From: Roseomonas sp.
Lineage (GTDB): Bacteria; Pseudomonadota; Alphaproteobacteria; Acetobacterales; Acetobacteraceae
Assembly (NCBI GenBank): GCA_020249505.1
Contig: JADCFN010000008.1
Span: 1-64,000, forward strand
Length of the DNA: 64,000 nucleotides
Direction: 5' to 3'
The notes under the pieces were generated by a model that worked only from the letters and a program-made list of their open reading frames with translations, had not been told where the DNA came from and made no database searches. Positions 1 through 64,000 of the stretch are shown here, in pieces. Position 1 is the stretch's first letter. Each line of letters starts with the position of its first letter. The position numbers and the translations under genes are program-made.

Positions 1-807
1 CTTTCTGTCTTTCCAGGACGCAAAGCTCATGGAATTGCGGATCAGATGTACAATGCAGGTCTGCACCACGGTTTGTGGAAACACCGCATTGATCGCCTCC
101 GGAAAGCCCTTGAGACCATCAACAACGGCAATCAGGATATCTGCGATACCCCGGCTTCTGAGCTCGTTCATGACGCGCAGCCAGAATTTGGCCCCTTCGG
201 TCTGTTCGATCCAGAGGCCGAGAATTTCCTTGGTTCCATCCGGCAAAATACCAAGTGCGATATAAACCGCCTTATTGCGGACAAAGCCTTCATCGCGGAT
301 CTTCACCCGGATCGCATCGAAGAATACCAGCGGGTAGCAGGCATCAAGCGGCCGGCCCTGCCATTCGGTGAACGCCTCAAGCACAGCGTCCGTCACCGTC
401 GAGATCAGGTCCGGCGAGACATCAATGCCGTAAAGCTCCTCAAGATGTCCGCGGATCTCGCGCACTGTCATCCCGCGTGCGTACATCGAGATGATCTTGT
501 CGTCGAAATCAGGGAAACGCCGCTGGTACTTGGCGATCAGCTTGGGATCAAAGGTGCCCAACCGATCGCGCGGAATATCCAGCGTCAATGTCGATGAGCC
601 AGTCAGCATCGTCTTCTTCGAACTGCCGTTGCGGCGATTGCCGAGCCCCGCCTCGGCCTCCGTTTCAAGGTGATCTTCCAGCTCGGCAGCCAGCATCCGC
701 TCCGAAAGCGCCTTCTTTAAATCATCAATCAGGCCGCCCTTGGCGAATAGCTCCTGGGGGTCTCGCCCAGCCAGAAGCTGATCCAGTAACGCTTTGTCTA
801 TGGCCAT
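1..807 (-). CDS. IS256-family (mutator-type) transposase, N-terminal 269 codons
   Basis: DDE transposase that moves the surrounding insertion sequence. The start is the ATG at 807, giving MAIDKALLDQLLAGRDPQEL, a usual opening for this family; an in-frame ATG lies six codons upstream at 825. Family hallmarks are the central GMTVREIRGHLEELYGIDVS segment, the first catalytic Asp in VFFDAIRVKIRD, the second Asp in AVVDGLKGFPEAI, and HLIRNSMSFASWKDRK at the window edge. The family runs to about 400 residues, so the last third with the catalytic Glu is outside the window. No stop or frameshift is seen in the visible part, so the gene may be intact. Confidence 0.9.
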   Translation of the reverse strand, partial: MAIDKALLDQLLAGRDPQELFAKGGLIDDLKKALSERMLAAELEDHLETEAEAGLGNRRNGSSKKTMLTGSSTLTLDIPRDRLGTFDPKLIAKYQRRFPDFDDKIISMYARGMTVREIRGHLEELYGIDVSPDLISTVTDAVLEAFTEWQGRPLDACYPLVFFDAIRVKIRDEGFVRNKAVYIALGILPDGTKEILGLWIEQTEGAKFWLRVMNELRSRGIADILIAVVDGLKGFPEAINAVFPQTVVQTCIVHLIRNSMSFASWKDRK

Positions 808-840
808 ATCGATGGGTCCTTCCATTCCATCCATAGGACC

Positions 841-866
841 CCACGCACAAAATTACTGATAGGCCC
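841..866. repeat. Putative IS256 terminal inverted repeat
   Basis: Read on the minus strand this segment gives cctatcagtaattttgtgc just outside the transposase start. It is AT-richer than its surroundings and lies where a terminal repeat of this family is expected. The matching end is beyond the window, so the call rests on position and composition only. Confidence 0.4.
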
Positions 867-901
867 GAAAAACCTAAAGCACGCAGCGCAGCTTAGCGCC
901 T

Positions 902-1048
902 TCAGGTGAATTGCTGCGGGCGAGGTACATAAAGGAAACCCTCACCATCACGGATCACGCGACCAAAACCTAGCCCGGGCACATGCACGCCGCCCATCAG
1001 CATCTCGGTCGAAGCAAGCATATCCAGCATGCGCAGGCGTGGTAAAGC
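902..1048 (-). pseudogene. C-terminal remnant of an MBL-fold metallohydrolase
   Basis: Reading leftward directly after the nagZ stop, and in the same frame, an open stretch of 48 codons ends in TGA at 902-904. Its translation contains LRMLDMLASTEMLMGGVHVP, then GLGFGRVIRDGEGFLYVP. This matches from memory the C-terminal tail of periplasmic MBL-fold hydrolases (RRRxLDMLA...L..G.H.PFPGFGHV..GxG). No start codon, signal peptide or HxHxDH metal site is present, so only the tail survives. It lies between nagZ and the IS256 element and probably marks a deletion junction. The family assignment is moderately sure; that it is a fragment is clear. Confidence 0.55.
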
Positions 1049-2080
1049 CTAAGCCCGCTCCGTCGGGTCCCCCTCCGCCACCGCCACCACCGGCGCGGCC
1101 AACACGCCATCCCGCACCTCGCGCAGCGCCGTGACATCCCCCGCGCCAAACCCACGCCGCGCCGCATCCGCAACTGCCAACCGACGCAGCGCAGTATCGC
1201 TCAGCACCGGGCAATCCGGCAGCAACGCTGCCGCATCCTCAAGCTTACCCGTGCAATGCAGCACCACATCGCAGCCCGCCGAAAGCGCTGCAGCAGCCAG
1301 ATCATTCGCCAGGCCCGCAAGGGCGCCCATCGCCAAATCATCCGTGATCAGCAGGCCATCAAAGCCAATCTCGCCCCTGATCACGCGGTCAATCACAACA
1401 GGCGAAAGGGTGGCCGGCAGGCGCGCATCCCAGGCTTCGTACAAAACATGCGCGGTCATCGCCCAGGCGCCACTGCCGGCCAGGGCGCGAAACGGCGCGA
1501 TGTCCTGCGCCAATTCCGCGATACCCGCGCCAACGCGTGGCAATTCGTGATGACTATCGGCCATAGCGCGGCCATGCCCAGGGATATGCTTGATCACAGG
1601 AATGCAGCCCGCCGCTTGCAGCCCGGCAATGCACGCGACACCGAGGCGCGCAATCTCATCCGGCTCCGCACTGAAGGCGCGATCCCCAATCACCTGATGC
1701 GCGCCGGGCAGTCGCAAATCCAAAACCGGCGCGCAGACAACATCCAAACCTGCCGCGCGACACATGGCCCCCAGCAGATACGCATTGGCGCGCTGAGCCA
1801 GTTCCGGCAGCCCTTCAAAGCGCGCGGCGGCGGGAAATGCCGCCCAATGCGGCGGCTTCAGGCGCGCGACGCGCCCGCCTTCCTGGTCAATCAGGATCGG
1901 CGCGGCGGCGCCCAGCACATCACGAATATCATTGGTCAGCGCGCGCAGCTGCGCCGGGTTTTGGATATTGCGCGCAAACAGAATGGCACCCAGCGGCGGG
2001 AAGCGCCGCCACAACGCCGCTTCCGCCGCCGTCAGCCTAGGCCCGGAAAGGCCGAGTATCGCAGCCCGTGAAGGCGCCAT
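1049..2080 (-). CDS. nagZ: Beta-N-acetylhexosaminidase (glycoside hydrolase family 3)
   Basis: Cytoplasmic enzyme of peptidoglycan recycling that removes N-acetylglucosamine from anhydromuropeptides. The 343 residues match the normal NagZ length. Visible GH3 signatures are IDQEGGRVARL (64-74), KHIPGHG (164-170) and DSHHELP (175-181), the NagZ loop whose His acts with Asp as acid/base, and ITDDLAMGAL (245-254) with the nucleophile Asp. The ATG at 2080 lies seven bases after the stop of the SPOR gene, so the two are probably co-transcribed. In many alphaproteobacteria scpA-scpB follow nagZ; here an MBL-fold remnant and an insertion sequence follow instead. Confidence 0.93.
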   Translation of the reverse strand: MAPSRAAILGLSGPRLTAAEAALWRRFPPLGAILFARNIQNPAQLRALTNDIRDVLGAAAPILIDQEGGRVARLKPPHWAAFPAAARFEGLPELAQRANAYLLGAMCRAAGLDVVCAPVLDLRLPGAHQVIGDRAFSAEPDEIARLGVACIAGLQAAGCIPVIKHIPGHGRAMADSHHELPRVGAGIAELAQDIAPFRALAGSGAWAMTAHVLYEAWDARLPATLSPVVIDRVIRGEIGFDGLLITDDLAMGALAGLANDLAAAALSAGCDVVLHCTGKLEDAAALLPDCPVLSDTALRRLAVADAARRGFGAGDVTALREVRDGVLAAPVVAVAEGDPTERA

Positions 2081-2086
2081 ATGAAC

Positions 2087-2881
2087 CTATCCGCCGATCA
2101 CCATGCAGGGGATGCTGCGCGTCTTCATTTCCTCGCAAAAGGCGCGCGCGGTCGCGGCATCAGCAAAGCCTCCGGTGCGGATCCGATACAGCGTTGTCTG
2201 CCCTTCACGATCAAACGGCGCCAGCGATACGCGCCGATTGCCGAGCAATTCCGGCACGCGCTTTTGTAACCTATCCCATTCGCCACGCGCCCCGGCTTCG
2301 CTTGGCAGCGCGCCCAATTGCACCTGCACGCGACCATTCGCGACCGGGGCAAAACGCTCGGCATTCGCGGGCACCGGCGCGGGCAGGCTCGGTGCGGTCA
2401 GCGCCGAAGTCGTGGCCGGTGGCGCTGGCTGGGCGGGTGCGGCGGCCTGGGGCGCAGTGCGCGGTGCGGCTTGTGACGCGGCGGGCTGCGCTGGCGCTGC
2501 GGGGGGCGGTGCGCTGCGGGCGGCTTCCTGCGCCGCGCGTTCGGCCAATTGCTGGCGGAGTTGATCCACGCGCGGATTCTCCGCCTCTGGCGCCAGGGCA
2601 CCTGGCGTCGTGCTACGCGCGCCGCGATTGCGGTCAAAAATCAGCTCATCCTGATTGGGCACACGCAAGCCCCCAGGATTATCGGGCCGCACCTTGATCG
2701 GGCGCGCATCCGCTTCGATCAGCGGGGCATTGCGCGATGACCCGCGCGAAAATCCCCAGACGAGTGCAGCGATCAATGCCCCCACCGCAAGAACAGAGCC
2801 TGCGATGATGATCATTCGCCAAGGCGGGCCCCCAGCCCCCTTGCGACCCAGCCTATAGGCCGGAACCGGAACTTCCCTCAC
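2087..2881 (-). CDS. SPOR-domain membrane protein
   Basis: A 264-residue single-pass protein that probably binds glycan strands lacking stem peptides at the division septum, the known role of SPOR domains. It starts with GTG at 2881. A short basic N-terminus precedes a membrane segment at about 23-45 (MIIIAGSVLAVGALIAALVW). A long Ala/Pro-rich linker follows (about 110-165), then a C-terminal SPOR domain at about 181-264 (VQVQLGALPS ... YRIRTGGFADAATARAFCEEM ... CMVIGG). It lies between argS and nagZ, an arrangement common in alphaproteobacteria, and is likely in the same transcript. Confidence 0.88.
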   Translation of the reverse strand: MREVPVPAYRLGRKGAGGPPWRMIIIAGSVLAVGALIAALVWGFSRGSSRNAPLIEADARPIKVRPDNPGGLRVPNQDELIFDRNRGARSTTPGALAPEAENPRVDQLRQQLAERAAQEAARSAPPPAAPAQPAASQAAPRTAPQAAAPAQPAPPATTSALTAPSLPAPVPANAERFAPVANGRVQVQLGALPSEAGARGEWDRLQKRVPELLGNRRVSLAPFDREGQTTLYRIRTGGFADAATARAFCEEMKTRSIPCMVIGG

Positions 2882-2911
2882 GCCTATCCCCCGATCGGCG
2901 CTGGAATAGTG

Positions 2912-4747
2912 TCAGCGCATTTCCTCGACCGGCGTCACCCCCATGACGCCAAGGCCGGAACGAATCACGCTTGCCGTCGCCGCCACCAGCGCCAACCTGG
3001 CGGCTGTGGCAGCGGGCTCATCCTCACGGATGAAGCGAAGCGTCGAATCGTCGCGACCTCGATTCCACAATACATGAAAATCGGCCGCCAAGTCATGAAG
3101 GAAAAACGCGATGCGGTGCGGTTCGCGGGCTAAAGCGGCAGCTTCCACTACCCGCGGCCAGGAAATCAGGCGTCGGATCAGGTCCAATTCCGCCTTGTCG
3201 CGCAAATGCTCAAGCGGCGCAGAGGCGAGTTTCGCCACCTCAGGCTCACCCGCCTGACGCAGCACAGACCGGCAGCGCGCGTGGGCATATTGCACGTAAA
3301 ATACCGGGTTTTCGCGGGTTTGCTCGACAACCTTGTCCAGGTCGAATTCCATCTGCGCGTCGGATTTGCGCGTCAGCATGGTAAAGCGCACCGCATCACG
3401 GCCCACTTCCTCGATCAAATCGCGCAAGGTCACATAGGTCCCGGCACGCTTGGACATGCGCACGGGCTCGCCGGCCTTCATCACATGCACAATCTGGCAA
3501 AGCACCACTTCCAAGGGCACACGCCCATCGGATAGCGCCTTCACGGCGGCGCCCATGCGGGAGACATACCCGCCATGATCCGCGCCCCAGACATCAATCA
3601 GCAGATCATAACCACGCTTCAGCTTATCCGCATGGCAGGCAATGTCATTGGCAAAATAGGTGTTGGAGCCATCGGATTTCTTGAGCGGCCTATCCACATC
3701 ATCGCCAAATTGCGTGGAACGGAACAGCAATTGCGGGCGCGGCTCCCAATCATCCGGCGTCTTGCCCTTGGGCGGTTCCAGCACGCCTTCATAAAGCAAA
3801 CCCTTGCCTTCAAGTGCTGCAATAGCGGCATCGGTCGCATTTGCTTCCACGAGCGCGCGTTCTGATAAGAAAATCTCCTGATTGACGCCGAGCAGCGCCA
3901 AATCCTCGCGGATCGCGATCATCATCATCGCGACCGCCCGTTCCCGCGCCGCATCCAGCCAGGCGCGATCCACGAACCAGCCAAGCTCCAAAGCACTTGC
4001 CACACCGGCGGCGGATTGGGCGGCGCTTGGTGCGCCTTCAATCCGCTGCGGCGCCATGGAAGCACCGTGATGCTCCGCCAAGGCCTCACCGACCGCGACC
4101 AGGTAATCGCCACGATATTGCAGCGTCACGCCAAAGCGGCGTTCCACCTGCTCCGCGGTCCATTCCTCAAGATTGGGCTCAATCACGCGCAAATAGCGCC
4201 AATAGGCAGCCCAGCCGAGGGCTGCGACCTGCGCCCCCGCATCATTCACGTAATACTCCTTGGTAACGGCAAAACCCGCCTTGGCCAAAAGATTGGCCAG
4301 CGCATCGCCGACAACCGCACCACGGCAATGCCCGACATGCATCGGCCCCGTTGGATTGGCCGAGACATATTCGACATTGACGCGCCGCCCCGCGCCCAAC
4401 GCGCTATCGCCATAGGCAAGCCCGGCGGCAAGGACTGTTTTGACCTGCCCCGCCAGATAGCTTTCACGCAAACGCAAATTGACAAAGCCAGGTCCTGCCG
4501 CTTCGGCAGTCTCAACCATGGGCAGCGCACCAAGCTTTTCCACAAGCGCGGCTGTAATCTTGGCCGGCGGCAGGCGCGCGGGCTTGGCTATCACCAAGGC
4601 GGCATTGGTTGCCATATCGCCATGCGCCGCATCACGCGGTGGTTCCACCTGAACGCGGGCCAGAATATCCGCCGGCAGATAGGGATAGAGCTCCACCAGC
4701 GCCGCGCGCACCTGTTCCGCCATGGCGGTGAAAACATTTTCGGTCAT
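2912..4747 (-). CDS. argS: Arginyl-tRNA synthetase
   Basis: Class I aminoacyl-tRNA synthetase that charges tRNA-Arg. The 611 residues show the N-terminal tRNA-binding domain, the HIGH-type motif as HVGH at 137-140 within NPTGPMHVGHCRGAVVGDAL, a KMSKS-like loop written RMSKRAG, and the C-terminal anticodon-binding DALR domain (FYVQYAHARCRSVLRQ onward). The ATG at 4747 follows the dgt stop by seven bases, with a GAGAG-type ribosome site inside that junction. It is part of the dgt-argS-SPOR-nagZ block. Confidence 0.97.
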   Translation of the reverse strand: MTENVFTAMAEQVRAALVELYPYLPADILARVQVEPPRDAAHGDMATNAALVIAKPARLPPAKITAALVEKLGALPMVETAEAAGPGFVNLRLRESYLAGQVKTVLAAGLAYGDSALGAGRRVNVEYVSANPTGPMHVGHCRGAVVGDALANLLAKAGFAVTKEYYVNDAGAQVAALGWAAYWRYLRVIEPNLEEWTAEQVERRFGVTLQYRGDYLVAVGEALAEHHGASMAPQRIEGAPSAAQSAAGVASALELGWFVDRAWLDAARERAVAMMMIAIREDLALLGVNQEIFLSERALVEANATDAAIAALEGKGLLYEGVLEPPKGKTPDDWEPRPQLLFRSTQFGDDVDRPLKKSDGSNTYFANDIACHADKLKRGYDLLIDVWGADHGGYVSRMGAAVKALSDGRVPLEVVLCQIVHVMKAGEPVRMSKRAGTYVTLRDLIEEVGRDAVRFTMLTRKSDAQMEFDLDKVVEQTRENPVFYVQYAHARCRSVLRQAGEPEVAKLASAPLEHLRDKAELDLIRRLISWPRVVEAAALAREPHRIAFFLHDLAADFHVLWNRGRDDSTLRFIREDEPAATAARLALVAATASVIRSGLGVMGVTPVEEMR

Positions 4748-4754
4748 GCAACTC

Positions 4755-5903
4755 TCAGCCTGAAATATCGGGGTCGGTCATGCGCCGGTGTTCTTCCAGC
4801 GCGAAGCGGTCTGTCATGCCGGCGATATAATCGCAAACCACCAGCGCGGCCTGGGCGGAACCGGCCTCTCCGGCGCGGGTGCGCCAGAGCGGCGGCAGCA
4901 TGGCCGGCCCGCCATGCAGCAGGCTGAACAGCACCTGCACCACGCGCTTCGATTTCGCCATGGTGCGATTGACGCGCCAATGCCGATACATGCGCTGGAA
5001 CAGGAATTCCCGGATGGAAAGGTTCGCGCGCGCCATATCCTCGGAAAATACCACCATGGGGCGGTCCGCCGCGCGAATATCCGCAACCGTTGTTGGTTTC
5101 AGCGCCGCCAGGCGCCGCGTTGCCTCGGCCGCCACATCGCCCACCATGCGGCTGATCACGCGCCGGATCATCTCGGGCGCAAGGCGCTCTACCGGCGCAT
5201 CGGGCGCTGCCGCCCTTGCCGCCGCCAGCGCATCGCCAATCACCGGCAGCGCGCCCACTTCTTCCAGGGTGAACAAGCCCGCGCGTAGCCCGTCATCCAG
5301 ATCGTGGTTGTTATAGGCGATGTCATCCGCAATGGCCGCAATCTGCGCCTCGGCCGAGGCATAGCTGGTCAGATCCAGGCTATGGCGGACATCATATTCC
5401 GCTATATAGGGCGATGGCCGCCGCAAGGGGCCGTTATGCTTGGCGAGCCCTTCCAGCGTTTCCCAAGTCAAATTGAGCCCATCAAACCCGGCATAGCGCG
5501 TTTCCAAATGAGTCACGACACGCAAAGACTGCGCGTTATGGTCAAACCCGCCATAGGGCTTCATCGCCGCATTCAGCGCATCTTCCCCCGCATGGCCAAA
5601 GGGCGGGTGGCCCAGATCATGCGCGAGCGCGAGCGCCTCAGCCAAATCCTCATCGAGGCGCAACAGCCGCGCGATGGACCGCGCGATCTGAGCGACCTCA
5701 ATGGAATGGGTCAGGCGCGTCCGGAAATGATCGCCCTCATGGTAAATGAAGACCTGCGTCTTGTATTGCAGGCGGCGAAAGGCAGTCGCGTGGATGATAC
5801 GGTCCCGGTCCCGCTGAAAGGGCGAACGCGCATCGCCACCCGGCTCAGGGTATAACCGCCCGCGAGAGGTCTCTGGCAGCACCGCATAAGGGGCAAGGTT
5901 CAT
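4755..5903 (-). CDS. dgt: dGTP triphosphohydrolase-like protein (HD superfamily)
   Basis: HD-domain enzyme expected to hydrolyse dNTPs to deoxynucleosides and triphosphate, controlling the nucleotide pool. In its 382 residues the metal ligands are visible as H66 in RLTHSIEVAQIARS, the HD pair in ALAHDLGHPPFGHAGE (94-103), and a distal Asp in AIADDIAYNNHDLDDG. The N-terminus carries RSPFQRDRDRIIHATAFRRLQYKTQVF, typical of the bacterial dGTPase-like type 2 family. It is the first gene of the minus-strand block and is divergent from erpA. Whether the substrate is dGTP only cannot be told from sequence. Confidence 0.92.
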   Translation of the reverse strand: MNLAPYAVLPETSRGRLYPEPGGDARSPFQRDRDRIIHATAFRRLQYKTQVFIYHEGDHFRTRLTHSIEVAQIARSIARLLRLDEDLAEALALAHDLGHPPFGHAGEDALNAAMKPYGGFDHNAQSLRVVTHLETRYAGFDGLNLTWETLEGLAKHNGPLRRPSPYIAEYDVRHSLDLTSYASAEAQIAAIADDIAYNNHDLDDGLRAGLFTLEEVGALPVIGDALAAARAAAPDAPVERLAPEMIRRVISRMVGDVAAEATRRLAALKPTTVADIRAADRPMVVFSEDMARANLSIREFLFQRMYRHWRVNRTMAKSKRVVQVLFSLLHGGPAMLPPLWRTRAGEAGSAQAALVVCDYIAGMTDRFALEEHRRMTDPDISG

Positions 5904-6034
5904 ACCGCCCCCTGCCCTTTGGGCTCATATGTCGCGGCTTTGGCCTGGGCTTGCATGGAAATCGGGATTTTCCGTGAAAAACGCTTCAATAAGCGCTGTA
6001 ACACCCGCCGCACGGCCCCCGCAATCTTTGGTGA

Positions 6035-6063
6035 TTGGAAGCGGCGCCCAAAATGCCTATATT
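6035..6063 (+). promoter_or_regulatory. Sigma-70-type promoter of erpA
   Basis: A -35 element TTGGAA (6035-6040), a 17-base spacer and a -10 element TATATT (6058-6063) lie 22 bases before the erpA ATG. The Shine-Dalgarno sequence AAGGAG sits at 6071-6076. The spacing is ideal, and the short leader leaves no room for a riboswitch. Confidence 0.65.
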
Positions 6064-6084
6064 ACCCCATAAGGAGCCCACACC

Positions 6085-6438
6085 ATGCCGGATGGCAGCA
6101 GCAACCCCGCCCCGTTTCGCGTCACCGCCCGCGCCGCTGCTCAAGTGGCCGATATCGCCGCGCGTGAAGGCAGGCCGGATGCTGGGCTCAGGCTTGCCGT
6201 GGAAGCGGGCGGTTGTTCGGGCTTTCAATACAAATTCGGCCTGGAAGGCGCGCCCGCCCCCGATGATCTGGTGATTGGCGAAGGCAAGGGCCGGGTTTTC
6301 ATTGACCCCGTTTCGCTCGATCTGCTGGCCGGCGCTGAACTCGATTGGGCCGAAGCGCTGATCGGCGCGCATTTCGCCATCAACAACCCGCAAGCGAGTT
6401 CCGGCTGCGGCTGCGGTTCTTCCTTCGCGATCGGCTGA
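6085..6438 (+). CDS. erpA: Iron-sulfur cluster insertion protein, HesB/IscA family
   Basis: A-type carrier that passes Fe-S clusters to apo-proteins. The 117 residues carry the three conserved cysteines: C44 in EAGGCSGFQY and C108/C110 in the tail SGCGCGSSF. The overall layout (FIDPVSLDLLAGAELDW, HFAINNPQASSGCGCG) fits ErpA rather than IscA. The ATG at 6085 has a strong AAGGAG site 8 bases upstream. The exonuclease III gene follows almost immediately, so the two are likely co-transcribed; erpA is divergent from dgt. Confidence 0.92.
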   Translation: MPDGSSNPAPFRVTARAAAQVADIAAREGRPDAGLRLAVEAGGCSGFQYKFGLEGAPAPDDLVIGEGKGRVFIDPVSLDLLAGAELDWAEALIGAHFAINNPQASSGCGCGSSFAIG

Positions 6439-6443
6439 TCCCC

Positions 6444-7220
6444 CTGCTTCGCCTTTGCACCTTCAACGTCAATTCCATTCGCGCGCGCGCGGCCCATGTC
6501 GCGCGCTTTCTGGAACGGCAAAAGCCTGACCTCGTGTTTTTGCAGGAAACCCGCTGCACGGCAGAACAGGTCCCGGCCATGGAATTCGCAGGGCTTGGCT
6601 ATAAGACCCATGCGGTGGGTCAGACAGGCGGGCGGAATGGTGTGGCGGTACTATCTCGCATCCCTTTTGAGGTTCTGGCCGAAGCCCTGCCCGGCGATCC
6701 CGAAGACACCCAGGCCCGCTATATTGAAGTGGCGGCGGCAGGGCTGCGCGCGGCCGGGATATATCTTCCCAATGGCAATTCCGGCGGCGACGCCGGCGTT
6801 GCCTATAAGCTTGCCTGGATGGACCGGCTGCGCGCGCTGGTGCAGACCCGGCTTGATGCCTTCCTGCCCTTCGCGGTGCTGGGCGATTATAATGTCTGCC
6901 CGACCGAGGCCGACCTGGCGCCCGGCGCCCTGCCTGCCACTGATGCGCTGGTCCATCCCGAAAGCCGCGCAAGGTTCCGCGCGCTATTGCATTTGGGTAT
7001 GACAGATGCGCTCCGTGCACTGCACCCCGCCGAGACGCTCTATACCTACTGGGATTACGGCCCGGCCTTTGAAGCCAATCGCGGCCTGCGCATTGACCAT
7101 GCGCTTCTCAGCCCCGAATTGGCGGAGCGTTTGGAAGCCTGTGAGGTTGATGTGGCGCCACGCGCCGAGGCGCAGCCTTCCGATCACACGCCGCTGATCG
7201 TCACCCTACGGAATACCTAG
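6444..7220 (+). CDS. xth: Exodeoxyribonuclease III / AP endonuclease
   Basis: DNA repair enzyme of the exonuclease III (EEP) family that cleaves at abasic sites. Motifs are FNVNSIRARAAHVARFLERQ at the N-terminus, FLQETRCTAEQVP (catalytic Glu), NGVAVLSR, LGDYNVCPTEADL (catalytic Asp-Asn), and SDHTPLIVTL at the C-terminus (catalytic His). The reading frame is open far upstream inside erpA, but homology begins at LRLCTFNVNSIR. No ATG, GTG or TTG is well placed there, so CTG at 6444 (or CTG at 6435 overlapping the erpA stop) is the likeliest start, giving about 258 residues by translational coupling. The 3' end overlaps the convergent transglycosylase gene. Confidence 0.88.
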   Translation: MLRLCTFNVNSIRARAAHVARFLERQKPDLVFLQETRCTAEQVPAMEFAGLGYKTHAVGQTGGRNGVAVLSRIPFEVLAEALPGDPEDTQARYIEVAAAGLRAAGIYLPNGNSGGDAGVAYKLAWMDRLRALVQTRLDAFLPFAVLGDYNVCPTEADLAPGALPATDALVHPESRARFRALLHLGMTDALRALHPAETLYTYWDYGPAFEANRGLRIDHALLSPELAERLEACEVDVAPRAEAQPSDHTPLIVTLRNT

Positions 7221-8077
7221 CGAAGCATCCGCCCTGGACCTGCCTGCGCCACCACAATTGGTCGGCTGACGGCATGGATCGGCGCCGATCGATAGGCATC
7301 AAGCCCCCGCCCTGGAGAACCACCGCCGGCCAAGCCTCCACCAGCACCGGGAAGTGGAATAACCTGCGCGCGATCCGCCCGGTTGCTCAGTGAAATCCCG
7401 CCCGCACTCGCAAGCGCCACACTGCCCCAGCCGGCGCGCAGCCGGGCCAGCGCCATGGCCTCGGCCGAGCTATCCCCGGCATTGCGCGCTTCCTGTTCCC
7501 AGGCGGCCAGCACTTTTTCCCGGTAAGGCCCCGCCCTTTCGGGCGTTTGCGAATGGTAATGCCCCGCCGCCTGACGCCAATCCGCCCGCCCGCCATTCAA
7601 CTCAGTCAGGAAGCGCGCCGCGTAGCGGGCATTGATCAAAGGGTCGAAAGCCTGCTCAAGCGAGGCAAAGGCATTGGGGTGGTGATGCAAATTCACCTGC
7701 ATGCAGCCGACATCAATGATGCGGACCCCACGGGCCTGCAATTGCCGCACATGGGCAATGGCTGCCTCTCGCGTTGGGAAATATTTGCCCTCCCCCTCCG
7801 CGTTGATGGTCCAGGGCCAGGGGGCGAAATGGCCGGTTTCGGGGTCGCGCCGGCCGGATTCAACCCGGCCAATGGCCTGCAACAGCCCGCGCGGCAGATT
7901 GGCACCGCGCTCAGCCTCAGCAATGGCGGCGCGACACAAATGCCCTTCGCTGAAGCCCCTGCCGGGCATGAGCTGCGCCGAAGCCGAGAAGGGCGCCACC
8001 GCGACGCCAAGCAGCATGGCCGCCGCTAGGGCAAGCTTCACGGAAAGGCGGGGCAGCGGCGTTCGGGTCCAAAGCAT
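7217..8077 (-). CDS. Lytic transglycosylase-like protein (SLT domain), secreted
   Basis: Predicted periplasmic murein transglycosylase of 286 residues. A signal peptide ends near SASA at 31-34. The SLT fold follows, with the catalytic Glu in AIGRVESGRRD (E73) and the downstream family features GCMQVNLHHH, AFASLEQAFDP, NARYAARFLTEL and AAGHYHSQTPERA. The C-terminal 90 residues are Gly/Ser/Ala-rich and probably disordered. The gene overlaps the end of the exonuclease gene by four bases through a shared CTAG, so both stops are TAG on opposite strands. The real substrate and any tie to motility or secretion cannot be read from sequence. Confidence 0.85.
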   Translation of the reverse strand: MLWTRTPLPRLSVKLALAAAMLLGVAVAPFSASAQLMPGRGFSEGHLCRAAIAEAERGANLPRGLLQAIGRVESGRRDPETGHFAPWPWTINAEGEGKYFPTREAAIAHVRQLQARGVRIIDVGCMQVNLHHHPNAFASLEQAFDPLINARYAARFLTELNGGRADWRQAAGHYHSQTPERAGPYREKVLAAWEQEARNAGDSSAEAMALARLRAGWGSVALASAGGISLSNRADRAQVIPLPGAGGGLAGGGSPGRGLDAYRSAPIHAVSRPIVVAQAGPGRMLR

Positions 8078-8191
8078 GGATGCGGTAGCGCAAGCAGCGT
8101 GCCAGATTTACCCCGGCTGGCCAGAAAGCACCGAAGGAAACCTCTGGTTGATACTGCAAAAGCCCATTTTGCTGCGCTGCAAAAAAATTCC

Positions 8192-8220
8192 TTGCAAAGC
8201 CCAGATGGGGTACCTATATC
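8192..8220 (+). promoter_or_regulatory. Promoter of the small RNA at 8227
   Basis: TTGCAA (8192-8197), an exact 17-base spacer and TATATC (8215-8220) form a good sigma-70 promoter. A transcript starting seven bases after the -10 would begin at G8227, precisely the first base of the 5' hairpin of the predicted RNA. Confidence 0.75.
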
Positions 8221-8226
8221 CGGCCT

Positions 8227-8304
8227 GTACGGCGGTTTCCGCTGTACATTCTTGGACGTTTCCTCCCTAAACTTGGCGGTGCTTTCGGGCACCGCCCTTT
8301 TTTT
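8227..8304 (+). ncRNA. Small trans-acting RNA of the alpha-r8 / MmgR type
   Basis: About 78 nucleotides with two hairpins and a single-stranded centre. Hairpin 1 is GTACGGCGG / CCGCTGTAC (8227-8235 with 8239-8247, one G-U pair, loop TTT). The linker holds TTTCCTCCCT at 8259-8268, an anti-Shine-Dalgarno-like motif. Hairpin 2 is the terminator at 8275-8296. Known alpha-r8 RNAs (MmgR of Sinorhizobium, about 77 nt) have this two-hairpin plan and the UUUCCUCCCU motif in the middle, from memory. Such RNAs probably pair with ribosome binding sites of target messages; MmgR limits polyhydroxybutyrate accumulation. Targets here are unknown. Confidence 0.8.
8275..8304 (+). terminator. Intrinsic terminator of the small RNA
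   Basis: Perfect 8-bp stem GGCGGTGC / GCACCGCC (8275-8282 with 8289-8296), loop TTTCGG, then C and seven T residues (8298-8304). It ends four bases before the stop of the convergent N-formylglutamate amidohydrolase gene. Confidence 0.9.
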
Positions 8305-8308
8305 GACC

Positions 8309-9193
8309 TCAACGATCCTGGGTCAGGAAATCCCATTCCACCCGCGTCAGGCTTTCGATCAGGTTGGTCATGTCCCGCCGGAGTGGTCCAAAGCCCGGCA
8401 AGCGTTCGATCCGCGCCTCATCCATATAAAGGTTGCGCGCCACTTCCACTTGCAGCGCATGGGTCGCTTCCCGCGGGCGGCCATAATGGCGGGTGACGAA
8501 GCCACCCGCATAGGGGTCATTGCGCCGGACCTTATAGCCAAGGCCAAGCAGCGCTTCCTCAACCAGGCGGGTCGCACGTGGCGTACATGCTGTGCCATGC
8601 GCATCGCCCAACACAAAATGTGGGGGGTTGGCCAGATGCGCGGGGTGCGCCGGCATGGAATGGCAATCAATCAACAGGCAAAAGCCAAACCTTGCCCGGG
8701 TTTCCGCAATCAACCCAGCAAGCGCTGCGTGATAGGGCTCCCAACAGGCGCGGATGCGGGCCTCGGCCTCGGCGAAACTAAGCTTGCGGCGGTAGATCTG
8801 TTCCCCCCCGGTGACAATCCGCGCCAGCGTGCCAAGCCCTGCGCCCACACGGGGGCTGGAGCTATTGACCCAGGGCGGCAGGGGTTCGGCGAACATGGCG
8901 GGGTCCAATTCCCAGGCTTCCCGGTTCACATCGCACCAGACCCTGGGGAAGGAAGCGGCGATCAGCGGCGCGCCATGGGCGGGGGCAGCGGCGAACAGCT
9001 CATCCACGAAGGAATCCTCACTCCGGCGCAGCGCAATCGGGTCCATCCGGGCTTCCAGGATAAGTTGGTCCGGATATTGCTGACCCGAATGAGGGGACGC
9101 AAAGACCAGGGGGATGGTCTGACGTTCCGGCCGCTTGATGAGGTACGGTTCAACCTGGGCCGGGTCTGGGGCGGCGTGAATGGGGGAATTCAT
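8309..9193 (-). CDS. N-formylglutamate amidohydrolase family protein
   Basis: Predicted zinc amidohydrolase of 294 residues in the FGase family, whose HutG-type members release formate from N-formylglutamate. Family features are the N-terminal VFASPHSGQQYPDQL (metal-binding His), RSEDSFVDELF, SFPRVWCDVNREAWELDP, the central LLIDCHSMPAHP and the C-terminal THALQVEVARNLYMDE. No histidine-utilisation genes are adjacent, so the true substrate may be another N-acylated amino acid. It is divergent from motB and convergent with the small RNA. Confidence 0.85.
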   Translation of the reverse strand: MNSPIHAAPDPAQVEPYLIKRPERQTIPLVFASPHSGQQYPDQLILEARMDPIALRRSEDSFVDELFAAAPAHGAPLIAASFPRVWCDVNREAWELDPAMFAEPLPPWVNSSSPRVGAGLGTLARIVTGGEQIYRRKLSFAEAEARIRACWEPYHAALAGLIAETRARFGFCLLIDCHSMPAHPAHLANPPHFVLGDAHGTACTPRATRLVEEALLGLGYKVRRNDPYAGGFVTRHYGRPREATHALQVEVARNLYMDEARIERLPGFGPLRRDMTNLIESLTRVEWDFLTQDR

Positions 9194-9302
9194 GGATAAA
9201 GTCTCGAAACCACACCGCGTCCCTTCCGTCAGTCTGGCGCTTCGCCGCTAGATCAGCGGTAACATTAGCTGATTTTAGGCATTTGGGGCTATACAGTCTG
9301 AC

Positions 9303-10361
9303 ATGGCGCGCAAGGGAAGAGGCTCGCAAAGCGGCGGTGATCTGATCATCGTCAAAAGGGAAGAAGGCGGCGGGCACGCACATCATGGCGGCGCCTGGAA
9401 GGTTGCCTATGCTGATTTCGTGACGGCGATGATGGCCTTCTTCCTGCTGATGTGGCTGATCAATGCCACGACGGAAGAACAGCGCCGCGGCATCGCCGAT
9501 TATTTCAACCCGACCAATGTGCTCTCCCGCGCCGATTCCGGCTCTGGCAGGCCTTTTGGCGGCCAGACGCCAAATGATAACGCAGCGCTGATGTCCACCA
9601 CCGGCACAATTGAAGTGCAGCCCGGCAAGCGCCCGGTAGTGATGGATATTGATGAGGATGATAGCCGAACGCCGGCCGAACCGGTGCCCGTGCGCGAAGG
9701 CCCAAGGGGCCAGGAAGATGCCGAAAATGCGCGGCTGACGATTCGCACGCCCCCTGGCGCCTTGGCGGGGCCAGAACAACCACGCGGCGGCCCGGCGGCT
9801 GAGCCCTCTCCGGAACAACGGCCGGAAAATGTGGGCGAAGTGGAATTACGCCAGGAATTGGCCCGGCGCGAACGCGAAGCCTTTGAAGCTGCAGCCGAAC
9901 AAATCCGTGAAGCTGTGCGTTCCGACCCAGCCCTGGCTGATCTTGGGCGCCAATTGCTGATTGAACAAACGCCAGAGGGCATGCGCATTCAATTGGTGGA
10001 TGCGGAGCGTCAGCCGATGTTCGCACTTGGCGGCGCCGCGCCCAATGACCGCGCGCGTGCCCTGCTGCAACGCGTGGCGCAAGTGATCCAGCGCCTGCCA
10101 AATGCCATCAGCATCGCGGGCCATACGGATGCCACGCCCTTCCGTGGCGGTGGCGAACGCAGCAACTGGGATCTTTCGACAGAACGCGCCAATGTCACGC
10201 GCCGCCTGTTGATTGATGCCGGCGTTGCCGATAACCGAATCAGAAACCTGGCAGGCCATGCTGAGCGTGACTTGCTGATACCGGAACAACCAACCGCCGC
10301 CGCCAATCGCCGTGTTTCCATCACGCTGATCAGGCAGGCGCCGGAGACGCCACGCCCATGA
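9303..10361 (+). CDS. motB: Flagellar stator protein MotB
   Basis: Peptidoglycan-anchored half of the proton-driven stator, 352 residues. A basic cytoplasmic N-terminus leads to the single membrane helix (about 32-54) containing the proton-binding Asp in VAYADFVTAMMAFFLLMWL (D38). A long charged, Pro-rich linker follows (about 90-180). The OmpA-like domain has ISIAGHTDATPF, NWDLSTERANVTRRLL and the ending NRRVSITLIR. The stop overlaps the motA start by four bases (ATGA), so the two are translationally coupled. The order motB-motA is the reverse of the enteric one. Confidence 0.93.
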   Translation: MARKGRGSQSGGDLIIVKREEGGGHAHHGGAWKVAYADFVTAMMAFFLLMWLINATTEEQRRGIADYFNPTNVLSRADSGSGRPFGGQTPNDNAALMSTTGTIEVQPGKRPVVMDIDEDDSRTPAEPVPVREGPRGQEDAENARLTIRTPPGALAGPEQPRGGPAAEPSPEQRPENVGEVELRQELARREREAFEAAAEQIREAVRSDPALADLGRQLLIEQTPEGMRIQLVDAERQPMFALGGAAPNDRARALLQRVAQVIQRLPNAISIAGHTDATPFRGGGERSNWDLSTERANVTRRLLIDAGVADNRIRNLAGHAERDLLIPEQPTAAANRRVSITLIRQAPETPRP

Positions 10362-11221
10362 TTTCAATCGCCGGCTTTATCTTTTTGCTTGTCTGCGTTT
10401 TTGGTGGCTACATTCTTGCCGGCGGCAAGATGGAAATCATCCTTCTGGCGCTGCCCTTCGAATTTGCCATCATTGGCGGTGCCGCCTTTGGCGCGCTGTT
10501 GATGGCCAATAGCATGTCCGAGGTGAAGCATATTCTTGCCAGCTTCGGCAAAATCCTCAAGGGCGGCAAATACAAGCGCCAGGATTACATGGAATTACTC
10601 AGCTTACTGTTCTGGCTGGTGCGGCTTGCGCAGACCAAGGGGCCGATGGCCATTGAACCGCATATCGAAAAGCCAGAAGAAAGCGCCGCCTTCCAGAAAT
10701 TCCCGAATATTTTGAAGGATCACCACACCGTTGCGATCATCTGCGACTATCTGCGCATGGTCGGCATGAATGCCGATGACCCGCATCAGATTGAAGACGT
10801 GATGGCGCGCGAATTGAAGAAGATGAAGGAAGAGGAATTGCACAGCGCCCATGCGCTGCAAAGCGTTGCCGATGCGCTGCCAGCCCTTGGGATTGTTGCC
10901 GCCGTCATGGGCGTGATCAAGACCATGGCGTCCATTGACCAACCGCCAGCGGTGCTGGGCAAGATGATCGGCAGCGCGCTGGTGGGTACCTTCCTGGGTG
11001 TTTTGCTTGCCTATGGTCTGGTTGGGCCCTTTGCCGCGCGCCTCAAGGCCGTGATCGAGGAAGAGGCGAAGTATTATGAAGTGATCCGCGCCGTGCTGGT
11101 CGCGCATCTGCATGGCAATGCGCCGCAGGTTGCGGTGGAAACGGGGCGCAAGATGGTGCCGACGGATCTGATGCCAAGCTTCCAGGAAGTGGAAGAATCA
11201 CTACAAGACCTGAAAATCTGA
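10358..11221 (+). CDS. motA: Flagellar stator protein MotA
   Basis: Four-helix ion-channel subunit of the flagellar stator, 287 residues. Helices are visible at the N-terminus (ISIAGFIFLLVCVFGGYILAG, then LPFEFAIIGGAAFGALLM) and in the C-terminal half (ALPALGIVAAVMGVIKTMAS and GKMIGSALVGTFLGVLLAYGLVGP). The large cytoplasmic loop between them contains the charged region that meets the rotor. The Pro and Gly landmarks around ALPALGIVAAVMGV fit MotA rather than ExbB or PomA. It forms a two-gene operon with motB; no other flagellar gene lies in the window. Confidence 0.93.
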   Translation: MISIAGFIFLLVCVFGGYILAGGKMEIILLALPFEFAIIGGAAFGALLMANSMSEVKHILASFGKILKGGKYKRQDYMELLSLLFWLVRLAQTKGPMAIEPHIEKPEESAAFQKFPNILKDHHTVAIICDYLRMVGMNADDPHQIEDVMARELKKMKEEELHSAHALQSVADALPALGIVAAVMGVIKTMASIDQPPAVLGKMIGSALVGTFLGVLLAYGLVGPFAARLKAVIEEEAKYYEVIRAVLVAHLHGNAPQVAVETGRKMVPTDLMPSFQEVEESLQDLKI

Positions 11222-11300
11222 AGCTAGACCGCGCATCCAGCGGCTTAGGTTTCGCTTGAACCAGCGGCGCGTCCATCGCACATCCCGGGAGTATTCGGCT

Positions 11301-12356
11301 TCAGCGTGTTGTCTGCGCCATGGGCGCGCCACGTAAAGGAATAACCCGGTCAAACCGGCACCGCACATCATCGCCCGTCAAGAACACCGCTGCCCCTGCT
11401 GGCGCCACCACAAAAATCTGCCCGGCTGGTGTCACCACTTCATATTCGTGCGTCTGGCCCAGAAACGCCGCGCGCTTGATGGTACCGGGCAGTCCAGCCC
11501 CTTCCCCGTGCAGAGAGACAGCTTCCGGCCTGATCGCAAGCAAGGCTGCGCCGGGCGGATGGGGACGGAGCCTGGTTTCAAGGGCCACGCCAGCGAGCGA
11601 AATATACTGAGGGCCAAGCACTTCGCCTTCCAGCACATTCGCCTCCCCCATGAAATCGGCGATGAAGGCATCGGCCGGTTCATCATACAGTTCCCGCGGC
11701 GTGCCCATTTGCGCGATCTTACCCGCGCGCATGACACAAACAAGGTCTGAAACCGCAAGCGCTTCCTGCTGGTCATGCGTGACGTAAACAACCGTCAGAC
11801 CAAGGCGTTTCTGCAAATCGCGAATATCTTCGCGTACCTGCCGGCGTAGCCGGGCATCCAGATTTGACAAGGGCTCATCAAACAGCAGCACTTGCGGGCG
11901 CAGCACCAGGGCGCGCGCCACCGCGACCCTTTGCTGCTGGCCGCCAGAAAGCTCGGACGGTAATCTCTGCCCCAAGCCTTCCAGCCCGAGCGTTTTCAAC
12001 ATGGCAAGCGCATCCGCTTCCGCAGCGGCCTTGCGCGCGCCTTGTACCACCAGGCCGTAAGCCACGTTTTCCAGCACATTCATATGCGGAAACAGCGCGT
12101 AGGATTGGAACACCATGGCGATGCGTCGTTCCGCCGCCGCCAAGCGCGTTACATCGCGCCCTTCAATCATGATGCTGCCGGCATTGGGCAATTCGAGGCC
12201 GGCAATCAGCCGAAGCGTTGTTGTCTTGCCGCAGCCCGATGGCCCAAGCAACGTAACCAAGGCACCGCGCGGGAAGGCAAGGCTCACCTCATCCACGGCA
12301 TGTACGGTGCCGAAGCTTTTTGTTACTTTATCGAAAATAATGGCATTGGCAGTCAT
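11301..12356 (-). CDS. ABC transporter ATP-binding protein (FbpC/AfuC/PotA-like)
   Basis: Energising subunit of an importer, about 351 residues. It has Walker A GPSGCGKTT, Q-loop MVFQSYALFPHM, signature LSGGQQQRVAVARAL, Walker B VLLFDEPLSNLDARLR and the His switch VYVTHDQQEALA. A C-terminal TOBE domain (ISLAGVALETRLRPHPPGAALLAIRPEAV onward) follows. The frame opens upstream inside the permease gene, but MTANAIIFDKVTKSF from the ATG at 12356 is the natural start, overlapping the junction TGACATG. Last gene of the six-gene minus-strand operon. Homology alone would say ferric iron or polyamines; context points to a phosphorylated sugar or cyclitol. Confidence 0.88.
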   Translation of the reverse strand: MTANAIIFDKVTKSFGTVHAVDEVSLAFPRGALVTLLGPSGCGKTTTLRLIAGLELPNAGSIMIEGRDVTRLAAAERRIAMVFQSYALFPHMNVLENVAYGLVVQGARKAAAEADALAMLKTLGLEGLGQRLPSELSGGQQQRVAVARALVLRPQVLLFDEPLSNLDARLRRQVREDIRDLQKRLGLTVVYVTHDQQEALAVSDLVCVMRAGKIAQMGTPRELYDEPADAFIADFMGEANVLEGEVLGPQYISLAGVALETRLRPHPPGAALLAIRPEAVSLHGEGAGLPGTIKRAAFLGQTHEYEVVTPAGQIFVVAPAGAAVFLTGDDVRCRFDRVIPLRGAPMAQTTR

Positions 12357-12357
12357 G

Positions 12358-14541
12358 TCAGGCTCCAGCCCTGATGGGCGCGGGTGCTGGCGCGCCAGCC
12401 GCGCGGCGCGCCATCTCGGCGCGTCCCACAAATTTTTCGATCCCCAATACCACCACCAGCATGATCACGATCAGCACTGTGGAATAGGCAATGGCAAGCG
12501 CCATCTCGCCGGCCTCAACACGGCCCACTATATAAACCGTGGCGAGGTTATGCCGTGCGGAGACCAGGAAGATCACGGCGGAAACCGCTGTCATGGCATG
12601 GACAAAGCTGAAGGCGAGTGCGGTGATGATCGCCGGGCGCATCAGCGGCAGCACCACACGGCGGAGCGTCTGCACCGCACTCGCGCCCATGGTGGCGCTG
12701 GCTTCATCCAGTGATCGGTCAATCTGCGCCAAGGCGGCAATGCCGCCGCGCACACCCACCGGGAGATTGCGAAAGACGAAACACAAAATCAGGATCAGCG
12801 CCGTGCCGGTGAGTTCCACCGGCGGCACGTTGAAGGCCATGATGTAGGAAACGCCCACCACAGTGCCCGGAATGGCGAAGGACAGCATGGTCATGAATTC
12901 CAGCAGGCGACGGCCGCGAAATTCCTGCCGCGCAATCAGCCAGGCGAGCAATATGCCAAGCCCAGCCGTCAGCGGCGCCGATATGGCCGCGACTTCCAGC
13001 GTGGTGAGCAGGCTATCCCAGGCCGAACCGCGCAGCGCCATGCCATCCTGCCATTCCACTTCAAAGGCCGTGATCAAATGTCGCCAGGTGAAGCTCATGT
13101 CGCCGCGGCCAATATCATGTACAAAGCCGCCCACCAGAATGATGCCATAGACAACAGCAGTGAAAACGATCCAGGGCCAGACAATCGCAGCGGCAGTGAA
13201 TTTCAGGCCCTTTGGCAAGGGCGCCGGCAGGCCGGAATCGCCCTTGCCTGTCACGGTGGTGTAGCGCCGCTTGCCGAGCCAAAGCGCCTGCAGTGCAAAG
13301 GCACCGAAGGTGAGCAATAACAAAAGCAAGGCGAGCGCCGCCGCCCGCCCCGGATCATGCCGCGCGCCGGCAATGGCGAAAAAGATGCGCGTGGACAGCA
13401 CATCAAAATCACCGCCAAGCACCAACGGATTGCCGAAATCAGCGAGGGATTCAACAAAACCAAGCAGAAATGCCGCCGCCAAGGCAGGGCGCAGCAAGGG
13501 CCAGGTGACGGTGCGAAATACGGTGAAGCGTCTTGCCCCCATGGTGGCAGAGGCTTCTTCCAGGCTCGGCGAAATCGCGCGCAACGCACCATCCAGCAGC
13601 AGGAAGGCAATTGGCGCCTGCGCCAGAACCTGCGCCAAAAGTACGCCGGGCAGGCCATAAATCCAGCGGCTGCGCGGGATGTCGAACCATTCCCACAGCA
13701 GCGTGGTCACGATTCCCGTCCTGCCGAATAGTACGATCAGCGCCATGGCCACCACAAAGGGTGGCGTGATCAGCGGCAGCAAGGTCATGGCGCGAAACAG
13801 TGGCGCCGCACGCATCCCGCCGCGCACCGCAAGCAGCGCGAAGAACAGGCCAATCGCGGTGGAGATCGTCGCCGTCAGCGTTGCCAGCAGCAGCGTATTC
13901 CACACCACGCCGCACCCCTGATGGGTGGAAAGGCAGGCAAGGCTCCAGGCTTCCGGTGCGGATAGGCGCGCCATCAGCGCGCTTGGTGCGAATGCCGAGC
14001 CCTCATATACTGCGGCGACAAGAATGGTCGTGAGTGGTGCAAAAACAAACAGCAACAACAGAAAGCCGCTGCCAGTGACAAGAAAGGCGATGAAGGCATC
14101 ACCACGAAAGCCACCACGCGCCGCAAGGCCGGCGGCGAGAAAACCCGTAGCGCCGATAAGCAACAATAGCGCGCCCCAACCAAGCGATGGCTGAGGAGGC
14201 GCTTCCGCGAGCCAGGGGCCAAGCCAGTCCCATTCCAGCCCGCGCAGCCCAATGGCTTCCCCCATCAGGAAAACCCAAGCGATGATGCCGCCGCCTGCCA
14301 GCAGTAACAGCGCCGCATGGGCGCGCTTACCGAGCGCCGCAGCAGCGCCAATCAGCAACAGGCATGGCAGCGGCCAAAGCCACCAGCGGGCACCGGTGCC
14401 AATTAGCACCGGCAAGGGCGCGGCATTGCCGTGCGGCCAGGCGCGGAATTCCTTGAACCCGTCTTCAAGCCCATGCCACGGCAACAGCAAGCCCAGCGCT
14501 GCGCAAAGCAGCGCCAGGCGGGCCAGTTTCAACGCGCCCAA
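12358..14541 (-). CDS. ABC transporter permease, long fused type (FbpB/AfuB-like)
   Basis: Membrane component of the importer, 727 residues with two binding-protein-dependent permease domains. EAA loops are seen as LEEASATMGARRFTVFRTVTWPLLRPAL and LDEASATMGASAVQTLRRVVLPLMRPAI. About 190 residues with four or more extra membrane helices precede the first domain. Plain FbpB permeases are about 500-550 residues, whereas AfuB-type permeases are near 690, so this protein has the Afu layout (family lengths from memory). It lies 27 bases after the binding-protein gene and two before the ATPase. Confidence 0.85.
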   Translation of the reverse strand: MGALKLARLALLCAALGLLLPWHGLEDGFKEFRAWPHGNAAPLPVLIGTGARWWLWPLPCLLLIGAAAALGKRAHAALLLLAGGGIIAWVFLMGEAIGLRGLEWDWLGPWLAEAPPQPSLGWGALLLLIGATGFLAAGLAARGGFRGDAFIAFLVTGSGFLLLLFVFAPLTTILVAAVYEGSAFAPSALMARLSAPEAWSLACLSTHQGCGVVWNTLLLATLTATISTAIGLFFALLAVRGGMRAAPLFRAMTLLPLITPPFVVAMALIVLFGRTGIVTTLLWEWFDIPRSRWIYGLPGVLLAQVLAQAPIAFLLLDGALRAISPSLEEASATMGARRFTVFRTVTWPLLRPALAAAFLLGFVESLADFGNPLVLGGDFDVLSTRIFFAIAGARHDPGRAAALALLLLLLTFGAFALQALWLGKRRYTTVTGKGDSGLPAPLPKGLKFTAAAIVWPWIVFTAVVYGIILVGGFVHDIGRGDMSFTWRHLITAFEVEWQDGMALRGSAWDSLLTTLEVAAISAPLTAGLGILLAWLIARQEFRGRRLLEFMTMLSFAIPGTVVGVSYIMAFNVPPVELTGTALILILCFVFRNLPVGVRGGIAALAQIDRSLDEASATMGASAVQTLRRVVLPLMRPAIITALAFSFVHAMTAVSAVIFLVSARHNLATVYIVGRVEAGEMALAIAYSTVLIVIMLVVVLGIEKFVGRAEMARRAAGAPAPAPIRAGA

Positions 14542-14568
14542 ATCAAGCCCTGTGTAGCGCGTGCTGTC

Positions 14569-15596
14569 TCAGCGCGCCCCGGCACGCACTTCGCGCTGCC
14601 AGCGTTCAATCAGGCGGGTGCGTTCCTGCGCACTGCCCCAACGCGCGAAATCATAATCAATCAGCGGCACGTTTTCGAAGCGCGGTGCTTGCGGTGGGAT
14701 CGGCGCATTGCGGTTGGATGGCAATTGATAGGCTTTCGCATCCGCCGCCAGCGCCTGGGCCTCTGCGGTCAATGCCAATCAAAGAACCGCCGTGCATTGG
14801 CCATATTGCGCGCGCCGCGAATGATGGACATGGAACCGATTTCATACCCTGTGCCCTCGCAAGGCCCGACCAATTCCACCGGCGCACCTGTCACTTTTTG
14901 CGCGACGGCATCATGCAGGAAGGTGATACCGACCAGCGTTTCACCCGTCGCCGCCGCACGTGCCGGCGCCGCGCCGGAACGCGTATATTGATTGACATTA
15001 CGATGCAGCGCGCGGAGGAATTGGAAAGCAGGGTCTTCACCCATGATCTGCACGAGCGTCGCCAGCATGGTATAGGCGGTGCCGGAAGTATTCGGGTCCG
15101 CGACCTGTACCTCGCCGCGGAATTCCGGCTTGGCCAAATCCGCCCAGCACCGCGGTGCGGCGATGCGTCGGCGCTGCAATTCGGGCGCGTTGTAGGAATA
15201 GCCCAAGGCACCCGCATAAATGCCAACGGTGCGGAAGCCGGTCTGTTCCGCCTGCCGTACCGCCCAGGGCTGCAATTGCTCGAGCATCGGTGAGCGGTAT
15301 TCAACCGTCAGATTTTCCTGCCCGGCCTGCATATGCGGATCACCCGTACCGCCCCACCAGACATCACCGCGCGGGTTCTGCGCCTCCGCGCGGATCTGCG
15401 TGAGCGTCTCGCCAGAGCTTTTGCGCGTCATGGCAACGCTGATGCCGGTGGCGCGTTCAAAGGCGGCCATCATGGGCCGGCACCATTCTTCCTGCACGGA
15501 ACAATAGACTGAAAGATTGCCCTGCGCCTTTGCCGCCATCGGCAGCAGCGCGGTCATGGCAAGGCCAAGCGCCGCGCCGATTATCCTGCTTTTCAT
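14569..15596 (-). pseudogene. Periplasmic binding protein of the ABC importer, frameshifted
   Basis: Extracellular binding protein of the iron/AfuA superfamily. A signal peptide (about 1-25, ending AAKA) precedes NLSVYCSVQEEWCRPMMAAF. The first frame ends early after RRFFDWH at 14769. The missing 70 residues continue in another frame from about 14778 as ALTAEAQALAADAKAYQLPS to the TAG/TGA near 14569. Adding one G to the GG at about 14775-14776 (TTTGATTGG-CATTG) restores a normal protein of about 342 residues. It is either a fresh null mutation or a homopolymer sequencing error. Ligand-site candidates are the FLHD motif (H228, D229) and E247/E252. Confidence 0.85.
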
Positions 15597-15618
15597 TTTT
15601 TCCTCTCCCTGTTCCCGG

Positions 15619-16401
15619 TCATGGTGACATTAAACGCATCAAACCTGCCCCCAAAGCGGGCGCAGCAAAGCAGATGGGATTGCCGCTGGCCAGCCAATCA
15701 CCGCTGTCGAACGCATTCGTCCAGCAACCGGCTTCGCGGGCGATGGCAAGCGCGCCACAAGCATCCCAGGCATTGATGTGCAATTCCATATAGCCATCCA
15801 GCCGCCCGATGGCGGTTTCCACCAGGCCGAGCGTACCGGAACCACCGCAACGCATGCCCGCACCGCTTGCCATGACGCGCCCGGCAAGTGCGATGTAATT
15901 CGCAACTGGCCGACGCAGCGACCAGCCGATTTCAATCGTCGCGCGGTCAAAATCTTGGGTGGCTGCTGCTTGTATCGGCGTACCATTCAGCGTGGCACCG
16001 CAGCCCTGCGCGCCAAGCATCACCTCCTGCGGCGCGTGACGGGCAATGGCGCCCAACACGGCACGGCCATCAAGCGCAAGACCGATCGAAACACACCAGC
16101 GATCCCCGCCGCGCGCGAAATTGGAGGTGCCATCGATGGGATCAATGATCCAAAGCGGGCCGGAATCAGATACCTCGCCACCGCCTTCCTCACCCAGGAT
16201 CGCCTCACGGGGAAAAAGCCGCGCGAGTTCGCCGCGAATGAAATCCTCTGTCGCGCCATCGGCCTCGGTCAGGAAATCCTGCGCGCCCTTCAAGCGCGCG
16301 GCGCCCTTGCCTTCATGGCGCAACCGCGCGGCAAGCGCGGCGGCATCCCGCGCCATTGGCGCCAAAAGCGCAAGGCGGCGCTGCAATTCGGCAGGGTTCA
16401 C
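15619..16401 (-). CDS. Inositol monophosphatase family protein
   Basis: Mg-dependent phosphatase of the IMPase superfamily, expected to remove phosphate from inositol or related sugar phosphates. Metal site motifs are ILGEEGGGE, WIIDPIDGTSNFARG and the C-terminal NAWDACGALAIAREAGCW. The start is GTG at 16401, overlapping the SDR stop as GTGA; the open frame upstream is only read-through of the SDR gene. This gives 260 residues, the family norm. It lies between the SDR and the transporter genes in one operon, which suggests it acts on the transported solute. Histidinol-phosphatase or PAP-phosphatase activity cannot be excluded. Confidence 0.88.
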   Translation of the reverse strand: MNPAELQRRLALLAPMARDAAALAARLRHEGKGAARLKGAQDFLTEADGATEDFIRGELARLFPREAILGEEGGGEVSDSGPLWIIDPIDGTSNFARGGDRWCVSIGLALDGRAVLGAIARHAPQEVMLGAQGCGATLNGTPIQAAATQDFDRATIEIGWSLRRPVANYIALAGRVMASGAGMRCGGSGTLGLVETAIGRLDGYMELHINAWDACGALAIAREAGCWTNAFDSGDWLASGNPICFAAPALGAGLMRLMSP

Positions 16402-17192
16402 GTATAGGCCCCCATAATATTCTGATCGAAATCCACCAGGGCGCCGGTCATCATCTCGGCCGCGTCTGACAGCAGATAAATGGCAAGCCCCGCGACATCG
16501 GCGGGCTTGATCAGGCGCCCAAAAGGCTGCGCTGCTTCGGCCTTGGGCAGCCAATCGGGCGGATTGCCATCACGCTGCTGGATCACGTGTTCACCCGGCG
16601 TATCGGCCCAGCCAAGATTGATGCCATTCACCCGAATACGCATGGGTCTCAAGCCAAGCGCGGTATTTTTCGTGAGTGTCGCAAGCGCGCCCTTGGAAGA
16701 CGCATAGGCGGTCAGGAAAGGCTGCCCGCCATGGCTCGACATGGTGATGATGTTCACAATGGCGCCGGGGCGTTTGGCTTCAGCCAGGCGTTGCGCCATC
16801 GCCTGCGTCAATTGAAAAGGGGCTCGCGCATTCACCGCAAAAAGCCGATCCCAAAGCACCACCGATGTGTCCAGAATACTGCCACGATCCGTGAGCCCCG
16901 CAGCATTGACCAGCCCATCCACCAGGCCAAGTGTTGCTTCGGCTTCAGGGATAATGCGCGCAACGCTTTCGGCATCTGCCAGATCAGCCGCACAAAACTG
17001 CGCGCGCGTGCCGAGCGCGTGGAGCTTCGCCACCACGGCAGCGCCACGCGCCTCATGCCGACCGGTGATGGTAATGGCCGCGGCGCCCGCTTCCGCGGCG
17101 GCCAGGGCGCAGCCTTCCCCAATGCCCTGCGTGCCGCCGGTGATCAGGATATGCCGCCCCGCAAGAGAGATTTTCGGCAACGCGCCCATCAC
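16398..17192 (-). CDS. Short-chain dehydrogenase/reductase
   Basis: Classical SDR of 264 residues. The nucleotide-binding motif is ILITGGTQGIGEGCA (14-28) and the strand-4 motif is LVNAAGL. The catalytic Ser lies in NIITMSSHGG, with YASSKGAL as the YxxxK site. The C-terminus MTGALVDFDQNIMGAYT fits sugar or polyol dehydrogenases. It overlaps iolG by four bases and the IMPase gene by four, so it belongs to the inositol operon and may oxidise a second inositol isomer or an inosose. The exact substrate is not readable. Confidence 0.88.
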   Translation of the reverse strand: MMGALPKISLAGRHILITGGTQGIGEGCALAAAEAGAAAITITGRHEARGAAVVAKLHALGTRAQFCAADLADAESVARIIPEAEATLGLVDGLVNAAGLTDRGSILDTSVVLWDRLFAVNARAPFQLTQAMAQRLAEAKRPGAIVNIITMSSHGGQPFLTAYASSKGALATLTKNTALGLRPMRIRVNGINLGWADTPGEHVIQQRDGNPPDWLPKAEAAQPFGRLIKPADVAGLAIYLLSDAAEMMTGALVDFDQNIMGAYT

Positions 17193-18175
17193 AGCCTCAC
17201 GGGTTTGCCGCTGGCAAGTGACGCATTGGCGGCCTCCGCCAAAACCAGGGCGCGGCGGCCATCTTCCGCGCCGACCGGCATGGGCGTTTTGTTTAAGACG
17301 GCATCGATAAAAGCCGCCAATTCGATGCGATAGGCATCCGCATAGCGTTCCAGAAAGAAATGCAGCGGCTTATCGGAAGCAACCGCCCGGCCATCGGCCA
17401 ATTCCACCGTGGTGGGTGTGCGATTGCCCGCCAATAGACGCCCGCCACTGCCAAAAACCTCCACGCGCTGATCATAGCCGTAGCGGGCGCGCCGGCTATT
17501 ATTGATATGCGCCATGCGCCCGCTTGGCGTGCGCAGCAGCACCATGGCGCTATCAATATCGCCGGCAGCGCCAATCGCCTGATCCACCAGATTGGCGCCA
17601 TAGGCGAAGACCTCATTGGGTTCCTCACCCAGCATCCAGCGCGCCATATCGAAATCATGAATCGTCATGTCGCGAAACAACCCGCCTGATACCTTCACAT
17701 AAGAAATCGGCGGTGGCGCGGGGTCTCGGCTCGTGATGATGACCTGTTCCACTGTGCCAATCGCGCCGGTAGCGATGCGGCGATGCAATTCCGCGAAAGA
17801 TGGATCAAAGCGCCGATTGAACCCAACCAGCATCGGCACGCCGGCCTTGGCCACTTCGGCCAAGCACGCATCCACGCGTGGCAGCGCAAGATCAATCGGC
17901 TTTTCGCAGAATATCGCCTTGCGCTGGCGCGCGGCGGCAATCACCAGATCGGCATGGGTATCGGTGGAAGACGCGATAATCACCGCGCCAACTTCCGGAT
18001 CGGCCAGCGCGCTTGCGGTATCACTGACGCGCGCGCCATGGCGTGTGGCGAGCGCTGCCGCCGCTTCGCCATTGATATCCACCACATGCTTCAGCCTGGC
18101 ATGGCCGGACGCGGCAAGATTGCCGGCATGGATGGCGCCGATACGTCCGGCGCCGAATTGGGCGAAGGTCAGCAT
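17189..18175 (-). CDS. iolG: Inositol 2-dehydrogenase-like oxidoreductase (Gfo/Idh/MocA family)
   Basis: NAD-dependent oxidoreductase of 328 residues, expected to oxidise myo-inositol to scyllo-inosose, the first catabolic step. The N-terminal Rossmann motif is FGAGRIGAIHAGNL, followed by CEKPIDL (the EKP Lys) and the substrate-domain motif GLFRDMTIHDFDMARWML, with the Asp/His typical of IolG. The start is the ATG at 18175 (MLTFAQFGAGRIG); the 100-codon extension upstream overlaps the divergent iolD promoter and is not coding. First gene of the six-gene minus operon. Confidence 0.88.
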   Translation of the reverse strand: MLTFAQFGAGRIGAIHAGNLAASGHARLKHVVDINGEAAAALATRHGARVSDTASALADPEVGAVIIASSTDTHADLVIAAARQRKAIFCEKPIDLALPRVDACLAEVAKAGVPMLVGFNRRFDPSFAELHRRIATGAIGTVEQVIITSRDPAPPPISYVKVSGGLFRDMTIHDFDMARWMLGEEPNEVFAYGANLVDQAIGAAGDIDSAMVLLRTPSGRMAHINNSRRARYGYDQRVEVFGSGGRLLAGNRTPTTVELADGRAVASDKPLHFFLERYADAYRIELAAFIDAVLNKTPMPVGAEDGRRALVLAEAANASLASGKPVRL

Positions 18176-18272
18176 GCGTGGCCTCGCGTTTCCTCGTTGG
18201 TTCTTGCGCGGTGGTTTCAATGACCGTAACACGCAAGAAAGGCGGGACAATACCCCCAGGCGAGGAGATTCC
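18176..18272. promoter_or_regulatory. Divergent promoter region iolG/iolD with an inverted repeat
   Basis: The 97 bases between the two start codons must hold both promoters. They contain a perfect 8-bp inverted repeat TTCTTGCG (18201-18208) and CGCAAGAA (18232-18239), arms centred 31 bases apart, about three helical turns. It could bind a repressor of both operons, or form a hairpin in the iolD leader. iolD has a good AGGAG site at 18263-18267. No regulator gene lies beside the locus. Confidence 0.5.
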
Positions 18273-20111
18273 ATGGCGAGCCTCACTCTGACCGCGGCCG
18301 AGGCCGTGGTCCGCTTCCTGGCAGCGCAGGAAACCGAGATTGATGGCCGGGCGCTGCTGCTTTTCGGCGGTGTCTGGGCGATTTTTGGCCATGGCAATGT
18401 CGCCGGGCTGGGGCCGGCCTTGGAAGCGCAGCGCGCCAAGCTACCGGTTTTTCGCGCGCATAATGAACAGGCCATGGCGCTGGCCGCGATTGCCTATGCC
18501 AAAACCCATGCGCGGCGGCGCATGATGGCCTGCACGAGTTCCATCGGACCCGGCGCGACGAATATGGTGACAGCGGCGGCTGTGGCGCATGCGAATCGCC
18601 TGCCGCTTTTGCTGCTGCCCGGCGATGTCTTTGCCAGCCGCCGCCCTGATCCAGTCTTGCAGCAGATCGAGAATTTCGGTGATGCGACGCTTTCCGCCAA
18701 TGATTGCTTCCGCCCCGTATCGCGCCATTTCGATCGCATCACGCGCGCCGAGCAATTGCTGGCGGCACTTCCCGCCGCCATGCGCGTCCTGACCGATCCT
18801 GCCGAATGCGGCCCCGTCACGCTGGCCTTCCCGCAGGATGTGCAGACGGAGGCCATGGCATGGCCCGCTGCCTTCTTCCGCAAGCGCCTGTGGCGCCCGC
18901 GCGCGGCGGAACCTGACGCGCGAGAACTCGCCGCCGCGGCTGCGCTGCTCGGGCAGGCGAAACGCCCGATCATCATCATCGGTGGTGGTGTGAAATATGC
19001 GCGCGCGGAAGCAGCACTTGAGAAATTTGTCGCGCACAACGGCATTCCCTATGCCGAGACCCAGGCCGGCAAGGGAAGCCTCGCTTGGGATGCGCCGGGC
19101 AATCTGGGCGCCATTGGCGTGACCGGTACGGCGGCGGCCAATGCGCTGGCCGCTCAGGCCGATGTTGTTCTGGCGATTGGCACCAGGTTGCAGGATTTCT
19201 CCACGGGCTCTCGCGCCTTGTTTCCGAAAGCGCGCGTGATCGGCCTGAATGTCGCAGGCTTTGATGCGCATAAGCATGGTGCGCTACCCTTGGTGGCCGA
19301 TGCGGCGCGAGGGCTTGCGGCACTCTCAACCGCGCTCGGCTCTTGGGCCGCGCCGCAAGCCTGGCAAGGCAAGGCACGCAGCGCCATCCAGCGATGGCAG
19401 CGCGTGGTGGATCGCGTCACCGCCGCGCCCAAGGGCAAAAATACTGGCCTGCCGACCGATGCGCAGGTTGTCGGCGCGGTCAATCGCGCCATGCCGCGCC
19501 ATGGCTTGGTGGTATGCGCGGCCGGCGGCCTGCCCGGCGAATTGCACAAGCTATGGCGCGCAACAGATGGCACTGGCTACCATCTGGAATATGGCTATTC
19601 CTGCATGGGCTATGAAATCGCGGGCGGGCTTGGCGCCAAGCTTGCAGCGCCAAACCGCGAAGTGGTAGTAATGGTCGGCGATGGCAGCTACCTGATGATG
19701 AATAGCGAAATCGCGACTTCCATCGCGCTTGGCGCCAAGCTTACGATCATTGTGCTTGATAATCGTGGCTTTGGCTGCATTCATCGCCTGCAACGCGGCA
19801 CGGGCGGCGCGCCCTTCAATAACCTGCTGACCGATAGCGCACCGCGCATTGATTTCGCCGCCCACGCCGCAGCACTCGGCGCTGAGGCGCGCAAGGTCAG
19901 CGATATCGCGGCACTGGAAGCCGCCCTGCCCGCAGCCTTCGCCGCCAAGCGCACGCAAGTGATCGTGATTGAAACAGATCCGGAGACCGGCACGGCCGAA
20001 GGTGGCGCCTGGTGGGAAGTGCCAGTCAGCGCTGCACCGCATTCGCCCGCGCAAAAATCCGCGCGCCAGGATTATGAAGTAAAGCGCCGTAACCAGGCAG
20101 AAGGGGGCTGA
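18273..20111 (+). CDS. iolD: 3D-(3,5/4)-trihydroxycyclohexane-1,2-dione hydrolase
   Basis: Thiamine-diphosphate enzyme that opens the ring of the inosose dehydration product in inositol catabolism. The 612 residues follow the usual three-domain plan. The Pyr domain has FGGVWAIFGHGNVAGLG and the cofactor-activating Glu in RAHNEQAMALAAIAYAK. A middle Rossmann-like domain follows. The PP domain has MVGDGSYLMMNSEIATS and IIVLDNRGFGCIHRL as the Mg/ThDP-binding GDG...N motif. The start is the ATG at 18273 with AGGAG five bases upstream; the longer frame upstream lies on the complement of iolG. iolE follows by two bases. Confidence 0.93.
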   Translation: MASLTLTAAEAVVRFLAAQETEIDGRALLLFGGVWAIFGHGNVAGLGPALEAQRAKLPVFRAHNEQAMALAAIAYAKTHARRRMMACTSSIGPGATNMVTAAAVAHANRLPLLLLPGDVFASRRPDPVLQQIENFGDATLSANDCFRPVSRHFDRITRAEQLLAALPAAMRVLTDPAECGPVTLAFPQDVQTEAMAWPAAFFRKRLWRPRAAEPDARELAAAAALLGQAKRPIIIIGGGVKYARAEAALEKFVAHNGIPYAETQAGKGSLAWDAPGNLGAIGVTGTAAANALAAQADVVLAIGTRLQDFSTGSRALFPKARVIGLNVAGFDAHKHGALPLVADAARGLAALSTALGSWAAPQAWQGKARSAIQRWQRVVDRVTAAPKGKNTGLPTDAQVVGAVNRAMPRHGLVVCAAGGLPGELHKLWRATDGTGYHLEYGYSCMGYEIAGGLGAKLAAPNREVVVMVGDGSYLMMNSEIATSIALGAKLTIIVLDNRGFGCIHRLQRGTGGAPFNNLLTDSAPRIDFAAHAAALGAEARKVSDIAALEAALPAAFAAKRTQVIVIETDPETGTAEGGAWWEVPVSAAPHSPAQKSARQDYEVKRRNQAEGG

Positions 20112-20113
20112 TC

Positions 20114-21001
20114 ATGCGTATTCGTCTTGGGATCAATCCGCTCACCTGGACCAATGATGACATGCCGGAATTGGGCGCGGCCACGCCGCTCGAAATCTGC
20201 CTCGCTGAGGGCAAGCAGGCCGGCTTCGCGGGGTTTGAGCTTGGCCATAAATTCCCGCGCGATGCCACGCTGCTGCGCCCGATTATGGCGCGGCATGAGC
20301 TTGATTTGGTGTCCGGCTGGTATGGCTCGCGCCTGTTGGAACGTGATGTGGATGCCGAAATGGCCGCGGCGGAGGCGCATATCAGCCTTTTGGTGGCGAT
20401 GGGCTGCAAGGTGATGGTGCATGCCGAAGTCGCGCGCGCCATTCATGGCGAAAGGGGTGTTGCGCTGTCACAGCGCCCCGTGATGACCGATGCGGATTGG
20501 GCAATTTTCGCGCCGCGCATTACGGAATTTGCAAAGCGGCTCAAGGCGCGCGGACTATGCCTTGCCTATCACCACCATATGGGCACGGTAATCGAATCCC
20601 AGGCCGAGATTGACCGGCTGATGGCACTCACCAGTCGTGAGGTTGGGCTTTTGCTCGATACCGGCCATCTCACTTTTGCCGGCGGTGATCCCGCGCTGGC
20701 AGCGCGCCAGCATGCGGGGCGGATTGTGCATGTGCATTGCAAGGATATCCGCAGGGCGGTGCTAGGCGAAGCGAAGGCGCGTGATTTGCCTTTTCTGGAA
20801 GCAGTGCTTCAGGGTGTCTTTACCGTGCCCGGCGATGGCTGCGTGGATTACCCAGCGGTGCTGAAACCCCTGGCGGCGGCGGGCTATGCGGGCTGGCTTG
20901 TGGTCGAAGCCGAACAAGACCCCGCCAAGGCGCATCCTTTGACCTATGCGCGCATGGGGCATGACAATCTGGCGCGGCTTGCGCGCGATGCTTTTGGGTA
21001 A
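20114..21001 (+). CDS. iolE: Myo-inosose-2 dehydratase
   Basis: TIM-barrel enzyme (xylose-isomerase-like fold) that dehydrates scyllo-inosose, the step between IolG and IolD. The 295 residues begin MRIRLGINPLTWTNDDMPEL, characteristic of IolE. Metal-binding landmarks are AYHHHMGTVIES, LLLDTGHLTFAGGDP, RIVHVHCKDIR and the C-terminal GWLVVEAEQDP. The gene begins two bases after the iolD stop, with the GGGGG run in the end of iolD as ribosome site. iolB, iolC and iolA are not in the window. Confidence 0.94.
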   Translation: MRIRLGINPLTWTNDDMPELGAATPLEICLAEGKQAGFAGFELGHKFPRDATLLRPIMARHELDLVSGWYGSRLLERDVDAEMAAAEAHISLLVAMGCKVMVHAEVARAIHGERGVALSQRPVMTDADWAIFAPRITEFAKRLKARGLCLAYHHHMGTVIESQAEIDRLMALTSREVGLLLDTGHLTFAGGDPALAARQHAGRIVHVHCKDIRRAVLGEAKARDLPFLEAVLQGVFTVPGDGCVDYPAVLKPLAAAGYAGWLVVEAEQDPAKAHPLTYARMGHDNLARLARDAFG

Positions 21002-21198
21002 TGCGGTAGCAGCAGGGCTATCATTATCCTTTGCCGGCGGCGCTGGGCGCGCGGTCCCTTTGCTGGACGGGCCGACGATAACACAACATGTGATCCCCTT
21101 TGGTGTGGAAGACGCGTCAGTCTTGCAGGGAGCTCACGCTGGCTTCATCGGGAAGCATAATCAAAAAAAAGCGACCGCCCAGTTGGGGAAACCGCCTA

Positions 21199-22704
21199 TC
21201 AGATGCGCCGTTGCACCGTGGGCCTTGCCGGCGCAGACGGCACCAACCGGCGGGAGGGCTCGGCGGCGGATGATGGGCGCTGGGCGGCCGCCATTTGGCC
21301 TGCACGCAACACCTCGTGCTCCGGTGGGCGCTTTTGCATCCGCAGCCACAGCGCCTCATCCCGGCCATAGAAATCCGGGCGAATTTCCACATCCCGCCCG
21401 GCGGAAGCAAGGGCCGTGTGATAGAGCAGAAAAACCGGCACAGGCTCGGGCAGGGATTTGCGCACGGTATCGCCGGTCGCGACCTTTTTCTGGATCACCT
21501 CCATCGGTTCATCCATTAGCAGCGCAGCCAATTCCAGCGGGTTTTGTACGCGAATGCAGCCATTGCTGAGGCGGCGATTATCGCGGCCGAAGGCTTCCTT
21601 GTCCGGCGTGTCATGCAAATAGACATCAAAGCGGTTCGGCATTTCGAACATAACAGCGCCAAGCCCCGCTTGCGGGCCCGGCGCCTGCTTCGCGTCACCA
21701 TTCGGCAGCAGGGTGATCTTGTTCTTCACCAGGTAAAGCGGGTCCTGCTTCAGCATGGGGCGGATATCCGCTTCCACAATATCACTTGGGATGATCCAGG
21801 GCGGGTTAAACAGCGCCGATTCGATCACGGTATGCAATTCAGGGCTTTGCTTCCGATCTGTCGGGTCGCCCACAACAACGCGCGTGACAAAAACCGGCCG
21901 ATCATCGCGATAGAAAATAAGCTGCTGATCTGGCACATTCACCCAAACGCGATCAGCCGGCAGGTCACGCGGCAGCCAGCGTTGGCGTTCCAGATTGGCC
22001 TCAATCACGCGCAAGCGGTTCACGCGGTTGCGGTCTGGGCGCAGTGAATTTTGCTGCCGATGCAGCGCCTCGCGCAGCGCCTTATAGGGCGGGGTTTGCG
22101 GTGCCAGCGCTTCAATGGCAGCAACGGGGTCTGGGCCATCCAGCGCTTCATGCAGCACTTCCGTCACATCCACAGGTTCGGGCTTCAGCGCTTCCCGATC
22201 CTTGCGCCGGCTGGGCGGCACTGCGCCAAAGGCGAGCGCTTCGGCATAGGTCAGCACCGCATGGGTCAGCAGCAAGTCACGCCGGTCGGGCGGAAAACTA
22301 TCCATGCGCCGCAGGAGATCGGCCCGAAACAATGCGGGGTCCAAGCCATGATCGCGCGCCCGCATCACCATTGCCTTGAAGGCCCTCGCCTCGGCTTCGC
22401 GCGTGGTCCACACCGGTTCAAAGTCGCGCCGGGCGTAAAAGCGCCGCAATAGCGCGCCATCCAGGGTTTCGCCGGCAACAACGGGGGGCGGATCCTCCGG
22501 CGCTTGCTGAGGTCCTTCTTCAGGCTGGCGCCCCGCCATCGGCTCAAGCGAATCGCCCTCAGAGGCCGCGCAGCCCACCAGGGCAAGCATGCCGGCCAGG
22601 CCCGCCGCGCCCCGCAAAAGGCTGGCGCGCCGCGAAATCAGGGGCGCTGGCGCTTCGCCCAGCCCCTTTTCATCCCATTCTGGCCCGTTCCAAGACCGTT
22701 TCAC
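21199..22704 (-). CDS. L,D-transpeptidase (YcbB/YkuD type), predicted lipoprotein
   Basis: Cell-wall cross-linking enzyme of 501 residues that forms 3-3 links between meso-diaminopimelate residues. The N-terminus has SRRASLL (RR pair, possible Tat signal) and a lipobox-like LVGC with C45. A scaffold domain follows, then the YkuD catalytic domain from about 250 (VWVNVPDQQLIFYRDD). The catalytic motif is H364 ... S380-x-G-C383-x-R-V in HDTPDKEAF ... LSNGCIRVQNP. The large loop between substrate strands is typical of YcbB. The 197 bases between iolE and this gene's 3' end show no gene or clear terminator. Confidence 0.92.
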   Translation of the reverse strand: MKRSWNGPEWDEKGLGEAPAPLISRRASLLRGAAGLAGMLALVGCAASEGDSLEPMAGRQPEEGPQQAPEDPPPVVAGETLDGALLRRFYARRDFEPVWTTREAEARAFKAMVMRARDHGLDPALFRADLLRRMDSFPPDRRDLLLTHAVLTYAEALAFGAVPPSRRKDREALKPEPVDVTEVLHEALDGPDPVAAIEALAPQTPPYKALREALHRQQNSLRPDRNRVNRLRVIEANLERQRWLPRDLPADRVWVNVPDQQLIFYRDDRPVFVTRVVVGDPTDRKQSPELHTVIESALFNPPWIIPSDIVEADIRPMLKQDPLYLVKNKITLLPNGDAKQAPGPQAGLGAVMFEMPNRFDVYLHDTPDKEAFGRDNRRLSNGCIRVQNPLELAALLMDEPMEVIQKKVATGDTVRKSLPEPVPVFLLYHTALASAGRDVEIRPDFYGRDEALWLRMQKRPPEHEVLRAGQMAAAQRPSSAAEPSRRLVPSAPARPTVQRRI

Positions 22705-22747
22705 CCGTCCAACTCCTGAAACTTCACATTCTACGCAAGAAAAGGGT

Positions 22748-22777
22748 TTGACAACTCGCGAATAATTGACTCTTAAT
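22748..22777 (+). promoter_or_regulatory. Candidate promoter of the small lipoprotein gene
   Basis: TTGACA at 22748-22753 is a perfect -35 element. With an 18-base spacer the -10 would be CTTAAT (22772-22777), a four-of-six match, placing the start about 33 bases before the ATG. A second TTGACT lies at 22767-22772, so the exact start is unsure. Confidence 0.45.
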
Positions 22778-22816
22778 TGCGCCGTTTCCTAGTCTCTAGC
22801 AACCTGGATGTGCAAC

Positions 22817-22987
22817 ATGAACACCGATTCCAAAGAAATGACCCGCAAGGCGCTCCTCCGCAAGGCTGCGGCGGTCGCCATTCTGGCCCCGGCCGCGCTG
22901 CTCGCCGCTTGCGCTTCCGAGCCTGCGCCAGCCCCTGCCCCGGCCCCCGCGCCCGCCCCGGCTCCGGCCCCGCGCGCACGCGGCTGA
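22817..22987 (+). CDS. Small Ala-Pro-rich lipoprotein
   Basis: A 56-codon gene with its own promoter candidate and terminator. The product has a basic N-region (MNTDSKEMTRKALLRK), a hydrophobic stretch (AAAVAILAPAALLAAC) and a lipobox LLAAC with the lipidated Cys at 32. The mature part is CASE followed by about nine Ala-Pro pairs and the ending RARG. A rigid, extended, positively ended lipopeptide of 25 residues would reach from the membrane toward the cell wall. The function is unknown; such short lipoproteins are usually missed in annotation. It lies divergent from the L,D-transpeptidase. Confidence 0.7.
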   Translation: MNTDSKEMTRKALLRKAAAVAILAPAALLAACASEPAPAPAPAPAPAPAPAPRARG

Positions 22988-23073
22988 TCTGTTAGTCTCT
23001 GCTGCGGCGCCTTGGCGCTGGCTCGCAGGGTTCTAGCATCGCGGCCTCATGGGCGGCGTATAGATCTGAAATT

Positions 23074-23105
23074 CCCCGCTGTGCTTCATGTACAGCGGGG
23101 TTTTT
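23074..23105 (+). terminator. Intrinsic terminator after the small lipoprotein gene
   Basis: Nine-bp stem CCCCGCTGT / ACAGCGGGG (23074-23082 with 23092-23100), loop of nine, then TTTTT (23101-23105). It closes a transcript of roughly 320 bases that carries only the 56-codon gene. Confidence 0.88.
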
Positions 23106-23357
23106 ATTGTTTTCCAAACGGGGCGGTAGTCATCCGCATCGGCGTGTAGTTTTAATCTGCAGTCGGCGCTTCATGCCTAACCTCGTCTCTGCCCAACCCA
23201 TGGGATGCAGCGCACAGCCTCGGGGCTGAATTGACTAACGCGCGACGCGGCCTTCCCTTATCGCCATTAGAATTATGTCCATTCGCCGCCCCTCCAAAAG
23301 AAGAAGCCTGGGTTTGCAGCCGGCAGCGGGCGCATTTCGGGTATCAGGCAAGTCATT
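23106..23357. other. Intergenic region upstream of marC
   Basis: No gene is supported here. The stretch must hold the marC promoter, but no convincing -35/-10 pair with good spacing is seen. TTGACT at 23231-23236 is a possible -35 without a matching -10. No riboswitch-like fold was recognised. Confidence 0.4.
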
Positions 23358-24044
23358 ATGACCGCTTCCGCCATTTTCGGGGATTTGGTTGCCGCCTGGC
23401 TTTTCGGGTTTTCGGCGCTGATCAGCATTATCAACCCGCCCGCCGGTGCGCTCATCTTCCATGGCATGACGCGCTGGCTGACCGAACAGGAACGCGCGCG
23501 GCTCGCGCGGTCCATCGCCATCAATAGCTTCATTGTGCTGCTTGCCGCACTTTTCCTCGGCACGCCCATCCTCGGCTTTTTCGGTATTTCACTGGAAGCC
23601 TTGCGGATCGCGGGCGGCCTGACGGTCGCGGTGGCTGGCTGGCAAATGCTGAATGAGGAAGACGACAATCAGCGCCGCGAATCCCAGGCTCCTGCCGCCC
23701 TGGATACCGCCCCGGTCGAGCGCATGAGCTTCTTTCCGCTGACCCTGCCGCTGACCACCGGGCCGGGCACTATCGCCGCTTCCATCGCGCTTTCTGCGGA
23801 ACGACGTTCCTCTGAAATCAGCGATATTGTATTGAATACGCTGGCCTTCACGCTGACTGCGGCGACGGTCGCACTCACCGTTTGGATTGCCTATGCCAAT
23901 GCCGCCGCCGTGGCGCGCAAGCTTGGCCCTACGGGCATGTTGATTGCGGCCAAGCTTGCCGCCTTCGTGCTGCTATGTATCGGCGCACAAATCATGCTGA
24001 CGGGCGTGCTCGACGCCCTGAAGCCCCTTCTCGCGATGCGGTAA
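23358..24044 (+). CDS. MarC-family integral membrane protein
   Basis: A 228-residue protein with six predicted membrane helices, of the MarC/UPF0056 family. Landmarks are the N-terminal LFGFSALISIINPPAGALIFHGMT (the conserved NP in the first helix), FFGISLEALRIAGGLTVAVAGWQML, and FFPLTLPLTTGPGTIAASIAL (PLT.GPG signature). The transport role is not established; the old link to antibiotic resistance has not held up. It appears to be a single-gene unit followed by an M20 peptidase gene 36 bases downstream. Confidence 0.88.
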   Translation: MTASAIFGDLVAAWLFGFSALISIINPPAGALIFHGMTRWLTEQERARLARSIAINSFIVLLAALFLGTPILGFFGISLEALRIAGGLTVAVAGWQMLNEEDDNQRRESQAPAALDTAPVERMSFFPLTLPLTTGPGTIAASIALSAERRSSEISDIVLNTLAFTLTAATVALTVWIAYANAAAVARKLGPTGMLIAAKLAAFVLLCIGAQIMLTGVLDALKPLLAMR

Positions 24045-24080
24045 CGTAGCGCGCCATCCCAAGATCAGGAGGATAAAACC

Positions 24081-25280
24081 ATGGGCAGCCCTGCCGAGAT
24101 GATTGACGTTGAATACGCGACGGAAATGCTGATCCGCCTACTAGCGATTGACAGCGTGACAGGGTTTGAAGCCGCCATCGGCGCTGCCATTGTGGATGAG
24201 CTGAAGAAGGTTGGCGTGCCGGCAAGCGCCATCCGCTATGACACGGTGCATCAGCGCATCAAGCTGCCGACCGAAGTTGGCAATCTGATCGTGGACCTGC
24301 CGGGCACCAAGCCTGGCCCGCGGCTATTGTTTTCAACCCACATGGATACCGTGCCGCTCTGCAAAGGTGCGAAGCCGCGGCGGGACGGGGACCGGATTGT
24401 CTCCGATGGCACCACGGCTTTGGGTGGGGATCATGGCACGGGCTGCGCGGTGCTGATCGCGCTGGCAAAAACCCTGATTGATCACAAGCTGCCGCACCCG
24501 CCGATCACCATGCTGTTCACCGTGCGCGAAGAAAGCGGCCTGCATGGCGCGCGGGAACTTGACCCGAAGGATCTTCTTGGTGCCACCATGGGCTTCAATG
24601 TGGACAGCACCCATGCTGCCTTGCTGACCATCGGTGCGGTTGGCCAGCAGAATTGGGAAGTCACCATCAAGGGCAAGGCCGCACATGCCGGCGTTGCGCC
24701 GGAACGCGGCATATCCTCAACGCTCGTGGCCTCCATCGGGCTGACTGAAGCGCAACGCGGCGGCTGGTTCGGCAAGGTGGTGCAGCCGGAAGGCAAGGGT
24801 TCTTCCAATGTCGGTATCTTTGGCGGCAAGGATGGCAAGCCCGCCGGCGATGCCACCAATGTCGTGACCGATTACGTGCACCTGGTTGGTGAAGCGCGCA
24901 GCACGGATGCTGACTTCGCCGTCAAGATCACTGAAGCCTTTGAAGCAGCCTTCAACAAAGCCAAGGCTGAAGTGAAGGATGCCGATGGCGACATGGCCGA
25001 GGTCACTTTCCAAACCCGCACCGCCTATCCGCCCTTCCTGATGTCAGCCGATGATCCCGCCGTGCAGCGCGCGAGAAAGGCCGCCCAATCCATGGGGCTT
25101 GAGCCTGTGACGATGGTGTCCGCAGGTGGGCTGGATGCGAATTGGCTGGTGAAGCATGGCGTGCCGACCGTGACCTTCGGCGCCGGCCAGGCGGAAATCC
25201 ATACCGTGCATGAATATGTGGATGTGCCAGAATTCGCCCAGGGCTGCCGCCTGGCGGTTGCCATCGCGACGCTGGAGTAA
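24081..25280 (+). CDS. M20-family metallopeptidase (tripeptidase/PepT-like)
   Basis: Zinc-dependent cytoplasmic exopeptidase of 399 residues. Metal ligands are visible as H in LLFSTHMDTVP, D in ALGGDHGTGCAVL, the EE pair in TVREESGLHGA (catalytic Glu first), D in GFNVDSTHAAL and the C-terminal His in GQAEIHTVHEYVDV. A dimerisation lid domain lies at about 190-300 (GKAAHAGVAPERGISS). GGCAATT-free spacing to marC and a good AGGAGG site at 24067-24073 support the ATG at 24081. It is followed closely by the two-component genes but need not be functionally tied to them. Confidence 0.88.
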   Translation: MGSPAEMIDVEYATEMLIRLLAIDSVTGFEAAIGAAIVDELKKVGVPASAIRYDTVHQRIKLPTEVGNLIVDLPGTKPGPRLLFSTHMDTVPLCKGAKPRRDGDRIVSDGTTALGGDHGTGCAVLIALAKTLIDHKLPHPPITMLFTVREESGLHGARELDPKDLLGATMGFNVDSTHAALLTIGAVGQQNWEVTIKGKAAHAGVAPERGISSTLVASIGLTEAQRGGWFGKVVQPEGKGSSNVGIFGGKDGKPAGDATNVVTDYVHLVGEARSTDADFAVKITEAFEAAFNKAKAEVKDADGDMAEVTFQTRTAYPPFLMSADDPAVQRARKAAQSMGLEPVTMVSAGGLDANWLVKHGVPTVTFGAGQAEIHTVHEYVDVPEFAQGCRLAVAIATLE

Positions 25281-25292
25281 TATCCGCGCCCC

Positions 25293-25967
25293 ATGCGCAT
25301 CCTGCTGATCGAAGACGATAAGGCGACCGCCGATTACATCGCCAAGGGTCTGCAGGAAATTGGCCATGTCGTGCAGGTGGCGCGCACCGGGCGCGATGGC
25401 ATGCTGCTCGCCGCCGGTGAGGCTTGGGATGTGATCGTGACCGATCGCATGCTGCCGGGGCCGGATGGCCTCACTATTCTGCGCGCGTTGCGGGCTTCCG
25501 GCATTACCACGCCTGTTCTGGTGCTGACCGCGCTTGGTGAGGTGGAACGCCGCGTCGAAGGGCTGGATGCCGGCGCCGATGATTACCTCGCCAAGCCTTT
25601 CGCCTTCAGCGAACTCCGCGCGCGCATCGCCGCCCTTGCGCGCCGCCCAGCACCCAGCATCGATCCAGTATTGCTGCAAGTTGGCGATATTGAACTTGAT
25701 TTGCTGAAGCGCGTGGTGCGGCGCAATGGCCAGCCGGTGGAATTGCTGCCGACCGAAATGCGCCTGCTGGAATTCATGCTGCGTCGGCCCGGCCAGGTGC
25801 TGACCAAGACCATGCTGCTGGAAGGCGTTTGGGATTTGAACTTCGATCCTTCCACCAATTTGGTTGAGGTTCATGTCAGCCGACTGCGCCGCAAGCTTTC
25901 CCAGGAAGGCGCGCCTGTGCCAATCCAGACCATGCGCGGTGTTGGCTATATGCTCGGCCCGCCTTGA
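25293..25967 (+). CDS. OmpR-family response regulator
   Basis: DNA-binding regulator of 224 residues. The receiver domain has the acidic pair E7/D8-D9 in LLIEDDK, the phospho-acceptor D51 in VTDRMLPGPDG and the Lys in YLAKPFAF. The C-terminal winged helix spans about 130-224 (LLPTEMRLLEFMLRRPGQVLTKTMLLEGVWD ... VEVHVSRLRRKL ... TMRGVGYML). Its stop overlaps the kinase start. Position directly before the kinase and a DegP-type protease suggests envelope-stress control. Confidence 0.93.
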   Translation: MRILLIEDDKATADYIAKGLQEIGHVVQVARTGRDGMLLAAGEAWDVIVTDRMLPGPDGLTILRALRASGITTPVLVLTALGEVERRVEGLDAGADDYLAKPFAFSELRARIAALARRPAPSIDPVLLQVGDIELDLLKRVVRRNGQPVELLPTEMRLLEFMLRRPGQVLTKTMLLEGVWDLNFDPSTNLVEVHVSRLRRKLSQEGAPVPIQTMRGVGYMLGPP

Positions 25968-27319
25968 TGACTGGGCTTGGCCGACTGTTTCGAAGCTTCG
26001 CGCTGCGCACCGCGCTGCTGACCGCCTTTGGCGTCTTGGGTATTTCCGCACTTGGCCTTGGGCTTGGCTGGCTGCGCAGTTCCTCGGCCTTGGAAGAAGC
26101 TTTGGACAGCACTATCCGCGCGGAGGCCGAATTATTGCTCGGCGACTTCCAGCGCTTCGGCATGATCGGCCTGACCCGCGCAGTGGAAGCCCGCACACGC
26201 GACCGCACACCAAGCGCCATTCTGGTGCAGCTCCGCTTGCCCGATGGGCGCCCCGTGGCGGGTTCCGCGCGGCTTTCCGGCGCGCCGGCGGGCTTACGTG
26301 GTTTTGTGACGCTGAAGGCGCCGGAAGGGCCGGTGCGCACGCTCGGCATCGGCATTTCCAACGGCTTTACGCTGCTGGTCGCGGCCGAATTCGGCGCGGT
26401 GCTGGATACGGCTGCAACCCTTGCCACCACCTTGCTTGCTGCGGGTGCGGTGGCGGTGCTGATCGCGCTCGGCTTTGGGCTGTTCATGGCGCGCGGGTTG
26501 CAATTGCGTCTTCGCCGCGTCTCAGAAGCCGCAGAACAGGTGATGCGCGGTGATTTGGCGCGGCGCCTGCCCTTGGCCGGCAGCGCCGATGAATTCGACA
26601 GGCTGGCTGGCACGGTGAATACGCTGCTCGATCGCCAGGAAGCGCTGATCGAGGGCATGCGGCAAGTCACGGTGGATGTCGCGCATGATTTGCGCGGCCC
26701 GCTTTCCCGCCTGCGCCAAAGGCTGGAAGCAGCCCTCGCACGCACGCGTGATCCCAATGCCGATAGCGCCGCCTTTGAAGCGGCCTTGGCCGAATTGGAT
26801 ACGGTGCTAGCCACCTTCACCGCGCTGCTCCGCATCGCGCAGCTTGAAGCCGGCCCACCCTTGCCGCCCCAGGAAGCCCCGGTGGTGGATCTTTCTGCAC
26901 TCGTCACCACCCTGGCCGAGGCTTATGCCGTTGTCGCGGAAGAAGCCGGCAAAAGGCTTGAAGTACACATCGCACCCGATCAGCGCCTGCATGGCGATGC
27001 GGCGCTGCTGCGGCAGATGCTCACGAACCTCATGGATAATGCGCTGATGCATGGCGGGCAGACCCTGCGCGTGACCCTGCGCCCTGGCCCGAAGCTGGAG
27101 GTGGCCGATGATGGGCCAGGCGTGCCGGCAGAAGAACGCGCGCGCGTGCTGCGGCGCTTCTATCGGCTGGACCGTAGCCGCGGCACGCCGGGCAGTGGGC
27201 TCGGCCTCGCGCTGGTGGCGGCGGTGGCAAAGCTGCATGGCGCGGCGCCGGTATTGTCAGACGCCGCACCAGGGCTTCGCGTGACGGTCGATCTTTCCAC
27301 CGCAAAGGCCGAAAGCTGA
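25967..27319 (+). CDS. Sensor histidine kinase
   Basis: Membrane kinase of about 450 residues pairing with the upstream regulator. Two membrane helices (about 12-38 and 148-176) enclose a small periplasmic sensor region, then HAMP (about 178-230), DHp with H240 in VDVAHDLRGPLSRL, the N box NLMDNALMHG, G1 DDGPGVP and G2 GSGLGLALV. HDLRGPL and the short sensor resemble the QseC/PmrB/CpxA kinds. The ATG at 25967 overlaps the regulator stop (TGATG); a TTG one codon earlier is the alternative. Confidence 0.92.
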   Translation: MTGLGRLFRSFALRTALLTAFGVLGISALGLGLGWLRSSSALEEALDSTIRAEAELLLGDFQRFGMIGLTRAVEARTRDRTPSAILVQLRLPDGRPVAGSARLSGAPAGLRGFVTLKAPEGPVRTLGIGISNGFTLLVAAEFGAVLDTAATLATTLLAAGAVAVLIALGFGLFMARGLQLRLRRVSEAAEQVMRGDLARRLPLAGSADEFDRLAGTVNTLLDRQEALIEGMRQVTVDVAHDLRGPLSRLRQRLEAALARTRDPNADSAAFEAALAELDTVLATFTALLRIAQLEAGPPLPPQEAPVVDLSALVTTLAEAYAVVAEEAGKRLEVHIAPDQRLHGDAALLRQMLTNLMDNALMHGGQTLRVTLRPGPKLEVADDGPGVPAEERARVLRRFYRLDRSRGTPGSGLGLALVAAVAKLHGAAPVLSDAAPGLRVTVDLSTAKAES

Positions 27320-27333
27320 AAATCATTTCAGCT
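27314..27333 (+). promoter_or_regulatory. Perfect 20-base hairpin over the kinase stop codon
   Basis: AGCTGAAA (27314-27321) and TTTCAGCT (27326-27333) enclose a 4-base loop ATCA, and the kinase TGA is inside the first arm. There is no T tract, so it is not a standard terminator. It could slow RNA decay or separate expression of the kinase from degP, or serve as an 8-8 operator. Confidence 0.45.
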
Positions 27334-27356
27334 TCGCGTTCGGGACTTTACAGCAG

Positions 27357-27421
27357 GTTTTCTCCATTTTCGCAGTCAAGGCGAAAGCGAATCAGCGCCC
27401 GGCCCTTTTGATGGAGAAAAC
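27357..27421 (+). promoter_or_regulatory. degP leader able to sequester its ribosome binding site
   Basis: GTTTTCTCCAT (27357-27367) is the perfect complement of ATGGAGAAAAC (27411-27421), which holds the GGAG ribosome site five to ten bases before the degP ATG at 27427. An inner stem TTTCGC / GCGAAA with loop AGTCAAG stacks within it. The 11-bp outer stem is A/T-rich and could melt with heat or stress, freeing the site. This is a structural observation; regulation is inference. Confidence 0.55.
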
Positions 27422-27426
27422 AACTC

Positions 27427-28860
27427 ATGGCTAATTCCAGCCCCGCCCGCCGTACTGCGCGCTATGCGCTACTCGGCCTTTTGCTTGGTTCAACCGCGCT
27501 GACCGGCCTTGCCGTGCACGCACAAAATGCGCCCGCCCCGGTGGCCCCGGCCATCACGCTTGACCGCGCCGCACCGGCTGCCGGCTTTGCCGAGCTGGTG
27601 AAGGCCGTACGCCCGGCCGTTGTCACCATCAATGTCGCCGGCAAGGCGCCACGCGCGGAAATGGGCATGCCCAACCCTGGCCAGGGCCGCGTGCAGGGCA
27701 CGGGTTCGGGCTTCATCATTGATGCCGCTGGCTTCATCGTGACCAATAACCATGTTGTGGATGGCGCCACCCGCGTGATGGTGAAGCTTGAAGACGGCCG
27801 TGACTTGCAGGCCCGCGTTGTTGGCCGCGATTCGCGCACCGATGTCGCGCTGCTGAAAGTGGAAGCCGGCGCGCCGCTGCCCTTCGTGGCTTTGGGCGAT
27901 TCTGACCGCGCCCAGCCCGGCGATTGGGTGGTGGCCATGGGCAATCCCTATGGCCTTTCCGGCACTGTGACCACGGGCGTTGTCTCGGCAACTGGCCGCG
28001 ACATTGGCGCTGGCCCCTATGATGATTTCATCCAGGTGGATGCGCCGATCAATCAGGGCAATTCCGGTGGCCCGCTTTTCGCCCGTGATGGCGGCGTGAT
28101 TGGCGTGAATACCGCAATCTTCAGCCCCACCGGTGGATCGGTTGGTATCGGCTTTGCCGTGCCGTCCAATATGGTGAAGCGCGTGGTCGCCGAATTGCGT
28201 GAAAAAGGCCAGGTGGAGCGCGGCTTCATCGGCGTTTCCACCCAGCCGGTGAACGCTGCCATGGCGGCAGCGCTGAAACTGCCCGCGAATGGCAGCGAAG
28301 CCCCGCGCGGCGCGCTTGTGGCGGGTGTGGAGCGTGACAGCCCAGCGGCCAAGGTCGGCCTGCAGCCCGGTGATGTGGTGACCGCGCTGGACAGCAAACC
28401 AGTGCGCAACCCGCGTGATCTGGCGCGCAGCGTGGCGGAACTCCGCCCCGGTGCGAAGGCTGATCTGAAGCTCTGGCGCGATGGTGCGGAACGGAGCCTT
28501 CGCGTGGATATCGCCGCGCAGCCTGGCACGGAACGCGCCCGTGCAGGGGCGGAGGAATCCAACGCGCCGCGCATTGGTGTTTCGCTGGTGCCGATCACGC
28601 CGGAAGCGCGTGCATCACTCCGTCTGCCCAATGATGCCAAGGGCGCGCTGGTACAGGCCGTGGAGCCGAATTCACGTGCCCAGGAAGCGGGTTTGCGCCG
28701 GGGCGATGTGATCGTGGGTGTTGGCGCTGCCGCAACCGATGATGCTGACGCCGTGGTGCGCGCGCTGCGTGAGGCGAATGCCGCGGGCGGTGCGGTTGCG
28801 GTGCGCATCCTGCGCGATGGCAAGCCGGCCTTTATCGCCGTGCCGGCAGCGCAGGCCTGA
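27427..28860 (+). CDS. degP: DegP/DegQ-type periplasmic serine protease
   Basis: Envelope protein quality-control protease of 477 residues. A signal peptide ends near AVHA at 29-32. The trypsin-like domain carries the triad H109 (TNNHVV), D139 (SRTDVALLKV) and S213 (QGNSGGPLF). Two PDZ domains follow at about 260-360 (GFIGVSTQPVN ... SPAAKVGLQPGDVVTALD) and 385-475 (IGVSLVPITPEARASLRL ... AQEAGLRRGDVIVGVG). It lies 107 bases behind the two-component genes, on the same strand, with a leader that can fold over the ribosome site. Confidence 0.95.
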   Translation: MANSSPARRTARYALLGLLLGSTALTGLAVHAQNAPAPVAPAITLDRAAPAAGFAELVKAVRPAVVTINVAGKAPRAEMGMPNPGQGRVQGTGSGFIIDAAGFIVTNNHVVDGATRVMVKLEDGRDLQARVVGRDSRTDVALLKVEAGAPLPFVALGDSDRAQPGDWVVAMGNPYGLSGTVTTGVVSATGRDIGAGPYDDFIQVDAPINQGNSGGPLFARDGGVIGVNTAIFSPTGGSVGIGFAVPSNMVKRVVAELREKGQVERGFIGVSTQPVNAAMAAALKLPANGSEAPRGALVAGVERDSPAAKVGLQPGDVVTALDSKPVRNPRDLARSVAELRPGAKADLKLWRDGAERSLRVDIAAQPGTERARAGAEESNAPRIGVSLVPITPEARASLRLPNDAKGALVQAVEPNSRAQEAGLRRGDVIVGVGAAATDDADAVVRALREANAAGGAVAVRILRDGKPAFIAVPAAQA

Positions 28861-28866
28861 AGACTG

Positions 28867-28894
28867 AGCGGGTCAGGGGATCACCTGACCCGCT
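28867..28894 (+). terminator. Stable hairpin just after degP
   Basis: AGCGGGTCAGG (28867-28877) pairs perfectly with CCTGACCCGCT (28884-28894) around a 6-base loop, seven bases after the degP stop. No T tract follows, so it may protect the message end rather than terminate. Confidence 0.5.
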
Positions 28895-28967
28895 TCACCC
28901 CAAAGCTGGAGAGACATCGCCGCGCGCCATGCGGAGACGTCCCGCAAGGGCCGCGGTTTCCAGCCTG

Positions 28968-29018
28968 GCCGGCCATGGTGGCAGAACTGACCCCTTAAAC
29001 CACCATGGTCGGCTTTTT
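28968..29018 (+). terminator. Terminator between degP and the convergent porin gene
   Basis: A 14-bp stem (28968-28981 with 29000-29013, one G-T pair) with an 18-base loop is followed by five T residues at 29014-29018. It ends the degP transcript 22 bases before the convergent porin stop. Confidence 0.8.
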
Positions 29019-29040
29019 CTTGTGGCATTGTCTGGCGATT

Positions 29041-30642
29041 TCAGAAGCGCACAATGCCAACGGCCAGCAGGCGATTGGCAATGCCGTGGCCCACACGATT
29101 AGCACCCGCCGCCGCTGCGCCATCTTCAAGATCACGCCGGCTGAAAACATACTCCAGCCCTAGATCGAGCCAACCGAAAGGCATGCGGCTGGTTGGGCGA
29201 TCTGCAAAGGGGCTCCAAATCAGATTGGCAATGACCTGCTGCATTTCCCGGTTCCGCGCCAAGGCCCCAGGATCGCCTGCGACGAACTGAATTGAGGATG
29301 GGAAATCCTGCCGTGCATAGGCATAGGAGACCGTGCTGCGCACAAAATCGGACCAGAAGCGGCGATAGCCGATGGTGGCGCCATAACTCGGCACGGATTC
29401 CAGGCTGTAATCCATGCGGGTCGCCGCAGATAGGTCGGTAATCGCGCTTTGGCCGAAGGTATTGCCGGCAAAATAACGGCCAATGCCTTCGCCATAATGG
29501 CCCATGAGCATCAGCTCGTCCCGGCCGAGGGCAGAAATCCATTTGCCAAGCGGCAGGCGCGTATGCGCGGCGAAGCCCCAGCCGAAGGTGCTCTCACTCG
29601 GACCGGCTGACAATGCAGAGCCCGGGCCAAGTGCAGCTCCATCGGGTTCAAGCGATAGCTGGCGGAACAGACCGCGCAGCACATATTCTTCTGCGCCATC
29701 CCGCCAAGTTAGCCGCGCGAGAAAATCGGGCATCTGATCAAAGACTGCGCTTCTTGCCCCACCATCGAAGCGATCAGTCGGGACTCGTGCTCCATTATTC
29801 GTCAGGATGTCGCCAAACGGTGCCTCAATCGAGCCTTGCAGCATCAAATTGCTGTCGAAACGATGCGTCACACGAAGCTGCGCCTGTCGGATGAAGGATT
29901 GATTGAGGTTGGTGGCGTCATGCAGGGCCTCGGTCAGTCCCTCATTCCAAAGGCTATTGGTATGACCGATCAGATAGCTCCAATCATCGCGGGTCAACTC
30001 AGCAAAGGCTTGCCGCAGGCGATAGGCTAGATCAGCGCCGGCATCCCCGCGGAAATCGCCTTCGATGGTGGTATCAAGGCGGCCCCAGGCCGTATCGCTG
30101 CGGGTGTCGAAACCGAAGCGTGAACTGCGCGCGGTGATGTCGCCATCGCCGGGCTGGGTATTGCCGCCGCTCAACGGGATACCCTGAACCGAGGCCGCAT
30201 CGGTCGGGTTGCGCGCATTGAAATCGCGGTACGCGGTCAGGCGGAGAAAGCCATAAAGCCGCACGGTCGTATCGGTATTCGGGATACGCATGGCAAGCCC
30301 ATCCAGGCTGCCGCGCAGCGCCTCATCCACTTCGGCGCGCACAGCCTCGGGCGAGCGTGGCGCAGGCGCGGCGGCGGTGACTGGTGCCGCTGCTGCGGGC
30401 GCGGTGCGCGGTGCCGCGGCGCGTGTCGGCGCGGCTGGTGCCGGTGCGGGCGCAGGTGCTGGCGCTGCCACGGCGGCCGGGCGCTGCGGGCGGCGTTCGC
30501 GTTCAAGTTCATTCACGCGCTGTTGCAGCGCATCAATGCGCCGCATCAGCTCTTCCATGGTGGGCTGTTGTGCCAAGGCTGGTGCAGCACCAACCATTAA
30601 GCCCAGCATAGCCGCCCCGGCCCATTTTGATTTCATCTGCAT
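29041..30642 (-). CDS. DcaP-like outer membrane porin
   Basis: Predicted trimeric beta-barrel channel of 533 residues. A signal peptide ends at PALAQ (about 24). An N-terminal coiled coil follows (MEELMRRIDALQQRVNELERE, about 28-48), typical of DcaP, then an unusually long Ala/Pro linker (about 52-100). The barrel begins with TVRLYGFLRLTAYRDF and shows SSRFGFDTRSDTAWG, LIGHTNSLW and the closing strand ending in Phe (LAVGIVRF) that signals BAM assembly. Such porins pass small acids and dipeptide-like solutes. It stands alone behind lpxR. Confidence 0.85.
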   Translation of the reverse strand: MQMKSKWAGAAMLGLMVGAAPALAQQPTMEELMRRIDALQQRVNELERERRPQRPAAVAAPAPAPAPAPAAPTRAAAPRTAPAAAAPVTAAAPAPRSPEAVRAEVDEALRGSLDGLAMRIPNTDTTVRLYGFLRLTAYRDFNARNPTDAASVQGIPLSGGNTQPGDGDITARSSRFGFDTRSDTAWGRLDTTIEGDFRGDAGADLAYRLRQAFAELTRDDWSYLIGHTNSLWNEGLTEALHDATNLNQSFIRQAQLRVTHRFDSNLMLQGSIEAPFGDILTNNGARVPTDRFDGGARSAVFDQMPDFLARLTWRDGAEEYVLRGLFRQLSLEPDGAALGPGSALSAGPSESTFGWGFAAHTRLPLGKWISALGRDELMLMGHYGEGIGRYFAGNTFGQSAITDLSAATRMDYSLESVPSYGATIGYRRFWSDFVRSTVSYAYARQDFPSSIQFVAGDPGALARNREMQQVIANLIWSPFADRPTSRMPFGWLDLGLEYVFSRRDLEDGAAAAGANRVGHGIANRLLAVGIVRF

Positions 30643-30775
30643 GCCCCCTGTGCCTTACGAAACGCCGCCCAGATATTCTTATGATTAGTTTGGGGCCGCG
30701 TGGGGTCCGCGCCTATTGGTCAAGTGTCGCGCCGCTGTGCAGGGTATCTCTGTCGCTCGCCCAGCGGATCAGCCG

Positions 30776-31783
30776 CTAGAACCTGAATGCAAGGCTGATT
30801 GATCCGAATTGCGACGCTTCGCGCTGGGTTTCGAATTCCTTGCTGCGGATCGTATAAGTCGCGGTCAGGCGCGCGCTTGAGAAAATCAACGCAAAGCCAA
30901 GACTGGCATCGCCCACCAGCACTTCCCGATCCACGCTGCGGCTATCGCGCCAGGTATTGCCATCCAGCGAAATGTCTCGCGCCACCGCGCGGCCTTCAAT
31001 ACCGCCAAAGACATACCAGCCAAAACGCCCGGTCGGCTGAAAGAAAACCGAACCGGCAGAAACCGGGCGCACGCGGGGTGGGCCGAAATCCGCTTCAAGC
31101 TCTGTCCCGTAGCGGAGCAGAATGCCCCCGGCGGCATAGGTATGCACATTGCCAAGGCTGGCCGCGAGGCTTGGTACCAGGCCAAATCGCCGCCCGCCTG
31201 AATCGGCTTCACCATTCAACCGCCATTGGCGGTTCGCCACCAGATTGACGCCGGGTTCATCACGCAGCTGGTAATCCCAGCCATAGGCGCGATCAATGCG
31301 CATCAGATCATGTGTTGTATTCTGCACCCATTCGCCCAGCGCAGAAGGCCCGATAACGCCAAGCTGCAATTCAAGCGTGCCCATTTCACGGGCCGTATAG
31401 GAATGCAACGAAATCGCGCCGTAAAGCCATGCCGCATAGGGCCGATCCTTCGGGTCCGGATTGGTCGCAAGCGTATCTTCCGGCGTGAACATCTTCTGCC
31501 CGAAGCTGAGGCCCCAGCGCGTCACGCCGCCACCTGGGAAGAGCAGGTTTCCGCCTTCGGTTATGCGCTCAAGCCAGGCCGGCGGGTCATAGGAAGGGGC
31601 TCGCCAAGCGAAAAGAAAGCCATTGCTGTAATAGCGATCATTGCCGGAGAAGGTGTCATTCTCCAACAGAAAAGCGAAGGTCCCTGCCGGGTCTGCCTCA
31701 CGCGGCGCGGGCGCCTGTGCCAGGGCGGGCAGCGCCGCAAATAGCGCTGCACCGGCAAGCAAAAAGCGGGAAAGGCCAATCAT
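30776..31783 (-). CDS. LpxR-family outer membrane lipid A deacylase
   Basis: Beta-barrel enzyme of 335 residues expected to remove the 3'-acyloxyacyl group of lipid A. A signal peptide ends at ALAQA (about 23). The family's N-terminal motif follows as FLLENDTFSGNDRYYSNGFLFAW, containing the Asn-Asp pair and the second DRYYS motif near the active site. DRPYAAWLYG and QLGVIGPSALGEWVQ match the substrate-loop region, and the last residue is Phe. The start is three bases after the SLC13 permease gene, so it sits at the end of a transport operon. Confidence 0.85.
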   Translation of the reverse strand: MIGLSRFLLAGAALFAALPALAQAPAPREADPAGTFAFLLENDTFSGNDRYYSNGFLFAWRAPSYDPPAWLERITEGGNLLFPGGGVTRWGLSFGQKMFTPEDTLATNPDPKDRPYAAWLYGAISLHSYTAREMGTLELQLGVIGPSALGEWVQNTTHDLMRIDRAYGWDYQLRDEPGVNLVANRQWRLNGEADSGGRRFGLVPSLAASLGNVHTYAAGGILLRYGTELEADFGPPRVRPVSAGSVFFQPTGRFGWYVFGGIEGRAVARDISLDGNTWRDSRSVDREVLVGDASLGFALIFSSARLTATYTIRSKEFETQREASQFGSISLAFRF

Positions 31784-31786
31784 GCT

Positions 31787-33601
31787 TCAGAACCGCCAGA
31801 TCAGGGGCACAATGAAGACGCAGACAACGAAAAACCAAATCATCATGGGCAGGCCGAATTTCCAGTAATCACCGAAGGCATAACCGCCCGGGCGCATGAC
31901 CATGAGGTTGGTCGGTGTCGCGATTGGTGTCAGGAAGGCGGCGGCGGCGGCGATGCCGATGCTCATCAGCACCGGTATCGGCGAAATCCCCATGGAAGTC
32001 GCGGCCGCGACCCCAACGGGGATGATGATCAGCGCGGTTGCGGTATTGCTGATCAATTGGCCGAGCACAGCCGTCAGCACGAATAGCCCCGCGAGCAGGA
32101 TCATCGGGCTGCCACCGGCTGCCATGGCAACCAGACCATCCGCCATCAATTGCGCCGCGCCGGTCTGCACCATGGCGGTGGAAAGCGGCATCATCGCCGC
32201 GACCAGGATAACCGTTGTCCAGTCAATCGCGCGATAGCTTTGATCAACCGTCAGCACACGCGATAGGACCAGGATGAAGCAGGCCGCGATGCCCACCACC
32301 GCCCCAGGCAGCAATCCCGTCGCAAGGAAGAACACCATGCCGGCCAGCACGCCGATCGTGGTCCAGGCGCCGGCACCAAGCGGCACGGCCTGACGGCGCA
32401 CGGTATCGGGCGAATTCACCACCAGCACCTGCGGATCAGCCAGCCGCGTATCAAGCGCCTTCCAGGTGCCTTGCAGCAACATGGTATCGCCTGCCTGCAA
32501 CTGCACAGGCTCAGCGCCCACATCAGTACCACCGCGCTGAATGGCAATGACCACCAGATCACCGCTTTCAGTAATCATGCCCTGATAGGCGGTTTGCCCG
32601 ATCATTTCCGACCGCGGCGGGATCATCACCTCGGCAAGGCCGGAACTCCGATTGAACAGGCTATCGCGCAAATCCTCATCGCTGTTTTCAAGCCGAAAGG
32701 CCAAATGCTGTTCCGTGGCAAGCCGCGCCGCATCCTCACCCTGGCCGGAGACGATAAGAAAATCGCCCTCCATCATCGTGGGGCGGCGCAGCCTGTCGCC
32801 GGTTTCGCCATCATTCACCGCGACAAGACGCAACCCCCCCCAGGTGTTTTCCTGCAAGGCTGAAGGGGGCTGACCAATCAGCGGCGAGGAAGCGCGCAGC
32901 CGCAACCGGAACAGCCCCTCCTTCAGCCGATATTGTTCAACCAGCGTGGTGGCATGGCGGCTGAAATCCGCGCTCATGGTCTCACCAGAGCGATGCGGCA
33001 GCAGCTTCCGCCCAAACAGGAGGGTGATGGTGATAACACCAAGCAGCAGTGGAATGCCGACAATGGTGAATTCGAAAAAGCCGATGGCGCGTGCGCCGGC
33101 ATCCAGCGCGGCCTCGCTCACCAGCACGTTTACGGGCGACCCGGTCAAGGCCAATTTCGAGCCCGCATGCGCGGCGAACACCATCGGCATGAGCAATTGC
33201 GAAGGCGGCAGACGCAGCCTGAGCGCCAAGACAACCGCCACCGGCAAAAGCGCCGCAATCGCCCCATTGAGGCTGATCAGCGCAGTCAACATCGCTGCCA
33301 ATAGGGAAATCAGCACAAAAAGCCGCGTGCGGCTATTCTCGCCTGCGCCGCGTATGAGCATTTGCCCGGCCCAGGCAGTCACGCCGGTGCGGTCCAGCGC
33401 AGCGCTCACCACAAAAAGGGTAGCGATAAACATCACCGCCGGATCGCCAAAGCCTGATAGCGCCTGGTTCAGCGTCACAAGGCCGGTCGCGTAAAGCGCC
33501 ATGCCGACACCCATCGCGACCAGAATGACCGGAATGCGGTTCCAGATGAAAAGCATAATGGCCGCGAGGATGATCGCGGCCATGATGGTGATGTCATTCA
33601 T
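31787..33601 (-). CDS. SLC13-family permease with TrkA-C domains
   Basis: Membrane transporter of 604 residues, of the divalent-anion/sodium symporter group. N-terminal helices (MNDITIMAAIILAAIMLFIW ...) and SLNGAIAALLPVAVVLALRL with the SNT-like hairpin precede two cytoplasmic RCK-C/TrkA-C domains at about 215-390 (ASSPLIGQPPSALQENTWGGLRLVAV ... MIPPRSEMIGQTAYQGM). The C-terminal helices include LISNTATALIIIPVGVAAA, the second SNT motif, and AFLTPIATPTNLMV. The substrate could be sulfate, citrate or another anion. It lies three bases behind abgT. Confidence 0.87.
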   Translation of the reverse strand: MNDITIMAAIILAAIMLFIWNRIPVILVAMGVGMALYATGLVTLNQALSGFGDPAVMFIATLFVVSAALDRTGVTAWAGQMLIRGAGENSRTRLFVLISLLAAMLTALISLNGAIAALLPVAVVLALRLRLPPSQLLMPMVFAAHAGSKLALTGSPVNVLVSEAALDAGARAIGFFEFTIVGIPLLLGVITITLLFGRKLLPHRSGETMSADFSRHATTLVEQYRLKEGLFRLRLRASSPLIGQPPSALQENTWGGLRLVAVNDGETGDRLRRPTMMEGDFLIVSGQGEDAARLATEQHLAFRLENSDEDLRDSLFNRSSGLAEVMIPPRSEMIGQTAYQGMITESGDLVVIAIQRGGTDVGAEPVQLQAGDTMLLQGTWKALDTRLADPQVLVVNSPDTVRRQAVPLGAGAWTTIGVLAGMVFFLATGLLPGAVVGIAACFILVLSRVLTVDQSYRAIDWTTVILVAAMMPLSTAMVQTGAAQLMADGLVAMAAGGSPMILLAGLFVLTAVLGQLISNTATALIIIPVGVAAATSMGISPIPVLMSIGIAAAAAFLTPIATPTNLMVMRPGGYAFGDYWKFGLPMMIWFFVVCVFIVPLIWRF

Positions 33602-33604
33602 GCG

Positions 33605-35155
33605 CTAGAGACCCCATGGCAGTCCGAGCAAATACCAGGCCGCCAGCAGCATGGTCCAGATCACGGAAATGGCGATGACATAGGGCAGCATTAGCGCAAT
33701 TACCGTGCCCACACCGGCATCTTTCTGATACTTAATCGCGAAGGTTACGATCATTGCGAAATAGGCATTGAGCGGCGTGATGGAATTCATCGGGCTATCG
33801 CCAACGCGATAGGCCGCGAGTACCACTTCCGGCGCTACGCCAAGCTGCATCAGCAGCGGCACGAATACCGGCGCAAAGATCGCCCATTTCGCAATCGCCG
33901 CGGTGATGATCAGGTCAATGCCAAAGACCGCAATCACAAAGCCGATCAGCAGCGCAACCGTTGGCAGATTCAGCTTTTCCAGGAAATCCGCCATGGAAAC
34001 AGCCGCCAAGGTGGCCATGTTCGAATAATTGAAGATGGCAATAAACTGGCTGATGATCAGCAGCAGCAGGATCAGGCCCGCCAGCGCACCAATGGATTTC
34101 TGGATGGCGGCGATGGCTTCGTTGGTGGTGCGCATGGTGCCGGCAGCGCGACCATAGGCAATGCCGCAGACCAGAAAGATCAGCGCAATGGTGACGATCA
34201 GGCTGCCCATGAAGGGCGAGTTGCCGATGATGGCGCCAGTTTCCGGATTACGCAGTGGCGCGCCGGGCGGCAGCGTGAGCAGGCCAATAAAGGCCAGCAC
34301 GCCAATCAACGCATTCCGCGCCGCGCGCAGGCCCTTATATTCCTCCTCGGAGAGTACATTCTCGCCCGGCACTTGGTACTCGCCCTTATAGGGGCCAAGG
34401 CGCGGTTCGATCACCCTTTCGGTAATAACGCCAATCAACACCGTCAGCATGGCGACCGAGGCAATGGAGAACCAGACATTGGCCGCCAGATCAATCGAGA
34501 CATTCGGATTGACCAGCCGCGCCGCATCGTTGGTGATTTCGGTTAGAATGCCATCCACCGGCACGATCAGCACATTGACCATGAAGGCGGAAGCGACTGC
34601 GGCAAAAGCCATGGCGAGGCCCGCCAAGGGATGCCGCCCGACCGACATGAAGGCAGCCGCCGCCAGCGGTATCAGCACCAGATACCCCGCATCGGCCGCA
34701 ATGGATGAAACAATGCCGACAAAGACAAGAATGTAGGTGAGCAGCTTGGGTGGTGCGACGATCACCAGCTTACGGATCAACGCCTTCACCAAGCCGGCTT
34801 CTTCCGCAACACCAACGCCCACCATGGCAACAATAATCACGCCCACCGCATTAAAGCCCATGAAGTTGGGCACCACACCGGTGAACATGAAGCGAATGCC
34901 GTCAATGGTCAGCAGGCTTCGGGCAGCGGTTGTCGCTTCCTCGATCTTGCCGCTTGCCGGGTTATAGGCCTGATAGGTGACCTTGGCGCCGAGCAACGAC
35001 AGCAGGGCCGAGAGCAGCACCACGAAAATGATCAGATAGACAAAGATCATCACCGGATGCGGCACGCGGTTGCCCACGCGTTCCACCGTATCCAGGATAC
35101 GCTGCATGGCGGTTTTCGGCGCCTCAGGTGCGCCGGAATTCTGCGTCGCGCTCAT
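33605..35155 (-). CDS. abgT: AbgT-family transporter
   Basis: Secondary transporter of 516 residues in the family that moves p-aminobenzoyl-glutamate and, in some members, exports sulfonamides. It has at least nine membrane helices and the family motifs GNRVPHPVMIFVYLIIFV at the N-terminus, GDSPMNSITPLNAYFAMIV near the end and GLPWGL at the terminus. Its first codon overlaps the upstream M20 dipeptidase stop (ATGA), so the two are coupled, pointing to uptake and cleavage of a peptide-like substrate. Confidence 0.9.
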   Translation of the reverse strand: MSATQNSGAPEAPKTAMQRILDTVERVGNRVPHPVMIFVYLIIFVVLLSALLSLLGAKVTYQAYNPASGKIEEATTAARSLLTIDGIRFMFTGVVPNFMGFNAVGVIIVAMVGVGVAEEAGLVKALIRKLVIVAPPKLLTYILVFVGIVSSIAADAGYLVLIPLAAAAFMSVGRHPLAGLAMAFAAVASAFMVNVLIVPVDGILTEITNDAARLVNPNVSIDLAANVWFSIASVAMLTVLIGVITERVIEPRLGPYKGEYQVPGENVLSEEEYKGLRAARNALIGVLAFIGLLTLPPGAPLRNPETGAIIGNSPFMGSLIVTIALIFLVCGIAYGRAAGTMRTTNEAIAAIQKSIGALAGLILLLLIISQFIAIFNYSNMATLAAVSMADFLEKLNLPTVALLIGFVIAVFGIDLIITAAIAKWAIFAPVFVPLLMQLGVAPEVVLAAYRVGDSPMNSITPLNAYFAMIVTFAIKYQKDAGVGTVIALMLPYVIAISVIWTMLLAAWYLLGLPWGL

Positions 35156-36534
35156 TTGGACAAAGCCTCCAGAATACGTGCCCAGGATCGGATACCTTTC
35201 TGGAAGCTTTCCAGATTGTATTTCTCATTCGGGCTATGGATGCGGTCATCTTCCAGCCCAAAGCCCGCCAGCACCACATCCATGCCAAGCGAGGTCTTCA
35301 GCATATGCGTGACCGGAATGGAACCGCCGGAGCCGATAAATACCGCCGGCTTGCCCCATTCATCGGACAGTGCCGCGCGCGCCTTGGCGAAGGCAGGGTC
35401 GGTATCCGGGAAGCGAATGGCGCGGCCGGAGCCATGTTCGATGAATTCCGCCCGGCAATCGGATGGCAAGCGCGCCATCACATGGGCGCGGAAGGCCTTG
35501 CGGATCGCATGCGGGTCCTGATCAAACACCAGCCGGAAGGACACCTTGGCGGAAGCGCGGGCGGGAATCACGGTCTTGAAGCCATCGCCCTGATAGCCGC
35601 CGCCCATGCCGTTGATTTCGCAGGTCGGGCGCGACCAGACCATTTCCAGCGCATCGCGCTCCTTCTCACCGGCGGGCTGCGACAGGCCAATGACGCCCAG
35701 GAATTTCTCGGCGGTGAAGCCAAGCGTGCCCCATTGCTGCTTCAGGCTTTCCGGCAATTCCGGCACGCCATCATAAAAACCGGGCAAGGTGATGCGGCCC
35801 TGATCATCGTAAAGATCAGCCAGGATCTTCGCCAAAATGCGGTTCGGATTGGCCGCTGCCATGCCATAAAAGCCGGAATGCAAATCACGATCCGCGGCGT
35901 GGATGATCACTTCCTCACCGCAAAGGCCGCGCAGCATGGTGACAATAGCCGGGGTTTGCGGGTCCCACATATTGGTATCGCAAATTAGGCCAATATCTGC
36001 CTTCAATTCTTGGCTATTGGCCTCAAGAAAGCCTGGCAGATTGACGCCGCCCGATTCTTCCTCACCTTCCAACAAAATCGAAACCGGAATGGGCAGCTTG
36101 CCTGTCACGGCCTTCCAGGCGCGGCAGGCTTCGACAAAGGCCATGAGCTGCCCTTTGTCATCCGCGCTGCCACGGCCGCGGATAACCTTGGTGCCATCGG
36201 GCAGGGCTTCGATCACCGGATCAAACGGGTCACGATCCCAAAGTTCCAGCGGGTCAACCGGCTGCACATCGTAATGGCCGTAGAACAGCGCCGAAGGGCC
36301 TTTGGCGGCGCGGTCATGCGCCACCACAATCGGATGGCCAGGCGTTGGGCGTGCCGTGGCTTCAAAACCAATGCTGCGCAAATCCGCCGCATGCCATTCG
36401 GCATTGGCCGCGCAATCCTTCGCGAATGCCGGGTCGGTCGAAATGGATTTGATGCGGAGCACGGTAAAAAGGCGCTCCAAGGCGCCATTCATATCGGCAT
36501 CAATATGCGCCAGAACCCGATCAAGATCGCTCAT
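35152..36534 (-). CDS. M20-family dipeptidase
   Basis: Zinc-dependent dipeptidase of 460 residues. Metal site residues are seen as H in FYGHYDVQPVDP, D in GRGSADDKGQLMAF, the EE pair in LLEGEEESGGVNL and D in GLICDTNMWDP. The dimerisation domain follows from about 200 (RDLHSGFYGMAAANP). The ATG at 36534 gives MSDLDRVLAHIDADM; the open frame above it is intergenic. First gene of the minus-strand dipeptidase-abgT-SLC13-lpxR series. It may split p-aminobenzoyl-glutamate or ordinary dipeptides. Confidence 0.88.
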   Translation of the reverse strand: MSDLDRVLAHIDADMNGALERLFTVLRIKSISTDPAFAKDCAANAEWHAADLRSIGFEATARPTPGHPIVVAHDRAAKGPSALFYGHYDVQPVDPLELWDRDPFDPVIEALPDGTKVIRGRGSADDKGQLMAFVEACRAWKAVTGKLPIPVSILLEGEEESGGVNLPGFLEANSQELKADIGLICDTNMWDPQTPAIVTMLRGLCGEEVIIHAADRDLHSGFYGMAAANPNRILAKILADLYDDQGRITLPGFYDGVPELPESLKQQWGTLGFTAEKFLGVIGLSQPAGEKERDALEMVWSRPTCEINGMGGGYQGDGFKTVIPARASAKVSFRLVFDQDPHAIRKAFRAHVMARLPSDCRAEFIEHGSGRAIRFPDTDPAFAKARAALSDEWGKPAVFIGSGGSIPVTHMLKTSLGMDVVLAGFGLEDDRIHSPNEKYNLESFQKGIRSWARILEALSK

Positions 36535-36722
36535 GTGTTTTTGCCTGCCTGCCTGAATGCCGGGCGCGCCAGTTCCATGACACGCCAATGCCTGTGTAAC
36601 ATGTGTAGCCAAGTGTGCCATCCTGGACTTGCACGGCCCGTCCCGGCGCTGTGCGCCCCGTCCGGTGCCTGGTGCTGGGGGCGTGCCGGCGCCAAACCAA
36701 TCCGGCAAGGTCAGGAGCAATC

Positions 36723-37505
36723 ATGATGGAATCAACAACTCTTTCCGTCCATGCGCTGCTGCTGGCTGAGCGGCTTGATACGCGCGCGCTTGAACGGCGC
36801 GGCCCCGTGCTGCCTGGAGCGCTCAGCCTTGGCGATTTGCCAGGCGGTGGGCGCGCCTTTGCCTTCCGTTGGGGCGCGGTTGTGACCATCGGCACCACGC
36901 TGGAACAGGCCGAAGCGCTGGCTGCGCAGCTCCGCCCGCATCTGCATGAACCGCTTGACGTGCCAGGGCATGAAACAGCGGAGATCATCATTGGCGCGGC
37001 GGAAGATGGCGCGGATGAAGCCGGCACCATCCTGTTGCGAGACGGCACGCCGGCGCGCCTGGCGCTGGTGGCCAAGGCACTCGCCAAAAGTGCAGTCTTG
37101 ACCCATCAGGAGGAGATGCTGGCGCGCACGCTAGACCGGCTGGAAGCCCCCTTGGAACGGCTGCGGCGCGGGCAGCTAGGCCTGCCGACGCGACTTATCG
37201 TGCCGCTGATCGGGGAAGCGATTTCTGCCCGCGCGCGCGCCTCCGCACGCGTGGATACGGCGGCCAAGCCCGATCTATTGTGGGATCATCCCGAATTGGC
37301 GCCGCTGCACGCCACCCTTGCCGCCGAATGGGAGCTTGAGGAACGTACCGAAGCGCTCGCCGGCAAGCTTGAGATGGTGCGCGAAATCTCCGAAACCTTA
37401 TTGAATTTGACAGAAACGCGGCGTTCCCGCCTGCTGGAATTGGCGGTGGTGCTGCTGATCGCAACCGAAGTCGCGACCACGCTTTACGGGCTTATCGTGC
37501 CGTAA
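36723..37505 (+). CDS. RMD1/YagE-family protein (DUF155)
   Basis: A 260-residue protein of the DUF155 family, whose yeast members (Rmd1, Rmd8) are mitochondrial-membrane or meiosis-related, with no enzyme activity known. The fold is visible as FRWGAVVTIGTT ... ILLRDGTPARLALVAKALAKSAVLTHQEEML, a long helical centre, and the C-terminal WELEERTEALAGKLEMVREISETLLNLTETRRS coiled region. It ends in a single membrane helix (LLELAVVLLIATEVATTLYGLI). The ATG at 36723 has AGGAG seven bases upstream; another ATG follows directly. It is divergent from the dipeptidase operon. Confidence 0.85.
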   Translation: MMESTTLSVHALLLAERLDTRALERRGPVLPGALSLGDLPGGGRAFAFRWGAVVTIGTTLEQAEALAAQLRPHLHEPLDVPGHETAEIIIGAAEDGADEAGTILLRDGTPARLALVAKALAKSAVLTHQEEMLARTLDRLEAPLERLRRGQLGLPTRLIVPLIGEAISARARASARVDTAAKPDLLWDHPELAPLHATLAAEWELEERTEALAGKLEMVREISETLLNLTETRRSRLLELAVVLLIATEVATTLYGLIVP

Positions 37506-37532
37506 CGGCGGACTGCATTTCTCAGCAATGCT

Positions 37533-38756
37533 TCACTGCCCCGGCGGTGGCGGAGAAATCAGTCCGACCGGCGGCGGTGCCGTCACCCAGCTTGTCACAT
37601 CACGGCCACGCGCCTCACCATAGGCGAAAAGCGCGCGCATATAGGCATTGTCAAAGAATCTGGGCCGCGGCGTATCGAAATCCGGCCCAATGCTTTGCAG
37701 ACGAAAGCCGATGCGATCGCGATAAGTACTCAGATAAATGCGATCAAGATCATTGATGGAGGAGAAATGCAACAGCGTCTGCGCAGACCTGCGCGCGATG
37801 CTGAAAATGCCACCAGGTGGGTCGGTGATTGCGACATCCACGCGGCCATTGCGAATGACCCAGGCCGTGGTTTCGCGTTGCTGCCCGGCGGGGCCTGCCA
37901 AAGCGCGTAGTCGGAGCCTGGCCGGATAGAGAAAAACCTGCATCGCCGCGCCGCCATCCACATGCATTTCCTGGAAAGCCCGCCCATTGGCTTCGACATC
38001 AATCATCACGGGTGGAAAGGCGCCGGGGATGGAGGCAGAAGCCAATAAGATGCGCCGAAACAGATTGAGCGCCTCAGGATGGCCACTCGCCGCAATTGCA
38101 CCGATGTTCCAGACTACGGGGCGCCCGACATCCAGATTTACCGTGCCGATCAGCAAAAGCCGCCCACGCTGATGTTCCGCCGCAATGGCCTGCAACATCG
38201 CCGCATCAGCATGGCGTTCAATCAGGCGCGCCAGCGGCGCGGTATCGGCAAGTGCCTCGCGGAAAAGCGCGGATAAGGCAAGCCGGCCAAGCTGCACAAC
38301 ATCACTCGGCGCGATTTCAGTGAAGAGCGCGCGCAGTGGCGGATCATAGGAAGGCCCAAGGAAAGCAAAGGGCGCAATCAGGGCGCCGGCGGAAATGCCC
38401 GTGACCATTTCGAATTCCGGTCTTTGGCCGGTTTCGGTCCAGCCCACCAGCACACCGGCGCCAAAGGCGCCATCATCAGCGCCACCCGAAAGCGCCAGGA
38501 AATGTCCAGGCGGAATGCGCCCCCCACGCCCCATTGGCCGCCCCGCATTCCTGCGGCTCAGGACGCGTTCAAAATAGGCAATGATCGGCGCAGGATCGCC
38601 ATCTGCCCAGAAGCGTGAATCGGGCACACCCAGCACATCAATGGCCGTCACCTGTTGTGACGGCGGTGCCGAAAGGCGCTTAATGCTAGCGCAGCCAGCC
38701 AAAAAGGCCAGCAGCAGGCAGGCCACGGCGGCACGAAGGGCGAAGCCGTCCCTCAT
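37533..38756 (-). CDS. Patatin-like phospholipase, predicted lipoprotein
   Basis: Predicted lipid acyl hydrolase of 407 residues. The signal peptide ends in the lipobox LAGC with C22 (from the ATG at 38756). The patatin domain has the oxyanion loop SGGADDGAFGAG, the nucleophile elbow GISAGAL (GxSxG) and the catalytic Asp in MHVDGGAAMQ. The longer upstream frame would start inside the DUF1269 gene and lacks a ribosome site. The C-terminal quarter is outside the patatin core. It is convergent with the RMD1 gene. Confidence 0.87.
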   Translation of the reverse strand: MRDGFALRAAVACLLLAFLAGCASIKRLSAPPSQQVTAIDVLGVPDSRFWADGDPAPIIAYFERVLSRRNAGRPMGRGGRIPPGHFLALSGGADDGAFGAGVLVGWTETGQRPEFEMVTGISAGALIAPFAFLGPSYDPPLRALFTEIAPSDVVQLGRLALSALFREALADTAPLARLIERHADAAMLQAIAAEHQRGRLLLIGTVNLDVGRPVVWNIGAIAASGHPEALNLFRRILLASASIPGAFPPVMIDVEANGRAFQEMHVDGGAAMQVFLYPARLRLRALAGPAGQQRETTAWVIRNGRVDVAITDPPGGIFSIARRSAQTLLHFSSINDLDRIYLSTYRDRIGFRLQSIGPDFDTPRPRFFDNAYMRALFAYGEARGRDVTSWVTAPPPVGLISPPPPGQ

Positions 38757-38784
38757 GCGCGGAACCGCATCCTGCCTGTGCGCC

Positions 38785-39279
38785 TCATCCGCCGGATGCT
38801 CCGGCCAAGGCTTCACGCAGCGTGGCTTCCTTGGTTTCATCGAAGGAGGTGCGCATGATTTTGCCCCCCATGCCTTGCAGCCCTTCCATCACACGCTCGG
38901 CGGTCATTTTGCGGATCAGCAGAAACAGCGCGGCTTCACCGCCCTGAAGGCTTTCTGCCACTTCCTTCATGAATTCATCATTGATGCCGACATCCGTGAG
39001 CCGCCCCGAAACCGCGCCGGCCGCCGCACCCATCGCCGCGCCCGCGAGCGGGTTGAGGAACAATAGCCCAATCAAGGCCCCCCACATCGCCCCACCCGCA
39101 GCTCCGGCGGCTGTGGGTTGAAAGGTCTGGTTCAGCTTGATGCTGCCATCAGGCTTGCGGAGTGCCACCACGGCATCACCAAGTTCGATCAGGTATTCGC
39201 GCTGCATGGAGGCAACACGCGTGCGGGCTTCTTCAGCCTGCGCTTCGGTCGGGAAGGAAATGACAAGAAGATCAGCCAT
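38785..39279 (-). CDS. DUF1269-family membrane protein
   Basis: A 164-residue protein beginning MADLLVISFPTEAQAEEART, with a ferredoxin-like N-terminal domain and a Gly/Ala-rich hydrophobic hairpin at about 60-95 (AAGAAGGAMWGALIGLLFLNPLAGAAMGAAAGAVSG). KMTAERVMEGLQGMGGKIMRTS follows at the end. The family is of unknown function and is often stress-induced. It lies upstream of the patatin lipoprotein by 28 bases and may share its transcript. Confidence 0.85.
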   Translation of the reverse strand: MADLLVISFPTEAQAEEARTRVASMQREYLIELGDAVVALRKPDGSIKLNQTFQPTAAGAAGGAMWGALIGLLFLNPLAGAAMGAAAGAVSGRLTDVGINDEFMKEVAESLQGGEAALFLLIRKMTAERVMEGLQGMGGKIMRTSFDETKEATLREALAGASGG

Positions 39280-39588
39280 GATGTTGGTTCCTAATTTCTG
39301 GCCTTGGCGAAGTCCGACACGCTGCGGGCCATGGCGCGCGTGCCGGGACTGGGGAAGGGCATCGCGTGGTGGCCAATGGCGTCACCTTGCGCCCTGTCTC
39401 AGTCAGGTTTGAAAAACTGCGCCTGGGATTTTCTATCCCATGCGGCAGCCCATAAAGGCAAGGGATTCTCAGGGGCAGAAATAATGAAGTTTTGGATTCA
39501 AGCAGGGTGCTGCGATAGCGGACCAAGTTACTGCGGGGGATGAGCCTTCCGTCCCCATGATGGGCGCCTTATCCCCGCGCCTGCCTCC
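39280..39588. other. Divergent intergenic region, DUF1269/AraC
   Basis: 309 bases that must hold the promoters of the minus-strand DUF1269 gene and of the plus-strand AraC regulator. I see no open frame with coding character, no terminator and no clear operator repeat. Confidence 0.4.
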
Positions 39589-40677
39589 GTGGCTAGCACA
39601 CTGACCGGCTTGGGGATAGAAAATTCTGACTTCTCGCGCGGGAGAGCGGCAGTTTTGCCCCATCCATCATCAACCCTGTCCGAAACTTCGGCGCCGCGCC
39701 CGGGCATGAGCGCTGGGTCGCCAGATCGTTTTGCGGTGGATACGCGCGACTTGCCATCGGCGATCCGCTTTGATGTCTGGCGCGCCTTTTGGGAGCCGGT
39801 GATGCATGTCGCGGCGCCGCGTTCTGGTGCGGCTGGCTTTTCCGGCCATGCTGAACTCCGCCGTCTTGGCCGCCATGTCCTGCTGAAGTTCCAATCCGAT
39901 GCCGCCGATTATCGCCGCGCTCGTAGCGAGGGGCTGCGCGACGGTTGCGATCATTGGCTGCTGGCGCTCCGCCTTGGCGAAGCGGATGGCCAAGCGGAGG
40001 CATTATTGCTCGGCTCCCTCTCGCTCGGCTTCGGGGTGCGCGGGCTTGGGGGCCATTGGTGCGGCGTGCTCATTCAGCCTGAACACCTGCCGCAACTTGC
40101 ACCGGTTTTCGCGACCCTTCGCATCATGCCGCTGCACAGCCCGGCAGCGCGCATGCTGGGCGGCATGCTGCCGCGCATGGCGGCCTCGGCCGATGAAATC
40201 AACGCGGAAGATGCGCCACGCTTGGAAGCGGCACTATCTTCCATGCTGACCGCCTGCCTTGTGGGCCTGGAAATGCGCCCGGCGACAACGCGCCAGCAAT
40301 TGGAAGCCGCGCGCCGCGCGCGCGTCGTGGCGCTGGTGGATGCGGCGCTGGGTGAGGCGGAGCTTTCACCGGCGATGCTTGTGCAACGCTCAGGGATTTC
40401 GCGTTCGGAACTCTACCGCTGCTTCGCGCCGATTGGCGGCATTGCGCGCGTCGTTCAACAACGCCGGCTGCGCCAGGCCTATCGGGAATTGGTGCGCGCG
40501 GATGCGCCGCCCTCGGTCAGCCGCATCGCTGAAGCAGTCGGCTTTTACGACCCATCAAGCTTCACCCGCGCCTTCCGCCGAGAATTCGGCTGCACACCAA
40601 GCGAGGTACTGATGCGCCGCGCACCGCAAGCAAGCCGGGCAGCGCCCGGGCTTGCCGCTGCTCTCAGCTTTCGCTGA
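39589..40677 (+). CDS. AraC-family transcriptional regulator
   Basis: Regulator of 362 residues if read from GTG at 39589; a shorter form from ATG at 39706 (MSAGSPDRFAV) is equally plausible. The N-terminal half is an AraC-binding-like sensor domain (LRDGCDHWLLALRLG). The C-terminal HTH spans about 245-345 (SPAMLVQRSGISRSELYRCFAPIGGIARVVQQRR ... RIAEAVGFYDPSSFTRAFRREFGCTPSEV). A related regulator is encoded at 48836. Its 3' end overlaps the convergent RND pump gene by 14 bases, and pump control is a reasonable guess. Confidence 0.88.
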   Translation: MASTLTGLGIENSDFSRGRAAVLPHPSSTLSETSAPRPGMSAGSPDRFAVDTRDLPSAIRFDVWRAFWEPVMHVAAPRSGAAGFSGHAELRRLGRHVLLKFQSDAADYRRARSEGLRDGCDHWLLALRLGEADGQAEALLLGSLSLGFGVRGLGGHWCGVLIQPEHLPQLAPVFATLRIMPLHSPAARMLGGMLPRMAASADEINAEDAPRLEAALSSMLTACLVGLEMRPATTRQQLEAARRARVVALVDAALGEAELSPAMLVQRSGISRSELYRCFAPIGGIARVVQQRRLRQAYRELVRADAPPSVSRIAEAVGFYDPSSFTRAFRREFGCTPSEVLMRRAPQASRAAPGLAAALSFR

Positions 40678-43600
40678 TCGCCTTTCGGTCGCTCTGGCGT
40701 TCCAGACTGGCGACATAAAGCGCCGGCAGCACCACCAGGGTCAGCAAGGTCGCCACCAAAAGCCCGCCCATGATGGCGAAGGCCATCGGCCCCCAGAATA
40801 CCGTCGGCGCAATCGGAATAAGCCCCAACACAGTGGAAAGCGCCGTCAGCATCATGGGGCGTAGGCGAGAGGTTGCCGCTGCCACCACCGCATCGCGTAG
40901 CGGTAGCCCACTCGCACGGTCTTCCTCAATCTGCACAATCAGGATCACGCCGTTTTTCGCAATCATGCCAAGCAAAGCCAGGATGCCAAGAATGGCCACA
41001 AAGCCAAGCGGCCGGCCAAAGGCAAGCAGCGATGCGACCACGCCAATCAGCCCAAGCGGCAGGATTGCCACCACCAGGCCAAGCCGTGCGAAGCTTTGCA
41101 ACTGAAACATCAGTGCGGTCAGCATCACAACAATCATGATGGGCACCACCGCCAAGACCGAAGCGCGGCTTTTCGCGCTTTCCTCCGCAATGCCGCCAAC
41201 TTCTATGGCATAGCCTGCGGGCAGGCGCGTTTGCAGTTCCGCGATGCGCGGCGCGAGTTCCGCCACCACGGATTCAGGCAGCACGCCCGGCCGCACATCG
41301 GCCTGCACGGTCAGCGCCAAAACGCGATCCCGCCGCCAGACCAGCGGGTATTCCTGCCCATAGGAAATCGTGGCGAATTGGCCAAGCGCCACGGTGCGGC
41401 CACCCGGGATCGGCACCTGCATGGTTTGCAGTGTATCGAGCGAGATGCGTTCGCTCGCTGTCGCGCGGGCCAGCACATTCACCAGATAAATATCGTCGCG
41501 GATTTGCGTGATCACGCTGCCGGTGATCACGGCATTCAAGGTGGCGGCAAGGGCTGCGGAAGAAAGCCCAAGCTGGCGCGCCTGGTCCTGATCCACTTCA
41601 ATGCGCAATTGCCGCGCGGGTTCGATCCAGTCGAAGCTTGGGCTGCGCACCCCGCCACTGGTCGCGACAACTTGCGCGAGCTCCTTGGCTATGCCGCGAA
41701 TGCCCTCAATCTCCGGCCCCAATACGCGGTATTGAATGGGCCAGCCAACGGGTGGGCCCAATTCCAGCGGTGCCACGCGCGAAATGGCGGCGGGGAATTG
41801 TTCCGCGAGTAGCGCTTCGATGCGCGGTTGCAGGCGTTTGCGCGCCTCAAAATCCTTTGCCACCACCACGGCCTGGGCAAAGAACGGGTTGGGTAATTGC
41901 ACATTGAGCGGCAGATAGAAGCGGATCGCGCCGCGCCCGACATAGCTGCTCCAATGCGCAATATCGGGGTCCTTGGCGAAGGCCGCATCCAGCCTTTCCA
42001 TCGCTGCCTCAGACGCGTGGATTGAAGCGTTTTGCGGCAGCGTCAGATCCACCACCAGCTCTGGCCGGTCGGAGGAGGGGAAGAATTGCTGCGGCACAAA
42101 GCGCACCGCGAAAAGCGCAATGGCAAAGGCAGCGACCGCGGCGGCAATCGTGATCCACCGGAAGCGGATCGCCATATGCAGGAAGGCCGCATAGCCGCGC
42201 AGCAGCCGCCCAGGCGCCGGCGCTTGGCCGGCCGTTGCCAGCTTCGGCGCCTTCAGGATTGCCATGCCAAGCAGGGGCGCGAACATCACGGCGACAAACC
42301 AGGAAACCACCAGCGCAATGCCCACCACCGCGAAGATCGAAAAGGTATATTCCCCGGCGGAACTGGCGGCGAAGCCAATTGGCAGAAAGCCCGCGATGGT
42401 GACCAAGGTGCCGGTCAGCATGGGTGCGGCCAGCGTCCGATACGCAAAAGTCGCCGCCTGATCCTTGCGATCACCAACAGAAAGCCGCCGGATCATGGCG
42501 TCAATCGTCGTCATCGCATCATCCACCAGCAGCGTCAGCGCGATGATCAAGGCACCAAGCGAAATGCGTTGCAGGTCAATCCCGGCCAGCAGCATCAGCG
42601 GAAACACGATGGCGAGCGTCAAGGGGATGGAAAGCGCCACCACCGCCCCGGCCCGCACACCGAGCGCCACGAAACTCACCGCCATGATGATCAGGATTGC
42701 CTGCCATAGGCTTTCGGTGAAATCACCAATGGCGATATCCACAGTCTCCGCCTGATCAGCCACCAAAAAGGGTTCGATCCCGATGGGCAAACTGCTTTCG
42801 ATCTTGCGCATTTCGAGGCGCAGATTCTTGCCAAGCGCCAGAATATCCCCGCCTTCGCGCATCGCCACCGCAAGACCAATGGCGGGCTTGCCATTAACGC
42901 GGAACATCGGCTGCGGCGGGTCCGTGAATCCGCGGCGGATTTCAGCGATATCGGTCAGCCGCACCAGCCGATCACCAGCCAGGAAGGACACTGCTGCAAG
43001 ATCAGCCTCATTCTGGAAAGCGCCGGAAACGCGCAGCGCCAGCCTTTCCTGCCCTGTCTGCACAAGCCCCGCCGGGCGCACTGCATTCTGCGCCTGAAGG
43101 GCCGCGATCAGTGCGGGGTAATTCAGCCCAAGCCCAGCCAGACGTTCCAGCGAGAATTCAATGAATACCACCTCATCCTGCGCGCCCAGGATTTCGATTT
43201 TCGTGACATCAGGCACGCGGAGCAGGCGCGAACGCACCGCTTCCACCTGGTCTCGCAATTCCCGGTGGCCAAAGCCATCGGCGGTGAAGCCGAAGATGAT
43301 GCCAAAAGTATCGCCGAAATCATCATTGAAGCCGGGGCCGATCACCCCTTGTGGCAGGGTATGGCGCATATCGCCCACGCGCTTGCGTACCTCATACCAC
43401 ATATCCGGCACCACCGCTGCCGGCGTCGCGCCCTTCAATTCAACGAAGATCGTGGTCTGGCCAGCAACGGTATAGCTGCGCAGCCGGTCGAGATTGGGCG
43501 TTTCCTGTAGCGTGCGCTCCAGCCGCTCGGTCACTTGCAGCAGCGTTTCCTCAATGGTGGCGCCGGGCCAGGCGGCCTGCACAACCATGGTGCGGAAGGT

Positions 43601-43729
43601 GAAGGCCGGGTCTTCATTGCGGCCGAGGCGCAGGAACACCAGCGTGCCGGCAATTACCGCCACCAGCATGAAAAACATGACCAGCTGCGGCCGCTTGATG
43701 GACCATTCGGAAAGATTGGGGCCGATCAC
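40664..43729 (-). CDS. RND efflux pump, inner membrane permease
   Basis: Proton-driven exporter of 1021 residues, of the hydrophobe/amphiphile efflux (AcrB/MexF-like) group. It has an N-terminal helix (QLVMFFMLVAVIAGTLVFL), the large periplasmic porter regions, and twelve helices. The helix-4 motif with the Asp pair is ALTLLVDDAMTTIDAM, and the helix-11/12 region has IGVVASLLAFGRPLGFVAI and MLTALSTVLGLIPIAPTVFWGPMAFAIMGG. The start overlaps the adaptor stop by four bases. No outer membrane factor gene is adjacent, so TolC is probably encoded elsewhere. Confidence 0.94.
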   Translation of the reverse strand: MIGPNLSEWSIKRPQLVMFFMLVAVIAGTLVFLRLGRNEDPAFTFRTMVVQAAWPGATIEETLLQVTERLERTLQETPNLDRLRSYTVAGQTTIFVELKGATPAAVVPDMWYEVRKRVGDMRHTLPQGVIGPGFNDDFGDTFGIIFGFTADGFGHRELRDQVEAVRSRLLRVPDVTKIEILGAQDEVVFIEFSLERLAGLGLNYPALIAALQAQNAVRPAGLVQTGQERLALRVSGAFQNEADLAAVSFLAGDRLVRLTDIAEIRRGFTDPPQPMFRVNGKPAIGLAVAMREGGDILALGKNLRLEMRKIESSLPIGIEPFLVADQAETVDIAIGDFTESLWQAILIIMAVSFVALGVRAGAVVALSIPLTLAIVFPLMLLAGIDLQRISLGALIIALTLLVDDAMTTIDAMIRRLSVGDRKDQAATFAYRTLAAPMLTGTLVTIAGFLPIGFAASSAGEYTFSIFAVVGIALVVSWFVAVMFAPLLGMAILKAPKLATAGQAPAPGRLLRGYAAFLHMAIRFRWITIAAAVAAFAIALFAVRFVPQQFFPSSDRPELVVDLTLPQNASIHASEAAMERLDAAFAKDPDIAHWSSYVGRGAIRFYLPLNVQLPNPFFAQAVVVAKDFEARKRLQPRIEALLAEQFPAAISRVAPLELGPPVGWPIQYRVLGPEIEGIRGIAKELAQVVATSGGVRSPSFDWIEPARQLRIEVDQDQARQLGLSSAALAATLNAVITGSVITQIRDDIYLVNVLARATASERISLDTLQTMQVPIPGGRTVALGQFATISYGQEYPLVWRRDRVLALTVQADVRPGVLPESVVAELAPRIAELQTRLPAGYAIEVGGIAEESAKSRASVLAVVPIMIVVMLTALMFQLQSFARLGLVVAILPLGLIGVVASLLAFGRPLGFVAILGILALLGMIAKNGVILIVQIEEDRASGLPLRDAVVAAATSRLRPMMLTALSTVLGLIPIAPTVFWGPMAFAIMGGLLVATLLTLVVLPALYVASLERQSDRKAISES

Positions 43730-44811
43730 TGCGGGGCGTCCAGCAAGCGCACCTTCTGCCCGAGGCGCAGCGCCTGCACGCCGGCGGTCACCACCACATC
43801 CCCGCGCGCGAGGCCGGAGCCAATCACAACGCGCGTCGGGTCATGGCGCAGTACCTCAACCGGACGCATCGCGACCGTGCGTGCGGCCGTATCTACCACC
43901 CAAACGGCAGGGCTTGCGCCCTGGCGCGTGAGCGCACTGGCCGGGATGGCGTAGCCGCCACCACCCGCAATCTCCATCCGTCCCGTCACCGTGGACCCAA
44001 GCCTGAGCCCGGCAGGCGGGTTATCCAGACCAATGCGCACGCGGAACGTCCCGGTCACCGCATCGGCGCTGGGCGAGACCTCTCGCACACGGCCTGTCGC
44101 GCGCACCGTTGGGTCAAGCGTCAGCGCCACCGTCACCACCGCATCGGCCGGCGCGCGGTCTTTCACGGAAGGCGGTACGTCAAAAACGCCATCCAAGCCT
44201 TCCTGGCGCGCAAGCCGCACAATCATGCGCCCGGGGGCGACAACCTCACCGGGTTCCGCACCACGGGCGGTGACGGTGCCGGGCGCATCCGCGCGCAGCA
44301 CCGTATAGCCCAGGCGGTTTTCAGCGATATTCACCTGGGCTTCGGCGGAATCCACGGCGCTGGTGGCGGTTTGCAATTGCTGCGCTGCCTGGTCATAGCG
44401 CTGGCGCGTGCCAAAGCCTGTGCGGAGCAATTCCCGCGCACGATGATAATTGGCGTGGGTTTCGACCAACTGCGCCTCAGCCGCCACCAGGGCAGCGCGC
44501 GCCGCGCGCAGGCCGTTTTCCTCATTGGTTGGGTCAAGCCGCGCGATCACCTGGCCGGCCGCCACGCGGTCCCCCACATTGACCAGTCGTTCCACCATGC
44601 GCCCATCAATGCGGAAGCCGATATTGACCTCGGTTTCCGCCTGTATGGTGCCGGTCAGGGTGACGATGGTACTATCGGCGCGCTCGGCAACACTCACCAC
44701 GCGCACCGGGCGCGGTTCAGGCGCGGGGGCAGCGGGCTGTTGGTCGCAAGCGGCAAGGGTGCCGGCCAGGATCAGGCATAACAGCCCCTGGCGGCCCGGA
44801 TTTCTGGGCAT
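43726..44811 (-). CDS. RND efflux periplasmic adaptor, lipoprotein
   Basis: Membrane fusion protein of about 361 residues linking the pump to its outer channel. The lipobox TLAAC gives C22 from the ATG at 44811, which has AAGGGG six bases upstream; a GTG 11 codons earlier is the alternative. Domains follow the usual order: lipoyl half (INIGFRIDGRMVERLVNVGDRVAAGQVIARLD), alpha hairpin (about 95-160), second lipoyl half (TVLRADAPGTVTARGAEPGEVVAPGRMIVRLA) and beta-barrel domains. It overlaps the pump gene and follows the alpha/beta hydrolase. Confidence 0.92.
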   Translation of the reverse strand: MPRNPGRQGLLCLILAGTLAACDQQPAAPAPEPRPVRVVSVAERADSTIVTLTGTIQAETEVNIGFRIDGRMVERLVNVGDRVAAGQVIARLDPTNEENGLRAARAALVAAEAQLVETHANYHRARELLRTGFGTRQRYDQAAQQLQTATSAVDSAEAQVNIAENRLGYTVLRADAPGTVTARGAEPGEVVAPGRMIVRLARQEGLDGVFDVPPSVKDRAPADAVVTVALTLDPTVRATGRVREVSPSADAVTGTFRVRIGLDNPPAGLRLGSTVTGRMEIAGGGGYAIPASALTRQGASPAVWVVDTAARTVAMRPVEVLRHDPTRVVIGSGLARGDVVVTAGVQALRLGQKVRLLDAPQ

Positions 44812-44846
44812 ACTCGACCCCTTTGGTTTCAAAACTTCTGTCACAG

Positions 44847-46358
44847 TTAACGCGCTGACCGCGCCGCAGGATCGGCGGCACGTCCCGATGCTGCGCGCGG
44901 TGTCCCGGCGGGCGTGGGAAGAATGCCTTCTACCCTTTCCCGCAGGTAAGGGAAGAAGGGGTTGGAAGATGCGCGCATCAAGGCATCAAGGCTCATGACC
45001 AGGACACCGCTTTCCCCGCGCGGTGCAATGGCGCCAAGCCTGATGCCGAAATCATCCTGGGCAGCCGGGGCAAGCCCATAGAGCCCATCTTCCACCGGAA
45101 AGGTCAAAGCGACATGGGACAGGGAAAAGAGACCCCGTGGCCAGGCAAGGCCAAGCGCCCTTCGGGTTTCTTCCGTGCTGCCTGCCTGCGTGCTGCGTGC
45201 TTCCACCGCCGCGCCATCCGCCGCCAGATTGGTCACCAGCGTCAGGCCGAAGCCACGCGGCGCGGCAGGGATCGCCGCCAGCGCCGCATCGGCGCCGGGG
45301 GAGAGCAGCGGGCCGAAGCGTTCCTCACGATTAAGGTCGAACACCACCAGATCACTCCTGCCGGGCGGGAGTCGGGCATGCAGCGCGGTGATCACCGCGC
45401 TGGTGCTAACTGTGGAATCCACCACGGATTGAAAGGTCAGTACGGGCGGCAGCCGATCCAGCCGGCCAGAATCAGCCAGTCGGCGCAGGCGGTTCTGCAC
45501 CTCGACGGTCAATTGATGCGATTGGCGCGCGGCATTCACCGGAAAGGAATTGAATTTGAAGGGGTTGAATTCCGGCAGCACGGAAAGCCAGGCCGCGCCC
45601 GCGAAGGCCGGCAGCAGCGCCGGCAGGCCAGCCAAGCCGGCAAAACGCGCAAAAGGCGTGACACCCACCATGGGGGAGATCAGTACAAGCTGATCCGGCA
45701 AGGCAGCGCTGGCCGATTCGGCCTCTTCCAGCGCATGGCGCAACACCAGCGCCCCGCCATTGGAATAGCCCACCAGATGCAGCGGCAGGCCGGGCGCGCG
45801 GCGGCGCGCTTCCCGAACCGCAAGCCGCGTGGCCGCCGCCCATTCCGGCCAGGCAGCATCAGCAAGCCCCGCAGGCACCGTGCCATGCCCCGGCATGCGC
45901 GGCACAATCGCCAGAAAACCCGCTTCGGCATAAAGCTGTGCCAAATGGCGCATGCTGAAAGGCGTATCCGTCAGCCCATGCACCAGCACCGCAGCGCCGA
46001 GCATTGGCCCTTTGGGTTCCAGAATGATGGAGCGGTTCCAATCCTGGGCAAAGCGCGCCGGGTGGATCGCGCTTGCCGGATCATAGCGATTGGCGGGGCC
46101 GCGATCTTCCGGCGGCAGGCGTTCCGTGATCTTGGTGCGAACAAAATCAAAAGCCTTTGCTTCGGCCGCCGTGAAGCCGCGCCAATCGGTGCTATCCAAA
46201 GCCTCAGCGCTCAATTCCGGCGGCACCTTGGTATGCCAGGCGCGCAATTCAGGTCCGTGATAGACATCCCAGGCCCGCGCCGCGATCAGGATCACCAGCA
46301 GCGCCGCCAGCACAATCAAGACCCGCTTGACGAAGCGCCCAGTCCAAGAAATCAGCAT
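44847..46358 (-). CDS. Membrane-anchored alpha/beta hydrolase
   Basis: Predicted serine hydrolase of 503 residues with an N-terminal membrane anchor (VLIVLAALLVILIAARAW, about 13-31). The fold shows AAVLVHGLTDTPFSMRHLAQ (oxyanion His-Gly) and the nucleophile in LVGYSNGGALVLRHALEE. A late HV...FPV.DGLYGL segment may hold the catalytic His. The enzyme would face the periplasm. It is read into the RND adaptor gene, with only 35 bases between, so it may modify or release a compound handled by the pump. The substrate is unknown. Confidence 0.82.
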   Translation of the reverse strand: MLISWTGRFVKRVLIVLAALLVILIAARAWDVYHGPELRAWHTKVPPELSAEALDSTDWRGFTAAEAKAFDFVRTKITERLPPEDRGPANRYDPASAIHPARFAQDWNRSIILEPKGPMLGAAVLVHGLTDTPFSMRHLAQLYAEAGFLAIVPRMPGHGTVPAGLADAAWPEWAAATRLAVREARRRAPGLPLHLVGYSNGGALVLRHALEEAESASAALPDQLVLISPMVGVTPFARFAGLAGLPALLPAFAGAAWLSVLPEFNPFKFNSFPVNAARQSHQLTVEVQNRLRRLADSGRLDRLPPVLTFQSVVDSTVSTSAVITALHARLPPGRSDLVVFDLNREERFGPLLSPGADAALAAIPAAPRGFGLTLVTNLAADGAAVEARSTQAGSTEETRRALGLAWPRGLFSLSHVALTFPVEDGLYGLAPAAQDDFGIRLGAIAPRGESGVLVMSLDALMRASSNPFFPYLRERVEGILPTPAGTPRAASGRAADPAARSAR

Positions 46359-46381
46359 CCAATACCTCCGAAAGAGAGATC

Positions 46382-47410
46382 ATGAGCACCCTGCCCCGCC
46401 CCCTGATCGTTTTGCTCTCGCTCACCTGCGTGGTGATCTTGGCCTCGGCGCTGTCGGCGGCACAAGCCGTGGTGGCGCCGATTGTCTTTGCCATGTTCGC
46501 GATTGCGTTGGTCTGGCCGCTGCAAGGCGCGCTGCAACGGCGCATCCCCGCAGTGGCGGCGCTGCTCATCACCATGCTGGTGACGCTGGTAACGCTGCTG
46601 GGCTTGGCGCTGTTGGTCGCCTGGGCCTTTGGGCGGGTTGGCGCTCATATCGTGGCGAATGCAGCGCAGCTTCAGGCGTTTTACACGGCGCAGCTTGCCT
46701 GGGCAGAGGCGCGCGGGATTGATGTAGCTGGCACCTTCGCCGCGCAATTCGATGCGCGCTGGCTGGTGCGTCTTGCACAAAGCGTCTTGGCGCAGCTGCG
46801 CGGCACGCTCAGCTTCATTCTGCTGACGCTGGTGTTTGTATTGCTCGGTCTTTTGGAGGTTGGTGCGGTCAGATCGCAAATGCTGGTGCTGCGGCACAAT
46901 ACGCCGACCGCGCTGCTGCGCGCGGCGGAGCGGATCGGGGCGAAGCTGCGCGCCTATATGCTGGTGCGTACGCTGGTTTCGGTTGTCACTGGCCTGGTGG
47001 TTTGGGCCTTTGCCAGCATCATGGGGCTGGAGCTTGCCGCCGAATGGGGCGCGATTGCGCTGGTGCTGAATTACATCCCCTTCCTTGGGCCGCTGGTGGC
47101 GACGTTGTTCCCCACCTTGTTCGCGGCGTTGCAATTCGGTTCCTGGGGATCGGCGCTGATGGTTTTTGCCGGGTTGCAGGTGCTGCAATTCCTGGGCGGC
47201 AGCTATATCGAACCGCGGCTCGCGGGGCGAAATCTTGCGGTCTCCCCCTTTCTGGTGCTGGCTTCGGTCTTTATCGGCGGCTTCCTCTGGGGCGTGCCGG
47301 GCGCCTTTATCGGCCCGCCGGCGCTGATTGCCGCGCTGACGCTGTGCGAGGAATTCCTCGCAGCGCGGCCCTTCGCCGCACTTCTTTCCGGGCGGGAAGC
47401 GCGTGATTAG
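46382..47410 (+). CDS. AI-2E-family transporter
   Basis: Membrane protein of 342 residues of the AI-2E/YdiK superfamily, which includes an AI-2 exporter and Na/H antiporters. It has about eight helices and the family motif LNYIPFLGPLVATLFPTLFAAL near 250, then GSYIEPRLAGRNLAVSPFLVLAS and GFLWGVPGAFIGPPALIAALTLCEEF at the C-terminus. The start has AGAGAG seven bases upstream. It is divergent from the hydrolase gene and convergent with a patatin gene. Confidence 0.86.
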   Translation: MSTLPRPLIVLLSLTCVVILASALSAAQAVVAPIVFAMFAIALVWPLQGALQRRIPAVAALLITMLVTLVTLLGLALLVAWAFGRVGAHIVANAAQLQAFYTAQLAWAEARGIDVAGTFAAQFDARWLVRLAQSVLAQLRGTLSFILLTLVFVLLGLLEVGAVRSQMLVLRHNTPTALLRAAERIGAKLRAYMLVRTLVSVVTGLVVWAFASIMGLELAAEWGAIALVLNYIPFLGPLVATLFPTLFAALQFGSWGSALMVFAGLQVLQFLGGSYIEPRLAGRNLAVSPFLVLASVFIGGFLWGVPGAFIGPPALIAALTLCEEFLAARPFAALLSGREARD

Positions 47411-47414
47411 ACGA

Positions 47415-48437
47415 TCAAATACCTTCAAGCAGCGCATCCAGATCAAGCGAGGAATGCTTGCCAAGCGCCGCGCCGTGATCGCCGAGGAAGGCATCGCCTG
47501 CCTGCCGCCCGGCATCGCGCAGCCATTCCAGGAAAGCCCATTCGGCATTGAGCTTGGAGGAATAGCCAAGTTCCACCATCACATCATTGCGCACCATATG
47601 CAGCCGCATGCGCGCCCAGGCGGCGCCTTCGCTATCGCCCGGATCCGCCACCTTGCGGAGCAGCGCCATCATCTTGAGTTCCTTCAGCGCCACCGCGTTG
47701 AAGGAGATTTCATTGACGCGATCAAGAATATCGCGTGCGCTGCGCGGCATGCCGGGGCGGTCAATCGGGTTGATCGGTATCAGGATGGTGTCATCTGATT
47801 CCAATTCCGTGACCAAGGGCACCAGGGTGGGATTGCCGGCAAAGCCGCCATCCCAATAGGCATCCCCTTCGATCTCCACCGCCTGGAAAAGCTGCGGCAG
47901 GCAGGCGGAAGCAAGCAGCGCCTCCACGCCCAGATCGGCATTGCGGAAAATCCGCGCGCGACCGGTGCGCACATTGGTGGCTGTCACAAAAACCTTGATC
48001 GGGCCATTGCGCAGCGCGGTGAAATCAAGGCTATCGGCCAGCACATCAGCCAACGGATTGCCGCCCAGTGATGGCACATCATAGGGGGAGACCATGCGCG
48101 CCATCAGATCCATCATCAGAAAGGCGGGCGAGTTATCGAGCGTCCAGCGCCCGAGCATGATATCCACCGGGCCGCGCTGAAACGGGCTGAAGCGCGCCGC
48201 TTTTGAGACCTTGCGCCAGAAGCCCTCAAGCGCCTGGCGCGCACCTTCCCGCCCATCCCGTGCATAGCCGCAGGCCATGACGGCGGCATTCATGGCGCCG
48301 GCGGAGGTCCCGGAAATACCCTCAATCTCCAGCCAAGGTTCTTCCAGAAGCCGATCCAGCACACCCCAGGTAAAGGCGCCATGCGCGCCGCCACCCTGCA
48401 GGGCAAGGTCCACATTGACGGTCTCACGCTTGGTCAT
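47415..48437 (-). CDS. Patatin-like phospholipase, cytoplasmic type
   Basis: Acyl hydrolase of 340 residues without a signal peptide. It begins VNVDLALQGGGAHGAFTWGVLDRLLEE with the oxyanion GGGAHG, then the nucleophile GTSAGAMNAAVMACGY (GxSxG) and the catalytic Asp in YWDGGFAGNPTLVPLV. The C-terminal half fits RssA/YchK-like bacterial patatins. It is a different subfamily from the lipoprotein patatin at 37533. Its stop is four bases from that of the AI-2E gene. Confidence 0.9.
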   Translation of the reverse strand: MTKRETVNVDLALQGGGAHGAFTWGVLDRLLEEPWLEIEGISGTSAGAMNAAVMACGYARDGREGARQALEGFWRKVSKAARFSPFQRGPVDIMLGRWTLDNSPAFLMMDLMARMVSPYDVPSLGGNPLADVLADSLDFTALRNGPIKVFVTATNVRTGRARIFRNADLGVEALLASACLPQLFQAVEIEGDAYWDGGFAGNPTLVPLVTELESDDTILIPINPIDRPGMPRSARDILDRVNEISFNAVALKELKMMALLRKVADPGDSEGAAWARMRLHMVRNDVMVELGYSSKLNAEWAFLEWLRDAGRQAGDAFLGDHGAALGKHSSLDLDALLEGI

Positions 48438-48835
48438 TCAAACCTCCTTCAGGCGGGCGCAGCCGGCCAGGATGATGCCTCTGGGCGACATGCCGAGCAA
48501 AAACGTCCGATATCAACATGATCAAGATCGGGATGCAGCGCCTGATGCGGCGTAACAGGGCGCTTAATTGACGAGGCGCAGCGGCTTCTTCAAGCCATGC
48601 GCCGACTGTTCCTGGCGTGGCACATCATTCCTGGGGCTTTTTCCGGCAGGCACACGCTATCCGCCAGGGGTAAGGCGCGGGGCGTCTTGGCCCGGGGCGC
48701 CCTGTCCCACGGCCATTCCCCTTGCGCCAAGGGCGTGCCGCCTGTCCTGCCAAAGGTTAAGAAAAGCTTGGCCCGGCGCATTACCTGATGTAGTCTGTTG
48801 ACCAAGGCTGGGATGGCAAAGCGAGAACAAGGACC
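48438..48835. other. Intergenic region before the second AraC gene
   Basis: 398 bases with no supported gene. It must hold the minus-strand patatin promoter and the plus-strand AraC promoter. Overlapping open frames seen here lack start contexts and coding character. No terminator or riboswitch was recognised. Confidence 0.4.
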
Positions 48836-49933
48836 ATGATCGAGGTTGGGGGCTTCAAGGCTGCTGATCCATCGCCGATTGCCGCCGGCATCCTTCCGGG
48901 CGATCCCGCGCCGCCCTTGGCGCTGCGCTGCCTGCATGAGACCAATCGCCATTTGCCGCCTCAGCAACAATTCGACGCCTGGCGGGAAGCGAATGCAAGC
49001 TTTCTGATCCACCACAGCCCGCCCTCTCGTCCCGAAAGCTATGAGGCTGAGGCAACAACCTGGAGTTTTGGGCGCCTTGCCCTGACCAAGGCGGAGACAC
49101 CTGGCGGCGCCTATAGCCGCACGGCTGAATGCCTGCGCCGGGATGGCCTGGACCATTGGTGCTTTTCCATGGCCTTGCAGGGCAGCCGCGTGCATCGCAC
49201 GCGTGATCAGATCAGCATGATGCAGCCGGGGCAGCTCATGCTCGATTCCCTGGCACAACCCTTTGAAGTGGCGCGCACGCGGTCTTCCTGGCTGTTCCTT
49301 TACCTGCCGCGGGATTTGCTTCCGGAATCGAGCGGGCTTGCGCAGGGTTCGCGCATGCTGAACACGCCCGAAGGCCAGCTATTGGGCGAGCATTTGCGGC
49401 TGCTGGCCGCCGAATTGCCGCGCATGAATGCCGCCGAGGCTGAGCGCATGGCTGAAGCAACCCAGGCGATGATCGCGCTTGCCGTGGCCCCCGGTTCGCG
49501 CGCTGAGCAGGCGACATCAGGCCCGGTGGCGGCAGCGCAAATCATGCGGCTGCGTGCGCTGATCCGCGCCAATCTGGGCTCGGCCACCTTTGGCCCGGCG
49601 CGGCTTTGCCGGCTGGCTAGGATTTCGCGGTCTCAGCTTTACCGGCTGTTTGAAATCCATGGCGGCGTCGCGCAATGCATCCAGCGTGAACGGTTGGCGG
49701 CAGCGCATCGCGCCTTATCCAACCCGGCCGATCTGCGCAGCATTTCGGAAATCGGCGAATCGGTCGGGCTGTTTGATCCTTCAAGCTTCAGCCGGATGTT
49801 CCGCCGGAGCTATGGTATCTCGCCCCGGGAATTGCGCCTGGCGACAAGCGCGGGGACCCATTCGGCCGGCAGCCAAGTGCCGGCAGCGGCATGGAGTGCG
49901 GGAAGCTTCCCCGCCTTGCTGCGGCTGCTTTAG
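48836..49933 (+). CDS. AraC-family transcriptional regulator
   Basis: Regulator of 365 residues. The N-terminal half holds an AraC-binding-like sensor (LRRDGLDHWCFSMALQGSRVHR). The C-terminal HTH is at about 240-340 (ARLCRLARISRSQLYRLFEIHGGVAQCIQRERL ... SISEIGESVGLFDPSSFSRMFRRSYGISPREL). The sensor motif RRDGLDHW parallels LRDGCDHW in the regulator at 39589, so the two are probably paralogues. The ATG has ACAAGG seven bases upstream. No target gene can be named; the following GT61 gene is a candidate. Confidence 0.88.
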   Translation: MIEVGGFKAADPSPIAAGILPGDPAPPLALRCLHETNRHLPPQQQFDAWREANASFLIHHSPPSRPESYEAEATTWSFGRLALTKAETPGGAYSRTAECLRRDGLDHWCFSMALQGSRVHRTRDQISMMQPGQLMLDSLAQPFEVARTRSSWLFLYLPRDLLPESSGLAQGSRMLNTPEGQLLGEHLRLLAAELPRMNAAEAERMAEATQAMIALAVAPGSRAEQATSGPVAAAQIMRLRALIRANLGSATFGPARLCRLARISRSQLYRLFEIHGGVAQCIQRERLAAAHRALSNPADLRSISEIGESVGLFDPSSFSRMFRRSYGISPRELRLATSAGTHSAGSQVPAAAWSAGSFPALLRLL

Positions 49934-49988
49934 GTCGCGTGGACACTGATCTTCGCCAGAGCAAGTTTGCGGAGAGCATTATGAAAAC

Positions 49989-50012
49989 GCGGCAATTGCC
50001 GGCCGCTTTTTT
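49989..50012 (+). terminator. Probable terminator after the AraC gene
   Basis: Stem GCGGC (49989-49993) / GCCGC (50002-50006) with an 8-base loop, followed by TTTTTT (50007-50012), 56 bases after the AraC stop. Confidence 0.55.
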
Positions 50013-50314
50013 GCGTCCCGCCGAAATTGATTTGGCGTGATCAATCAAGGCTCGGCCTGATCCTGCCGACATTCCCTTGGCTTGTCGAAGTCGGTGTTTG
50101 CGTTTTGCGAAAGCCTGTTTGGTAGCATTGAAGCCCGGGGCCTCGGGCGGAAGAATTTGTTCGTCGTCTTGCCGACCAGCGCCCCATAAGATTTGAAAAT
50201 TCGTGCGGATGGCTAAGCTGGGCTGCTTCGACAGCTGATGAGGCTTTGGCCGCTTTCACCTGATCGCCGCACTATGCCATAGTATGATTTGTCGTTCACT
50301 TTGAAGTTACGCTT
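50013..50314. other. Intergenic region before the GT61 gene
   Basis: About 300 bases, visibly richer in A+T than the neighbours, with no open frame that looks coding. A weak promoter for the following gene may lie near 50281, where the sequence is AT-rich (agtatgattt). Composition and the broken gene downstream suggest acquired DNA. Confidence 0.35.
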
Positions 50315-51251
50315 ATGACCGCTACGCTACCGAATGATCCCGCTTGCGTTCAGCTTCATGATATTACCCTTGCGCCCGTGCGGTCGCCACAAGGGCCTTT
50401 CGGCCGCCATTTCTTCGGTGCCTTCGATAAGACCGGCCAGTTCATCAAGGATTTTGCCCATCCCTGGTGTGGTGTTGATGAGGTGCCTGGGGGCGCCAAT
50501 CGCGCGACTTCAGGCAAAGGCCGTCTATGGGGGCGTGGCGATGCATCATGTCGGACATTTCATTCTGGAAGGCCTTTCTCGACTGTGGTTCATGCGGCGT
50601 CATCCGGAACTCCCGATCATCTGGCACTGGATTGATCTGCCAATCCCGCACCCGGATGATCGTGGCTGGCAACGCGAATTGATCACCCTGCTTGGGCTGG
50701 GCAAGCATCGCCACATCTTTCTGCGCCAGCCCTTATTCGTGGAGCATTTGATTTTACCCTCACCAGGGTTTCGTTCGGGTGAGTTTCTGCACCCATCGCA
50801 AAGGGCTGCCCTGGGCTGCGTCACTGGTCCTGCAACAATACCGGGACGGCGCTTATGGCTCTCACGCAGTGCGCTGCCGGATCAATTCGGCCGCGTGGTG
50901 GGCGAAAATCAGATTGAGGCGCTTCTTTCCGCCCAAGGCTGGACCATCATACATCCCGAACGGGAAGCCATGCGACGTAGCGCAGAGTTTTTCCATGAAG
51001 CCGAGGTCGTTTCGGGCTTCATCGGATCTGCGTTCCATACGCTGCTACTTCATGCGGCGCCGCGGGCGCGGCTGCGTCCGGTTATCCGCCCCGGCATTCC
51101 GCTTGATGATTACAGGATGGTCGCGCAAGCCAAACAGCTTGTCTTTCAGCCGATTGAGTTTGCGATGACGGCACTCGACCAAAGGGCAAGTTGGACAAAC
51201 TTTCGGCTTGAGGCGCCGGCTGATCTCGCAAGGATTCTGACAGAGGCCTGA
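50315..51251 (+). pseudogene. GT61-family glycosyltransferase, frameshifted
   Basis: Relatives transfer sugars onto surface polysaccharide. The N-terminus reads MTATLPNDPACVQLHDITLA to EVPGG in one frame; the remainder APIARLQAKAVYGG to ILTEA at 51251 is in the next. Removing one G from the run of five at 50489-50493 joins them into one protein of about 311 residues. The second part holds the GT61 (DUF563) core: LWLSRSALPDQFGRVVGENQ, WTIIHPE and EVVSGFIGSAFHTLLLHA. The ATG at 50315 lacks a good ribosome site. It could be a true null allele or a homopolymer error. Confidence 0.75.
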
Positions 51252-51265
51252 ACAGGCGCGCTGCC

Positions 51266-51730
51266 TCACCCAATCTCAAACATCCCTTCCACTTCCACCG
51301 CCGCATCACCGGGGAGCGAAGGCACGCCAATGGTGGTCCGCGCATGGCGGCCGACATCACCAAACACTTCCACCGCCAGATCGGAAGCGCCATTCATCAC
51401 CAGCGCGTGCTGGGTGAATTCGGCCGGCGCGGCAATGAAGCCACCAAGCCGCACGACGCGCGTGACGTTATCCAAATCACCGGCAGCGGCCTTCAACTGC
51501 GCCAGCAGATTGATGAAGCAAAGCCGCGCCGCTTCGCGCCCGACTTCAATGGAAACGCCCGCGCCCAGCTTGCCAGTATAGGCAATCTTGCCATCACGCA
51601 CCGGCACCTGGCCGGAAATCACCACCAGCTTTCCGCTGATATTGAAAGGGATGTAATTCGCAATCGGTGCCGCCGGCGTTGGCAATACAATACCAAGGGC
51701 AGCAAGTTTCGCTTCGATCTTTCCGGCCAT
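51266..51730 (-). CDS. RidA/YjgF-family protein
   Basis: Small enamine/imine deaminase-type protein of 154 residues. The sequence follows the TdcF/YjgF-like YabJ group: LGIVLPTPAAPIANYIPFNISGKLVVISGQVPVRDGK, then AARLCFINLLAQLKAAAGDLDNVTRVVRLGGFIAA, and RTTIGVPSLPGDAAVEVEGMFEI with the catalytic Arg and the terminal Glu. The opening LGIVLPTPAAPIANY is typical of the larger RidA-like subfamily. It lies 25 bases downstream of the reductase-like gene and may share its transcript. Confidence 0.9.
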   Translation of the reverse strand: MAGKIEAKLAALGIVLPTPAAPIANYIPFNISGKLVVISGQVPVRDGKIAYTGKLGAGVSIEVGREAARLCFINLLAQLKAAAGDLDNVTRVVRLGGFIAAPAEFTQHALVMNGASDLAVEVFGDVGRHARTTIGVPSLPGDAAVEVEGMFEIG

Positions 51731-51755
51731 GATTCTGTTCCTTCAAAGGCGCCAA

Positions 51756-53252
51756 TTACGCTGCGGGGCGCAAATGGCGGCGCATGCGCGGCGAAGGATG
51801 CGCCGGCAATTCCAAGGGAAGCAAGGGCAGCACCGCTGCGCGCGGTTGCAGCGTTTCTTCTTCCACCGGGTCCGGCAAATCCTCACGCCCCAGATAATCG
51901 CGCGCGAGCCGACGAAACGCCCAATCCAGCACGGAAGTCGCGCGGCGAATGCCGGCATCGCCTTCTACCGCGCCGCCATGGCCGGGTGCATAGGCATAGG
52001 CATTGACGAAACTCGCCAAAGGCACGCCTTGCGCCAGGCCCAGCGATACGGCCTGCGCCAACGCCTCCATCAAAGCCCGCGTCATCGCCGCTTCGCGTGG
52101 GAGGGAGAAGGAAATCTCCCTCAAATGGCCGCGATCATCTTCAATGGCGCGCAGCGCCACGCGATTGCCGGCAATGGCCACGCGCCAGCAGCGATTAACC
52201 GGCGCATGGATCGGCCGAGGCGCAGCGCGGCGCGCTTCGGGCACATCAGCAGGGGCCGGCATGGCGGGCGGCGGCGCATCCAGGAAGGGCATCACTGCCG
52301 CTTCCATGGCACGCCGCGCCTGCGGGGCCACGGGGGCCAAAAGCCAAGCGGCGTCAACGCCCGCGCGTTCCGCCGCGCGGGTTGGCACCTGCGTCACGCG
52401 CCCATCCTCGCCGCGCGCCGGGCGACTGGCGCCTGGTGCTGGCGCAATGCCGGCGCTCTCCGCGCCCAGCAAAGCTTCCACCGCATCAGCGGGGGCCAAG
52501 GCAATGCAGCCGCGATGCCGCAAACCCGGCGAAGCCGCCGCCGCTGCCAAGGCCGCGCGGGCTGCCTTGGCCAAGCCTGGGATGGCGGTTTCCTCGGGTG
52601 GGGTTGGGCAGATCAGCGCCACGGCATGGCGCGGGCCGAAACGGGTGGCGAGGCGGCCGGATTCCGCCTCAGCCGCGCCGCGCGTCAGGCCGGCAATGGC
52701 GGCGGCGACATCGCGCGCCTCATTGCTGTCATAGCCAAGGCCGAAACCGGCCAGCAGCCCGGCCAAATCGGCAAAGCCAAGGCGCAGGCTTTCCACCTTG
52801 CCATGGCCCCAAATATCAAGCGTTTGCACCGCAAGCTGACAGGCCGCGCGATAGGCCGGCGCATCAAATCCCCCTGCCCCATCCAGAAAGGCCGGCAGGT
52901 TGAGCACAAAACGCCCCTCACCCCGCGCATCGCGCCAGATCTCGGCCCCGGGCGCGCCGCGCCGGGCCAGAATCAGGGAACGCAGGCCAGCGGCCAGGCT
53001 TTCCGCCGCATCGGCGCCATCCAGCAACCCAAGGCGCCGCCCGCGGAGCGTCAGGCGTTGAATCCAGGCTTCTGCCACGCTTGGTAGCGTGGCCGGGCCG
53101 CCCCCCGGGGCGAGCGCGGCCAGCGCCTCCCCAGCTTCATCTTCCCAAGGCGCGGGAATGGCGACAGCGCGCGGCGGCGAATCAGGATCCGCCCCCGCCT
53201 TCAAGCGCCGCAGCGCAACCCCAGCCCAGATGGTTCCGACTATTCCAGCCAT
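51756..53252 (-). CDS. NrdJ-like protein lacking the catalytic core (TSCPD domain)
   Basis: A 498-residue paralogue of the class II (B12-dependent) ribonucleotide reductase. About 105-200 resembles the NrdJ barrel segment (CQLAVQTLDIWGHGKVESLRLGFADLAGLLAGFGLGYDS ... AAAIAGLTRGAAEAESGRLA). The C-terminal 130 residues match the TSCPD end of NrdJ (WRVAIAGNRVALRAIEDDRG, ALAQAVSLGLAQGVPLASFVNAYAY, TSVLDWAFRRLARDYLGREDL). The central barrel with the thiyl-radical and redox cysteines is reduced to an Ala-rich stretch; only a few scattered cysteines remain. It cannot be an ordinary reductase. A regulatory or structural role is possible. Confidence 0.75.
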   Translation of the reverse strand: MAGIVGTIWAGVALRRLKAGADPDSPPRAVAIPAPWEDEAGEALAALAPGGGPATLPSVAEAWIQRLTLRGRRLGLLDGADAAESLAAGLRSLILARRGAPGAEIWRDARGEGRFVLNLPAFLDGAGGFDAPAYRAACQLAVQTLDIWGHGKVESLRLGFADLAGLLAGFGLGYDSNEARDVAAAIAGLTRGAAEAESGRLATRFGPRHAVALICPTPPEETAIPGLAKAARAALAAAAASPGLRHRGCIALAPADAVEALLGAESAGIAPAPGASRPARGEDGRVTQVPTRAAERAGVDAAWLLAPVAPQARRAMEAAVMPFLDAPPPAMPAPADVPEARRAAPRPIHAPVNRCWRVAIAGNRVALRAIEDDRGHLREISFSLPREAAMTRALMEALAQAVSLGLAQGVPLASFVNAYAYAPGHGGAVEGDAGIRRATSVLDWAFRRLARDYLGREDLPDPVEEETLQPRAAVLPLLPLELPAHPSPRMRRHLRPAA

Positions 53253-53417
53253 GAGGATATGCTAGGCGCGACTCGAAAGCCTGGGAAGGCGTATTTAGTG
53301 GTTTTTTGGGGGTCGACCCACAAAATCCTGTGGATAGCTTGGCCAGCGTTTAGCTTTTGCGTGACCCGCGCGGCTGTGCGATTATGCGCGACGTTTCGCT
53401 TGCACCGGGAAGCCGCC

Positions 53418-53759
53418 ATGCAGTTGCTCAGTACGCTGTTTATCCGCCTCACCAGCCGCAAGGTTGGGCAGGACCGCTTTGGCAATACCTATTGGGAAGC
53501 CCGCAGCCGGCGCGATTCCTATGGCAGACCCATGCGGCGGGTGCTTTTCGCGAAGGAAGTACAGGCCTCTGCCGTGCCGGCGGAATGGTGGGGCTGGCTG
53601 CACCACACCACGGAACAACCCCTGCCGGAGGACGCGCCGCGCCGCCCCTGGCAGAAGGAACACCGCCCGAATATGACCGGCACGTCGGAAGCCTGGCGGC
53701 CAGTGAACCCGGCGGCGAGCCGCGGCGGGGATTACGAAGCCTGGACGCCGGGGCGCTAG
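53418..53759 (+). CDS. NADH:ubiquinone oxidoreductase subunit NDUFA12
   Basis: Complex I accessory subunit (B17.2 family) of 113 residues, kept in alphaproteobacteria and mitochondria. The motifs VGQDRFGNTYWEAR, RRVLFAKEVQASAVPAEWWGWLHHTTEQPL and HRPNMTGTSEAWRP are clear. The ATG at 53418 is chosen because homology begins there (MQLLSTLFIRLTSRKVG); the open frame above is intergenic. It is divergent from the NrdJ-like gene and followed after 131 bases by mlaD, an order common in the group. Confidence 0.93.
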   Translation: MQLLSTLFIRLTSRKVGQDRFGNTYWEARSRRDSYGRPMRRVLFAKEVQASAVPAEWWGWLHHTTEQPLPEDAPRRPWQKEHRPNMTGTSEAWRPVNPAASRGGDYEAWTPGR

Positions 53760-53838
53760 TGGTGCGATCCATGCTGATCTTCCCCGCCCCGGGAATACCC
53801 CCGCGCACCACTAGCCGAATGTTTGGCGGGCCGATTCA

Positions 53839-53865
53839 CGCTGCTGTCGGAAACCGACAGCAGCG
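53839..53865 (+). promoter_or_regulatory. Strong hairpin before mlaD
   Basis: CGCTGCTGTCGG (53839-53850) pairs perfectly with CCGACAGCAGCG (53854-53865) around AAA. No T tract follows (atcggacc), and the ATG of mlaD is 26 bases on. It may be a mRNA processing or stabilising structure, or a read-through attenuator. Confidence 0.5.
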
Positions 53866-53890
53866 ATCGGACCTTTAGACGGCCCGTCTC

Positions 53891-54385
53891 ATGCAAAAGC
53901 GCTCCATTGCGGAAATCCTGACCGGCTTGGTGGTGCTGGCCGTTGCGGCCAGCTTCCTTGGCTATGCTGTCACCAGCACGGGGCGCAGCTTTTCCGGGCC
54001 GGGCATGAACCTGACTGCCAAATTCGATCGCATCGATGGGTTGGGCCAGGGCGCCGATGTGCGCATTGCCGGCGTGAAGGTTGGGCAGGTGGTGGCGCAG
54101 CGGATTGACCCCGAAAGCTTCCTTGCGGTGCTGACACTCCGCGTTGATGCCGGTCTCAAGCTGCCGCATGACACCTCGGCCGAGATTTCGAGCGAAGGGC
54201 TGCTCGGCGGCAAATATGTCGCGCTGGTGCCGGGTGGCGATACACGGATTTTGCGTGAAGGCAGCGAGATCACCATGACGCAAAGTGCGATCAATCTGGA
54301 AAGCCTATTGGGGCGGTTCATCTTCTCGGCGGGTGAGAGCAATCAGCGCGGCAATCAGGAAAACGCGCCGGCCGCGCCGCGATGA
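53891..54385 (+). CDS. mlaD: MlaD lipid-transport protein
   Basis: Membrane-anchored MCE-domain protein of 164 residues that forms the hexameric hub of the Mla phospholipid transport system. An N-terminal helix (IAEILTGLVVLAVAASFLGYAV) precedes the MCE domain (MNLTAKFDRIDGLGQGADVRIAGVKVGQV ... ISSEGLLGGKYVALVPGGD). The partner genes mlaE, mlaF, mlaB and mlaC are not in the window. It is the first of three coupled genes (stops and starts overlap by four bases). Confidence 0.92.
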   Translation: MQKRSIAEILTGLVVLAVAASFLGYAVTSTGRSFSGPGMNLTAKFDRIDGLGQGADVRIAGVKVGQVVAQRIDPESFLAVLTLRVDAGLKLPHDTSAEISSEGLLGGKYVALVPGGDTRILREGSEITMTQSAINLESLLGRFIFSAGESNQRGNQENAPAAPR

Positions 54386-54606
54386 AGGCGCTGCCCAAGC
54401 CGCCTGCCGCCTGGCCTGGGGCGGATGGCAAGCCTGTGTCCTGCAATGAAAAGCTCAAGATGCTTGCGGAAAACCACACGGAAGCGGCGACGGTGCTGCG
54501 CGATGTGTTTGAAGATGCCGTGTTGATGGGCGTGGATGAAGCGGCGATGCGCGGGATTTTGCAGGAGATGATCGCAGCCTTGCCAAGCCCGAAGCGCGGC
54601 GCATGA
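54382..54606 (+). CDS. Small conserved-position protein, function unknown
   Basis: A 74-residue soluble protein: MKALPKPPAAWPGADGKPVS, then CNEKLKMLAENHTEAATVLRDVFEDAVLMGVDEAAMRGILQEMIAAL. It is mostly helical, acidic in the middle, with one Cys at 21. Start and stop overlap mlaD and the DUF2155 gene by four bases each, which strongly supports it as a real, coupled gene. I do not recognise a family. Confidence 0.75.
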   Translation: MKALPKPPAAWPGADGKPVSCNEKLKMLAENHTEAATVLRDVFEDAVLMGVDEAAMRGILQEMIAALPSPKRGA

Positions 54607-54962
54607 AACGGCTTTTCGGCTTGGCACTGCTTTGCCTGCCAAATCTGGCGCAGGCGCAGGAATGGGTGCCGCGGCAACAGGCGCGCATTCAGGCTTTGGA
54701 TAAGGTGACAGCGCGCGTGACCGTACTGGAAGGCCGCGTGGGGGAAAGCCTGCGCTTTGGGACTCTCAGCATCCGCATCGGTGCCTGCCATGCGCGCCCG
54801 CCGACCGAGGTGCCCGATTCCGCCGCCTGGTTTGAAATGACCGACAGCCGCGCCCCGCAGGGCAGCCCGCCCGCGTTTCGCGGCTGGATGTTCGCTGATG
54901 CGCCGGGCGTGAATATGCTTGAACACCCCGTTTATGATGTACGGATCTTGAGCTGTCGGTAG
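54603..54962 (+). CDS. DUF2155-family secreted protein
   Basis: A 119-residue protein with signal peptide MKRLFGLALLCLPNLAQAQ (cleavage near 19). The mature domain ARIQALDKVTARVTVLEGRVGES, IRIGACHARPPTEVPDSAAWFEM, GWMFADAPGVNMLEHPVYDVRILSC matches the DUF2155 family, which often sits near mlaD and complex I genes in alphaproteobacteria. Two cysteines (about 59 and the terminal CR) may form a disulfide. The role is unknown; an envelope lipid function is inferred from the operon. Confidence 0.87.
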   Translation: MKRLFGLALLCLPNLAQAQEWVPRQQARIQALDKVTARVTVLEGRVGESLRFGTLSIRIGACHARPPTEVPDSAAWFEMTDSRAPQGSPPAFRGWMFADAPGVNMLEHPVYDVRILSCR

Positions 54963-55023
54963 GCCGCCTTTCTGAAACCCGCTTGGCGCCTTATATGAGC
55001 GTTTGCTTTGGAAAGGCCTCGCC

Positions 55024-55899
55024 ATGTCCTCTGCCAGTATTCGCTCGTTTTTTGATGAGGCGACCAATACGGTCAGCTATCTGATCTTTGACCCCACGAC
55101 CCGCCAAGGCGCGGTAATTGATCCCGTGCTGGATTGGGACCATCGCAGCGGGGAAGCGGATACGCGTTCTGCGGACCAATTGATTGAAGCCGCCCGGCAG
55201 GAAGGGATCACGATTGCGCTGATTCTGGAAACCCATGCCCATGCGGATCATCTGACCGCGGCGCCCTATATCAAGCAGCGCTGCGGCGGGCAGATCGCGA
55301 TTGGCGAACACATCAAGGATGTGCAGCGCATCTTCCGCCCTGTCTTCGCGGCTGAGGATGTGAAGCCCGAAGGTGGCGATTTTGATCTTCTGCTGCGTGA
55401 TGGGGAACGCCTGAAACTTGGCGCCATGGAAATCGAGGTACTCCATACGCCGGGCCACACCCCGGCCTGTGTCTGTTATCGGATCGGCGATGATGTTTTC
55501 GTCGGCGATACGCTGTTCATGCATGATTACGGGACGGCACGCGCGGATTTTCCGGGTGGTGATGCCAGGGTGCTATTCCGTTCCATCAAGCGCCTGCTTG
55601 CGCTGCCGCCCGCAACCAGGCTTTGGATGTGCCATGATTATAAGGCGCCGGGGCGCGATGATTACGCCTGGCAAAGCACGGTGGCCGAACAGCGCGCGCA
55701 TAACCCGCATGTGAAGGATGGCGTGACCGAGGATGAATTTGTCGCTTTCCGCCAGGCACGTGATGCGAAGCTGGCGGCGCCCACGCTGCTGCTGCCCTCG
55801 ATCCAGGTGAATATTCGCGCCGGGCGCTTCCCGGAGGCTGAGAGCAATGGCGTGCGTTATTTGAAAATACCGGTGAAGGCGCGCGCCGGGCTCGCGTGA
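55024..55899 (+). CDS. MBL-fold metallohydrolase (persulfide-dioxygenase-like)
   Basis: Metallo-beta-lactamase-fold enzyme of 291 residues. The metal site is LETHAHADHLTAAPYI (HxHxDH), then HTPGHTPACVCYRIGD and FVGDTLFMHDYGTARADFPGGD, a signature of the ETHE1/Blh persulfide dioxygenase and rhodanese-linked group (GTARxDFPGGD). The ATG at 55024 has a GGAAAGG-type site; the frame upstream is intergenic. It may oxidise glutathione persulfide. Its end overlaps the open frame of the Bug protein gene. Confidence 0.88.
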   Translation: MSSASIRSFFDEATNTVSYLIFDPTTRQGAVIDPVLDWDHRSGEADTRSADQLIEAARQEGITIALILETHAHADHLTAAPYIKQRCGGQIAIGEHIKDVQRIFRPVFAAEDVKPEGGDFDLLLRDGERLKLGAMEIEVLHTPGHTPACVCYRIGDDVFVGDTLFMHDYGTARADFPGGDARVLFRSIKRLLALPPATRLWMCHDYKAPGRDDYAWQSTVAEQRAHNPHVKDGVTEDEFVAFRQARDAKLAAPTLLLPSIQVNIRAGRFPEAESNGVRYLKIPVKARAGLA

Positions 55900-55973
55900 A
55901 GCTTTGGCTTGCGGGGGCCTTCCCCTTTATGCTTGGTGGAAACGGTAAATTGATTGCTGGGAGAGCGACGCAG

Positions 55974-56966
55974 ATGATGAGACGGTTTTTCCTTGGTGCA
56001 TCCATGGGCTTTGCCTTGGCCGCACCGGCCATCGCCCAAGGCCTGCCCGATCGGCCAATCACGCTGGTGAGTGGCTTTGCCCCCGGCGGTTCGACTGACA
56101 TCACCGCGCGCCTGCTGGCGGAGCGCATGCAGGCGCATATGGGGGCCAATGCGCGCGTGGTGGTGGAAAACCGCCCCGGCGCTTCCGGGACTGTCGCGGC
56201 AGAGTGGCTGCGTCGGCAGCCCGCCGATGGCACGGTGCTGATGTTGAATGAGGCATCATCCCATGCGTTGATTCCCGCTGCCATGCAGGGTGGCACACGC
56301 TATGACCCGATTGCCGATTTCAGTCATATCGCCATTGCCGCCAATGGTCCCTTGATCCTGGTCTCGGCGCCGAATTTCCCCGCGGCTAACGCGGCTGAGG
56401 CAGTGGCGAAGCTGCGCGCCGGGCCGCAGGATAACATGCCCTATGCGTCATCCGGCGTGGGATCCATGCCGCATTTTGCGGCTGAGGCGGTGGCGGTATC
56501 CTTGCTGCTCGGCGGGAAGTTTTCGCATGTGCCGTATCGTTCCGGCGGGCTGATGGTGGAATCCATTGCGCGCGGCGAAACGGCCTGGGGTGTTGCCGTA
56601 CTGGCTTCCGCTGCCGCACAGGTGCGCGATAATCGCGTGCGCGGCATTGCGATTACGGGCCTTGAGCGCTTCCCGGCCTTCCCGGATATTCCGACGCTCG
56701 CAGAATCCGGCATGCCCGGTTTTGACATTGGCAATTGGTTCGCCGTGGTGGGGCCGCCGCGCATGCCGGAAGGGACCGTGACAGCGCTGAATCGTGCGAT
56801 CAATGCCGCGCTTGCTGATCCGCAATTGCGGGAACGCTTCCTGATTGCCGGGATTTCGCCCTGGACGCGGCCCAATACGCCCGCCGATGCGCGCGCCTTT
56901 TTTCAGGCAGAGCTTGCGAAGTTCAAGGGTGTTGTGGAACGCACCGGCGTGAAGATGGAGCAGTGA
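55974..56966 (+). CDS. Bug-family (TctC-like) periplasmic binding protein
   Basis: Solute-binding protein of 330 residues. A signal peptide (MMRRFFLGASMGFALAAPAIAQ, cleavage near 21) is followed by DRPITLVSGFAPGGSTDITARLLAERM, the first Bug motif, and the VVVENRPGASGTVAAEWL and YASSGVGSMPHFAAE motifs. The start at ATG 55974 has GGGAGAG nearby. It binds a carboxylate or related small acid. No TctAB membrane genes are adjacent, as is usual for this expanded family. Confidence 0.9.
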   Translation: MMRRFFLGASMGFALAAPAIAQGLPDRPITLVSGFAPGGSTDITARLLAERMQAHMGANARVVVENRPGASGTVAAEWLRRQPADGTVLMLNEASSHALIPAAMQGGTRYDPIADFSHIAIAANGPLILVSAPNFPAANAAEAVAKLRAGPQDNMPYASSGVGSMPHFAAEAVAVSLLLGGKFSHVPYRSGGLMVESIARGETAWGVAVLASAAAQVRDNRVRGIAITGLERFPAFPDIPTLAESGMPGFDIGNWFAVVGPPRMPEGTVTALNRAINAALADPQLRERFLIAGISPWTRPNTPADARAFFQAELAKFKGVVERTGVKMEQ

Positions 56967-56973
56967 GCATAAC

Positions 56974-57005
56974 GGGCGCCTGATGATCGTTCAGGCGCCC
57001 TTTTT
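56974..57005 (+). terminator. Terminator after the Bug protein gene
   Basis: Perfect 10-bp stem GGGCGCCTGA / TCAGGCGCCC (56974-56983 with 56991-57000), 7-base loop, then TTTTT. It separates the Bug gene from the convergent lactonase-like gene. Confidence 0.9.
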
Positions 57006-57008
57006 ATT

Positions 57009-57803
57009 TCAGTCCTTCGGCGGTAGATGGAGCGCCACCACTTCGCCCCCCTGCCCCGCCACTTCGGGAAAGCGCCGCCGCACATCCGGATCATGCCCCG
57101 GAATCACGCGGCTATCATCGCCACCCGCAAGCTTCTTTGCCGCGCGCCAGCCGGCTGCCATCGCCCCCAGATCGAAAATGATCGGGAACGGATTGCCGCT
57201 GAGCGCATTGGCGTAGAAATGCATGGCGTCGGACGCCAGCACCACCGGCCCACGCGCGGTTTGCACGCGCACCACCTGAAGCCCGTCCGAATGCCCGCCA
57301 ACGCGATGGACAGATACGCCCGGCGCCACTTCGCCATCGCCATCATGAAACACGACGCGATCCGCATAAAGCGCCTTCACCATGGCAACCACATGCGCGG
57401 CCTCAAAAGGCAGGCGAATGGCATGCACACACATGTGCCGGCCGGTTGCGAAGTGCATTTCGCGTTCCTGCAAATGGAATTTCGCACCTGGGAACATGCC
57501 AAGGGAGCCCGCGTGATCATAATGCAAATGCGTGATGATCACATCCGATACCTTGGCGGCATCCGTGCCCATGGCCTTCAGGCTATCGCGCACATTGCGC
57601 GCGATGGTGCGCCCACGGGCCGCGGCGGTTTCCTCATCAAAACCGGTATCAACCACAATTTCCCGCCCATCCGGCGCGCGCAGCAACCAGATGAAGTAAT
57701 CAAGCGGCATGGCTTCATGCGCATCGGGCACGGGCAACAGGAAATTCGTCTGCGCCGTGCGTTCATGCCGCCCGTAGCGGATGGCATAGGCTTCCCAATT
57801 CAT
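57009..57803 (-). CDS. MBL-fold N-acyl homoserine lactonase family protein
   Basis: Zinc hydrolase of 264 residues with the dinuclear site THLHYDHAGSLG (HxHxDH), a third His in VGGHSDGLQVV, D in VLASDAMHFY and PGHD near the end. The layout fits the AHL-lactonase family, but many members hydrolyse other lactones. It is the last gene of a three-gene operon: its start overlaps the dehydrogenase stop by four bases. A role in opening a lactone made by the dehydrogenase is more likely than quorum quenching. Confidence 0.85.
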   Translation of the reverse strand: MNWEAYAIRYGRHERTAQTNFLLPVPDAHEAMPLDYFIWLLRAPDGREIVVDTGFDEETAAARGRTIARNVRDSLKAMGTDAAKVSDVIITHLHYDHAGSLGMFPGAKFHLQEREMHFATGRHMCVHAIRLPFEAAHVVAMVKALYADRVVFHDGDGEVAPGVSVHRVGGHSDGLQVVRVQTARGPVVLASDAMHFYANALSGNPFPIIFDLGAMAAGWRAAKKLAGGDDSRVIPGHDPDVRRRFPEVAGQGGEVVALHLPPKD

Positions 57804-58711
57804 GATTCCTTGTTCCCCCCCAGCACAGTGCCGGTCATTTGTTCCAGCATTTTCGCAAGCGCGGTGTGATCAACCCCCGGCCCAAGCGATGTTGACGCCG
57901 CGAGCCACATTTCCCGACAAAGTGCCGAAAATGGCGCGGGCGTTGTGGTTTCACGCCCCACTTCAAGCGCGATGGACAGATCCTTCACCATCAGATCAAG
58001 CCCAAACCCAGCATCGAAGCGACGCGACAGCACATATTCCTTGAACTTCTTTTGCGTGGAATTGTTCATGCCGGATGAGGCATTCAACACATCCACCATC
58101 ATCGTCGGATCAAGCCCGAAGCGCTGGCCGATCAGTAGCGCCTCAACGCCAATCAGATAGCCGCCGGCCGAAACGAGATTATTCAGCGCCTTCATCGCCT
58201 GCCCGGCGCCGATATCGCCACAGCGATAGATGGATGTGCCCATCGCCTTCAGCACTGGCTCGGCACGATCAATCTCCGCCGCCGGACCGCCCACCATGAT
58301 GGCAAGCTGACCCGATTTGGCGCGCGGCACACCACCGGAGACCGGGCAATCAATCATCGCCACACCATGGCCTTCCAGCATCGCGGCGATCTCTCGCGTG
58401 CGGCCTGGCTGGCCGGATGTCATGTCAATCACCAGCATGCCAGGCTTGAGCGATGGCAGCATGGCTTCCACCGCTTCACCTACCTGCTTGCTGGTCGGCA
58501 CAATCATCACCACGCAATCGGCGCCGCTTGCGGCTTCCGCCGGCGTTGCAGCGGCTTTCGCGCCGGTTTCGGTCGCGAAGGATGCGGCGCGGCCTGGCAG
58601 CACATCACAAACCGTCACGTCAAAGCCGGCCTTCACCAGATTGGCCGCCATGGGCCATCCCATATTGCCGATGCCAGCGAAGGCGATGCGCTTCAATGCA
58701 GCCGACATCAC
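57800..58711 (-). CDS. NAD(P)-dependent oxidoreductase (beta-hydroxyacid dehydrogenase family)
   Basis: A 303-residue member of the 6-phosphogluconate/3-hydroxyisobutyrate dehydrogenase superfamily. The N-terminal dinucleotide motif is IAFAGIGNMGWPMAANLVKAGF. The substrate motif is DCPVSGGVPRAKSG, the catalytic Lys lies in GAGQAMKALNNLVSAGGY, and KDLSIALEVGRE is the cofactor motif. The start overlaps the CMD stop. Tartronate semialdehyde or another small hydroxyacid is a likely substrate; the exact one is not readable. Confidence 0.9.
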   Translation of the reverse strand: MMSAALKRIAFAGIGNMGWPMAANLVKAGFDVTVCDVLPGRAASFATETGAKAAATPAEAASGADCVVMIVPTSKQVGEAVEAMLPSLKPGMLVIDMTSGQPGRTREIAAMLEGHGVAMIDCPVSGGVPRAKSGQLAIMVGGPAAEIDRAEPVLKAMGTSIYRCGDIGAGQAMKALNNLVSAGGYLIGVEALLIGQRFGLDPTMMVDVLNASSGMNNSTQKKFKEYVLSRRFDAGFGLDLMVKDLSIALEVGRETTTPAPFSALCREMWLAASTSLGPGVDHTALAKMLEQMTGTVLGGNKES

Positions 58712-59106
58712 TTCTTCCCCGGAATGGCGCCTTCGGCGATCAGCACCTCATGCGCTGCCTTGAAGGCATCAAGCCCGGCGGGAATGCCGCAATAGGCAGT
58801 GGCATGCAGAAGCGTCGCCTTGATTTCATCCACCGTAATGCCGTTATTCAGCGCGCCTTTCACATGCAGCTTCACTTCCGGAATTTTGCCAAGCGCGGTC
58901 AGCATTGCCAGGTTCAGCAGCGAACGCGTCTTGCGGTCCAGCGTGGGATCGCCCCAGGCCCAGCCCCAGGCCCAGGCGGTCGTGGCGCGCTGGAAGGACA
59001 TCATGAATTCATCGGCCTTCGCCATGGACGAATCCACATATTCCGGGCCCAGCACCGCACGGCGGATGGGCAAACCCTTGTCGAATAGCGCCTGATCATC
59101 GGACAT
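58708..59106 (-). CDS. Carboxymuconolactone decarboxylase family protein
   Basis: A 132-residue all-helical protein of the CMD/AhpD superfamily: DKGLPIRRAVLGPEYVDSSMAKADEF, then WGDPTLDRKTRSLLNLAMLTALGKIPEVKLHVKGALNNGITVDEIKATLLHATAYCGIPAG. The TLLHATAYCGIP segment holds the conserved His and a single Cys, so it is of the PcaC type rather than the CxxC redox type. It leads the three-gene operon with the dehydrogenase and lactonase-like genes. Confidence 0.88.
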   Translation of the reverse strand: MSDDQALFDKGLPIRRAVLGPEYVDSSMAKADEFMMSFQRATTAWAWGWAWGDPTLDRKTRSLLNLAMLTALGKIPEVKLHVKGALNNGITVDEIKATLLHATAYCGIPAGLDAFKAAHEVLIAEGAIPGKK

Positions 59107-59186
59107 TCTTATGCTCCTTCATGGATTGGAAGGGGCAAGCTGGCGCGATGGCGCTGGGCGGTCAACCGGGGCAGGTTGCGCGTAAG

Positions 59187-59777
59187 CTATTCAGCCTTTT
59201 CCGGTTCATACCAGGGCCAGCGCTGCTTCACGACTGGGCTATCCGGCGCATAGGCAATGCAGGTGCCAATCAGCGCCGGCCTTACCTTTTTTTCATCCAC
59301 TGCCTCACCGGCGGCACGGCGGGCTTCGGCCTGTTCAAGTTCACGCTGGCGGCGCACGGGGTAGAGGGTTTGGAAGGCAACCGTACCCATCTGGCCAATC
59401 ACTTCACGCAAATGCGTGCAGCCATGAATGCCGCCGACGCGTTCATTCACCGCGCGCACAAAACCAGGCCCGATCTTGAGACCCGCGAGCCGCGCGAAAT
59501 TGGGTGCCGCAGCCGGGCAAACATCATAGGGTGTGAAATCGGATGCGGCTTCGCAGGACAGCACGTCAAAATCCTCATTGATGGTCATGCGGATCCACAT
59601 GCCATGCAACGCCTCACCGGGTTCAATCCAGCCGCGGCCTTCATTGTTGAAGCCGTAGCTTTTGGTGTCCACCAGATGGGCTTCGATATCGAAAAGCCCG
59701 TCCTTGCGCTGATAGCCGCGCAATTGGATGTCGCGCAGATGAAGCAGATTACGTTCGGCGGGGTTAGAAAGAGGCAT
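59187..59777 (-). CDS. DUF2889-family protein
   Basis: A 196-residue protein: HLRDIQLRGYQRKDGLFDIEAHLVDTKSY, MWIRMTINEDFDVLSCEA, then GGIHGCTHLREVIGQMGTVAFQTLYPVRR, typical of the DUF2889 family (function unknown, often near catabolic genes). The HGCTHL motif with Cys and His may bind metal. It reads from ATG 59777 with no close partner upstream; the CMD operon begins 80 bases downstream. Confidence 0.85.
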   Translation of the reverse strand: MPLSNPAERNLLHLRDIQLRGYQRKDGLFDIEAHLVDTKSYGFNNEGRGWIEPGEALHGMWIRMTINEDFDVLSCEAASDFTPYDVCPAAAPNFARLAGLKIGPGFVRAVNERVGGIHGCTHLREVIGQMGTVAFQTLYPVRRQRELEQAEARRAAGEAVDEKKVRPALIGTCIAYAPDSPVVKQRWPWYEPEKAE

Positions 59778-59842
59778 GATGTATGGTCCGGTTACGCTGC
59801 ACTGCGGCAGGTTATTGCCACGCGGCGCGCCGCAAGGCCAGA

Positions 59843-60664
59843 TCAGGCAGCAGCGAGGCGGATGGTGCCGTGCAGGGATTGACCATGCCCCAACAGTCGC
59901 ATGGGGGCGGCGGCGGCCAGTGCCGGGCGATTGGGCGCATCGGGCATGTGGCTGACGGGCTCCACGCAGATGATCGGCTGCGCTGCCGGGGCATAGACCT
60001 GCAGGCCCGCAGCGAAATCACCCGTGGCAGTGAGCGTGATGGTGCCGGCTGGCGTGGTGAGGCGCGCCACGCCATCCCAACCGGCGAAGAAATTATCGAG
60101 GCCGATCAGCGGAGCCTCAGCCGCCGCAATGCCGGTGCATGGCGTGAGGCTTTCCGGCAGGCCGCGTTCAGAATGATTGGCGCGTTGCGTGGCACTTAGA
60201 TGCAGGGAGGTCGCAGCACTACGGATGAACCAGGGATGCCAGCCCATGCCATAGGGTACGGGCGCGGCGCCTTCATGCCGCAGGGTCATTTCCATGAGCA
60301 GACCATCGGTATCAAGCGTTAAGACTAACTGCGCCGTGTAGTCGAAAGGGGCGAAGTTCACGCGCTGTTGCAAAACGGCGTGATCCGCCTTTGCGAAGAT
60401 CACCTCCCAGAGCAGATCGCGCGCTAGCCCGTGAATGGCGGTGCCTTCCGCGGTGCGATTGATTGGCATGGCGTGTCCGGCGATGCGCCCTGCATCCAGC
60501 CGATTGGCCCAGGGCAGCATCCAGAAGGCGCCGTAAGCGCCAGGATGGCGCGCGCCTTCAGGGGCTGGCACAAGAATGTCGTGGCCGCACCATTGCAGGC
60601 TTGCAAAAGCCGCGCCCTGTTCCGGGCAGATCAGCGCCTGCCAATCACCGCAGTACAGCTTCAT
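59843..60664 (-). CDS. Aldose 1-epimerase
   Basis: Mutarotase-family protein of 273 residues that interconverts sugar anomers. The catalytic His pair is visible in ANRLDAGRIAGHAMPINRTAEGTAIHGLARDLLW and in YGMGWHPWF; the acidic C-terminal Glu is in PIICVEPVSHMPDAPN. The ATG overlaps the uronate dehydrogenase stop by four bases, so it is the last gene of the uronate operon and probably prepares the anomer used by the dehydrogenase. Confidence 0.88.
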   Translation of the reverse strand: MKLYCGDWQALICPEQGAAFASLQWCGHDILVPAPEGARHPGAYGAFWMLPWANRLDAGRIAGHAMPINRTAEGTAIHGLARDLLWEVIFAKADHAVLQQRVNFAPFDYTAQLVLTLDTDGLLMEMTLRHEGAAPVPYGMGWHPWFIRSAATSLHLSATQRANHSERGLPESLTPCTGIAAAEAPLIGLDNFFAGWDGVARLTTPAGTITLTATGDFAAGLQVYAPAAQPIICVEPVSHMPDAPNRPALAAAAPMRLLGHGQSLHGTIRLAAA

Positions 60665-61500
60665 TCCGACGCGAAGTGATCCCGCGGAGAGGGCGCGCCG
60701 CGGGAATACTCAATCGCGGTATAGGCACCACCCTGATAGCGTTCGGAGACAGGATCGGCGGTGATGCCCTCGAGCTCCGCCCGCCAGGCTTCGGCATTGT
60801 CTTGAGGCACCCAGCCAATGCGCGCGCGATGATCCTCTCGCCAATAGCCGGTCGGGTTATTGGATTGACCCCAAATCACCGCATGGCCGGTTCTCTCCGC
60901 CAGCACACAGCATTCAATCAGCCGCGTGAGATCGGGATAGGACAACCAGGTGGAAAGCATGCGCCGATCCAAGGGCTTCGGCTGGCAGGAACCGATGCGG
61001 AGGTTGATATTCTCAACCCCATGCTTGTCCCAATACATCCGCCCCATCATCTCGCCATAGACTTTGGAAATGCCGTAATAGCCATCGGGGCGGAAGGCGC
61101 AATCCGCATCCAGCTTCGCATCATTGCCGCGCGGGCGTTCATGAAAGCCAATGGTGTGATTGGAACTGGCGAAGATCACCCGCGCGCCTTCGCGCCTTGC
61201 GGCCTCATACACATGATAAAGCCCGCGCAGATTGGGGCCGAGTATTTCCTCGAAAGGGCGCTCAACACTTACGCCACCGAAATGAAGAATGGCACCGCAG
61301 CCTTCCGCCTGACGGAGCAACGCCACACCATCATTCAAATCCGCCTGCACAAACCGCGCGTTTGGTGGCAGCGGATCAGGAAAGGGCGCAATATCCGTCA
61401 GGCGTAGCACCCAGCCAAACGCGCCTAGGCTTTGCGTGAGATGCCGGCCGAGCGCGCCGGAAGCGCCGGTCAGCAGTACGGGTTTGGTGGGCGCGGTCAT
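60661..61500 (-). CDS. udh: Uronate dehydrogenase-like epimerase-family enzyme
   Basis: NAD-dependent SDR-type enzyme of 279 residues, expected to oxidise galacturonate or glucuronate to the aldaro-lactone. Motifs are LLTGASGALGRHLTQSLG, FVQADLNDG, ILHFGGVSVERPFEEIL, SSNHTIGFHERPRG, YYGISKVYGEMMGRMY (YxxxK) and NLRIGSCQPKPLDRRMLSTWLS; the H-E-R-P and S-C-P/K-P stretches are characteristic of Udh. The ATG at 61500 follows the TRAP large-permease stop by four bases. Position inside a TRAP operon supports uronate catabolism. Confidence 0.88.
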   Translation of the reverse strand: MTAPTKPVLLTGASGALGRHLTQSLGAFGWVLRLTDIAPFPDPLPPNARFVQADLNDGVALLRQAEGCGAILHFGGVSVERPFEEILGPNLRGLYHVYEAARREGARVIFASSNHTIGFHERPRGNDAKLDADCAFRPDGYYGISKVYGEMMGRMYWDKHGVENINLRIGSCQPKPLDRRMLSTWLSYPDLTRLIECCVLAERTGHAVIWGQSNNPTGYWREDHRARIGWVPQDNAEAWRAELEGITADPVSERYQGGAYTAIEYSRGAPSPRDHFASE

Positions 61501-61504
61501 GCCA

Positions 61505-62803
61505 TCAGCCTCCATAGCCAAGCAGCAGGCGCGGCAGCGTGAGTGACATGGCCGGCCAATAGGTGGTGAGAATAAGCGCGAGCAGGATGGCGCCATAAAA
61601 GGGCCAGATGGTGCGCATGACCTGTTCCATGGATATTCGGCCAATCGCGCAACCAACAAATAGCACCGCACCAACCGGTGGTGTGGTCAGCCCAAGGCCA
61701 AGGTTCATCATCATCACCATGCCGAATTGTACCGGGTCAACGCCAATAGCGGTCACCACCGGCAGGAAGATCGGCGTCGTTATCAGGATGAGTGCCGCCA
61801 TATCCATCACGCACCCCAGCAGCAGCAAGCACACGTTGATCAGCAGCAGGATGACGATGGGATTGGCGCTGATGGCGAGCATCCCTTCCGTCAGCAATTC
61901 CGGCAGGCGATACATCGCGAGCAGCCAGGCAAAAGCGGTTGCCGTGCCGACGAGTAGAAACACCACTGATGTAGTGCGCACACTGGCTTTCACCGCAATC
62001 AGAAAATCCGGCCAGGACAGGTTGCGATAGACCAGCAATGTCACCACCAGCGCCCAAATGGCACCAAAGGCCGCACTTTCCGTGACCGTGAAAACACCGG
62101 ACAGCACACCACCCAGAATGATCACGGCCGTCAGCAGCCCGGGCAGCGCATCAATGAAGGTCCAGAACAAATGCCGAAACCCGGCCCAGCCTTCAGAGGG
62201 ATAGCCGCGCCGCACCGCCATGACATAGGCGGCGATGCCAAGGAAAAGGCACATCGTGATGCCTGGCACGATACCCGCGATGAACAGCGCACTCACGGAA
62301 ATGCCACCACCCGCCGCCAGCGAATAGAGAATCATATTATGGCTCGGCGGAATTAGAATGCCCGCAATGCTGCTGGTGACGGTGAGTGACACCGCATAAT
62401 CCACGCCATACCCCTTGGCCTTCATTGCCGGGATCAGAATGGTGCCAGTGGCCGAGGTATCCGCCACGGCAGATCCGGAAATTCCGCCAAACAGCATGGA
62501 GGTTGAAACATCCACCATGCCGAGGCCGCCGCGCATCCAACCAACACAGGCGGAAGCCAGCGCCACCAGGCGGCGCGCAATGCCGCCATGAAGCATGATC
62601 TCGCCAGCAAAAATAAAAAAGGGAATGGCGAGCAGGGAGAACATGCTCATGCCACTCGCCATCTGCTGAAAGGCAACGGCGGGGTTCAGCCCTTCATAAA
62701 GGAATCCCACAACAGCCGCGATGCCAAGGCAGAAAGCCACAGGCACACCAGCCATGACACCCAAGGCGAAAACCGCGAAAATCAGAAAAAGCCCTGGTTC
62801 CAT
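61505..62803 (-). CDS. TRAP transporter large permease (DctM)
   Basis: Twelve-helix permease subunit of about 432 residues. It starts MEPGLFLIFAVFALGVMAGVPVAFCLG (ATG 62803) with MFSLLAIPFFIFAGEIMLHGG, FGGISGSAVADTSATGTILIPAMKAKGY (the Na/substrate motif) and IPPSHNMILYSLAAG. VCLLLLGCVMDMAALILITTPIFLPVV and MVMMMNLGLGLTTPPVGAVLFVG close it. It couples substrate delivery from DctP to a sodium gradient. It lies between the small permease and uronate dehydrogenase genes. Confidence 0.93.
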   Translation of the reverse strand: MEPGLFLIFAVFALGVMAGVPVAFCLGIAAVVGFLYEGLNPAVAFQQMASGMSMFSLLAIPFFIFAGEIMLHGGIARRLVALASACVGWMRGGLGMVDVSTSMLFGGISGSAVADTSATGTILIPAMKAKGYGVDYAVSLTVTSSIAGILIPPSHNMILYSLAAGGGISVSALFIAGIVPGITMCLFLGIAAYVMAVRRGYPSEGWAGFRHLFWTFIDALPGLLTAVIILGGVLSGVFTVTESAAFGAIWALVVTLLVYRNLSWPDFLIAVKASVRTTSVVFLLVGTATAFAWLLAMYRLPELLTEGMLAISANPIVILLLINVCLLLLGCVMDMAALILITTPIFLPVVTAIGVDPVQFGMVMMMNLGLGLTTPPVGAVLFVGCAIGRISMEQVMRTIWPFYGAILLALILTTYWPAMSLTLPRLLLGYGG

Positions 62804-62807
62804 CTGC

Positions 62808-63368
62808 CTATTCCAAAAAGGCCGCAGCGGGGCCACGTTTTTCCCGCGCCTCTGGCACAAGAATATCGCGTAGCACCTGCTCTAACGCAAACAACGCCAT
62901 CAGCGCGCCGCCGAGCACCATGGGCGCATAAGTCCAACCCTGGCTGATGCCGAGCAAGGGGATGCGGAAATTTGCAACCATTTCCACCAATTCCCAGGAC
63001 CAGATCGCCATGCCAAGGCCAAACAAGCCCACCAGCGCATCACAACCCACCGCAATCCAGCGCTGCGCTGCACCCGGCAGGGCTTCGCGCAAGCCAAGCA
63101 CCGAAAGATGAAAGCGTTCCCGCACACCCACTGCTGCCACTGGCATGGCAATGCACAGAATGGCGAGTGTCGCACCGCGTTCGATCCAGGTTGGCGTGTC
63201 ATTCAGCACATAACGGCCAAATACGAGCCAACCCATCATCACCACCAACGCGACCAAAGCCGTGCCCGCAAGTGCAATGGTCACACCCGCCATCACATCC
63301 AAGACGCGCGCAAAAACCGCAAGTGGCGCGGGCAAATCGCCGCGCCGCCGCGTTTCACCCAAGCTCAC
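62808..63368 (-). CDS. TRAP transporter small permease (DctQ)
   Basis: Four-helix subunit of 186 residues that pairs with DctM. Helices are LDVMAGVTIALAGTALVALVVMMGWLVFGRYVLND, TWIERGATLAILCIAMPVAAVGVRE, WIAVGCDALVGLFGLGMAIWSW and APMVLGGALMALFALEQVL. FGRYVLNDTPTWIE matches the usual DctQ motif (FxRYVxxxxxxWxEE). The ATG at 63368 overlaps the binding-protein gene by four bases, so it is translationally coupled. Confidence 0.9.
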   Translation of the reverse strand: MSLGETRRRGDLPAPLAVFARVLDVMAGVTIALAGTALVALVVMMGWLVFGRYVLNDTPTWIERGATLAILCIAMPVAAVGVRERFHLSVLGLREALPGAAQRWIAVGCDALVGLFGLGMAIWSWELVEMVANFRIPLLGISQGWTYAPMVLGGALMALFALEQVLRDILVPEAREKRGPAAAFLE

Positions 63369-64000
63369 CGCGTTTCACGAATACGCTTGAGCAGATCCGC
63401 CATGCGCGGGGCCGAAGCATATTTGGCATAAACGGGTTCCATCAGCGCCTGCCAGGGGCCACGATCCGCAACCTCAATCACGGTAGCACCTCCAGCGACC
63501 ACGCGATCGCGTGAGGATTTTTCACGCTCCGCCCAAAGCTGGCGTTGCAGCACCGCGCTTTCACGCGCGGCATCGCGCAGAATGGCGCGCTCAGCGTCAT
63601 TCAAGCGCTGCCAGCGCTGGCGGCTGACGGCCAGGATTTCCGGCACATTGGAATGTTCCGTGGTGGTGTAGAATTTCGCCACTTCGAAATGCCGCGTGCT
63701 TTCATAGGATGGCCAATTATTCTCCGCGCCATCAATCACGCCGGATTGCAGGCTGGTAAAGACCTCACCGAAGGGCAGCGGTGTCGGGTTGGCGCCCATG
63801 GCGCGCATGATGTCAATCCAAAGATCCGATGTCTGCACACGGATTTTCATGCCGCGCACATCGGCTGGCGTGCGCACCGGGCGTACCGTATAGATGCTGC
63901 GTGCCCCAGCATCATACCAGGCAAGGGTGATGATGCCGATCGCTTCCAGATCGCGCGCGATATCCTCCCCAATCGCGCCATCCACCACGCGGTGGCTATG
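63365..64000 (-). CDS. TRAP transporter solute-binding protein (DctP), C-terminal part
   Basis: Only the last 211 codons are in the window; the gene continues past the right edge. The visible portion includes SIYTVRPVRTPADVRGMKIRVQTSDLWIDIMRAMGANPTPLPFGEVFTSLQSGVIDGAENNWPSY, with the Arg that binds the substrate carboxylate and the NPTPLPFGEVFTSLQSGVIDGAEN stretch typical of DctP. HFEVAKFYTTTEHS follows. From its operon partners it likely binds a hexuronate. Confidence 0.9.
   Translation of the reverse strand, partial: HSHRVVDGAIGEDIARDLEAIGIITLAWYDAGARSIYTVRPVRTPADVRGMKIRVQTSDLWIDIMRAMGANPTPLPFGEVFTSLQSGVIDGAENNWPSYESTRHFEVAKFYTTTEHSNVPEILAVSRQRWQRLNDAERAILRDAARESAVLQRQLWAEREKSSRDRVVAGGATVIEVADRGPWQALMEPVYAKYASAPRMADLLKRIRETR

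Follow-up and report, generated by a model that had tools for sequence, protein, structure and literature searches.

Organization of the locus

The locus occupies positions 11301–21001 of the window, i.e. the whole stretch of 64 000 nucleotides that was analysed. The following features were recognized.

11301..12356, minus strand: AfuC-like importer ATPase (PF00005 and TOBE_2), which adjoins the permease gene in relatives too
12358..14541, minus strand: AfuB-like fused two-domain permease, 727 aa, TTG start (two BPD_transp_1 stretches; length)
14570..14768 (limits approximate), minus strand: rest of the binding-protein gene (C-terminal part), read in a different frame (dN/dS of the piece)
14769..15596, minus strand: AfuA-like periplasmic binding protein, N-terminal 275 codons up to a frame break (PDB matches; dN/dS)
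15619..16401, minus strand: IMPase-family phosphatase, 260 aa, GTG start (PF00459, 3.1e-49)
16398..17192, minus strand: SDR oxidoreductase, subfamily NF004847/PRK06198 (339 bits, cut-off 240)
17189..18175, minus strand: iolG, inositol 2-dehydrogenase (TIGR04380, 438 bits, cut-off 355)
18176..18272, no strand: divergent promoter region, with CTTG...CCGTAACA-like blocks kept among relatives (20 intergenic regions aligned)
18273..20111, plus strand: iolD, THcHDO hydrolase (TIGR04377, 895 bits, cut-off 715)
20114..21001, plus strand: iolE, inosose dehydratase (TIGR04379, 404 bits, cut-off 290)

The preliminary description had placed iolG, an SDR, an IMPase-family phosphatase and an ABC importer on the minus strand, with iolD-iolE divergent from them. 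This arrangement was borne out by the open frames and by curated family models, the NCBIfam cut-offs being exceeded by iolG, iolD, iolE and the SDR. The SDR gene overlaps both iolG and the IMPase gene by 4 bases. A binding protein, one fused permease and an ATPase in one operon form the layout of an AfuABC importer, the binding-protein gene being frame-broken in the window. No regulator gene was recognized within the cluster. The Caulobacter-type IolR operator (GGAA-N6-TTCC) was absent from 11301–21001 and occurred twice in the 64-kb window, i.e. not above chance.

The frame of the binding-protein gene stops after 275 codons, and a different frame encodes the last ~65 residues. This break is the sole gap in a 9,656-base alignment of the window with a congener (G064). 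The protein reads through, with 342 residues, in this congener and in a Roseomonas MAG contig (L159). The two pieces were taken separately and compared with G064, giving a dN/dS of 0.051 for the N-terminal piece and 0.045 for the C-terminal piece. Such strong purifying selection on both pieces rules out long-standing decay and, together with the single gap, indicates that the break is either recent or a sequencing error. Unless it is a sequencing error, import is probably impaired in the window's genome because the binding-protein gene is interrupted.

Class of the transporter

The binding protein matched 8x1a (2.4e-78) and AfuA (4r72, 2.1e-76) in the PDB. The model predicted for an intact ortholog (L031) lay 1.3–1.4 Å from AfuA and VcA0625, and its fold was far nearer to AfuA than to FbpA. 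Judged by sequence and by this predicted model, the binding protein groups with AfuA (sugar-phosphate binding) and not with FbpA. The 727-residue permease had been called AfuB-like on account of its length. Permease open frames, whose lengths are upper bounds, agreed with this: medians were 725 in the window's group (16 frames, one cut short) and 693 in 12 gammaproteobacterial AfuB, versus 565 in 20 PhnU2-like controls. Assignment to the AfuABC rather than the FbpABC/PotD class is thus supported by sequence, ligand residues (see below), permease length and the structural model. In the binding-protein tree, the window's clade stood apart from the gammaproteobacterial rows, which were counted as true AfuA by our own reading of the sample. 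This tree was made by a quick method from 134 of 151 rows (17 control rows were dropped) and has several long branches, so that only clade-level statements are drawn from it.

According to database names, the system would import iron(III), polyamines or 2-aminoethylphosphonate. PhnS2, PhnU2 and PhnT2 are indeed the nearest or near-nearest NCBIfam models, and in public records such permeases bear the name 'iron ABC transporter permease', also when 'inositol monophosphatase' follows the ATPase (Pantoea dispersa). However, all three components scored far under the curated cut-offs of the 2-aminoethylphosphonate importer (180 vs 393, 252 vs 593 and 354 vs 458, respectively), and the fold is far nearer to that of AfuA than to that of FbpA. 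Moreover, PhnS2-like loci of the same family lack these neighbours: with the same thresholds, iol genes or IMPase were found in 0 of 21 such control loci, two weak matches being taken as paralogs. Import of iron, polyamine or 2-aminoethylphosphonate is therefore highly improbable.

In the gammaproteobacterium Pantoea dispersa, the genes lie on a plasmid (L258 9001-14214), in the order binding protein, permease, ATPase and inositol monophosphatase, with an adjoining LacI gene and no iol genes in the stretch shown. The proteome of Rhizobium etli in minimal medium included both an AfuA/FbpA protein labelled 'iron(III)' (RHE_RS10880) and an inositol monophosphatase (RHE_RS10865), according to the sections available of PMC9611204. 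Judging from the tags, which are three steps apart, the two genes would fit a binding protein-permease-ATPase-IMPase operon. The available text of that article and of one further paper treats afuA as iron transport.

Ligand pocket of the binding protein

H228, D229 and E252 had been singled out for their resemblance to the ligand residues of AfuA, and they align to AfuA H205, D206 and E229. Mutation of these three residues abolishes ligand binding by AfuA (PMC4546632). The pocket was surveyed in 203 binding proteins, including group 1 (n = 26), other iol-linked proteins (n = 31), gammaproteobacterial AfuA/P5PA-like proteins (n = 18) and proteins with neither an iol nor an IMPase neighbour (n = 63). 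Equivalents of S37, T150, H205, D206 and E229 were present in 26/26 group-1 proteins, i.e. every mutagenized AfuA ligand residue is kept. Among the AfuA contacts examined, T11 was replaced by Q, G36 by S and I186 by A in all 26; the other contacts were kept. At these three positions, Q, S and A were found in 23, 28 and 21 of the other iol-linked proteins, which had the His, Asp and Glu in 30, 30 and 31 cases, while the gammaproteobacterial proteins had T in 13, G in 15 and I in 9. Q and S were also frequent in proteins with neither neighbour (39/63 and 37/63), so these letters are no signature of iol linkage. The ligands reported for AfuA are G6P, F6P, S7P and M6P; G1P, with its ring phosphate, was unbound, and inositol phosphates are absent from the table of screened ligands in the available part of the article (PMC4546632). 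Since AfuA rejects G1P, an altered pocket would be expected if the ligand of the window's protein were a ring phosphate.

Conservation of the neighbourhood

In an order sample of 200 genomes, the binding protein was matched at E <= 1e-20 in 45, and a close ortholog (at least 81% identity) was present in 19, the window's included. The stretches fetched from the 18 other ortholog genomes contained iolG, iolD and iolE together in 15, permease and ATPase in 16 and phosphatase in 17. Two exceptions (L042 and L046) are short contigs, whose genomes have matching iol pieces on separate contigs (L252 and L251). The only true exception, G101 (L048), has an orthologous binding protein without iol genes or phosphatase. 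The transporter does lie beside iolG/iolD in related species, G101 apart, and the absence envisaged in the preliminary description was not seen. Such conserved gene order in relatives excludes a chance association. At three further loci of the same family (L052, L058 and L060), the iol genes are arranged differently and adjoin a binding protein of ~60% identity, with the phosphatase in two of them. A TIM-barrel isomerase-like protein, recognized by eye, lies beside IolG and an AfuA-like importer in L052 (14250-15191), L100 and L101; it is possibly an alternative inosose enzyme.

At E <= 1e-60, the binding protein was matched in 29 of 385 genomes of a class sample and 28 of 398 of a phylum sample, the window's genome being in both. 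Sixty loci were fetched from these samples; 49 were alphaproteobacterial and outside the family, and 38 of these had all three transporter genes. With identity thresholds set by us and some genomes contributing several loci, an IMPase was present in 24 of the 38 complete loci (within 600 bp of an ABC gene in 22) and at least two iol genes in 10 (9 with IMPase); 15 had an IMPase without nearby iol genes and 13 had neither. The second set, of named carriers, comprised the best 80 of at least 589 loci, 10 of the 80 being on contigs already sampled above. Among these best 80 loci, an IMPase was present in 60, within 600 bp of an ABC gene in 58 and on the same strand in 47 of those 58. At least two iol genes were found in 24 of the 80 (21 with IMPase), and complete iolB/C/D/E in 8. 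The window's arrangement was found in Roseomonas, Falsiroseomonas, Neoroseomonas and Elioraea; other carriers among the best 80 loci were Microvirga, Beijerinckiaceae and MAGs of Hyphomicrobiales and Burkholderiales. Proximity to iol genes and to an IMPase-family phosphatase is thus conserved far beyond the genus. Across Alphaproteobacteria, and in Burkholderiales as well, AfuABC importers are repeatedly accompanied by an IMPase-family phosphatase or by iol genes, and the link is no local chance.

These counts bear on whether the system is a general hexose/heptose-phosphate importer with a promiscuous IMPase-family sugar phosphatase, lying beside inositol genes by happenstance. The presence of an IMPase in 15 of the 28 complete loci that lack iol genes would fit such an importer, as would the retention of all mutagenized AfuA ligand residues and the Pantoea dispersa cluster with its LacI gene. 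Against it, the iol linkage is repeated in different arrangements and families, and iol-linked proteins cluster strongly on the binding-protein tree (the iol label changes 13 times vs 29.9 in shuffles). We regard a general sugar-phosphate importer as rather unlikely.

Loss of the importer in congeners

Two genomes of the same genus (G125 and G078) have kept the phosphatase, SDR, iolG, iolD and iolE at 91–92% DNA identity. Their clusters (L239 1250-7457 and L240 5593-11751) have lost the binding protein, the greater part of the permease and roughly half of the ATPase gene. The enzymes can therefore persist without import. These losses, with the frame break in the window, suggest that import is dispensable in parts of the genus and the enzymes are not, and the loss of the importer weighs somewhat against a tight functional unit. 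It would also fit enzymes that handle inositol phosphate made in the cell, the importer being incidental. However, the inositol-phosphate synthase (Ino1) domain PF07994 was found in 0 of 27 genomes, which makes an endogenous supply improbable; the control list missed C. glutamicum, which has an inositol-phosphate synthase, so divergent synthases may escape this search.

Phosphatase and SDR

The phosphatase belongs to the IMPase family by PF00459 and carries GEEGG, DPIDGT and WDA at residues 70, 87 and 212, which we take to be the metal-site motifs. No signal peptide was seen by eye. IMPase-family enzymes also hydrolyse other phosphates. In the part of the IMPase tree that was inspected (the first part), a branch separated 52 iol-linked phosphatases from the other paralogs of the window's genome. 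This lends weak support to a dedicated clade, since only 2 of 4 paralogs passed the filter and the rows were gathered by similarity.

All fetched loci, from two sets that overlap, were used to count the SDR: it was present in 36 of 42 loci with iolD+iolE and AfuBC+IMPase, 27 of the 36 having no iolB/CJ in the stretch and 9 having one. The SDR as a strict substitute for IolB/IolC is ruled out by these last 9 loci. Among the six SDR-less loci, five carry iolB/CJ and one carries neither. In Burkholderiales clusters, a second IolG-like gene takes the place of the SDR.

The SDR might be an extra dehydrogenase for another isomer, and the importer would then serve some other phosphorylated cyclitol or conjugate (scyllo- or chiro-inositol phosphate, glycerophosphoinositol). 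Its frequency in loci that lack iolB/CJ and its replacement by an IolG-like gene in Burkholderiales speak for such a ligand. The five SDR-less loci with iolB/CJ and the one with neither speak against it, and the literature searched gave no biochemical evidence on subfamily NF004847/PRK06198. We consider a ligand of this kind unlikely.

Gap in the inositol pathway

Compared with canonical IolG-E-D-B-C-J-A, the window shares IolG, IolE and IolD, lacks IolB, has no convincing homolog of IolC/J and adds the SDR. IolB/KduI was found genome-wide in 0 of the 19 genomes with an orthologous binding protein. IolC/J gave no match at E <= 1e-15 in 15 of the 19, including the window's (G000); weak matches (27–30% identity) in G060, G052, G006 and G143 were judged to be other sugar kinases. 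In the order sample, IolD was above its cut-off in 51 of 200 genomes and IolB in 29 of 200. IolB/KduI was also not found in the nearest outside iol-linked relatives (G428, G326 and G254). Two genomes (G154 and G178; L241 and L242) have iolD-iolE with no AfuA-like binding protein in the stretch and no IolB/KduI in the genome, so absence of IolB is not limited to clusters that have the importer.

With neither IolB nor a convincing IolC/J, complete catabolism is unaccounted for. The uptake-and-degradation system of the preliminary description therefore stood as regards the AfuABC-type importer and its iol/IMPase neighbourhood, and fell short as regards degradation, which is incomplete in this lineage. 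Either other enzymes act after IolD or the pathway finishes elsewhere. A post-IolD step might be carried out by the SDR, though it is found with complete pathways too. A functional IolCatGC has been defined as having at least three of iolB, iolC, iolD and iolE (PMC9430895, in the part available). With iolD and iolE only, the window's cluster falls outside this definition, and such genomes would be missed by it.

Proposed function

Our favoured reading is that the divergon probably scavenges phosphorylated inositol, most likely inositol monophosphate. The AfuA-type protein would hold the phosphate in a Ser/Thr pocket (AfuA S37 and T150) and the ring by His-Asp-Glu. The fused AfuB-type permease and AfuC-type ATPase would then bring the ligand in still phosphorylated, and the cytoplasmic IMPase-family enzyme would strip the phosphate, so that phosphate would be gained and inositol trapped. 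IolG would oxidize inositol to scyllo-inosose, IolE would dehydrate it and IolD would open the ring to give 5-deoxyglucuronate. The substrate of the SDR may be a different inositol isomer or an intermediate further along the route. We infer this ligand, the direction of transport and the order of the steps: intact import, dephosphorylation and oxidation by IolG make the simplest reading of the repeated gene association. Since the phosphate-binding residues are kept, free inositol is an unlikely substrate. Points against the favoured reading are the rejection of G1P by AfuA, the complete loci that have an IMPase alone or neither neighbour, G101, the clusters of G125 and G078, the pathway gap and the result for beta-propeller phytase (below).

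AfuABC (Actinobacillus/Citrobacter) and VcA0625 resemble the window's system in binding-protein family and fold, mutagenized ligand residues, fused permease of ~690-730 aa and binding protein-permease-ATPase order. They are hexose/heptose-phosphate importers, whereas the window's operon adds an IMPase-family phosphatase and an inositol dehydrogenase and has three pocket changes. P5PA/P5PB (pyridoxal-5-phosphate importer, Actinobacillus) has a homologous binding protein with a similar phosphate pocket, but the 6wce protein lacks the ring-binding Asp and Glu that the window's protein has. KEGG M00599, which we take to be InoEFGK of Thermotoga, is likewise an inositol-phosphate ABC importer; the Thermotoga system reportedly binds inositol phosphate and is linked to inositol catabolism. 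M00599 has a binding protein, two permeases and an ATPase (PMC5237526, in the part available) versus one fused permease in the window. Inositol-phosphate ABC import is thus already annotated, with another architecture. IbpA-IatA-IatP of Caulobacter is likewise an ABC importer serving iol catabolism in Alphaproteobacteria, but it has a XylF-type binding protein and imports free myo-inositol, unlike the window's system (PMC2597717, in the part available). The available text of the original AfuA paper puts alpha- and betaproteobacterial homologues in one tree group (121 of 268), and 'inositol' is absent from its main text (PMC4546632). No AfuABC-type inositol-phosphate importer was seen in the open-licence literature searched.

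Most organic phosphate in soil is described as inositol phosphates (PMC5237526, in the part available). If the family imports these compounds, then 'iron transporter', a common annotation, is mistaken in many genomes, and a single step would supply both carbon and phosphorus with no need of a surface phosphatase. Beta-propeller phytase, the phytase family searched, was found in 0 of 27 genomes. Ins(2)P has been reported to accumulate when a gut bacterium breaks down phytate (PMC7618129, in the part available). More tentatively, and with some doubt on our part, the misannotated 'iron' subfamily (AfuABC with its own IMPase clade) may be a route for inositol monophosphate left by the phytases of others in many soil and aquatic Proteobacteria. 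In Roseomonas-type bacteria it might feed a pathway that follows the textbook route as far as 5-deoxyglucuronate and then departs from it, with other enzymes (perhaps the SDR) replacing IolB, IolC and IolJ. The conservation of IolG, IolE and IolD with neither IolB nor a convincing IolC exposes a gap in a well-studied pathway that can be tested directly.

Operons with several binding proteins

Three tandem AfuA-like binding proteins with one permease and one ATPase were observed elsewhere in the window's genome (L049 8165-11279; contig C2, ~51374-54254) and also in L050. The middle one carries M-E instead of the His-Asp pair and so probably takes another ligand. In L067, L071, L072, L075, L076 and L078, the AfuABC operon begins with the IMPase gene and has two or three binding proteins around the permease.
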